This document shows, one piece after another, positions 1 to 32,756 of a stretch of DNA of 32,756 nucleotides. Made by a program: the position numbers and the translations under genes. Each line of letters starts with the position of its first letter. Position 1 is the first letter of the stretch. Below the pieces are notes generated by a model. The model was not told the DNA's origin. It searched no databases and was given only the letters and a program-made list of their open reading frames with translations. Source of the DNA: Candidatus Kuenenia stuttgartensis (GTDB lineage Bacteria; Planctomycetota; Phycisphaerae; Phycisphaerales; SM1A02); NCBI GenBank assembly GCA_945902075.1, contig CAMDMA010000038.1:1-32756 (forward strand), given 5' to 3'.

Positions 1-381
1 GGCCAGATGCGCTTCCCCGGAGTGACCACCGGCCCCGCCGGTAACCAGGCCTTGGGCACCACGATCGGCTCGACCGGCTCGTTCAACACGTCGACCACCG
101 GCGTGGTGTTCGGCGCCGCTGCGGGCAACTGGCAGTACAGCGCTCAGAACATTATTGGTTTCCGTTTCGTCGCTGCGGCTGGCACCACGCACTACGGCTG
201 GATGCGGTTCGCCATGGGCGCTGCTGGCAGCTCGGGCACCTCGATGACCCGCACCGTGGTTGACTACGGTTGGGAGAGCGTCGCGGGCACCTCGATCGCG
301 GCTGGCGCGGGCATCATCCCGGCCCCGGGCGCGATCGCGCTCCTCGGCCTCGCTGGCCTCGCTGGCCGTCGTCGTCGCTAA
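1..381 (+). CDS. C-terminal part of a PEP-CTERM-like anchored exported protein (5' end outside window)
   Basis: The reading frame is open from the first base, so the start lies upstream. The visible 126 residues are rich in Gly, Ala, Ser and Thr with aromatic beta-strand-like stretches, as in secreted beta-sandwich proteins. The last 22 residues form the tripartite sorting tail: I-I-P-A-P-G, then the hydrophobic helix AIALLGLAGLAG, then RRRR at the very end. In PEP-CTERM systems this tail is recognised by an exosortase-type membrane protease and the protein is processed to the cell surface. The Phycisphaerae variant usually shows P-x-P-G rather than P-E-P, as here. The upstream domain is not recognised, so the function is unknown beyond surface location. 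A strong terminator follows about 40 bp after the stop. Two further proteins in this window (23586-24284 and 30215-30766) end in the same way. Confidence 0.8.
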   Translation, partial: GQMRFPGVTTGPAGNQALGTTIGSTGSFNTSTTGVVFGAAAGNWQYSAQNIIGFRFVAAAGTTHYGWMRFAMGAAGSSGTSMTRTVVDYGWESVAGTSIAAGAGIIPAPGAIALLGLAGLAGRRRR

Positions 382-423
382 ATCGCAGAGTGTCCTCTCC
401 CCAAGCTTTGCTTGAGGCGAGTC

Positions 424-470
424 AAAAGCATCGCGTGGGCGCTCGAAACCGAGCGCCCACGCTGCTTTTT
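424..470 (+). terminator. Rho-independent terminator after the anchored protein gene
   Basis: A perfect 13-bp stem (433-445 pairing with 450-462) has a 4-base AAAC loop. An outer AAAAGCA/TGCTTTT pairing (424-430 with 463-469) is separated by a two-base bulge and ends in a T run at 466-470. This is a textbook intrinsic terminator for the gene ending at 381. It isolates it from the phosphatase-fold gene starting at 511. Confidence 0.9.
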
Positions 471-510
471 GCGAGCTCCCGAGTTCGGCACGTTCCCGTA
501 GCATGACTGG

Positions 511-2580
511 ATGCCCGCACGGACCGCGAAGCGCCTTCTTCTTGTCGGCTGGGATGCTGCCGACTGGATTTTGATCAACCGCCTCTTTGCCGCGGGGAAG
601 CTGCCCGTACTGCGGGGGCTCGTCGAGGTTGGTTCACGCGCGGAGCTCGGAACACTCGAGCCAAAGTTGTCGCCGCTCCTCTGGACCTCAATCGCCACGG
701 GGAAGACCGCGGACAAGCACGGGATCCTGAATTTCGTCGAGCCAAAGCCTGATGGTGGCGGCCTGCGCGTGTCCTCAAGCACATCCCGTAAGACAAAGGC
801 TCTTTGGAACATCCTCTCGCAGAACGGACTTTCGACGCATGTTGTTGGGTGGTACGCGTCGCACCCGGCGGAGCCGATTCAGGGCAGCGTGGTGACGAAC
901 CTCCTTCAGGAAGGTGAGCCCGCAGCGACAACGAAGCCTTGGCCGATGCTGCCCGGCACGGTGTTTCCGGGAGGACGCGAGGCGGTGATCGCGGAGGCGC
1001 GGCAGCGGGCGCAGGGCTTCTCTCGCGACATGCTGAAGGCGCTCTTGCCGAAGGTGGAGGAGATCGGCGCGGCGGACGAGCGCGTTCGCACGCTTGTCAA
1101 GCTGATGTCCACCGCGGCAAGCATCGAGCGCGCCGCGGTGGCGCAATTGAAGGACGGCGGTGCATGGGACGCGGCGATGGTCTTTTTCGACGCGATTGAC
1201 ACGGTCGGCCACCACTTCATGCAGTTCGTCGCGCCCAAAATGGCGCACATCTCTGATCGCGAGCAGCGGCTCTTTGGTGGCGTCATGGACGCTGTGTACG
1301 AGTGGCACGACGCGGCACTCGGGCGGCTGTTGGTGGCCGCCGGGCCGGACACGACGGTCATTCTCCTCTCCGACCACGGGTTTCACAGCGACCACCTACG
1401 GCCGAATTTGAGCGCACTGCCGCCCGAGCGACGGATGGAGCTCGAATCGAGTTGGCACCGGCCGCTCGGTGTCGTCGTGCTCGCTGGCCCGGGTTTTAAG
1501 CGGGGCGAACAACTCGCGTCGCCCGGGATTCTCGACATCGCTCCAACAGCACTTGCCTTACTCGGGCTCCCCGCCGGAGAGGACTTTGATGGCCGCGTGC
1601 TCACCGAGGTGCTTACGGTAGCGCCACCGGCGCGCGTTCCCTCGTGGGATTTGATCGCGGGTGAAGACGGCACGCATCCTGCGGACCTGAGACAGGATCC
1701 GTTTGAGGCGGCGGACGCGCTTCAACAACTTGTCGACCTCGGGTATATGGCGGCGCTTCCCGCCGACGTGCAGGGTCAGCTCGACCTCGTGCGGCGCGAG
1801 AGTACGTTTAATCTTGGAGTTGCGCTCCTGTCGCGGCGCCGCGCGACCGAAGCGATTCCGCACTTCGAGCGGCTCGTCTCGGAGCGACCATCGGAGGCGC
1901 GCTACGCGCTCTGCCTCGGAAATTGTTTGCTCGCCGTCGGACGGTTCAGTGACGCGGCGGCGCGCATGGATGCGTTCCTTACCAACGATGCCGGACATCT
2001 CGAGGCGCAAATGCTTCGAGCTGCGGCACTCGCGTTTTCGGGCGACGAACTCGCGGCGCGCAGCCAGGCGAACGAAGTCGAGCGCGGCGCCCGGAGTCGC
2101 CCCGAATTGGCGCTTGCAGTGGGTGGTTTGCTCGCGGCGTGTGGTCGGCATGCTGATGCACGCGTGTACTTCGAGCAGGCGAAGAAGCGCAATCCACGTG
2201 ATCCCGCGGTTCATGTTGGGCTTGCTCGTGTGCAACTCGCGCTCGCTGGTTCGGAGCAGGCAGCAGAGCATGCGCTCGATGCACTGGAAATCAGCCAGTC
2301 GCTGCCGGAGGCGCATCTCCTTTTGGGAGCGGCGCTCGCGTGGTTTGGTGATTTCGACAACGCGTTGCGAAGCATCGATTTTGCGATCCAACATGATGCG
2401 GGGCAAGTCGACGCACATCGCTGGCGTGCGCTCCTCTGTGAGCAGCGCAAAGACTCTGCCGCCGGAAGCGAGGCGCGTAGCCATGTTTCGAGGTTGCTCG
2501 CGACAGTCTCTGTGCAGCCGAAAGACCAGCCGTTTGGGCCAGCGGACTTTGCGAAAAAGTATGGTCTTTCCCCGATTTAG
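511..2580 (+). CDS. Alkaline phosphatase/phosphodiesterase-fold protein with C-terminal TPR repeats
   Basis: This 689-residue protein has a type I phosphodiesterase/nucleotide pyrophosphatase fold followed by TPRs. Metal-site elements appear in the expected order: an early Asp in GWDAADW (D15), a Thr nucleophile candidate in LLWTSIATG (T59), the D-x-x-x-T-x-G-H-H motif in FFDAIDTVGHHFM near residue 230, and LSDHGFHSDH near residue 288. The family hydrolyses phosphomonoesters or phosphodiesters, or transfers phospho-groups, using two zinc ions. From about residue 425 to 660, helical repeats with A/G-x-x-x-A spacing (for example LGNCLLAVGRFSDAAARM) indicate several TPRs, likely a protein-interaction surface. 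No signal peptide is seen, so a cytoplasmic location is likely. The combination is known from predicted bacterial AP-superfamily/TPR proteins, but the substrate cannot be read from the sequence. The start is not supported by a clear Shine-Dalgarno site. Its stop codon overlaps that of the convergent sulfotransferase gene. Confidence 0.85.
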   Translation: MPARTAKRLLLVGWDAADWILINRLFAAGKLPVLRGLVEVGSRAELGTLEPKLSPLLWTSIATGKTADKHGILNFVEPKPDGGGLRVSSSTSRKTKALWNILSQNGLSTHVVGWYASHPAEPIQGSVVTNLLQEGEPAATTKPWPMLPGTVFPGGREAVIAEARQRAQGFSRDMLKALLPKVEEIGAADERVRTLVKLMSTAASIERAAVAQLKDGGAWDAAMVFFDAIDTVGHHFMQFVAPKMAHISDREQRLFGGVMDAVYEWHDAALGRLLVAAGPDTTVILLSDHGFHSDHLRPNLSALPPERRMELESSWHRPLGVVVLAGPGFKRGEQLASPGILDIAPTALALLGLPAGEDFDGRVLTEVLTVAPPARVPSWDLIAGEDGTHPADLRQDPFEAADALQQLVDLGYMAALPADVQGQLDLVRRESTFNLGVALLSRRRATEAIPHFERLVSERPSEARYALCLGNCLLAVGRFSDAAARMDAFLTNDAGHLEAQMLRAAALAFSGDELAARSQANEVERGARSRPELALAVGGLLAACGRHADARVYFEQAKKRNPRDPAVHVGLARVQLALAGSEQAAEHALDALEISQSLPEAHLLLGAALAWFGDFDNALRSIDFAIQHDAGQVDAHRWRALLCEQRKDSAAGSEARSHVSRLLATVSVQPKDQPFGPADFAKKYGLSPI

Positions 2581-3146
2581 GACCGGTTTCGGTGGAGTGT
2601 TGGATCAACTGCGGCCGCCATCGCTGACTCGTGGAGTGCGCCGCCGAGAAACATATTGAGTTCGCGCGCCCGGCTGCTGGCGTCATCAATAAGGTCCGCG
2701 TGCCGCACCATAAGCACGCGGAAGTTCGGTCGTGCAGCAAGCCACGCATGGACTTGTGCAAGTTGCTGTGTGAATATCGCAGCGAGTCGGTCGGGGGAAA
2801 GTCCACCGCCGGCTTTCCCGCTGCGCGCCAACATCGTGGCTTGACTCTTCACTACTTCGCGCACATCGCGATCAAGAAAAACCACGCGATACGGGCGATC
2901 GTCGGGGAGCTCGGTGAGGAGCATGTGAATCACCTTGACAACTTTGCCGCGCGCATCGTCGAGCCACGCCTTGTCGGTTCGAAGCGACTTTACGCGCTCA
3001 AACTCGAAGTAGCCGCGCGGGTTGTCCTCGTCGGGTGCGCGGAGGGAATCGGTGATCGGCGGAATGCCACCCGCAACGATCATCTGCATCGCCATGCTCG
3101 TGCCAGAGCGAGGTAGGCCGGAGACGATCGTGGTGAAATCGTGCAT
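2577..3146 (-). CDS. Small sulfotransferase-family P-loop protein
   Basis: This is a 189-residue protein of the sulfotransferase fold. The 5'-phosphosulfate-binding loop is at the extreme N terminus (TTIVSGLPRSGTSMAMQMI). A second conserved element, YRVVFLDRDVREVVKSQ, corresponds to the 3'-phosphate-binding strand/helix that contacts PAPS. A longer frame continues 34 codons upstream. The ATG at 3144-3146 is preferred because it puts the P-loop strand directly after MHDF, as in the family. The family transfers sulfuryl groups from PAPS to carbohydrates, lipids or peptides; the acceptor is unknown. It lies divergently from cutC with about 64 bp between starts. It converges with the phosphodiesterase-fold gene such that the two stop codons share bases 2578-2579. 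It is short for the family, lacking most of a usual C-terminal substrate region, but looks intact. Confidence 0.85.
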   Translation of the reverse strand: MHDFTTIVSGLPRSGTSMAMQMIVAGGIPPITDSLRAPDEDNPRGYFEFERVKSLRTDKAWLDDARGKVVKVIHMLLTELPDDRPYRVVFLDRDVREVVKSQATMLARSGKAGGGLSPDRLAAIFTQQLAQVHAWLAARPNFRVLMVRHADLIDDASSRARELNMFLGGALHESAMAAAVDPTLHRNRS

Positions 3147-3210
3147 GGCTCTGAATGTACACGGACGAGCGCGCCTTTCGTGCGGAACCGGTCGCGTTAC
3201 CTTGGCAGGT

Positions 3211-3978
3211 ATGCCCACCTCGCCTGACTCCCCGGTTTCTCCCCGCACACTCGAGGTTCCGATCGACTCGATCGAAGGAGCGCGATTGGCGACGCCTTTC
3301 GCGACCCGCCTCGAAGTGTGTCATGACTTGTCGACAGAAGGTTGGACTCCAAAGATGGAGCTTGTGCGAGCGTGCCGCGAGATCGTCGAAGGGACACAGG
3401 CGACGATTGTCGCGATGATTCGACCAGATTTCCCCGGGTGTCGTCGTGAACTCGACGTCGCCGCCTTCGCAACGACACCGAAACTGCTCGACATCTGCCT
3501 TCGTGAGATCGAGGCTGCGGCTGCGGCAGGGGCACACTCGGTTGGCGTCTCTTTGTTGACACCCGACGGGTTCGTCGACATGGACGCGAATGCGCGGCTC
3601 ATTGCGCACGCGCGTAGTTTCGAGCTCGTCGTTGCCTTTCTGCGGACATTCGATCTGCTCCTCGATCGTGAGCGCGGTATGCGCGATCTCTCCGCGCTTG
3701 GCTTTACGCGCTTTATCACGGCGGGCGTGCTTGGCTGGGACGCATCGATCACGACGCTCGAAGCGCGAGTGACGGTTGTCGCGCGCGACGTCGCACACGC
3801 CCGTGCGGAGGGCACGCGACTCGGGAAGCCACCGATTGAGGTCATTCCGGGCGGCGGCGTGCGTGGGTCGAACGCGCGTCGGTGGCTCGAAACATCGTCG
3901 CATCTTCACGCGTCCTGTCGACGTGATGGCGTGATCGCGCGCTGCGAACTTGAGCAACTGCGCGACGAGATGCGTTAG
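3211..3978 (+). CDS. cutC: CutC family protein
   Basis: This 255-residue TIM-barrel protein belongs to the CutC family, historically linked to copper homeostasis in E. coli, though the biochemical activity remains unsettled. Recognisable elements in order are LEVCHDLSTEGWTPKMELV (family: R-x-E-L-C-x-x-L-x-x-G-G-x-T-P-S), ATIVAMIRPDFPGCR, the E-I-x-x-A-x-x-A-G-A-x-x-V-G-V strand, LTPDGFVDMDANARL, LGFTRFITAG and IEVIPGGGVRGSNAR. The start at 3211 is preferred over upstream in-frame codons because it begins just before the first barrel strand and does not run into the divergent sulfotransferase. Odd features: the usual T-F-H-R-A-F-D strand reads VVAFLRTFD, losing the conserved His, so activity may differ. 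The fucosidase gene begins 9 bp after the stop, suggesting co-transcription. Confidence 0.85.
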   Translation: MPTSPDSPVSPRTLEVPIDSIEGARLATPFATRLEVCHDLSTEGWTPKMELVRACREIVEGTQATIVAMIRPDFPGCRRELDVAAFATTPKLLDICLREIEAAAAAGAHSVGVSLLTPDGFVDMDANARLIAHARSFELVVAFLRTFDLLLDRERGMRDLSALGFTRFITAGVLGWDASITTLEARVTVVARDVAHARAEGTRLGKPPIEVIPGGGVRGSNARRWLETSSHLHASCRRDGVIARCELEQLRDEMR

Positions 3979-3987
3979 GGTACTCGG

Positions 3988-5820
3988 ATGCTCAGCACGC
4001 TTCTTCTCGCCGCGCTCGCCCTCGCCGCCCCGCAAAACGAATCGGAAGAACTGACGCAGTGGGTCCAGTCGCGCGACGAGCGCATGACTTGGTGGCGCGA
4101 CGCGCGATTCGGCATGTTTGTCCACTGGGGGCTCTACTCGCCCGCAGGAGGAATTTGGGACGGCAAGCGCTATGAGCAACACTATGCAGAGTGGATCCAG
4201 AATTGGGCGTCGGTGCCATGCACCGAGTACGCGCGTCAGATGAAGCCACTCTTTCAGCCCGAGCCCGGCTTCGCCGACGCATGGGCGGAGCTCGCGAAGG
4301 ACGCAGGCATGCGCTACGCAGTGATGACATCGAAGCACCATGACGGCTTCACACTCTTCAACTCGAAGGAGCCGTATTCGCTTGCGAACGATGTCGCCGG
4401 CGGCACGAATATCTCGCCCGCGGGTCGCGACGTTGCGCGCGAGTTCGCCGACGCAATGCGCGCGCGCGGGCTGAAGGCGGGCTTTTACTACTCGCTCCTC
4501 GACTGGCAGCACCCCGACGCCTACGAGATGGCGCTGCCTGGTTACCCGAAGGATGGCCACGCGCGCGATCATGGTCGCTACAAGGCGTACATGCGCGGGC
4601 ACGTGAACGAACTACTCACGAACTACGGTCCACTCTCGACGATCTGGTTTGACTATTCCGATCCGACGCATCAGGGCGACGCATGGGGTGCTGCGCAGCT
4701 CTTGAGTGACATGCGCACGAAGCAGCCCGAGATTCTCGTCAACAATCGCCTGTATTTCGGCCTTGAGAATAAGAACGGCGACTACGGAACGCCGGAGAAG
4801 TATGTGCCGCCAACAGGCTTGCCCGGCATGGATTGGGAAGTCAATCACACGCTCAATGAGAGCTACGGTTTCAGTTCGCATGATGTCGGTTGGAAGGACA
4901 CCGCCACCGTCGTGCGGCTTTTGTGTGACGTGGTGTCGAAGGGTGGAAACTTGTTGTTGAACATCGGTCCCGATGCGACGGGACGCGTGCCTGAGGCTGC
5001 GCAGAAGACGCTGCGCAGTGTTGGGGCGTGGATCAAGGTCAACGGCGAGGCAATCTACGGCACCACCGCGAGTCCGTTCACGCGGCTTTCATGGGGCCGG
5101 GCGACGCAGAAGCCTGGCACGCTCTACTTGATGGTGTTTGATTGGCACCCGGACGGTGTGTTTTGGTTACCGATTCGGAACCGGATCACAACGGTGGACG
5201 TGCTTGGTTCGGATGCGAAGTGCAGCTTCGTGTGCGACGAGGGAGGTGGCGGAGCGGCGCTCACGCTTCCGCTGCCTGTAGATCCCGCGTGCACCGTGGT
5301 TCGGATTCGATACGAAGGCGCACTCGAACCTCTGCCGTTTGCCGTTCAACCGTCGGCTGGCGGTGCGCTTGTGCTGCTGCCGCACGACGCATCGCTCCAA
5401 GGTTCATCGCTCCAAGGTTCATCACTCCAAGGTTCATCACTGAAGGTCGAGCAGGTCGGCGTGATCGGTGATGTGACCTACAACATCGGATATTGGCTTG
5501 ATCGCGAGGCGTTTCCTTCGTGGCCGGTGCGGGTTGTTGGAGTTCCGCTAGGGAGTGTGCAGCCAGTGCGATTTGGAGTCACGTTGGTGTATGCCTGCGA
5601 TAATGGATCAGCGGGCAGTGGGTTTCGCGTGGAGGCGGGAAATGCGCGGCTCGACAGCGTGACCGTTGGAACTGGAGGCTGGCAGCAGTACCGCGAGGTC
5701 TTTCTTGGTTCGCTTGATCTCGTTCCTGGCATCCAGGAGATCCGCGTGAAAGCCGTCACGAAACCGGGTGAAGCGGTGATGAACATTCGTGAGATTCGTC
5801 TCGAGCCACGCGTGCGCTGA
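3988..5820 (+). CDS. Secreted alpha-L-fucosidase, glycoside hydrolase family 29
   Basis: This 610-residue GH29 enzyme would release L-fucose from fucosylated glycans by a retaining mechanism. A short signal peptide (MLSTLLLAALALAA, cleavage near residue 14) is followed by the catalytic barrel: WWRDARFGMFVHWGLYS, MRYAVMTSKHHDGFTLF, LKAGFYYSLLDWQHP, and the nucleophile strand STIWFDYSDP with D222 as the predicted nucleophile. NLLLNIGPDATGRVP near residue 320 is also characteristic. After about residue 350 comes a beta-sandwich region. It is interrupted by three tandem L-Q-G-S-S units near residue 469 that may be a linker, then a final beta-rich domain ending in VMNIREIRLEPRV, which looks carbohydrate-binding-like. 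It follows cutC closely, perhaps as one transcript. It is probably periplasmic or secreted and fits use of fucose-rich polysaccharides. Confidence 0.92.
   Translation: MLSTLLLAALALAAPQNESEELTQWVQSRDERMTWWRDARFGMFVHWGLYSPAGGIWDGKRYEQHYAEWIQNWASVPCTEYARQMKPLFQPEPGFADAWAELAKDAGMRYAVMTSKHHDGFTLFNSKEPYSLANDVAGGTNISPAGRDVAREFADAMRARGLKAGFYYSLLDWQHPDAYEMALPGYPKDGHARDHGRYKAYMRGHVNELLTNYGPLSTIWFDYSDPTHQGDAWGAAQLLSDMRTKQPEILVNNRLYFGLENKNGDYGTPEKYVPPTGLPGMDWEVNHTLNESYGFSSHDVGWKDTATVVRLLCDVVSKGGNLLLNIGPDATGRVPEAAQKTLRSVGAWIKVNGEAIYGTTASPFTRLSWGRATQKPGTLYLMVFDWHPDGVFWLPIRNRITTVDVLGSDAKCSFVCDEGGGGAALTLPLPVDPACTVVRIRYEGALEPLPFAVQPSAGGALVLLPHDASLQGSSLQGSSLQGSSLKVEQVGVIGDVTYNIGYWLDREAFPSWPVRVVGVPLGSVQPVRFGVTLVYACDNGSAGSGFRVEAGNARLDSVTVGTGGWQQYREVFLGSLDLVPGIQEIRVKAVTKPGEAVMNIREIRLEPRVR
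5391..5435 (+). repeat. Three tandem 15-bp repeats inside the fucosidase gene
   Basis: Three back-to-back copies of ATCGCTCCAAGGTTC occur at 5391-5405, 5406-5420 and 5421-5435 (one G-to-A change in the third). A truncated fourth begins at 5436. Each 15-mer keeps frame and encodes one S-L-Q-G-S pentapeptide of a linker between two beta domains. Copy number could vary by slipped replication without breaking the frame. Confidence 0.9.
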
Positions 5821-5834
5821 GTGGAGAACGCCGT

Positions 5835-6452
5835 TCAGGTATCGATACGTTTGTGCACAGCGCGCGTGAGCGTTGCGACGATGAGCGTGAAGCTGCCGCG
5901 GACAACTCCAAGTTCGATCGGGCCTCGCGTGACGAGCGTGTCGCCGTTGTGTAGTTCGAACGGAATGCTCGAATTCGTGACGTGTACCTCAGTTGCGCAC
6001 GAAACTGACAGCGGTGTCGCGAGTTCGGCGGCGTAGAGCAGTATGACTTCACCACTGCAGCAGCCAAGCGATTGGTCAAGTCCGCGCAGGATTTCAAGTC
6101 GACCGTTCCAAACCCAGCGATCCACCATCAGGTTCACATCGCGCACATCTGCACCGAGTGGTTCGCCAACAATGTCATCCTCGCCAGCAAACTCAAAAGC
6201 AACGCCCTCGCGAGGAATCATGATGTGCGCGCCGTCGCGATCGACGGTCATGCCTTGACCGTCAAGGACTGCGAGATGGCGGTTGATCCCGGGAAAGTGT
6301 GAAAACGCTGCACGGGATGGCACATCCGCAAGACTGAACCGCCATGTCCAAGGCCCACCTGGTGTCGTGGCGTCGCTCGCGAGTTCAAGTGTGGAGCCGA
6401 GTCCGTTTTTCCACGGCACGCGGCGGTAGTCGGTGTTGGTGAGTCGTTGCAT
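5835..6452 (-). CDS. HutD/Ves family cupin-like protein
   Basis: This is a 205-residue beta-rich protein of the HutD/Ves family. The start motif LTNTDYRRVPWKNGLGSTLE matches the family signature Y-R-x-x-P-W-K-N-G-x-G-x-T-x-E. It is followed by WTWRFSLADVPSRAAFSHFPGINRHLAVLDG, also characteristic. HutD occurs in histidine-utilisation operons of pseudomonads and Ves in E. coli; a cupin fold with a small-molecule-binding or regulatory role is proposed, but function is not established. No hut genes are seen here. Start choice: ATG at 6450-6452 fits family N termini. An in-frame ATG at 6506 and a GTG at 6515, which directly abuts the stop of the upstream AMP nucleosidase gene, are alternatives that would allow translational coupling. 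It is the last gene of a minus-strand run and converges with the fucosidase gene 14 bp away. Confidence 0.8.
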   Translation of the reverse strand: MQRLTNTDYRRVPWKNGLGSTLELASDATTPGGPWTWRFSLADVPSRAAFSHFPGINRHLAVLDGQGMTVDRDGAHIMIPREGVAFEFAGEDDIVGEPLGADVRDVNLMVDRWVWNGRLEILRGLDQSLGCCSGEVILLYAAELATPLSVSCATEVHVTNSSIPFELHNGDTLVTRGPIELGVVRGSFTLIVATLTRAVHKRIDT

Positions 6453-6515
6453 CAGGTTCCCAAGGCCGGACGGAGAGTGGTGCCGATGGACGACAACGGA
6501 GCGCATCGATGTCAC

Positions 6516-7286
6516 TCACTCGAAGCGGAGGTGCTTGACGCTCTGGCCGCTGTCGCGCAGGTCACGGAGTGCGTCAAGACCGATCGCGAGGTGCTGTGCG
6601 ACAAACTTCTCAGTGACCGTTCGGTCGCTTTCGGCGCTCTTGACACCCTCCGGTGTCATTGGGTTGTCCGACACGAGGAGCAACGCACCCTTCGAAATAC
6701 CGTTGGCGAATCCGACAAGAAGAATCGTCGCTGTTTCCATGTCGATTCCGATCGCGCGAATACGCAGCAGGTATTCGCGTACGCGCTCATCATGCTCCCA
6801 AACACGGCGATTCGTCGTGTAGACCGTGCCAGTGAAGTAGTCGCGATTGTGCTTCATGATCGCCTCGCTTACCGCGCGCTGCAGCCGGAAGGACGGCAGT
6901 GCGGGAACCTCTGCGGGCATGTACTCGTTACTCGTGCCATCACCGCGGATAGCCGCGATGGGGAGTACGAAGTCGCCGATCTTTGTCTTCTTCAGCCCGC
7001 CGCATTTTCCGAGAAAGAGCACGGCTCTCGGCGCGACTGCTGACAAGAGGTCCATCGTCGTTGCGGCCATGGCGCTCCCCATGCCGAAGGAGAGGATCGT
7101 GATGTTCTCCGCGGTCGCGGAGAGCATGGGGCGATCGCGACCGAGGATCGGGACACCGAAGCGTTCGGCAAACATCTCGACATAATTCGAGAAGTTGACG
7201 AGCAGCACATATTGCCCGAAATCCTCGAGTTTGCGGCCGGTGTAGCGGGGAAGCCAGTCACGGACGATCTCTTCCTTCGTCTTCAT
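6516..7286 (-). CDS. amn: AMP nucleosidase, short form
   Basis: This 256-residue enzyme would hydrolyse AMP to adenine and ribose 5-phosphate. It resembles the short AMP nucleosidases known from Bacteroidetes rather than the long E. coli Amn, lacking the extra N-terminal domain. It starts MKTKEEIVRDWLPRYTG, then shows the nucleoside-phosphorylase-fold glycine-rich element ITILSFGMGSAMAA and AVLFLGKCGGL. The base/ribose-binding loop is IGIDMETATILLVGF, with the M-E-T/S-A motif of the PNP superfamily, and it ends with ALLLVSDNPMTPEG, in which the catalytic Asp sits. The gene is the middle of a minus-strand run, 36 bp after the lipoprotein gene and abutting the HutD-like gene. With adenine deaminase at 13105-14760 it could feed AMP into hypoxanthine and ribose 5-phosphate. 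Confidence 0.92.
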   Translation of the reverse strand: MKTKEEIVRDWLPRYTGRKLEDFGQYVLLVNFSNYVEMFAERFGVPILGRDRPMLSATAENITILSFGMGSAMAATTMDLLSAVAPRAVLFLGKCGGLKKTKIGDFVLPIAAIRGDGTSNEYMPAEVPALPSFRLQRAVSEAIMKHNRDYFTGTVYTTNRRVWEHDERVREYLLRIRAIGIDMETATILLVGFANGISKGALLLVSDNPMTPEGVKSAESDRTVTEKFVAQHLAIGLDALRDLRDSGQSVKHLRFE

Positions 7287-7322
7287 GGGCGCAGCGTAGC
7301 GCGAGGCCGCGATGCTCGTGGG

Positions 7323-7961
7323 CTACTCGAGAGGCGGCACCTCGTGGGCGAGCCGAGATTCTGCGCCGCCGCGCGCAACGAAACCATCGACGACCCGCGC
7401 GTGTGCCTGAATGAGTCGTGCCACCCGCGGATCCCGCGAGGTCTCTCGGACGCGAACGCCGCCACGGGTACGGACAATGTCGATCTTGATCGCAGCGGCG
7501 TTATCAAAGATGGCAACAAACATCGGATCCCATTGGCGGATCCGGCGACCATCATGGACGCGGCTCTTCATCGCGGCGACATGATCGCGGATGAGTACCG
7601 CGATGTCCGCATCATCCGATTCGGTGACCGTCTCGACGCCATCTGGAATGACACGCACCTCACGCCGAATGCGTGTGTGGTTGCCAAGCAGCGTTTGAAA
7701 CACATCGCGGTCGTATGCAACGGAACCAGGCGGCGCGATCGTGACGCCCGCGATGTCGGCGGCAGTCCGCGTAAGTGCGCTCGCGCTGTTCGCTGACACA
7801 AATGCACTCGATGCGTCCGTTGAAGGCGCCTCGCACGCAGGCGACAGCATGAGCGTGACGGTGGAGAGCGCAGCGATCGCATAAACGGAACCTCGTGCGA
7901 CATGCAACGGCAGACGGTCGGTAGGACCTTTGATGGCGATCAGTGACGTGTATCGAGGCAT
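7323..7961 (-). CDS. Uncharacterised lipoprotein-like protein with two internal repeats
   Basis: This 212-residue protein has a hydrophobic N-terminal segment ([15 protein letters not shown]) ending in a possible lipobox, L-S-P-A-C near residue 43, so it may be a lipid-anchored exported protein. I do not recognise a named family with certainty. Two similar segments stand out: [20 protein letters not shown]...V and [20 protein letters not shown]...V. Both follow the pattern G-V-x-V-x-E-(T)-S-x-D-x-x-(I/V)-A-x-L-I-x-x-H, and they are separated by [20 protein letters not shown]. The repeated His at equal positions suggests a helical unit that may bind a metal or cofactor; this is inference. It is the first gene of the minus-strand run with AMP nucleosidase. 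It is divergent from the nitroreductase gene. The ATG at 7959-7961 lacks a clear ribosome-binding site. Confidence 0.65.
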
Positions 7962-8138
7962 GGTGTGAAGTGTGGTGCGAAGGTTGGCTCAGCCAAGGGT
8001 TTGAACTGCGTTGCGAGGCACGGGGTCGAGTCAGAAGTATGTGCTTCTCATCGTTGCGCGAGAAGAGGGGAATGGACCGCGTTCGTCGTCGACAGCGCAG
8101 ATCGCCGCCAACGCTATTCTCCCGAGCTAGGAGCAACT

Positions 8139-8726
8139 ATGACCACACTCGCGCAATCCGCACTCGAGCAACTTTTTCTCAACGCCCGCACGCACAACGT
8201 CTGGCACGACCGACCCGTCTCGGACGACATGCTGCGCCAGTTGTACGACCTCCTGAAGTTTGGACCCACCGCTGCGAACTCCTGTCCGATGCGGGTGGTC
8301 TTTGTCAAAGGCGCAGCAGCGAAGGAGAAACTGAAGCCGTGCCTCTCACCGGGGAACGTCGAGAAGACGATGTCCGCGCCGGTGACCGCGATCGTCGCGA
8401 TGGATATGGAGTTCTACGAAAAGCTGCCGAAACTCTTTCCGCACGCGGATGCGCGTTCGTGGTACGCAGGGAATCCAGCGGCAATCGAGTCGAATGCAGT
8501 GCTCAATTCAAGCTTGCAAGGCGCGTATCTCATGCTTGCCGCGCGGGCGATAGGGCTTGATTGCGGGCCGATGGGCGGCTTCGATAAGGTAAAAGTGAAC
8601 GAGGCATTCTTTGCGGGCACATCGCTCCGCGCGAATTTTCTCTGCAATCTTGGCTTCGGCGATGCCACCAAACTTCATCCGCGATCGCCGCGGCTTGATT
8701 TTGCGGAAGCGTGCACGATCGAGTGA
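8139..8726 (+). CDS. rutE: Nitroreductase-family malonic semialdehyde reductase (RutE-like)
   Basis: This is a 195-residue FMN-dependent nitroreductase-fold protein. The N-terminal signature [20 protein letters not shown] is the RutE/HadB type. It is followed by [20 protein letters not shown], which contains the FMN-contact P-T-A-A-N segment. Later elements are [22 protein letters not shown] and [11 protein letters not shown], which complete the cofactor site. In E. coli RutE reduces malonic semialdehyde to 3-hydroxypropionate in pyrimidine degradation; no other rut gene lies nearby, so the substrate here is open. The start is well supported: AGGAG at 8129-8133 lies 5 bp before the ATG at 8139, and it trims a longer open frame. 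A symmetric hairpin after the stop probably terminates this gene and the convergent EF-hand gene. Confidence 0.85.
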
Positions 8727-8753
8727 TCGAAGTCACCAAGCGAGTCAGAAAGC

Positions 8754-8783
8754 CGACAGGCGCCGCAATCGCGGCGCCTGTCG
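8754..8783. terminator. Symmetric hairpin, probable bidirectional terminator
   Basis: A perfect 13-bp stem (8754-8766 with 8771-8783) closes on a 4-base AATC loop. It lies between the convergent nitroreductase gene and the collagen-like EF-hand gene. There is no long T tract on either side, so termination efficiency is uncertain. Its position and symmetry favour a shared terminator. Confidence 0.7.
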
Positions 8784-8858
8784 TTGCTGTTGCGAAAGAC
8801 TTTGTTGATTCCTGACGTTGCGCACGGCCGAGCCACACGGAACGAAGGATGCGCGCCA

Positions 8859-9278
8859 TTACTTCGGCTCGCCACCCGGCTTCGGGCCCGGTCCTCCCGG
8901 ACCTCCTGGTCCGCCTGGACCTCCTGGTCCCCCCGGACCTCCTGGTCCGCCTGGTCCGCCTGGACCACGAGGTCCTCCCGGACGTCCGGGGCGCGCTTTC
9001 TTGAACTCCTCTTCGGAGATCTTGCCGTCGCCGTCGGCGTCGGCTTGCTTGAGTCGCTCCCAACGCTCCGCAGGAACCTCATCCGACGTGATGAAGCCGT
9101 CGCCGTTCTTATCGATGTCCTTGAACGTTGGGCGCTGTCCGCGGCCTGGACCGGTTCCGCCGCCACCGCCACCGCCACCACCACCTGGAGCTGGTTCCGG
9201 TGGGGCCGCAAGCGCAGGCGCCGCGAGTGCGAGTGCCAGGAGAGTGCTAGAAAGCAGCGTACATCGGGTCATATTCAT
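8859..9278 (-). CDS. Secreted EF-hand protein with poly-Gly and collagen-like G-G-P tail
   Basis: This is a 139-residue exported protein. Domains in order: signal peptide [24 protein letters not shown] (residues 1-24), a run of ten glycines, two EF-hand calcium loops ([14 protein letters not shown] and [12 protein letters not shown], with acidic ligands at positions 1, 3, 5 and 12), then about 40 residues of G-G-P/G-P-x repeats ending [10 protein letters not shown]. Planctomycetes encode many small EF-hand proteins of this type. The repeat keeps Gly at every third position, so a collagen-like or extended polyproline II conformation is possible. The start is set by AAAGGA a few bases upstream of the ATG at 9276-9278 and by the signal peptide it creates; a longer frame upstream has no coding character. 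Calcium-dependent surface or matrix binding is plausible but inferred. Confidence 0.82.
8889..8983. repeat. Tandem 9-bp-type repeats encoding the G-G-P tail
   Basis: Degenerate 9-base units of the form CCTGGTCCG / CCTGGACCT / CCCGGACCT run head to tail across this stretch. Read on the minus strand they encode G-G-P triplets of the EF-hand protein tail. Read on the plus strand the same DNA would encode P-P-G triplets, a consequence of the repeat rather than evidence of a second gene. Unit number is likely to vary between strains. Confidence 0.85.
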
Positions 9279-9595
9279 GACTTCGTTCCTTTCGGAGGCT
9301 TGTGAATTCGGACGGTAAATCCTGTTGCCGACTCGCACCAAAGCGGGACGGCGTTCTGCAAAGAAAGGCGACCATGCCTCTCGGCAGTGAGAACGGTGCG
9401 ACGGGTTGGCAGATTGCGGAGGAATCTGCGAATCCCGTAAAAAGTGGTGCCGGGTCCACGCGGAACAATGACATCGAGGCCGGTCAGAGGTTTGCTTCGA
9501 GCAAACGAGTTCGTTGGTGGTTCCTGGCTCAAAGCACATGAACATTGCCAACTCTGTGCGAGGGAACAAGCCTGCCGAGCCGATAGAGCCCATCG
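9279..9595. other. Intergenic region between divergent EF-hand and glycosyltransferase genes
   Basis: No convincing gene is seen in these 317 bases; the open frames crossing it have no recognisable content. It must hold the promoters of both flanking genes. A small hairpin (9490-9496 pairing with 9500-9506, three-base loop) is present. The purine-rich AAAGGA just upstream of the EF-hand start is its ribosome-binding site. Confidence 0.6.
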
Positions 9596-10486
9596 ATGGC
9601 CGCCGATATCACCATCCTCATTCTGACAAAAAATGAAGAGGACAATCTTCCGAAGGCGCTGGCGAGCGTCCGGCAGTTTGCGCGCCGCGTGGTGGTCGTT
9701 GACTCGGGGAGTACAGATCGTACATGTGAGATCGCGCGGGCCGCGGGCGCTGAGGTTTTTAGAAATCCCTGGCGAAACTACGCCGAGCAACTTAACTGGG
9801 GCCTTGAGTCGACTGGCATCGACACCGCGTGGACATTTCGTTTGGACGCGGACGAAGAGGTTCTGCCGGAACTCGCGCAGTGGATCACGCGCGAACTAGC
9901 AGCGGTTGCCGACGACGTCGATGGCATTGAGATCGGTCGCCGCATGTATTTCCTCGGCCGCTGGATCCGCCACGGCGGCATGTATCCGCGCCATCACGTT
10001 CGAATTTTCCGCTCGGGCCGCGTGCGCTGTGAGCTCGCACTGATGGATGAGCACATGGTCGTCACGGGTCGCGTCGTGCGCGCAACTGGCGACATCAAAG
10101 ACGACAACACCAAGCCGCTTCGCTGGTGGATCGCCAAGCATAACTGGTACTCCGATCGCGAGGCGTTTGACCTTTTGGAACGCGAGGCAGCGGTGAGGTT
10201 GCCCGGGCTTGTCGAGCCACGGTTTTTCGGTACGCACGCTGAGCGCATCCGTTGGCTCAAGACAAAGGTTTACGCGCGCATTTCCTTAGCGTGGCGCTCA
10301 AGACTCTATTTTCTGTGGCGCTACTACATCCAGCGCGGATTCCTCGATGGTGAAGAGGGACGGATCTACCACTTCCTGCACGCGCATTGGTACCGATTCC
10401 TTTGCGATGCGAAGGTGATGGAGGCGCGGAAGTTCCCGAAGGTCCGCGAGGAGTTGGTGGCCGAGGTCTACAAAAGTCTCGGCTGA
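9596..10486 (+). CDS. Family 2 glycosyltransferase (WaaE-like)
   Basis: This is a 296-residue GT-A fold glycosyltransferase. The N-terminal nucleotide-sugar-binding strand and loop are ITILILTKNEEDNLPKAL, then VVVVDSGSTDRTCEIA and the donor/metal motif FRLDADEE, with D84 and D86 as the D-x-D pair. The N-terminal 110 residues with K-N-E-x-x-N-L and D-S-x-S-x-D are typical of LPS-core and surface-glycan transferases such as WaaE. The C-terminal part is rich in aromatic and basic residues (YFLWRYYIQRGFLDGEEG), often found where these enzymes sit at the membrane. Donor and acceptor cannot be read from the sequence. It stands alone between the EF-hand gene and the cyclophilin gene rather than in a glycan cluster. 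The start at 9596 directly precedes the first strand. Confidence 0.88.
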   Translation: MAADITILILTKNEEDNLPKALASVRQFARRVVVVDSGSTDRTCEIARAAGAEVFRNPWRNYAEQLNWGLESTGIDTAWTFRLDADEEVLPELAQWITRELAAVADDVDGIEIGRRMYFLGRWIRHGGMYPRHHVRIFRSGRVRCELALMDEHMVVTGRVVRATGDIKDDNTKPLRWWIAKHNWYSDREAFDLLEREAAVRLPGLVEPRFFGTHAERIRWLKTKVYARISLAWRSRLYFLWRYYIQRGFLDGEEGRIYHFLHAHWYRFLCDAKVMEARKFPKVREELVAEVYKSLG

Positions 10487-10561
10487 GCGCGCAGAGACAA
10501 GGCGGATTGTGCAGGAAAGCCTCCGCCAAACCGTGGGCGAATCGCGTATTCTTTGCGCCCT

Positions 10562-10996
10562 ATGTCGAAAGCCACCATCAAAACTGCGCAAGGTGACATG
10601 GTCGTCGAGTTCTTCGACGCCGATGCACCAAACACCGTGAAGAACTTCCGTGACCTCGCCGGCAAGGGTTACTACAACGGGCTCACGTTTCACCGCGTGA
10701 TTCCTGACTTCGTCATCCAGGGCGGGTGCCCGCACGGCACTGGCAGCGGTGGTCCGGGGTACAAGATCAAATGCGAGCTCAACGGTGGAAATCAGCGCCA
10801 CGATCGTGGCGTGCTCTCGATGGCCCACGCGGGCCGCGACACCGGCGGATCGCAGTTCTTCATCTGCCACAGCCGAAAGAACACCGCACACCTCGACCGG
10901 AACCACACCTGCTTCGGCAAGGTGGTCCAAGGGCTTGAGGTGATCGATGCGATCAAGGCCGGGGACAAGATTGTGGCGATCGAACTCGCGGACTGA
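10562..10996 (+). CDS. Cyclophilin-type peptidyl-prolyl cis-trans isomerase
   Basis: This 144-residue single-domain cyclophilin would catalyse cis-trans isomerisation of X-Pro bonds. Catalytic and binding elements are visible: [18 protein letters not shown] carries the catalytic Arg of the F-H-R motif, [10 protein letters not shown] carries the Gln-Phe-Phe of the active site, and [14 protein letters not shown] carries the following L-D-x-x-x-x-x-F-G strand. It is of the compact bacterial type. No signal peptide is present, so it is cytoplasmic. The ATG at 10562 gives the family start [14 protein letters not shown] codon three residues upstream is less likely. The stop codon sits inside a short tandem duplication, and a hairpin lies 130 bp downstream. 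Confidence 0.93.
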
Positions 10997-11017
10997 TGCG
11001 CGGACTGATGCGCGGAC
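10988..11017 (+). repeat. 12-bp tandem duplication spanning the cyclophilin stop codon
   Basis: GCGGACTGATGC occurs at 10988-10999 and 11000-11011, followed by a half copy. The first copy contains the TGA stop (10994-10996). The duplicate is consistent with a recent slippage event that leaves the protein unchanged. Confidence 0.85.
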
Positions 11018-11124
11018 GAGCACCTGCTCCATGCGCGCGTAATGCGTGGCAACGCGCGGCAAAGTTGATCGCGAGTTGTTCGCGCGTGCGTGCAAGACCT
11101 GGTCTCGACAACCAACGCTCTCTC

Positions 11125-11151
11125 GACGCCCCGGCCCTGTGTCGGGGCGTC
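11125..11151 (+). terminator. Probable terminator upstream of cvfB-like gene
   Basis: A perfect 9-bp GC-rich stem (GACGCCCCG at 11125-11133 with its complement at 11143-11151) has a 9-base loop and is followed by GCACTTTCC. The T run is short, so it is a moderate intrinsic terminator. It lies between the cyclophilin stop and the next gene. Confidence 0.6.
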
Positions 11152-11202
11152 GCACTTTCCACGATCGCCGACGCGCGGGTGAATCCCGTACCCTGCGCGA
11201 AC

Positions 11203-12078
11203 ATGGCACTCATTGGAAAGCGCAACCTTCTCACCATCGTGCGGGAAACGCAGTCGGGCTTTTATCTCGACGGCGGCGAACACGGCGAAATCCTGCTCCC
11301 CGGTCGTTACATCCCCGCTGGTGCGGGAATGGGTTCGGAGGTCGATGTATTTATTTACTGCGACTCTGAGGATCGTCTGGTCGCGACCACGGATCGTCCG
11401 CGCGCCGAGGTCGGACAGTTTGCCTGCATGCATGTGAAAGACATTCACGACCGTGCAGGCGCGTTCCTCGACTGGGGGCTTCCGAAGGATTTGTTGCTCC
11501 CATTTCGAGAACAGAGTCCGCATGTACGGATTGGCGAAAACGTGGTGGTGGCAGTGCTGCTTGATCCGGAAACGAACCGCATTATCGCAAGTGCGATCGT
11601 CAACAGGCACTTGAGCCGCGAAACGCCGGAGTACATCGAAGGGCAGCCGGTCGAACTGCTTATCGCTGAAGAGTCGCCACTTGGGTACAGCGCGATCGTT
11701 GACAACAAGCACCGCGGCCTCCTCTACAAGACGAACCTCGGCGGGCCTCTCAAAATTGGCGCGCGGATGAAGGGCTATGTAAAGTCGGTGCGCTCCGACG
11801 GCAAACTCGACTTGAGCCTCGACCCTTCTGGGTATGCCCGCGTCGCGCCGCTGACCGAGCAAATTCTCGACGCGCTCACTCGAGCCGGTGGCCGGCTCAA
11901 CTATGACGACAGCACCGATCCTGAGGCGATTCGTGCGCGCTTCGGCACGAGCAAGAAAGCCTTTAAACAAGCGATTGGTGCGCTCTATCGCGATCGGAAG
12001 ATTGTGTTTCTGAACCCGGGTATTCAACTTGTTGGTGATGCTCAAGCGAGCGCGTCGTTTGCGAAAGACCCAGCCTGA
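11203..12078 (+). CDS. cvfB: CvfB-like S1-domain RNA-binding protein
   Basis: This 291-residue protein has the layout of CvfB/YitL: tandem S1-type OB folds and a C-terminal winged helix. The N-terminal part is NLLTIVRETQSGFYLDGGEHGEILLP. The central S1 has AFLDWGLPKDLLLPF followed by HVRIGENVVVAVLLDPETNRI. A second S1 runs from ARMKGYVKSVRSDGKLDLSL. The final helix-turn-helix-like stretch is FGTSKKAFKQAIGALYRDRKI, which corresponds to the winged helix. The family binds RNA and influences virulence-factor expression in Staphylococcus aureus; its role in planctomycetes is unknown. The ATG at 11203 gives the family start MALIGKRNLL; the open frame extends upstream but overlaps the hairpin. The stop overlaps the next start (TGATG), indicating translational coupling with the TspO gene. 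Confidence 0.88.
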   Translation: MALIGKRNLLTIVRETQSGFYLDGGEHGEILLPGRYIPAGAGMGSEVDVFIYCDSEDRLVATTDRPRAEVGQFACMHVKDIHDRAGAFLDWGLPKDLLLPFREQSPHVRIGENVVVAVLLDPETNRIIASAIVNRHLSRETPEYIEGQPVELLIAEESPLGYSAIVDNKHRGLLYKTNLGGPLKIGARMKGYVKSVRSDGKLDLSLDPSGYARVAPLTEQILDALTRAGGRLNYDDSTDPEAIRARFGTSKKAFKQAIGALYRDRKIVFLNPGIQLVGDAQASASFAKDPA

Positions 12079-12560
12079 TGCACGAGCATCCGTTCCGACG
12101 CCTTCCTGATGTCGCTGCACTCGCGGCGTGGATCTTGTTGTCCTTCGTCGCGGCATCGTCCGGCGCGTTGTGGCCGCTCGGAGCGTGGTATGCCGAGATC
12201 GTGAAGCCGACGTGGATGCCGCCCGGTTGGTTGTTCGGCCCAGTTTGGACCGTCCTCTACGCCATGATGGGAACGAGTGCGTGGCGCGTGTGGCGTGTCG
12301 GAGGATTTCGCACGGATCGCGCGGCGCTTGCGCTCTTTCTATTGCAGTGGATGCTCAACTTCGCGTGGACTGGCATCTTCTTCGGTGCCCACGCGATGGG
12401 GCTTGCGCTCATCGAGATCATCGTACTACTCGCGGCAATCGCAGCGACCGCATGGCGCTTCCGTCAACACGACCGCGTCGCCGCCACGCTGCTCGTGCCT
12501 TACCTGCTATGGGTTACCTTCGCAACAGCGCTGAACTTCGCGCTGTGGCAACTCAACTAA
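12078..12560 (+). CDS. tspO: TspO/MBR family membrane protein
   Basis: This is a 160-residue five-helix membrane protein of the TspO (translocator/peripheral benzodiazepine receptor-like) family. The signature loop and second helix WMPPGWLFGPVWTVLYAMMG is intact; in the family the W-x-P-P-x-x-x-F-x-P-x-W segment forms part of the tetrapyrrole-binding pocket. It continues with LFLLQWMLNFAWTGIFFGAH and LIEIIVLLAAIAATAWRF, and ends in LWVTFATALNFALWQLN, a conserved closing helix. TspO proteins bind porphyrins and respond to oxygen or stress. The ATG shares its first base with the TGA of the upstream gene. The pairing with a CvfB-like RNA-binding protein is unusual to me, with no obvious functional link. 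Confidence 0.93.
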   Translation: MHEHPFRRLPDVAALAAWILLSFVAASSGALWPLGAWYAEIVKPTWMPPGWLFGPVWTVLYAMMGTSAWRVWRVGGFRTDRAALALFLLQWMLNFAWTGIFFGAHAMGLALIEIIVLLAAIAATAWRFRQHDRVAATLLVPYLLWVTFATALNFALWQLN

Positions 12561-12597
12561 AACGCGTGCGCTCCAAGGGCGCAAGGAACTACCGATC

Positions 12598-13041
12598 ATG
12601 GTCGAAGTCACCGTTCGCTATCAAGGGCAGTTGCGCTGTGAGGCTGAGCATGGCCCGTCGAAGTCTCGCGTTCTCACCGACGCACCAGTCGACAACCACG
12701 GAAAGGGTGAGGCTTTTTCGCCCACAGATCTTGTTGCGGCGGCATTGCCTTCATGCATGATGACCATCATGGGTATCGTCGCGGAGCGTCACGGAATCGA
12801 CCTCTCTGGCATGCACACGCGGACTGAGAAGGAAATGTCGAAGGAGCCACCGAGGCGGATTGCGAGTCTGCGGACTGTCATCACGGTTCCGCTTGCTGCC
12901 GATCACCCGCATCGCGAAGCGCTCGAAAATGCGGCCCATACGTGTCCTGTCCACAAGAGCCTGCATCCGGATCTCTTGGCACCGATTGAGTTCGTCTACA
13001 TCGGCTCTCGCGAACGGCACGTGGCCCCAACGCGATCTTGA
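12598..13041 (+). CDS. OsmC-family peroxide/thiol protein
   Basis: This is a 147-residue OsmC/Ohr-fold protein. It begins VEVTVRYQGQLRCEAEHGPS and contains FSPTDLVAAALPSCMMTIMG with the first active-site Cys (C53). The second conserved Cys is in the ENAAHTCPVHKSLHP motif (C116). The family reduces organic hydroperoxides through these two cysteines. This subgroup (P-V-H-K after the Cys) matches the YhfA/OsmC-like set often annotated as OsmC family protein. No signal peptide is present. An AAGGA sequence precedes the ATG at 12598 by about 12 bases, which is longer than ideal. It is 37 bp after tspO and could be in the same transcript. Confidence 0.9.
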   Translation: MVEVTVRYQGQLRCEAEHGPSKSRVLTDAPVDNHGKGEAFSPTDLVAAALPSCMMTIMGIVAERHGIDLSGMHTRTEKEMSKEPPRRIASLRTVITVPLAADHPHREALENAAHTCPVHKSLHPDLLAPIEFVYIGSRERHVAPTRS

Positions 13042-13104
13042 CGCACTCGCCATGACATCGCGGTGAAAGCGACGAGTGGGCGTTCTTGCGCTAGGCTGCC
13101 TCCC

Positions 13105-14760
13105 ATGTTGAACCTTCGCCATCAACTCGTTGATGTTCATGCGAGGCGGATCTACCCCGCCGAGATTGGGATCGAGGCTGGACGGATTGTCGAGCTCCGT
13201 GAGTTGTCGGCCGACGCAAAGGTGGATCCTGGGTTTGTCCTTCCTGGTTTTGTCGACGCACACGTCCACGTCGAGAGCAGCATGCTGCCGCCGCGGGAGT
13301 TCGCCCGGGTGGCGGTGCGCCATGGAACCGTCGCCACCGTGAGTGATCCGCACGAGATTGCAAATGTCCTCGGCGAGGCGGGTATCACGTTTATGCTTGA
13401 TGAGGCGGCGCACGCCTGCATGCCGATCGCCTTCGGTGTACCGAGCTGTGTCCCGGCGACAACCTTCGAGACCGCGGGGGGCGCACTTGATGCGACAGCT
13501 GTCGAGCGGCTCCTCAAGGATCCACGTCTCGGTTCACTCGCGGAGATGATGAACTGGCCCGGAGTCCTTGCGGGTGACCCCGAAGTGCTCGCGAAGATCG
13601 CCGCTGCCAAGCACTGCGGTAAGCCGATTGATGGCCATGCGCCCGGACTTCGTGGTCGCGATATCGCACGCTACCGAGCAGCCGGGATCACGACCGATCA
13701 CGAGTGTTTCACGCTTGAGGAAGCGCGCGAGAAGGCATCACTCGAGATGAAGATTCTCATACGCGAGGGAAGTGCCGCCAGAAATCTCGACGCTCTTTGG
13801 CCCATTTTATGTGAGTTTCCGCATCTTGCGATGTTCGCGACCGACGACGCCCATCCGAATGATCTCCTCATCGGGCACATCGATCGTTTGGTCGCGCGAT
13901 GCGTTGCGCATGGTGTCGACCTCTTTGATGTGCTGCGGGCAGCGAGTGTGCATCCGGTCGAGCACTATCGACTTCCAACGGGGCTCTTGCGGCTTGGCGA
14001 TCGTGCGGATTTCGCGATCGTCGATGACCTGGTTGATTTTCGTGTGCGACAGACTTGGATCTTTGGAAATATCGTCGCTCGCGATGGGCACTCGATTGAG
14101 TCGCACGCACGGGTCTCAACGCCAAACCGATTCCGCGCGGCATCGTTTTGTCCAGCCGATTTCGCGCTGCTTTCGGAGCCGCTCGAAGGTCCGGTGCGGG
14201 TGCGCGTCATCGAGGCTTATGACGGACAACTCGTGACGGGCGCATTGATCGCGTCGCTCACGCCACGCGATGGAGTACTCGAGCCCGACGTCCCGAGCGA
14301 CACGTTGCTCCTCACCGTCTGCAATCGATACGTGCCAGCAGCGCCCGCGCTTGCGTTTCTCCGCGGAATGGGGCTCTCGCGCGGCGCCATTGCGACGAGT
14401 GTCGGGCATGACTCTCATCAAGTTCTTGCCGTCGGCGCGAGTCGCGAGGCGATCGCTGCCGCTGTGAACGCAGTGTTTGCTGCACGCGGAGGGCTCGTGC
14501 TGGTGGACGATGGCGAGCCGGTCGTACTGCCGCTGCCGATCGCGGGTCTCATGAGCGATCGGCCCGCGGAGGAGGTCGCTGCGGCGTATGAGGGCCTGAC
14601 AGCAATGGCCCGCAAACTTGGCTCGCCGCTTCGTGCGCCGTTCATGACACTCTCGTTCATGTCGCTACTTGTGATTCCAGCACTCAAGTTAAGTGATCGC
14701 GGTCTCTTTGATGCTCGCGAGTTTCGCTTTGTGCCGGTCAAGATCGATCATGCGGAGTGA
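13105..14760 (+). CDS. ade: Adenine deaminase
   Basis: This 551-residue amidohydrolase would convert adenine to hypoxanthine and ammonia. The metal-binding strand is GFVDAHVHVESSMLPP (H53 and H55). It is followed by HGTVATVSDPHEIANVLG, CVPATTFETAGGALD, the KPIDGHAPGLRGRDIARY metal/base region, and GITTDHECFTLEEAREK. FATDDAHPNDLL supplies the conserved Asp pair. The C-terminal domain has SVGHDSHQVLAVGAS, characteristic of Ade. The length agrees with bacterial Ade. The start at 13105 matches the family N terminus. The enzyme complements the AMP nucleosidase at 6516-7286 in adenine salvage. It is transcribed alone or with the upstream osmC-like gene (63 bp gap). Confidence 0.95.
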   Translation: MLNLRHQLVDVHARRIYPAEIGIEAGRIVELRELSADAKVDPGFVLPGFVDAHVHVESSMLPPREFARVAVRHGTVATVSDPHEIANVLGEAGITFMLDEAAHACMPIAFGVPSCVPATTFETAGGALDATAVERLLKDPRLGSLAEMMNWPGVLAGDPEVLAKIAAAKHCGKPIDGHAPGLRGRDIARYRAAGITTDHECFTLEEAREKASLEMKILIREGSAARNLDALWPILCEFPHLAMFATDDAHPNDLLIGHIDRLVARCVAHGVDLFDVLRAASVHPVEHYRLPTGLLRLGDRADFAIVDDLVDFRVRQTWIFGNIVARDGHSIESHARVSTPNRFRAASFCPADFALLSEPLEGPVRVRVIEAYDGQLVTGALIASLTPRDGVLEPDVPSDTLLLTVCNRYVPAAPALAFLRGMGLSRGAIATSVGHDSHQVLAVGASREAIAAAVNAVFAARGGLVLVDDGEPVVLPLPIAGLMSDRPAEEVAAAYEGLTAMARKLGSPLRAPFMTLSFMSLLVIPALKLSDRGLFDAREFRFVPVKIDHAE

Positions 14761-14880
14761 TCCGACGAGAAGGTCGTGAGGTAACTGTACGGTGCGGGCT
14801 GTAGTGACCTGTGTGTGAGAGTGACGGTCTCGGTCGCGATGCGGCGCATCTGAGACGGCGCATCGTGCTACAAACGCGTC

Positions 14881-15810
14881 ATGAGTCAATTCATGACCCT
14901 CAATCGTGGGCGAATGCTGATCGGTGTTGTTTCAGCGATGGCCTTGGCGTTGCTCTCCAGAGTCTCAGTCGCAGCGAGCGCGTTTGACGACGCGCCTTCG
15001 AGAAGCATCCAGGCTGCACCGTGGCCAGCGAGTCAAGCACAACTCCCCGCGCTTGGGGAATCGCTGATGAAGTCGTGGTTCGCAAAAGTCGCAGCCCGCG
15101 ATGCGACAGCTGAGCAACTGATGCAGCCAGGCTTTCAGTCCTTGGATTTTCGTGGCGCACTCAATCGCGCCGGGACACTCGCTGCCATCTCAAGCAGCAC
15201 GCGGAAATCATCACGGATCAGCGATGTCATCACGACACGCGTTGGCGACGCGCTTGTTGTGACGTGCTTGGTTCAATGTGATGTGACACTCGACGGGGTC
15301 AAGCTTCCGGCGGATAGTGCGCCGTGCATGGCGGTTTGGCAGTGGGCTGATGGTGCATGGCGCATGGCAGCGCTCGGATCACTACATATGCCAGCGGTCC
15401 GGCCTGCACCAAGTGCCACAGGCTTCGTCGATGAAGAAGCGATGCGCGCACAGGGCGTCACGCTTATCACAGCTTTCATAACCGCGCAGTCGAATCAGGA
15501 ACTTGCGAAGTTTGGCGCAATGCTCGCCGATGGACTTCAGTCCGTAAATTTCAAGGGTCAGAAGGTTCGCGCGGATCTTGTGAAGGGCGCCGAGAACGCA
15601 AAGACTACGCAGGGGCCATCGTTCACCGACATCCGTGCCACGCGATGCGGCAATCTGATGGTGGTGACGTGTGTCCTTACCCAGGGACTCAAAATTGGAT
15701 GGAGCACATTGCCAGCTGATCCCGCGCCATTGATGGTTGTCTTTGAGTGTGCTCCAGGCGAGGTGCAGTCCAAAGTCATCGCGACGGCAAACACCAATAA
15801 GCCAAAGTGA
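14881..15810 (+). CDS. Exported protein with two related NTF2/SnoaL-like halves
   Basis: This is a 309-residue protein with an N-terminal signal sequence (MLIGVVSAMALALLSRVSVAAS). The mature part is an internal duplication: GFQSLDFRG near residue 82 aligns with GLQSVNFKG near residue 221, and LVVTCLVQCDV...LPADSAPCMAVW aligns with MVVTCVLTQGL...LPADPAPLMVVF. Each half has the helix-plus-curved-sheet look of the DUF4440/SnoaL (NTF2-like) fold, and the LPADxAPxM stretch is repeated exactly. NTF2-like proteins bind small hydrophobic ligands or act as association modules; no catalytic residues are clear. It is flanked by ade and the acyltransferase gene with about 120 bp on either side. The start at 14881 has no clear ribosome-binding site. 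Confidence 0.7.
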   Translation: MSQFMTLNRGRMLIGVVSAMALALLSRVSVAASAFDDAPSRSIQAAPWPASQAQLPALGESLMKSWFAKVAARDATAEQLMQPGFQSLDFRGALNRAGTLAAISSSTRKSSRISDVITTRVGDALVVTCLVQCDVTLDGVKLPADSAPCMAVWQWADGAWRMAALGSLHMPAVRPAPSATGFVDEEAMRAQGVTLITAFITAQSNQELAKFGAMLADGLQSVNFKGQKVRADLVKGAENAKTTQGPSFTDIRATRCGNLMVVTCVLTQGLKIGWSTLPADPAPLMVVFECAPGEVQSKVIATANTNKPK

Positions 15811-15934
15811 TCGTCCTTCGCGTTGTGGAGAACAACACTTTTTGCGTTCTAAGAACTCCTGTGAGAACCGCTCACTTTTAAGAGGCATTCCGTAATACGC
15901 GGCTGAAATCTTGATCGCGACAACGAGGATAAAG

Positions 15935-17791
15935 ATGGAGCGTGAGTCGATCCAAGCGCAGAAATACGTGGGTCAACTCGCGGAGAGCTCTCCTGTGTGG
16001 GCAGGGTCCGCCACGACGCAGATCGGTGAGGCTTCAACGGTTGGGGTAGAGCGAACACGGCTCCATCATCTCGACGCGCTGCGAGCGTTCGCCATGCTGC
16101 TTGGGATCGCCCTACATGCAGCGCTGGCCTATGCGATTCCATACTGGATCGTGGTTGACGCGCGGCAATCGAAACTGCTCGGACTGCTCTTTCTTGGAAT
16201 CCACGGATTCCGCATGCAACTGTTTTTTCTCCTCAGCGGCTATTTCACTGCGATGCTGTGGAAGCGCTTTGGACTGCGTGCGCTCGTCTTCCATCGCGCA
16301 CGTCGCGTCGCGATTCCGCTCGCGCTTGGCTGCGTGACCGTACTCCCGGTGATGTGGGGCGTGTCACGATGGGCAGGAAGTGTGAATGCGCGCGCAGCCA
16401 TGCCACGTGAGGGGGTCGTCACGGCAATCGATTCCGCGCGAGATGTTTGGACGGCGGCAAGGTTTGGCAATATCAACGCACTCAAAGCGCATCTCCTCCG
16501 GGGTGCGTCGCCTAACGGGGTGGAGCCGATCTCTGGGCAGAGTCCTCTCGGCTGGGCGGTGATCGGTGGGCACGAGGCTGCGGTAGATGTACTGCTTGCA
16601 CTGGGCGCGAACGCGAGCGGTCGATTCCGAGATGGAAATACGCCGCTCCATAACGCCGCCTTTCTCGGTCGCGCCACGATCGCAACGCAGTTGCTCGCCG
16701 CAGGTGCGGAGGTCGCGGCGATGAATGAACGAAGCCAGAGGCCCCTTGATGCGTTGAGGCATGACCGCGCGACGACGGAGTTCATCGCGAGCCTTTTGCA
16801 GATTTCGATTGATTTCCCGCAAGTTCTTGAGGGGCGCGAGCAGGTTCGCGTGATGCTCCAACTGTACGAAGCCGAGTCAGGGTTTACGCGGCGAGAGGGG
16901 ACCGCCGCGCGTAGCGATGCCAACAGCCGCCGTGTTGGAGGCCGTATCGTTGAAGTCCTACGACGACCCTTCTTTGATCATCTCTGGTTTCTTTGGTTCC
17001 TCTGCTGGATGATCGGTGCGTTCGCACTCTTCGCGAAGGCGTGCGAATGCATGCCGTATGGCGCGTCTTGGCAGAATCGGTTCGCAAGCTCGCGAGCGTT
17101 AGGCGCGTTGGTCGCGACGCCGATCGCGCTCGTCTGGTTGGTTCCGCTGACCGTCGCGTCATATGCCTGGATGCATCCGCCGGAATCGCGTTGGTTCGGT
17201 GCGGAAACCTCAACAAGCGTGTTCCCCATGCCGAGCGCACTCGTCCATTACGCGCTGTTTTTTGCGTTCGGCACACTGCTGTTCCTCCAACCGCACGGAT
17301 CGTCGCGCTTCGGTCGGTGGTGGTGGATTGCGCTTCCACTCGCGGTGGTTGTATTCCCAATCGCACTCGGTTTTTCGATGCAGGCAGCCTGGACGCGCGA
17401 TGTCATCGCGTCAGACGGTGTGCGCCGTTTGATTTCGCTCCTCGGTTCATCGTTGTATGCGTGGCTCGCGTGCATCGCGCTCCTCGGACTCTTTGAGCGC
17501 TGTATCCACCGCGAACGACCGAGCCTGCGCTACCTCTCCGATGCTGCGTATTGGCTCTATCTTGTGCACCTTCCCGTCGTCCTCGCGGGACAAATCTTGA
17601 TGCGCGATGTGGATATCCCGGCGATGATGAAGTTTTCCGTGGTGCTGGTTGGTTCGACAGCGTTAGTACTTGTGGCCTATGAGTTTTTTGTTCGGTATTC
17701 GTGGGTCGGCCGATTGCTCAACGGCGCGCGATCTCCTCGCCACAGCGGCAGGAGAGTGCTGAGTTTGACGAAGAGACGCGGCCCAGAGTGA
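15935..17791 (+). CDS. Acyltransferase-3 family membrane protein with ankyrin repeats inserted
   Basis: This is a 618-residue membrane protein. Residues 42-150 are the front of an acyltransferase-3 domain: HHLDALRAFAMLLGIALHAAL carries the conserved R/H pair, then MQLFFLLSGYFTAMLWKRFG and HRARRVAIPLALG. Residues about 168-290 are soluble and consist of ankyrin repeats (SPLGWAVIGGHEAAVDVLLA, NTPLHNAAFLGRATIATQLL, then QRPLDALRHDRATTEFIASL). From residue 345 the acyltransferase helices resume (FFDHLWFLWFLCWMIGAFAL) and end with YLSDAAYWLYLVHLPVVLAG. The family moves acyl groups across the membrane to sugars; OpgC is one relative. The insertion would sit in an extramembrane loop. The start is set by GAGGA at 15925-15929, 5 bp before the ATG; a TTG further upstream is possible. 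Substrate is unknown. Confidence 0.85.
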   Translation: MERESIQAQKYVGQLAESSPVWAGSATTQIGEASTVGVERTRLHHLDALRAFAMLLGIALHAALAYAIPYWIVVDARQSKLLGLLFLGIHGFRMQLFFLLSGYFTAMLWKRFGLRALVFHRARRVAIPLALGCVTVLPVMWGVSRWAGSVNARAAMPREGVVTAIDSARDVWTAARFGNINALKAHLLRGASPNGVEPISGQSPLGWAVIGGHEAAVDVLLALGANASGRFRDGNTPLHNAAFLGRATIATQLLAAGAEVAAMNERSQRPLDALRHDRATTEFIASLLQISIDFPQVLEGREQVRVMLQLYEAESGFTRREGTAARSDANSRRVGGRIVEVLRRPFFDHLWFLWFLCWMIGAFALFAKACECMPYGASWQNRFASSRALGALVATPIALVWLVPLTVASYAWMHPPESRWFGAETSTSVFPMPSALVHYALFFAFGTLLFLQPHGSSRFGRWWWIALPLAVVVFPIALGFSMQAAWTRDVIASDGVRRLISLLGSSLYAWLACIALLGLFERCIHRERPSLRYLSDAAYWLYLVHLPVVLAGQILMRDVDIPAMMKFSVVLVGSTALVLVAYEFFVRYSWVGRLLNGARSPRHSGRRVLSLTKRRGPE

Positions 17792-17808
17792 TCAGAAAAT
17801 CGCCGCAA

Positions 17809-17868
17809 TTGCGTACTTGATTGGTTGGGCGCGAGGGCCTACATTTGCATCATGGTGCAAGTACGCAA
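17809..17868 (+). promoter_or_regulatory. arsR promoter with flanking inverted repeat (candidate ArsR operator)
   Basis: A sigma-70-like promoter is visible: TTGATT at 17817-17822, a 17-bp spacer, and TACATT at 17840-17845. The expected transcription start falls at or within a base or two of the arsR ATG (17852), so the message is probably leaderless. A perfect 11-bp inverted repeat flanks it: TTGCGTACTTG at 17809-17819 and CAAGTACGCAA at 17858-17868, 38 bp apart. The left arm overlaps the -35 box and the right arm lies inside the start of arsR. A palindrome CGCAATTGCG (17804-17813) overlaps the left arm. Placement suggests ArsR autorepression; this is inference. Confidence 0.6.
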
Positions 17869-18283
17869 GAAACCTCTCTCTTCCGCAGGTAGTGCCCCAC
17901 GCACCCGCCGGCCAATGAGTCCGAAGCAGGCTGTTCGATGTTGCGGGGCGATCGATGAGTTTCTCGACCCATCGCTGTTTAAATCACTCTGCGATCCGAC
18001 GCGTGCGCGGCTGCTCAGTTGTCTAGTCAAGTGTGGGCGCGCGTGTACAGTCGGCGAGGTTGCCGCATGTTGCGCCGTAGATCTTTCAGTCGTTTCGCGC
18101 CACCTTCAGCAACTTTCCCGAGCGGGTCTACTCGCGTCAGTGAAGTCTGGCCGAAGCGTCTCGTACGAAGTTCGGTACGACGATCTTTCCTCAAAACTGC
18201 GCGGTCTCGCAGCGGCAATCGAGGAGTTTCGCCCGGCCTGTATCAAAACGCCATGCTGTGGAGGTTCATGTGCAATCCGCTAA
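17852..18283 (+). CDS. arsR: ArsR-family arsenic-responsive repressor
   Basis: This 143-residue winged-helix regulator belongs to the ArsR/SmtB family, which represses until As(III) or another metal binds. The core is FKSLCDPTRARLLSCLVKCGRACTVGEVAACCAVDLSVVSRHLQQL, in which the recognition helix is DLSVVSRHLQQLSRAGL. It is followed by the wing LASVKSGRSVSYEVRYD. Twelve cysteines are present: C30-C31 near the N terminus, C57/C61/C65 and C73-C74 around the DNA-binding helices, and a C-terminal cluster (C130, C135, C136, C140). Thiol pairs near the reader helix fit As(III) sensing, but which ones bind is not determined. It heads an operon with the arsC-arsM fusion and the aquaporin, and its 3' end overlaps the next start. 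The start matches a promoter whose transcript would begin at the ATG. Confidence 0.9.
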   Translation: MVQVRKKPLSSAGSAPRTRRPMSPKQAVRCCGAIDEFLDPSLFKSLCDPTRARLLSCLVKCGRACTVGEVAACCAVDLSVVSRHLQQLSRAGLLASVKSGRSVSYEVRYDDLSSKLRGLAAAIEEFRPACIKTPCCGGSCAIR

Positions 18284-19745
18284 ACCACGACTCCGCGTGC
18301 TCTTTCTGTGCACTGGAAACTCCTGCCGAAGCCAAATGGCGGAAGGTTGGGCTCGCGCACTCAAGTCTGACTCGATCGACGCTTATTCAGCAGGAACAGC
18401 GCCACATGGCCTGAATCCGCTTGCGGTACGTGCGATGGCGGAGGTCGGTCTCGATATCTCGAGGTACACATCGAAACGTCCCGAAGATTGTGGAGTTGAG
18501 TTCGATTTTGTCGTAACCGTCTGCGATGCGGCGCACGAATCCTGCCCGATTGTTTCAGGTGCACGTGTCGTGCATGTTGGCTTTGATGATCCTCCGCGAC
18601 TTGCGCAATCAGCGTTGACTGGCGAAGAGGCAATGCCGCACTATCGCCGTGTGCGTGACGAGATTCGCGCGTTCGTTGAAACGCTTCCTGCCGCACTTCT
18701 GGCAAGTGCGGTTCCACTGCAGGGTGTCGGTGGAATCCTGAAGGCCGTTTCAATCACGAACCCGTCGTGTTGTGGTGCCGGATGTGAGTGTGCGCCGCAG
18801 TCATCGCCAGTGAGTGATCAAAGTGTGTCCCACGGAGCAGAATCTCTCGTGGCAGCGGATGCGCTGCGTGCACAGGTGCGTGAGGGTTATGCGAGAATCG
18901 CTGAAAGCGGTTGGTGGTCTGAGCCCGGTGCAACTGCAGGTGCGGGTGAAGCGACTTCTGTTGGCGGCTGCGGTGTGGGAGGGGCAGCGGGAGGTGGTTG
19001 CTGCGGCCCGGCGACTTTCACGCCCGAGCAGCTTGCGACTGCGATCGGATACTCGCAAGGTGAACTTGCAGTCGCGCCCGAGGGCGCAAACATGGGTCTT
19101 TCCTGCGGAAATCCCACGGCGATCGCAACGCTCCTCCCTGGAGAAGTGGTGCTCGACCTTGGATCTGGTGGCGGCTTTGATTGCTTCATTGCCGGTGCGA
19201 AGGTTGGGGCAACCGGCCGCGTCATTGGCATTGACATGACTCCTGAGATGCTCAGTAAGGCGCGCCGCAACGCGATCGGTTACGCCGCGCAGACTGGTCA
19301 TGACAACGTGGAGTTCCGGCTCGGTGAAATCGAGCATCTGCCGGTCGCGGACGCAAGCGTTGATGTCGTACTCTCGAATTGCGTCTTCAATCTCTCACCG
19401 GATAAGCCGCGCGTGTGGCGCGAACTTGCCCGCGTACTGAAGCCTGGCGGTCGCGTCGCGGTCTCAGACATCGCGCTTCTTCGGCCATTGCCTGTGGCGG
19501 TGTTACGCGATCTGGAGGCGCTTGTCGGCTGCGTTGCAGGCGCGGTACTGGTCGATGAGATGCGCGCGCAGGCAAGCGCTGCGGGCCTCGGCATGATCGT
19601 GTGTCGCGCGAAGCCCGAGTACATCGAGGCACTGACGGACTGGAGTGACCCGTTGTATGTCAAGATTCTCTCCGCGTTACCCGCAGGATCGAAGCCGAGC
19701 GAGTACATCACCAGCGTCGATATGACGGCGGTTAAGCCACGATGA
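18270..19745 (+). CDS. arsC-arsM: Fusion of arsenate reductase (ArsC, low-Mr phosphatase type) and arsenite methyltransferase (ArsM)
   Basis: This is a single 491-residue protein. Residues about 8-145 are the thioredoxin-linked ArsC: the C-x5-R P-loop [17 protein letters not shown] (C14, C19, R20), [16 protein letters not shown] with C85 and C92 for the disulfide cascade, and the general-acid region GFDDPPRL. A linker of about 50 residues contains the cluster [10 protein letters not shown]. Residues about 195-480 are Ars[11 protein letters not shown], a Cys pair at 244-245, [26 protein letters not shown] (SAM motif I), [23 protein letters not shown] and LVGCVAGAV. Three conserved As-binding Cys are therefore present (about C279, C371, C421). 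ArsC reduces arsenate; ArsM methylates As(III). The GTG at 18270 has GGAGG 5 bp upstream; GTG at 18258 is an alternative. The gene overlaps arsR, and its ATGA overlaps the aquaporin start. The frame is unbroken through the junction. Confidence 0.92.
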
Positions 19746-20422
19746 GCGTTGTGCAGGCAAGCATGCTCCGCCGATGTTCAGCAGAGTGTGTTGGTACTTT
19801 TTGCCTGGTATTTATGGGGACGGGCGCAATCGTCGTCAATGAAGTTTCGAATGGGGCGATCGGCCACATCGGAGTTGCGCTCGTGTTCGGGCTTGCGGTG
19901 CTTGCATTGATCTCCGCGTTCGGCGATGTGTCTGGAGCCCACATGAATCCCGCGGTTTCCCTTGCATTCTGGGTTTCGGGTCGGTTTCCCGGCAAAGGCG
20001 TCGCTCCATACGTCGTGGCGCAGTTCCTTGGAGCGCTGGTGGCGTCGCTCCTCGTGCGAGTGATCTTCCCAAACGCTGTGTCACTCGGGTCGACCATTCC
20101 GACAGGTTCGACCGCGCAGTCCTTCGTGCTTGAGGTCGTACTCTCGGCGATGTTGATGCTGGTCATTCTCGGGGTGTCACACGGGCCGAAGGAGAAAGGT
20201 CTTGTTGCGGGGACTGCAATCGGCGCGTTTGTTGGGCTTGAAGCACTCTTCGCGGGTCCGATTTCAGGCGCCTCGATGAATCCAGCGCGCTCGCTCGCGC
20301 CTGCGCTCGTCGCGGGCGCGATCGGTGACGTGTGGATCTATCTGGTTGCACCGACGATTGGCGCACTCATCGCAGTCCCGTTGAGCCGCGCAGTGCTTCC
20401 GCGTGATAAGACATTTGCCTGA
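19742..20422 (+). CDS. aqpS: MIP-family aquaporin/aquaglyceroporin of the arsenic operon (AqpS-like)
   Basis: This is a 226-residue six-helix channel with both signature loops, HMNPAVS (NPA at 69-71) and SMNPARS (NPA at 180-182, R183). It starts with RCSAECVGTFCLVFMGTGAIVV and ends with WIYLVAPTIGALIAVPLSRAV, the last helix. By alignment to E. coli AqpZ, the selectivity-filter His appears to be replaced by Ala (A168), which would widen the pore; this is inferred by eye. In Sinorhizobium meliloti AqpS replaces an ArsB pump and lets arsenite leave down its gradient, and a similar role is likely here. Translation is coupled by an ATGA overlap with the upstream fusion gene. No downstream terminator is clear. 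Confidence 0.88.
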   Translation: MSVVQASMLRRCSAECVGTFCLVFMGTGAIVVNEVSNGAIGHIGVALVFGLAVLALISAFGDVSGAHMNPAVSLAFWVSGRFPGKGVAPYVVAQFLGALVASLLVRVIFPNAVSLGSTIPTGSTAQSFVLEVVLSAMLMLVILGVSHGPKEKGLVAGTAIGAFVGLEALFAGPISGASMNPARSLAPALVAGAIGDVWIYLVAPTIGALIAVPLSRAVLPRDKTFA

Positions 20423-20831
20423 GGCAACGACGGTGTCCGTCGCGATCGTCCCCAACAGGTCTCATGGCAGGATTGCGGTCAAATTACGACGGGGATAGAT
20501 ACGATTTGACTCCGCCGTGAAACCATCTCAATCGCGCGGAGATCGTTGCTTTCAATTCCGGGCAGAGGACTTGGTTTGTGTCGTTTCATGCAAAATGGAA
20601 CCGCTCTACAGAAGGGGTCGAAAGGAGCCGAGGAGCATGAGTTTGTGGCATGTGGCGAAACTGTTTCTTTGCAGTGTCGCCGTGTCGTGGGCGCTTATGG
20701 ACTCAGACGCTGTAATACAGCTCTGAAATCATGCAGAAAAACTCGGAGCCGGGTAGTCTTTCGATCCTCGCGCGCATTTCTGCGTGTGATGAAATCAAGT
20801 CACACCCCGTCGTCCTTGGAGTCGGTCCATC
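20423..20831 (+). other. Intergenic region between arsenic operon and DUF3313-like lipoprotein gene
   Basis: No large gene is supported in these 409 bases. It holds a small 6-bp hairpin at 20428-20442 just after the aquaporin stop, without a T run, so it is a weak terminator candidate at best. It also holds the possible microprotein frame at 20637-20726. The promoter of the lipoprotein gene at 20832 must lie here. Confidence 0.5.
20637..20726 (+). CDS. Possible 29-residue membrane microprotein
   Basis: A 29-codon frame starts at an ATG preceded by AAGGAG (20622-20627, nine bases upstream) and by another AGGAG immediately before it. It encodes a peptide with one hydrophobic segment, LWHVAKLFLCSVAVSWALM, and a short polar end. 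Many bacterial membrane microproteins have this form. Support is limited to the ribosome-binding site and the hydrophobic helix, and chance is possible. Confidence 0.3.
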   Translation: MSLWHVAKLFLCSVAVSWALMDSDAVIQL

Positions 20832-21443
20832 ATGATCTCAGCAGCCCTTTCGATCACAACGTCTTCTCTCGTCCGCAACTCTGCAATCATCGTCGCCAGT
20901 GCACTCCTCGGAGCCTGTGGAGGCAGCGTCACGCCCCGAACAGGATTCATTCCGCCCGCGGTCGAACTTGCCAAACTTGACGGGCTTACGAGCGAGTGGC
21001 GAGTTATGGGCTTCGATGCGTCGGATTACGGTGAGATCATCGTGTATCCGGTGAAGATGCCAAATACAGACGACTACGGTGATCTCGATGCAGAGAAGAT
21101 CGAAGAGGTTCGTTCGATCTTTGATCGCAAGCTGCGCGAGGCAGTTGGATCCCAGCGCGGAACCGGCACCAAGCCACTCGTGATCCAAGCTGCAGTTACG
21201 AAGATCAAGCCCAATCGCCCAATTCTCAATGTCGCCCCGCAGTCGCAGATCATGAAGCGTGGTTACGGCTTTGCATCGTGCGAAATCTTCGCAAGTGTGG
21301 GTGAGGGTGGGCCAGTCGTTGCCGCGTACATGCAGACGACGGATACCAGCCGTTTCAGCACGGAGAAGTTGTCGGCCACAGGTACAGCCGAGCGCGGTTG
21401 TGGTGAGTGGGCGGATGCATTCGTCGCACTACTTCGTCGCTAA
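20832..21443 (+). CDS. Outer-surface lipoprotein, DUF3313-like
   Basis: This is a 203-residue lipoprotein. A hydrophobic signal (NSAIIVASALLGAC) ends in a clear lipobox with the lipidated Cys near residue 29, and the mature part starts C-G-G-S. The following TGFIPPAVELAKLDG...EWRVMGFDASDYGEIIVYPVKM resembles the start of DUF3313 (S-G-F-L-x-x-Y-x-x-L). LVIQAAVTKIKPNRPILNVAP and GYGFASCEIFASVGEGGPVVAAYM also fit the beta-rich pattern of that family, whose members are uncharacterised bacterial lipoproteins. The match is by pattern only, so it is moderate. It is monocistronic, ended by a strong terminator. Confidence 0.7.
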   Translation: MISAALSITTSSLVRNSAIIVASALLGACGGSVTPRTGFIPPAVELAKLDGLTSEWRVMGFDASDYGEIIVYPVKMPNTDDYGDLDAEKIEEVRSIFDRKLREAVGSQRGTGTKPLVIQAAVTKIKPNRPILNVAPQSQIMKRGYGFASCEIFASVGEGGPVVAAYMQTTDTSRFSTEKLSATGTAERGCGEWADAFVALLRR

Positions 21444-21513
21444 GTTTCGAGCAAGTCAAGACCTCGAAACCCTCGTTGAGGGTGTTGTTTAACTTCAAGT
21501 TGTATTCGATATC

Positions 21514-21554
21514 AGGGACACGCCCCCGCCACGATCGGGGGCGTGTCCCTTTTT
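21514..21554 (+). terminator. Strong Rho-independent terminator
   Basis: A perfect 15-bp stem (21514-21528 with 21536-21550) around a 7-base loop is followed directly by TTTTT at 21550-21554. It ends transcription of the DUF3313-like lipoprotein gene. The next 280 bases up to the following start contain no supported gene. Confidence 0.93.
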
Positions 21555-21832
21555 GGACTGCCTTCGATCGAAGTAAATCGAGCGCTCGTTCACCGGCTGA
21601 CACAAGTAGGGGATGGTTGACGATGGACGGCGCGCTGTGCCCGGTCAAGAGTGGTGCGCTCGGATTCTCGGGGCGAAGCGTCGGCTGCACGGCTTCCGTC
21701 CATGGCCGGGCGTGGGAGCGAGGGCTTCAGAATTCCGACACGTGTCGGGTGCCAGTCGTGATGGTCGGTCGCCGTGCACCGATCTTCCCACGCATGCGGT
21801 GAATCGTGGAATCCCAGCAACGGAGTCTTTAT

Positions 21833-23353
21833 ATGTGTCCTATCCCATCGTCGTGGTCCGCATCGGCAAACATCGCAACGTTCGCAAGCCTCGTGCTTCT
21901 CGGGGCGAGTGCTTGTCAAAGTCCAAAGTCCGAAACCAAGCCGGGTGCGGTTGCTGCCAATGAGCGACGCTTTACGCTTGGGGACGATTCGTCAAGCGCG
22001 ATTCTCCTCCGTCAAAACAGCCCAAGTGAGGTCCGTGTCGGTCAGGAGTACGACGGTTCCATCGATGTTGTCAACCTGACAGACGTTGATCTTCAGGGAG
22101 TGACAGTCACGCTTGAAAACATTTCAAACGTCCATCTCGTGGGTGCGAATCCTGAGTGGTCACGTCGCTCAAACGGTGACGTCATGTGGACGCTCTCAGA
22201 ACTCCCCGCGAGTTCGACCAAAACCATCACATTTCGGGCGAAGGCAGCGACTGCGGGCGTGGCATCCAATTGCTTAAGCGTGAGTTACGCAAACGTCCTT
22301 TGCGCGACAACGAATGTCGTCGAGCCGATGTTGGCGCTCGTCAAAACGGCACATCCTGAAATCTGTGGGACATGTTCGGACATCACACTGACCTATGCAG
22401 TCCGCAACTCTGGCACAGGCGTCGCTGAAAATGTGCTCATTCGTGACACCTTGCCTGATGGGCTCGTGACACGTGATGGGAAGTCAGTCGTCGAGTTGAA
22501 AGCTGGAAGTCTGCAGGCCGGAATGGAGCGCATTTACAACATCAACGCCAACGCAACGCGGCGCGGAACCTTTGCATCTGCGGCGTATGCATCGGCAGAC
22601 GGAGGACTCACCGCGCGATCAACAGAGCCATCGACCATCGTGCGGCAGCCAGCGCTCGTCTTCAGTTGCGACGCGAACAATCGCGTCTTCCTTGGTCGTG
22701 ACCTCGACTACCGAATCACCGTACGAAACATTGGTGATTGTGCGGCGACGGAGGTTCTCCTCAAGGCTCCCGTTCCGCAAGGATCCACTTACTTGTCAGC
22801 TGATATGACGGGACGGTTTGAAAATGGCGAGGTGGCGTGGAAACTCGACAGCCTTCCGCCCGGCCGTGCGACAACGGTCACCATGAAGATCCACCCATCG
22901 GCAGTTGGGCTCGCGCGTACGGTTGCTACCGCGTCTGCCAAGTGCGTCGCGCCGACAGGGACTGAGTGTTCGACCGACGTTGTCGGTGTGCCTGCGATTC
23001 TGCTTGAAGTCGTCGATACGGTTGACCCGGTTGAGGTTGGTGGAGAGACGACGTTCGTGATCACTGCAACCAACCAAGGGTCGTCGAATGACACCAATGT
23101 GAAAGTTGTCGCAACGTTGCCTCCGGCGATGCAATTCGTTTCCGGAAGTGGCGCGACCGCGGTGACGACAAGCGGACAGTTTGTGACGATGTCGCCCGTC
23201 GCGGTGCTTGCACCGGGCGCGAAAGCGGAATGGCGCATCATCATCAAGGCCAAGCTCGCACAGGATGCGCGAAGTCGTTGGGAAATGACGAGCGATCAGT
23301 TCAAGGTTCCGATCATCGAGACGGAGTCGAGTAACTTCTATGGCGATCACTAA
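21833..23353 (+). CDS. OmcB/Omp2-like lipoprotein with DUF11 repeats
   Basis: This is a 506-residue exported protein. The signal ends with a lipobox, L-G-A-S-A-C near residue 28. The rest is tandem DUF11 beta-sandwich repeats: VGQEYDGSIDVVNLTDVDLQ, CSDITLTYAVRNSGTGVAEN, GRDLDYRITVRNIGDCAATE and VGGETTFVITATNQGSSNDT each begin one. The last domain (VVDTVDPVEVGGE...NQGSSNDTNVKV...AQDARSRW...) follows the C-terminal domain of chlamydial OmcB (large cysteine-rich envelope protein) closely, as I recall it. Only eight cysteines remain after the lipobox, and the last domain has none. OmcB cross-links the chlamydial envelope by disulfides; here a non-covalent surface role is more likely. The start is supported by GGAG at 21822-21825 before the ATG at 21833; a GTG at 21806 is an alternative. 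Confidence 0.8.
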   Translation: MCPIPSSWSASANIATFASLVLLGASACQSPKSETKPGAVAANERRFTLGDDSSSAILLRQNSPSEVRVGQEYDGSIDVVNLTDVDLQGVTVTLENISNVHLVGANPEWSRRSNGDVMWTLSELPASSTKTITFRAKAATAGVASNCLSVSYANVLCATTNVVEPMLALVKTAHPEICGTCSDITLTYAVRNSGTGVAENVLIRDTLPDGLVTRDGKSVVELKAGSLQAGMERIYNINANATRRGTFASAAYASADGGLTARSTEPSTIVRQPALVFSCDANNRVFLGRDLDYRITVRNIGDCAATEVLLKAPVPQGSTYLSADMTGRFENGEVAWKLDSLPPGRATTVTMKIHPSAVGLARTVATASAKCVAPTGTECSTDVVGVPAILLEVVDTVDPVEVGGETTFVITATNQGSSNDTNVKVVATLPPAMQFVSGSGATAVTTSGQFVTMSPVAVLAPGAKAEWRIIIKAKLAQDARSRWEMTSDQFKVPIIETESSNFYGDH

Positions 23354-23380
23354 TTTGTGACAAGTGACGAGTCATGAGTG

Positions 23381-23423
23381 AATCCGGGGATTCGTGCGAT
23401 GCACGGCTCCCCGGATTGTTTTT
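23381..23423 (+). terminator. Rho-independent terminator after the OmcB-like gene
   Basis: A 10-bp stem (23381-23390 with 23408-23417) encloses a smaller CGTGC/GCACG stem in the loop (23393-23405) and is followed by GTTTTTA. It is a good intrinsic terminator for the gene ending at 23353. Confidence 0.88.
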
Positions 23424-23585
23424 ACCTGCGGCACTTTCCCCATCTGCACCAAAAATCTCAAACTGAGTTCAGTTGGTGAGAGCCCGACATGGTCTGCGCG
23501 GAGTGCATTTGACGAGCTCGTGTCTGAAACGATCCTCGTGAGATTCGCACCCACACCATTGGCCAGTTGGCTCAAGGAAAGCATC

Positions 23586-24284
23586 ATGATTCGCTCTACA
23601 AACCATGCACATTCTCCCGTTGTTCGTACCGGTCGCCGAGCACTCGCCAGCGTCACCACCGCACTGGTCATGACAAGTGCACATGCGAACCTCCTGAATA
23701 ATCCGGGTTTCGAAATCAGTGCATTCACGAGCGCTGCCAACGTCCTGACGAATTTCCCGGGATTTCAGGGCATTTGGGGCCCGGAGGTCGGCAGCATCAC
23801 CGGTGCAACGGCCGGTGTGACGCCCGCGGCGGGTTCGAACATGCTCCGGATGGATGATGACGGACTGTCCTACACGCAGGCGTTTCAGGTTGTTGATGTC
23901 TCAAGCTTCGGGGCCACCATTTCCACCGGCACAGCAATGGTCAACGCAAGTGCGTTCTTCAATACGGTTGGCGGATTTACTGGTGCATTCTCACTGATCA
24001 ATGTGGCGTTTTTTAGCGGGCCGAGCTACGGAACGATTCTTGGAAACTCCGGCAACGGTCTGCTCATGCTCGACGCGAACCCCCAGACTTGGGAGTTTGG
24101 ATCAGTCAGCTCATTGATTCCGATTGGTACGAATTGGATGATGTTCCAGGTCGCGTACAACAATGCATCCATGGCTGGGAATCCTGGCTTTGTCGACGAT
24201 ACGAGCATGACCATCACCCCGGCACCGGGCTCGATTGCGCTGCTCCTACTCGCAGGTATCGGTGGTCGACGCCGACGGAACTGA
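23586..24284 (+). CDS. PEP-CTERM-like anchored surface protein
   Basis: This is a 232-residue exported protein. An N-terminal signal (RALASVTTALVMTSAHA, cleavage near residue 35) is followed by LLNNPGFEI, a start typical of carbohydrate-binding-like beta sandwiches in PEP-CTERM proteins (N-x-x-F-E). The C-terminal 21 residues give the sorting tail: T-P-A-P-G-S, then IALLLLAGIGG, then RRRRN. The terminal Asn after the Arg run is a small departure from the other two anchored proteins of the window. The start is set by AAGGA at 23574-23578, seven bases before the ATG, which discards 64 codons of open frame upstream. The gene is flanked by terminators on both sides, so it is a single-gene unit. 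A surface carbohydrate-binding role is inferred from the fold only. Confidence 0.82.
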   Translation: MIRSTNHAHSPVVRTGRRALASVTTALVMTSAHANLLNNPGFEISAFTSAANVLTNFPGFQGIWGPEVGSITGATAGVTPAAGSNMLRMDDDGLSYTQAFQVVDVSSFGATISTGTAMVNASAFFNTVGGFTGAFSLINVAFFSGPSYGTILGNSGNGLLMLDANPQTWEFGSVSSLIPIGTNWMMFQVAYNNASMAGNPGFVDDTSMTITPAPGSIALLLLAGIGGRRRRN

Positions 24285-24312
24285 AAACGCTCACCTCCAC
24301 GCACGATAGGGG

Positions 24313-24342
24313 AGACCACGTGACGATTCGGCGTGGTCTTTT
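24313..24342 (+). terminator. Rho-independent terminator after the anchored protein gene
   Basis: An 8-bp stem (AGACCACG at 24313-24320 with its complement at 24332-24339) has an 11-base loop and is followed by TTTT. It ends the gene at 23586-24284. Confidence 0.8.
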
Positions 24343-24814
24343 CTGTTGTGTTCAGCGAAACTTCCTGCTTCGAGAACGTTCGCGTGAAATCAAAACGCGA
24401 CTTGCGATGGCGAAGAAAGTCACAAGGGGAACTGACTCAATGCTCGTTGACCGTGACGGAGGAAACATCGAGTATCGGAGCGCGCCGTTCAACTTTGCTG
24501 GGATTCAGATTCGTAACGGTGACCATGTTGGTCAAATCCACAAATGTGTGCACGATGACAAGTGAGTCACCAGTGGTTGTGGAGTTGTCCTCTATTGATC
24601 AGGCTTCAAGTGGCGGCTACCAGCCTTTCGTGCTGCACATTCTGTTGGCGCCGCGTACCGAGTACTTCGATCTGCGCAGACAACAAGCTTCCATGGCGCG
24701 AATAGGAGCTCGTGGTGTGGAGGTTGAGTCGAACGGTTACAGACTGGGTGTTTTTGAGGAGAAGTGAAGTTTGCGTCGTCACGAAAGTTGGAGCTGTCTG
24801 CGTTCAACGTTGAT
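24343..24814. other. Region of about 470 bp with no recognised gene
   Basis: Open frames on the plus strand cross this region (for example one that would end at 24767), but none has a ribosome-binding site, recognisable motif or the local codon bias. The sequence is also less GC-rich than the neighbouring genes. It lies between the terminator at 24342 and the convergent oxidase gene. It could be a decayed gene or spacer; I see nothing firm in it. Confidence 0.4.
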
Positions 24815-26116
24815 TCATCTGACTGCGCCCTCGTCGCACGATCCCCACGCCGCAAGCACCGCGGCAAGGTCGGCAGCATCGGTAATGCCGTTTTCATCGA
24901 CATCCGCTGTCGAGGCAAAGCCCCAGTGAGAGAGCAACGCACTGAGGTCCGCCGCATCGACGGTGCGGTCACCGTTGGTATCCGCTCTGCAGGGCGCTGA
25001 GCCGAAGGGGAGGCGGCCCCATGCAACGAGATTCGTCGGCGATGGAGCGGGAGTCAGTGCGCCGTAGATGCAGCCGAACGACAGCGACTCACCTGGCGCA
25101 AGTGATCCGTTGTAGTGGAGATTGGTGACCGTCGTGCGCGCGCCGGTTTGCGCAAATGCGCCGTTCCACAGGCTCGAAAGAGTAGCCTCCCAATCGAATG
25201 CCACCGTCCAACCCTCGATGGAACTGAGCGATGGGTTTGTGACGGTGAACTCCGCCTGCCCGCCGCTCACCCACGCCTCAACGAGGCGAAAATCCGTTGC
25301 AAGCGGAATCAGCTGAGGATCGCTGCCATCGCCACCCTCTCCGTAGTCAACACCTCCGAAGTCGAGATCGCTTGTCGAGAAAAACGCTTCGCCCGCTGGG
25401 TCGTCGCGCTGCCAAACCACGAACAACACATGGCGACCGACGCGCTCTGGAAAGTCGAGCGTCATCTCGTAGTGCATCGGTGCACCGGTTGCGCCGCATT
25501 GGCAGTCAGAACCGGACTTTCCGCAAGAACCGATGAGCGTTGCCGATTCGCCGCCCGGGAGTGCCACGAGGTCATTCCAGTGGAGCGGCTGTCGTGGGTC
25601 GTAACCTGACTTCGTGATGAAGGCAAGGAAATGGCTCGGCTCATGCGGTGTCATCGCGCAAAATCGGCAAACACGCGGGCCGGCGACTGCGGGCGTCGCG
25701 AACCAGTCGGTGCGTGCGAGATCGAGCCCGGCATATTTTTTGCGCCCAGCGCTTGCGAGTCGTCCGTTTGGAATTTCACCCTGGTAGTCGAGGCTCGGGA
25801 TATTGAGCGAGACTTCGTGCCAGTCGTAAAAAGCCTGCGTTCCGGAAACGGCGATCGCAGCACGAGCAGCGTCACTTTGCGGCGATTCCGGATTGTCTTG
25901 AAAAATCTTGAAGACTCGGCTTGGTGGATCGGACATCGAGCCGTGCGCGCATGCTTCAGCGGTTATTCCAAGCGCGATGAAAGCAAACATTCCAATCGCG
26001 TGCCGAAGGGCAGTCGCTACGAAACCAGAAGTAGGTCCGTTGACGCGGGACGCGGTACGGAAGCGTGTGATGCAAATGATCGGGTCGGCCGAGCGAGCAG
26101 AGAGAAATCGTGTCAT
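24815..26116 (-). CDS. Secreted lytic polysaccharide monooxygenase (AA10) with CBM2 and dockerin-like modules
   Basis: This 433-residue secreted copper enzyme would oxidatively cleave chitin or cellulose. The signal peptide ends ...ITAEACA, exposing H58 as the mature N-terminal His (HGSMSDPPSR), the first histidine of the brace. The AA10 core has NGRLASAGRKKYAGLD, TPHEPSHFLAFITKSGYDPR (H158 is the second brace His candidate) and GRHVLFVVWQRDDPAGEAFF, where the axial Phe occurs near 245-246. Residues about 275-375 form a CBM2-type domain (VEAWVSGGQAEFTVTNPSLS). Residues 385-428 are two D-x-N-G-D/D-x-D-x-N-G calcium loops with DAADLSALLSHWG and DAADLAAVLAAWG, a dockerin-like repeat common in planctomycetes. 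The ATG at 26114-26116 gives a long N-region, so a later start is possible, for example near M43. Confidence 0.87.
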   Translation of the reverse strand: MTRFLSARSADPIICITRFRTASRVNGPTSGFVATALRHAIGMFAFIALGITAEACAHGSMSDPPSRVFKIFQDNPESPQSDAARAAIAVSGTQAFYDWHEVSLNIPSLDYQGEIPNGRLASAGRKKYAGLDLARTDWFATPAVAGPRVCRFCAMTPHEPSHFLAFITKSGYDPRQPLHWNDLVALPGGESATLIGSCGKSGSDCQCGATGAPMHYEMTLDFPERVGRHVLFVVWQRDDPAGEAFFSTSDLDFGGVDYGEGGDGSDPQLIPLATDFRLVEAWVSGGQAEFTVTNPSLSSIEGWTVAFDWEATLSSLWNGAFAQTGARTTVTNLHYNGSLAPGESLSFGCIYGALTPAPSPTNLVAWGRLPFGSAPCRADTNGDRTVDAADLSALLSHWGFASTADVDENGITDAADLAAVLAAWGSCDEGAVR

Positions 26117-26262
26117 ATGGCGCTCAAGATGCTGCGCCCCCGGTTTGGAGCGTCTCTACGATTGCACGTGGCGCGAGGTGCGGGATTCGAGCAAATTGCT
26201 CGTTGATCGAATCACTTGTCGCGACGCGGTATCGCAAGCGCTGCTCCCGTAGAGTGCGTGCC

Positions 26263-27783
26263 ATGATGGATGCACAGCGCGACCCAGTAACCGATGCCGC
26301 GATCGACGCAAAATTCGACCAGTGTGGCTGGGCGCTCGCCGCGACCTACGCATCGCTTCCGGATGCGTTTTGGGTTCGCGCAGAACCAACACAGTTTCCC
26401 GCGCCAAAGCTCGTGGGTTGGAACGCAAACCTCGCGAACGAACTTGGTCTAAGCACGCACGCCATCAACGACGATGCGCTCGCACACTTCGCCACGGGTC
26501 AACGGCTTCCGCGGGGTGCAACGCCAATTGCCCAGGCGTACGCCGGGCATCAGTACGGGCACGGCACGATGCTCGGCGATGGGCGCGCGATACTCGTTGG
26601 TGAACAGCGCACCCCGACGGGGAAACTTATAGATATTCAATACAAAGGCGCCGGCGAAACGCACTTTTCGCGGCGCGGCGATGGTCGCGCCGCACTGGGC
26701 CCGATGCTACGAGAGTACATCGTTGGTGAGGCAATGCATGCGCTTGGAATTCCGTCGACCCGCGCGCTCGCCGTCGCGACGACTGGCGAGATGATTTCAC
26801 GCGATGGCCTGAAGCGCGGCGCGGTGCTTGTGCGGACGGCAGCGAGTCATCTTCGCGTTGGCACATTCGAGTATGCAGCCGCACTTGGTGAGGTGCCACT
26901 ACTTGAGAGTCTGACGAGTTACGCGATTCAACGCCATGATCCCGATCTCCAAGGGACGCCAGATTCCGTTGTTTGTTTTCTTCGCCGAATCGTCGCACGG
27001 CACGCGCGCCTTGTTGCGCAATGGCAGTCTGTTGGCTTCGTGCATGGAGTCTTGAACACAGACAATGTGGCGATTTCCGGTGAAACGCTCGACTACGGCC
27101 CATGTGCGTTCATCGATAGCTACGACCCAGACACGGTTTTCTCTTCGATCGACCGTCACGGTCGCTATCGGTATTCGCAGCAACCAAGCGTGACGCAGTG
27201 GAATCTCGCGCGGCTTGCCGAGTCGCTGCTTCCGCTACTTGAGAAAGATTCTGCACGCGCGATCGACCTTGCCAACGCGGCACTCGCCGAGTTCCCTGCG
27301 GAGTACGAACGCGCATGGCTTGCGCGTTTTCGTGCCAAGCTCGGACTCGCGGTCGAGCACGATGACGACGCGCAACTCGTCCGCGACCTCTTCGCATGGA
27401 TGCACGCGGCGCGCGCCGATTTCACACTGACTTTCCGCACACTCGCGGAACAACTGAATGCGGGGGAAGTGCCGGATTGTGCGCCATTCACGCATGACGA
27501 CGCATTCGCCGCGTGGGCCACGCGTTGGCGCGCACGGATTTCGTTGGAGGTTGATCCGTGGGCGGTGCCTCGACGGATGCGCGCAGAAAACCCCTCGGTG
27601 ATCGCCCGCAACCACCGAGTCGAAGAAGCGATTGCTGCAGCAGAGGAGCGCGACGATCTCGCGCCATTCGAGCGGCTTCTCGAAGCGGTACGCAATCCAT
27701 TCTTGCCAGATTCACACCATGCCGCGTTGCGCGAGCCGCCACCAATCGGCGGCTGCGCCTATCGCACATTCTGTGGTACCTAG
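26263..27783 (+). CDS. selO: SelO protein adenylyltransferase (YdiU family)
   Basis: This 506-residue pseudokinase-fold enzyme transfers AMP from ATP to protein Ser, Thr or Tyr. Recognisable segments are AQAYAGHQYGHGTMLGDGRA (glycine-rich loop), IDIQYKGAGETHFSRRGDGRA, LREYIVGEAMHALGIPSTRAL, GFVHGVLNTDNVAISG with the catalytic N-x-x-x-D region, and DYGPCAFIDSYDPDTVFSSID for the metal-binding D-x-G. The C terminus is YRTFCGT; the Cys third from the end replaces the Sec of eukaryotic SelO and could pair with the Cys of YGPC, as shown for E. coli. The full family length is present. The start is one of two adjacent ATGs at 26263 and 26266. It shares a 4-bp overlap with the convergent sulfotransferase-like gene at their stops. 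Confidence 0.95.
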   Translation: MMDAQRDPVTDAAIDAKFDQCGWALAATYASLPDAFWVRAEPTQFPAPKLVGWNANLANELGLSTHAINDDALAHFATGQRLPRGATPIAQAYAGHQYGHGTMLGDGRAILVGEQRTPTGKLIDIQYKGAGETHFSRRGDGRAALGPMLREYIVGEAMHALGIPSTRALAVATTGEMISRDGLKRGAVLVRTAASHLRVGTFEYAAALGEVPLLESLTSYAIQRHDPDLQGTPDSVVCFLRRIVARHARLVAQWQSVGFVHGVLNTDNVAISGETLDYGPCAFIDSYDPDTVFSSIDRHGRYRYSQQPSVTQWNLARLAESLLPLLEKDSARAIDLANAALAEFPAEYERAWLARFRAKLGLAVEHDDDAQLVRDLFAWMHAARADFTLTFRTLAEQLNAGEVPDCAPFTHDDAFAAWATRWRARISLEVDPWAVPRRMRAENPSVIARNHRVEEAIAAAEERDDLAPFERLLEAVRNPFLPDSHHAALREPPPIGGCAYRTFCGT

Positions 27784-28796
27784 CGAGCACGAAGCATGGT
27801 CGAGCAGGGATGTTGCCAACGATCCCGCATATTGGCGCGCTCAGTGCTGCTCCAAAAGTGTCGGCAGAAGTCATCGTCAAGCAAGCGTGCGACTTCATCC
27901 GGTCGACGCGCGATCGCTTCGCGCGCGATATCAGCGATCGTTGTACTCGTGTTGCGCAGAGAGAGCGCTTCATTTTTTCGCACAACCGTAATCGAACGAC
28001 GACGGAAGAACGCGCTCAAGATGTCTGACTTTCGCGTATCGGGGATATCGGTTCGCATCAGCTGCATGCGCCACGGCCCGTGCTCGTACGCGCTGGCTCC
28101 ACGCTCAATGTCAAAGGGTTGTTGAAGCGGATCCCATCCGAGCGCGACCGCAGCGTCACTGCGCATCCATCGCGACATGATTTCACGCGGGAATGACCCG
28201 AAGATGCGGGCTTCCGCTTGGTCGACGAGCTGCGCGCGCGCGTCCTCGCTTTCGGGAGGCGAAGCGAAGTCGCGCGAGAACTTCGCAGCGTTGAGAACAA
28301 AAATACTGTGCGCCACCGCCCATGGATCACGTACCAGCATGACGAAATCTGCTTCACGCTTCGGCTCGAGGATTCCGAGGCGAACCGACCAGTCGCCCAC
28401 ATGACACGACTTTGGCAATTCACAACTCGCGTCGTCAAACCGCTGCCGCTCACGCACGCGTGCGACAAGATTTTCTGGAGCAAGCATGTGCGCTTTCGCA
28501 GAGACGCCAAACCCCGCATTGCGAATCGCGTGATGAACGGCGGTGCTTGCCGTGCGGTAGGCCGCGTAGGTGACTGCAGGTCGACCGCCGAGTGCGGTAA
28601 CCGCGAAACGAACTCGTTTTACCGCGTATCGAAACGCAAAGCTCAGGTTATTGCCGACGAACGATGGCGCGCGATGATGCACTAGCGGAGACAATACAGA
28701 TCCTCGTTCAAGAGAAACTCGTCGGACGGAGGAAAGCGAGATATTCCCTGGGCCTCTCTCACCATCGTGCGCTCCGAGTTGCCTGACGATGTGCAC
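27780..28796 (-). CDS. Sulfotransferase-like P-loop protein
   Basis: This is a 338-residue protein resembling sulfotransferases. VTYAAYRTASTAVHHAIRNA carries the 5'-phosphosulfate-binding loop (Y-R-T-A-S-T), and EADFVMLVRDPWAVAHSIF has the R-D-P-x-x-x-x-x-S 3'-phosphate-binding pattern. The central part, PREIMSRWMRSDAAVALGWD, contains charged helices, and the C-terminal third is not recognised. Acceptor is unknown. The start is uncertain: GTG at 28794-28796 is the earliest, and no ATG occurs before the P-loop. The N-terminal 70 residues before the loop look atypical, so translation may begin at a later GTG. The TAG stop overlaps that of selO, echoing the pair at 2577-2580. Confidence 0.72.
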   Translation of the reverse strand: MHIVRQLGAHDGERGPGNISLSSVRRVSLERGSVLSPLVHHRAPSFVGNNLSFAFRYAVKRVRFAVTALGGRPAVTYAAYRTASTAVHHAIRNAGFGVSAKAHMLAPENLVARVRERQRFDDASCELPKSCHVGDWSVRLGILEPKREADFVMLVRDPWAVAHSIFVLNAAKFSRDFASPPESEDARAQLVDQAEARIFGSFPREIMSRWMRSDAAVALGWDPLQQPFDIERGASAYEHGPWRMQLMRTDIPDTRKSDILSAFFRRRSITVVRKNEALSLRNTSTTIADIAREAIARRPDEVARLLDDDFCRHFWSSTERANMRDRWQHPCSTMLRAR

Positions 28797-29287
28797 CGGT
28801 CAGACCACCGCGGAATCATCGAGTTCCCGGCTCACGGAAGGCATGAGCAGTGCCACATCGAGCGAGAAGTGCATGCTCCCAGTGACTCGTGAGCGGAGGT
28901 CCGACTGGAGCAGCACCTGTTCCTGAAGATCTGCATTGGTCGGTTCGCTCCATGCAATGGCCGCGTCGAATCTATTGTCGCGGCGACAATCCCGTGACAT
29001 GGGTTGCGAGCACAGTTGGTCGATCGCGCCAGACGCGCTTCCCGAGCGATCCGGGGTTCAATGACCAGCGACTGACTCGGCATTCGCATTCGTCTGGTGG
29101 TAACCGACATAGACGCGCGGTGGAGGATCGGCGAGGCTTGCGGAAGGTCCGAACGCACCACCACTCGATTGGCAACCTATGAAACGCGGCGTACTTGAAA
29201 TCGGAGCGAGTGTGGATCCGCCTTCTCGCTTCATGCGCGGGAGCTTCGGACACTTTCGTGCCGAGCTTGAGACGCGATCGCGCTCGT
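28797..29287. other. Spacer with one possible short minus-strand frame
   Basis: No recognised gene occupies this 491-bp region. The best candidate is a minus-strand frame of 66 codons (28800-29000, ATG at 28998-29000) whose codon choice resembles the neighbours and whose TGA lies three bases before the sulfotransferase GTG. That spacing would allow coupled translation. The peptide (for example VALLMPSVSRELDDSAVV at its end) matches nothing I know, and there is no ribosome-binding site. Confidence 0.35.
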
Positions 29288-29821
29288 CTAGCGGGAGCGA
29301 AGTACAGCGTACATCGCGTCATCGATGAACTCGCCGTGCTTGAAAAACTTGCGACGGTGAATTCCTTCGCAGGAAAATCCACTTTTTTCAAGCACGCGTT
29401 GAGACGCATGGTTGGTGATAAACGAGCCCGCCTCCAACCTTTCGAGATCGGTGTGCGCAAACAGCGCGTCGCGAAACACGCACACCGCCGCCGTCATGAC
29501 GCCGCGCCCCCAGTGCGACTCGCCGAGCCAGTAGCCAATTTCCGCGGTGAATCTCGCGTTCTCCGTTCCGCGCATCGCACTAATTCCTCCGATCGCTTCG
29601 CCAGCACGGTCGAGGGCAAAGTGAAGATCATCGTTCTTCGAGGTTGCCAGAGCGAGCCATCGCTCCGCCGCTTCAGCCGTGTAGGGGAATGGGAATCGGT
29701 CGAAAAGCGCGCGCGAAACATTGTGGTTGTGCGCGTGATGAATCAGTGCGGCTTTATCGCTCCACGCCCATGGGCGAAGCGTGTAGTCGGAGATGGGCAG
29801 CTCAATGCGGCTTGGGAACAT
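29288..29821 (-). CDS. GNAT-family N-acetyltransferase (RimJ/RimL-like)
   Basis: This 177-residue protein belongs to the GNAT fold of the Acetyltransf_3 (RimJ/RimL) type. The N-terminal strand is YTLRPWAWSDKAALIHHAHN. The acetyl-CoA-binding stretch is IGYWLGESHWGRGVMTAAV, whose H-W-G-R-G-V/I matches the Q/R-x-x-G-x-G/A pyrophosphate loop. LEAGSFITNHASQRVLEKSGFSCEG is the late conserved N-x-x-S-x-x-x-L-E-K-x-G-F motif. Such enzymes acetylate protein N termini or small amines; the substrate is unknown. It lies 9 bp after a small uncharacterised frame on the same strand and probably shares its transcript. The ATG at 29819-29821 fits the family length. Confidence 0.88.
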   Translation of the reverse strand: MFPSRIELPISDYTLRPWAWSDKAALIHHAHNHNVSRALFDRFPFPYTAEAAERWLALATSKNDDLHFALDRAGEAIGGISAMRGTENARFTAEIGYWLGESHWGRGVMTAAVCVFRDALFAHTDLERLEAGSFITNHASQRVLEKSGFSCEGIHRRKFFKHGEFIDDAMYAVLRSR

Positions 29822-29830
29822 GTGGAAATC

Positions 29831-30121
29831 CTACGTCACGCGCTCGTTGGCAATAGTCGCGGTCAGGAAGCCGTCGAAACGCTCGCCGTCCATCGTCTGC
29901 ATGTCCGCAGCGTCAAGCCCTGCATGTCGCAACACGACGTCGATCGCCGCGCACATGATCGCTTTGAGCGCGTCACGCGCTGGCCACACGACGACCTTGG
30001 ACCTCGCAGAGAGCCCGGCACTCGCACGATTTCCTCGGCGATCCACCCGCGCTTGCCACATGGTCAAACCGCATAGCACCGCATCGAAATTGGCTTCGAG
30101 CGAAGTGAAGCGGGGATCCAC
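29831..30121 (-). CDS. Small hypothetical protein upstream of the GNAT gene
   Basis: This is a 96-codon frame on the minus strand, ending 9 bp before the acetyltransferase start. It begins at a GTG (30119-30121) with no clear ribosome-binding site, and an in-frame TAG lies a few codons upstream. The peptide contains ANFDAVLCGLTMWQARVD and ends GERFDGFLTATIANERVT. It is faintly reminiscent of the C-terminal D-A-x-x-C-A-L-T-A segment of DUF429 proteins, so it could be the remnant of a longer gene. I am not sure it is expressed. Its tight spacing to the GNAT gene is the best argument in favour. Confidence 0.35.
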   Translation of the reverse strand: MDPRFTSLEANFDAVLCGLTMWQARVDRRGNRASAGLSARSKVVVWPARDALKAIMCAAIDVVLRHAGLDAADMQTMDGERFDGFLTATIANERVT

Positions 30122-30214
30122 GAAGTCAAAACGGACCCGGCCCTACGAGTGATGCTCATGTGGGTTCGGAGTCCAGATTTGGGCGAAAGCCAAAGTCGAT
30201 GTGCGGAAGTGACA

Positions 30215-30766
30215 TCAGCGACGGCGTCGCGAGCCGACGAAGCCAGCGACGCCGAGCAGCGCAAGTGTTCCAGGGACCGGGAGGTACGACCCTGCGAAAC
30301 CGTCGACGGCGACAGAAGACCCGGAGACATTGATGATGCTGATCTCGTAGACCGACCATCCCGCGAGGGCTGACTTGATGTCATTCCAGTTCGGAGAATC
30401 GGCGTACTGCGCACGGTCGTAGTCGGCACTGCGCCAGGCCGATCCCGTCGGTACGAAGTCGATGTTACCCGCGCTCTCCCACTGGTCACCGTTGCCACCG
30501 GCCCATCGGTCGACGCCGACGTTGCTGGAGCCAGGCAAACCAAAGCCGCCGGAGGCCTTCAACCAAATGCTGGCAGCGGCACCAATGCCGACGGATGTGC
30601 CGAGGTTTGCCGCGCCTGCCTGACCGTTCACAGTGCTGAGAGTGCTGCTACCGCCGTTGCCCGTCGACTGTCGGGTGGTTGCGAAGTTCAAGCCATCCAA
30701 ACCCGCGGACGCGCCGTTGGCGACGATGAGGGAGACGAAGATGGTCAAACCAGTGATCTGCTGCAC
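30215..30766 (-). CDS. PEP-CTERM-like anchored surface protein
   Basis: This is a 183-residue exported protein. The start is decided by AAGGAG (30774-30779 on the minus strand) seven bases before a GTG at 30764-30766, giving QQITGLTIFVSLIVANGASAG as an N-terminal signal. An ATG at 30790 and a longer frame to 30931 lack such a site. The mature part has Gly/Ser-rich beta-type sequence with GLPGSSNVGVDRWAGGNGDQW, and no domain is recognised. The C terminus is the sorting tail V-P-G-T, LALLGVAGFVG, then S-R-R-R-R. This sets it with the two other anchored proteins of the window. Its function is unknown; surface exposure is inferred. Confidence 0.8.
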   Translation of the reverse strand: MQQITGLTIFVSLIVANGASAGLDGLNFATTRQSTGNGGSSTLSTVNGQAGAANLGTSVGIGAAASIWLKASGGFGLPGSSNVGVDRWAGGNGDQWESAGNIDFVPTGSAWRSADYDRAQYADSPNWNDIKSALAGWSVYEISIINVSGSSVAVDGFAGSYLPVPGTLALLGVAGFVGSRRRR

Positions 30767-31772
30767 AGGGAAGCTCCTTCGAACGGGCATCGCCGAAATA
30801 CTCGGCAACGCGTCGATTCCAACGGCCACCTGGGGAGGTGACTTTGCGCTGTCGCCGCAGTCCTCGCACCGGCCCGCTGTCGGGGTCGACACACCGCGCT
30901 CTACTCCGGGAAACGCAACGTGCCCCTCCAACCCCTCACGATGGATAGGAAAATTCGCCGCTTTCCTCGAATGACAGCTTTCCGCGTTTCTAGCGGGGTC
31001 CGAGAGCCAGACCGGTCCACCGTCACAAACTTTCGACGCACAACTTCAGATCATCATTGAGGTCGTCGATCCCGCGCAGGTTGGCGCTTGGTGTTGTGGA
31101 GTTGGTGGCCGAGATGCTGGACTTTCGGACGATCGCAGTGGGTTCTGAACGACTGAACTTTCGCGATTCCAGACGAAGCAAAGCTTGAGGCTCGGCGACC
31201 GAGGAGGACACTCGATCCAACCGATGGACAATGAGGCGTCACAAATATTGGGCGTGCCTCCTCATAGAGGATCTGCCCAACGGGGCTCGAATGGGGGTCG
31301 ACGAGTTCGAGCGGAGGGACCAAGGAGTTGGCGCTCACGTGCGATTTCACCGATTCAACGCACATCATGTTTGGCGAACGACGCATGCACGGTTCGCTCG
31401 TTTGAGAGGCATGTGCTGAGTCCGATCGATCACCGTGCGAACGAAGCAGCCGAATACTCTGCTTGGCCTTCGATAAATGGAAGAGCCGAAGCAGCGAGGT
31501 ACACGTCGCGACAGTTCGTCCCGATCGGGCACTGTGGATCAGGTGGATCCGGTTGTCGACGAATGCGTCGCTGCTTCCTGTGGAGCGGTTGCATCAACTT
31601 TCCGGCGAGATCGTGCGCTGGGCATCCGAGTTGGCGTTGGCAGAGGCGGACGCTTTTCTCTCCATGTTTCAGTCAGGCATTTTTCCATCTGCTGACCGTC
31701 GGATGCTGTACCAGTGTGTGCCGACACGCTTCGGCAACTTTGAGAGCATCAAGCAACCCCAGGCATGAGTTT
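30767..31772. other. About 1 kb with no supported gene
   Basis: The first 200 bases must hold the promoter and leader of the minus-strand anchored protein. Beyond that, several frames of 60-110 codons exist on both strands, but none has a ribosome-binding site and recognisable content. One plus-strand frame from a TTG at 31463 to 31768 has some helical, protein-like sequence (VRWASELALAEADAFLSMF) and could be a hypothetical protein or remnant. I treat the stretch as non-coding or decayed. Confidence 0.4.
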
Positions 31773-32223
31773 CTAGGGCACGAGCGCGCGGAACTGGCTG
31801 CGGTGATTGAGTGCGTCATACTTCACGCTTGGGGTTTTGCCGTCGAGTTTGAGACTGTGCGGCGTGCGGTCGCGGTCGATCACGATGGCGGGATCGCACT
31901 CGTGTCCGAGCGCAGCGAGGTGTGATGCAGCGTCGCATGAGTCCTGCGTCTCGGCGAAATGCGCGTGTCCTCACCCAAGCACTTGTGAATCAGGCCGATG
32001 AGAAGCGGCAATCCGCTGGCGAGGGCCGTGGCGCCAAAGAGTGCGTGGAGGGTTCGTTGACCCACGCTGTCCGCTCGGGGAGGTCGAGCGTCGCCTCGTC
32101 GTCATTCGTAACGCTGGCGAACCCTTCGACGAGGACATCCGCAGCGAGACACAGTTTTTTCACGCTCCGTGCGATGAACTCGTGGGCTTCCAAGGTGCCT
32201 GTCCGCGCATTCGCGGCGAAGTG
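31773..32223 (-). pseudogene. Frame-shifted coding remnant downstream of the SGNH-domain gene
   Basis: On the minus strand, coding-like sequence continues past the TAG of the SGNH gene (32224-32226) but switches frame twice. Piece one, in the same frame as the SGNH gene, includes AHEFIARSVKKLCLAADVLV. Piece two, around 32065-31970, includes LFGATALASGLPLLIGLIHK. Piece three ends at a TAG at 31773-31775 and includes PAIVIDRDRTPHSLKLDGK with strongly GC-rich third positions. No single frame spans them and no start codon with a ribosome-binding site is clear. The simplest reading is a gene broken by at least two frameshifts. The family is not recognised, and sequencing error is an alternative. 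Confidence 0.45.
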
Positions 32224-32756
32224 CTACTTGAGATCGCGAAGCGCCGGATGCTCAAACAGCATTCGGCCGATGTGGCGCGCGCCTGGCGGTGCGAGATGGC
32301 TTCCATCCTCGGAGATAAGTTTCCCTTCAGGAGTCAGCAGTTGGATCCGTCCGTCTGCATCCATCAACATCTCAAGGACGTCAACGAACTCCTCGTCCAC
32401 GATCCGTGCGCGATCAAGCTCATTCTGGATGCGGATCGACTCGACGACCTTCGGGCGGAAGTTTCGACGGGCCTCGCCCCGCTGCATGAGCAGCGCGTTC
32501 GGATTCCAACCGAAATTTTTGAGTCCCACGACGATGATGCGCTTGGCTCCAAGCGCCTTGTAGAGGGCGACGTCCTCGTGCCAGCAGGCGGTCTCGAACG
32601 CGCCGAGCACAAAGATCGCGATGTCCGACTCAGAGAGCGCCTGGCGCGTCTTCTGCGGAATTGCGCCGATGTTTCCCTTGCAGGAGATGTCGTCCTTCCA
32701 AAGCACCTTGTGATAGGCGAACTCATGGTTCGAGAGATAGCCGTTCTCGAGGACGC
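32224..32756 (-). CDS. C-terminal part of an SGNH-hydrolase-like protein (5' end outside window)
   Basis: The minus-strand frame is open to the window edge, so the protein is longer than the 176 residues seen. The end, LISEDGSHLAPPGARHIGRML, carries the D-x-x-H-L-x-x-x-G-A motif of SGNH hydrolases, in which Asp and His complete the Ser-His-Asp triad. Upstream, SESDIAIFVLGAFETACWHED and LGAKRIIVVGLKNFGWNPNA fit the strand-loop pattern of the fold. In many bacteria such a domain ends an acyltransferase-3 protein or acts as a lipase or acetylesterase on glycans; which applies cannot be told from this part. The GDS serine motif must lie outside the window. A frame-shifted remnant follows directly. 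Confidence 0.6.
   Translation of the reverse strand, partial: VLENGYLSNHEFAYHKVLWKDDISCKGNIGAIPQKTRQALSESDIAIFVLGAFETACWHEDVALYKALGAKRIIVVGLKNFGWNPNALLMQRGEARRNFRPKVVESIRIQNELDRARIVDEEFVDVLEMLMDADGRIQLLTPEGKLISEDGSHLAPPGARHIGRMLFEHPALRDLK

Follow-up and report, generated by a model that had tools for sequence, protein, structure and literature searches.

Results

The window analysed in the present study, a stretch of 32,756 nucleotides, is the whole of contig 38 of a Candidatus Kuenenia stuttgartensis MAG (3.3 Mb in 70 contigs, 97% complete). The ars genes occupy positions 17852-20422, all on the + strand, in the order arsR, fused arsC-arsM and MIP gene, with the following features:

17852..18283, + strand: arsR, ArsR/SmtB-type repressor (HTH_metalloreg, 56.5 bits, cut-off 55)
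18270..19745, + strand: arsCM, encoding a 491-aa fusion of arsenate reductase and arsenite methyltransferase (start GTG, preceded by GGAGG)
18270..18704, + strand: ArsC (LMW-phosphatase-type) domain, residues 1-145 (PF01451 and TIGR02691 matches; PDB 1jl3, 5e-30; fold 2cd7/1jl3)
18705..19019, + strand: residues 146-250, comprising the linker and the N-terminal arm of ArsM and predicted to be disordered (pLDDT <50; SCCGAGCEC)
19020..19742, + strand: ArsM core, residues 251-491 (NF008823, 289 bits; CrArsM/CmArsM fold; invariant cysteines)
19742..20422, + strand: 226-aa MIP channel with two NPA motifs (PF00230, 178 bits)

The overlaps between the genes are 14 nt for arsR and the fusion (18270-18283) and 4 nt for the fusion and the MIP gene (19742-19745), in agreement with the sequence-only reading, which described three overlapping genes. 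ArsR and MIP each lie in a frame separate from that of the fusion, and the operon thus encodes neither an ArsR-ArsM nor an AqpS-ArsC-type single chain. The GC content is even across the operon. The start of ArsR is probably the ATG at 17852, because several relatives share a C-I-M-x-Q-x-R-K frame at this point, and the protein has cysteines next to its HTH (KCGRAC and CC) and in its tail (CCGGSC). A stop-free frame from 18258 to 19745 spans both enzyme domains, which confirms the previous claim of one uninterrupted fused gene, and its best start is a GTG at 18270 with GGAGG 5 nt upstream, giving 491 residues.

Both halves of the fused protein resemble known enzymes. First, LMWPc was matched at residues 14-112 of the ArsC half (50.9 bits, Pfam cut-off 23.2), and the ArsC proteins of B. 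subtilis (5e-30) and S. aureus (4.7e-27) were matched in the PDB. The CX5R loop (C14-x5-R20) and both C85 and C92 are present and are invariant in 13 aligned fusions, the window included; C85 and C92 match Cys82 and Cys89 of the pI258 enzyme, the second and third cysteines of its redox cycle. With 124.4 bits, the ArsC half is below the curated equivalog score of 174.3 for NCBIfam TIGR02691 (arsenate reductase, thioredoxin) and therefore was not filed under this model, although it should work as a thioredoxin-type reductase. Second, the NF008823 (PRK11873) arsenite methyltransferase model was matched at residues 200-494 (289 bits, curated cut-off 263), and the ArsM half was aligned with CrArsM in the PDB (8e-29). 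The SAM motif DLGSGGGFD is present together with C279, C371 and C421, the three As(III)-binding cysteines of ArsM, which are invariant in the 13 aligned fusions; this half is predicted to be an arsenite methyltransferase that methylates As(III). The earlier statement that key residues are kept in both halves was thus substantiated for C14, R20, C85, C92, the SAM motif and C279/C371/C421.

The two halves were matched by separate models in the NCBIfam scan and also appeared as two folded parts in an AlphaFold model built from 13 fusion sequences (mean pLDDT 70.5, pTM 0.50). Residues 150-254 of the 495 in this model have a pLDDT <50, predicting a disordered tether of about 105 residues. When the fusion model was searched with Foldseek, the expected folds were recovered: ArsM structures ranked highest, and ArsC structures came at ranks 45 and 48 (TM by target 0.84 and 0.81). 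The best 50 rows contained no solved structure that joins ArsC and ArsM.

The fusion recurs among relatives, as 18 complete uninterrupted ArsC-ArsM frames were observed, the window included, 17 of which are in other genomes or records. These frames belong to the same family (G000, the window's own genome, and G001, G003, G005, G010, G011 and G034), to another family of the order (G243, G263, G301, G309, G315, G351, G363 and G400), to another family of the class (G492 and G613) and to L086, the record of which is titled Candidatus Hydrogenedentota and may be misbinned; a 19th fusion, in G006, is cut by a contig end. The fused gene was counted in 8 of 181 family genomes (one of the 8 cut by a contig end), at least 15 of the 400 genomes of the order sample and at least 7 of the 397 of the class sample, where the three samples overlap and the counts are lower bounds, mainly those with long open frames having been fetched among the matches listed. 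The search of public records for fusion relatives yielded at least 80 loci. One place covering 80% of the fusion query was found in none of 72,556 plasmid records. Several loci (L101, L102, L103, L105 and L106) were near full-length at first and were rejected, as they hold no single uninterrupted ArsC-ArsM frame.

Split neighbouring arsC and arsM genes were found in G007 and G012, which belong to the window's genus, and elsewhere, accounting for 37 of the 53 loci chosen. Among these 37, 11 are same-frame pairs with one or two stops between the genes (G041, G241, G209, G312, G302, G318, G206, G279, G330, G288 and L103). Selenocysteine at the in-frame stop of the split loci was considered, as NCBIfam lists ArsM selenoproteins, and rejected, because in the loci inspected the stop follows the end of ArsC and is itself followed by a methionine start. 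In G037, G042, G046 and G050, acr3 lies between arsC and arsM.

Fused and split states were mapped on trees of ArsC plus ArsM. In the tree of 51 rows, 18 of them fused, 8 fused/split changes were obtained (bootstrap range 7-8), at least 5 of which are forced by well supported branches, and the bootstrap had not settled; the share of 18 in 51 should not be read as a prevalence, because the rows were enriched for fused and same-frame loci. An earlier tree of 53 rows, 16 of them fused, gave 7 changes, at least 3 of them forced. Between the two trees, L101, L105, L175 and L084 were dropped because of a long branch, near-duplication or poor trimming, L223 and L224 were added, and G006 is in neither. 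The trees do not tell gains from losses, and on the 51-row tree Acr3 and MIP were clustered no more than in shuffles.

Among the 13 aligned fusions, linkers differ greatly from one another, both in length and in sequence. In the window, it carries a cysteine cluster, SCCGAGCEC (C167, C168, C172 and C174). The split ArsM proteins of this set often start with a CCGPxCC-like arm, and many of the fused ones keep this arm in mid-linker. With a cluster defined simply as three or more cysteines within 9 residues of the linker or arm as we trimmed it, 13 of the 18 fused rows and 18 of the 35 split rows have one; 2 of 55 rows lacked the anchor motif and were left out. The short linkers of G003 and G010 are without it, so the cluster is not essential to the fusion. 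The linkers of G001 and G011 are nearly the same, with 11 synonymous versus 4 non-synonymous differences in 76 codons (Fisher 9e-5, with site totals derived from computed rates), as expected if the linker is translated; substitution rates are uneven, because only 4 synonymous differences occur in the 254 codons of the ArsM core of this pair. The linker ratio for G005 versus G010 is 0.29, over only 19 codons.

The gene that follows the fusion also differs among genomes. A complete ArsR-(ArsC-ArsM)-MIP order was found in four genomes (G000, G243, G363 and G400) and is likely in a fifth, G006, whose ArsM fragment lies on a second contig and is followed there by MIP. In the place of MIP, acr3 directly follows the fusion in G001, G003, G005, G010, G011 and G034, and a distant Acr3-like gene follows it in L086 (33%) and G492 (35%). 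Neither Acr3 nor MIP was observed in the examined stretch of six fused operons (G301, G309, G263, G315, G351 and G613); thus, an adjoining transporter is not essential to the module. In five loci, the downstream frames were judged by eye as unrelated to arsenic transport. Acr3 is on another contig in G309 and G315. At L089, a distant MIP (36%) is located upstream of arsR together with Acr3.

In whole-genome searches, Acr3 was found in none of seven genomes with an operon MIP (G000, G030, G243, G363, G299, G318 and G006, the last an 82% complete genome with the operon spread over two contigs), and MIP was found in none of six fused genomes with an operon acr3 (G010 and G011 being 80-84% complete). 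The first of these results is weak alone, because Acr3 is uncommon in the family (40 of 181 genomes) and is absent in 5 of the 7 tested genomes not taken as MIP-operon genomes (G007, G012, G013, G301 and G263). No match was obtained in the window's own genome for Acr3, for ArsB (likewise without a match in the other genomes of the genus, 16 in all) or for ArsP_1 (0 of 15 genomes tested, own included). The known pumps are therefore absent from this 97% complete MAG; the sequence-only reading had held that no pump is needed.

MIP is the only transporter of its operon. The channel contains the NPA motif twice, was matched by PF00230 with 178 bits (Pfam cut-off 25) and, with 169.3 bits, is just under the cut-off of 171.25 for NCBIfam TIGR00861. 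The best PDB match is the plant channel NIP2-1 (9.9e-40), commonly named Lsi1, followed by AqpZ (2.7e-30). Nodulin-26-like channels are said to have been linked to bacterial arsenic detoxification by Pommerrenig et al. 2020. At the filter positions F43, H174, T183 and R189 of AqpZ (as given in the available portion of PMC11316224), the window's MIP has F, A, A and R in the alignment, and two of these positions carry smaller residues than AqpZ. NIP2-1, the closest solved relative, differs from this F-A-A-R filter in the same alignment by having G-S-G-R. Through NIP2-1, the channel may also be likened to AqpN-type bacterial MIPs. Eight ars-MIPs with at least 55% identity, the window's included, look alike at the filter positions by eye. 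The operon's MIP is also the sole MIP of G000 in a whole-genome search, so a general water role is conceivable.

Discussion

Based on these results, we propose, with somewhat more confidence than doubt, that the window holds an arsenic-induced three-gene operon encoding a tethered bifunctional ArsC-ArsM and a passive exit for As(OH)3 through MIP. First, ArsR would be released by As(III). Second, the fused frame would be expressed as a single chain with both activities, in which the N-terminal ArsC domain, probably coupled to thioredoxin, would reduce arsenate and the C-terminal ArsM domain would methylate the ArsC product with SAM. The flexible, cysteine-bearing tether would provide equal amounts of both enzymes and hold the site of As(III) production close to that of its consumption, which might be the advantage of tethering. 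Third, unmethylated As(OH)3 would leave the cell down its gradient through MIP, a stand-in for the Acr3 of the sister operons. Direct transfer of As(III) is the weakest step of this mechanism, because the tether is predicted to be disordered and the linker is variable. The sequence-only reading supposed that the fusion would hand As(III) from the reductase to the methylase; the disordered tether of about 105 residues, the variable linker and the separate arsC and arsM genes of G007 and G012 lend no support to such a hand-over. That linker cysteines pass As(III) between the two sites is only a suggestion.

Another possible explanation, to which we assign a minor share of the probability, is that the fusion arose by near-neutral stop loss and that two independent enzymes share one chain, with fixed stoichiometry as the sole gain. 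Because arsC and arsM are neighbours in this order to begin with, they become joined once a stop codon is lost or the frame shifts, and the 11 same-frame pairs with only one or two stops in between, the variable and disordered linkers and the frequent fused/split changes on the tree are consistent with this explanation. In addition, the old ArsM start methionine is kept in frame inside most second-family fusions, and its survival points to stop loss. However, the fusion is found repeatedly and has been maintained, its catalytic residues being conserved in reductase and methylase alike, and one pair (G001/G011) shows in-frame constraint on the linker; both observations are also compatible with neutrality.

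The internal methionines raise an unlikely further explanation, namely that the gene is read in two ways, yielding full-length ArsC-ArsM and a truncated ArsM initiated within the frame. Most second-family fusions, and G034, retain an ATG where ArsM begins, and the window has an internal GTG at 18849 with GGAG 11 nt upstream and an internal ATG at 18633, within the ArsC domain, with GAGG 2 nt upstream. However, the window's linker is without an ATG, and both 18849 and 18633 are poorly spaced from their ribosome-site motifs.

As to the channel, an equally improbable explanation is that its cargo is methylarsenite (CH3As(OH)2) produced by ArsM rather than arsenite. The absence of ArsP_1 from the 15 genomes tested and the two filter positions with smaller residues than AqpZ are consistent with such a cargo, as is the transport of methylarsonous acid by aquaglyceroporins reported in the title of PMC1440775. 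In contrast, MIP occupies the position of the As(III) pump of the sister operons. Moreover, ars operons that lack ArsM can carry a MIP as well, for example the aqpS of S. meliloti. The earlier idea of the channel as an overflow route for As(III) thus stood in so far as it fits the exchange of MIP and Acr3 at one position, and fell short in that methylarsenite release fits as well. We regard as more doubtful still a line for making and releasing methylarsenite, in which little As(III) would be free, linker cysteines would ferry arsenic and export through the channel would harm competitors; if true, the fusion and the channel would form a production line and not a plain detoxification system. 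Finally, an assembly error or chimaeric contig is conceivable for a MAG in 70 contigs and was rejected as highly improbable, because 17 further genomes or records contain an uninterrupted fused frame, the G001 and G011 linkers are nearly the same and the GC content is level across the operon.

Under the preferred reading, a tethered ArsC-ArsM with passive exit through MIP, the operon may be compared with several known systems, cited here from the available portions of the papers. An MIP alone in an ars operon is already known. In an independent survey, 18 of 18 MIPs in ars operons were without a second transporter, and in the Sinorhizobium meliloti aqpS operon and these 18 stand-alone cases MIP replaces ArsB/Acr3 as it does here; unlike the window, no ArsC-ArsM fusion is mentioned for those operons in the portion available (PMC4435449). 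ArsC is a frequent fusion partner, and the fusions listed in PMC6205960 include AqpS-ArsC, Acr3-ArsC, ArsR-ArsC and ArsN fusions. In the AqpS-ArsC of Salinispora tropica (Wu et al. 2010, via PMC6205960), ArsC is likewise fused to the next disposal step; however, the partner is the channel, whereas in the window ArsM is fused and the channel has an overlapping gene of its own. Among the Acr3-ArsC of Mycobacterium tuberculosis, the ArsR-ArsC proteins and ArsN with ArsC or ArsD, a methyltransferase is absent from the partners in that excerpt (PMC6205960). The ArsR-ArsM of Brevundimonas sp. M20 similarly joins an ArsM-type methyltransferase to an ars protein, but its partner is a regulator, not a reductase, and it sits in a met operon (PMC10190100, in part), and an ArsM-SelD fusion was described in a protist (PMC5552862, in part). 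No ArsC-ArsM fusion was found in the available portions of PMC7826186, PMC2398784 and PMC5430908, nor was a description found in the literature searched, which was mostly outside subscription papers and largely titles and listings. Within this literature, the earlier statement that no characterised protein of the same architecture is known was borne out; the architecture is not unique to one genome, as the fusion recurs in 17 other genomes or records. We conclude that ArsC-ArsM is a real, recurrent and apparently undescribed fusion of known parts.

Thus, a methylase joins the list of ArsC fusion partners. Arsenate reduction yields a more toxic product, and for this reason it is a question worth testing whether cells link the reductase to the enzyme acting after it. 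The related genomes, in which fused and split pairs are found beside a pump, a channel or neither, offer a ready-made comparison.

Other genes in the window

15911-17791: Acyltransferase-3 protein with ankyrin repeats, from two matched stretches of Acyltransferase-3
24815-26116, minus strand: LPMO_10 protein with CBM_2, from domain matches

The ankyrin repeats occupy residues 181-272 of the Acyltransferase-3 protein, the membrane domain of which is apparently interrupted by this insertion. A dockerin match in the LPMO_10/CBM_2 protein was weak, falling below its cut-off.

Regulator and variant operons

In the ArsR of the operon (17852-18283 in the window), the cysteines of K-C-x-R-x-C and CC immediately precede the recognition helix, and these motifs were observed in 16 and 17 of the 17 aligned rows, respectively, most of which also carry a Cys-rich tail (all counted by eye).

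Neither Acr3 nor MIP was found in the stretch examined of five operons with fused arsCM (loci L180, L181, L182, L085, and L167), and the frames downstream of arsCM look unrelated by eye. In loci L052 and L081, arsM is separated from the MIP or acr3 gene by a second ArsC-like gene (6469-6858 and 2431-2835, respectively), which matches the ArsC of the window at 41%.

A single open frame holds ArsC followed by Acr3 in loci L062 and L193 (genomes G189 and G199). The frame was checked in G199, and the G189 assignment is based on coordinates and on the open frame that its ArsC and Acr3 have in common. These frames are reductase-pump fusions, and their ArsC-first order is apparently the reverse of that in Acr3-ArsC, the known fusion of Mycobacterium tuberculosis (PMC6205960).
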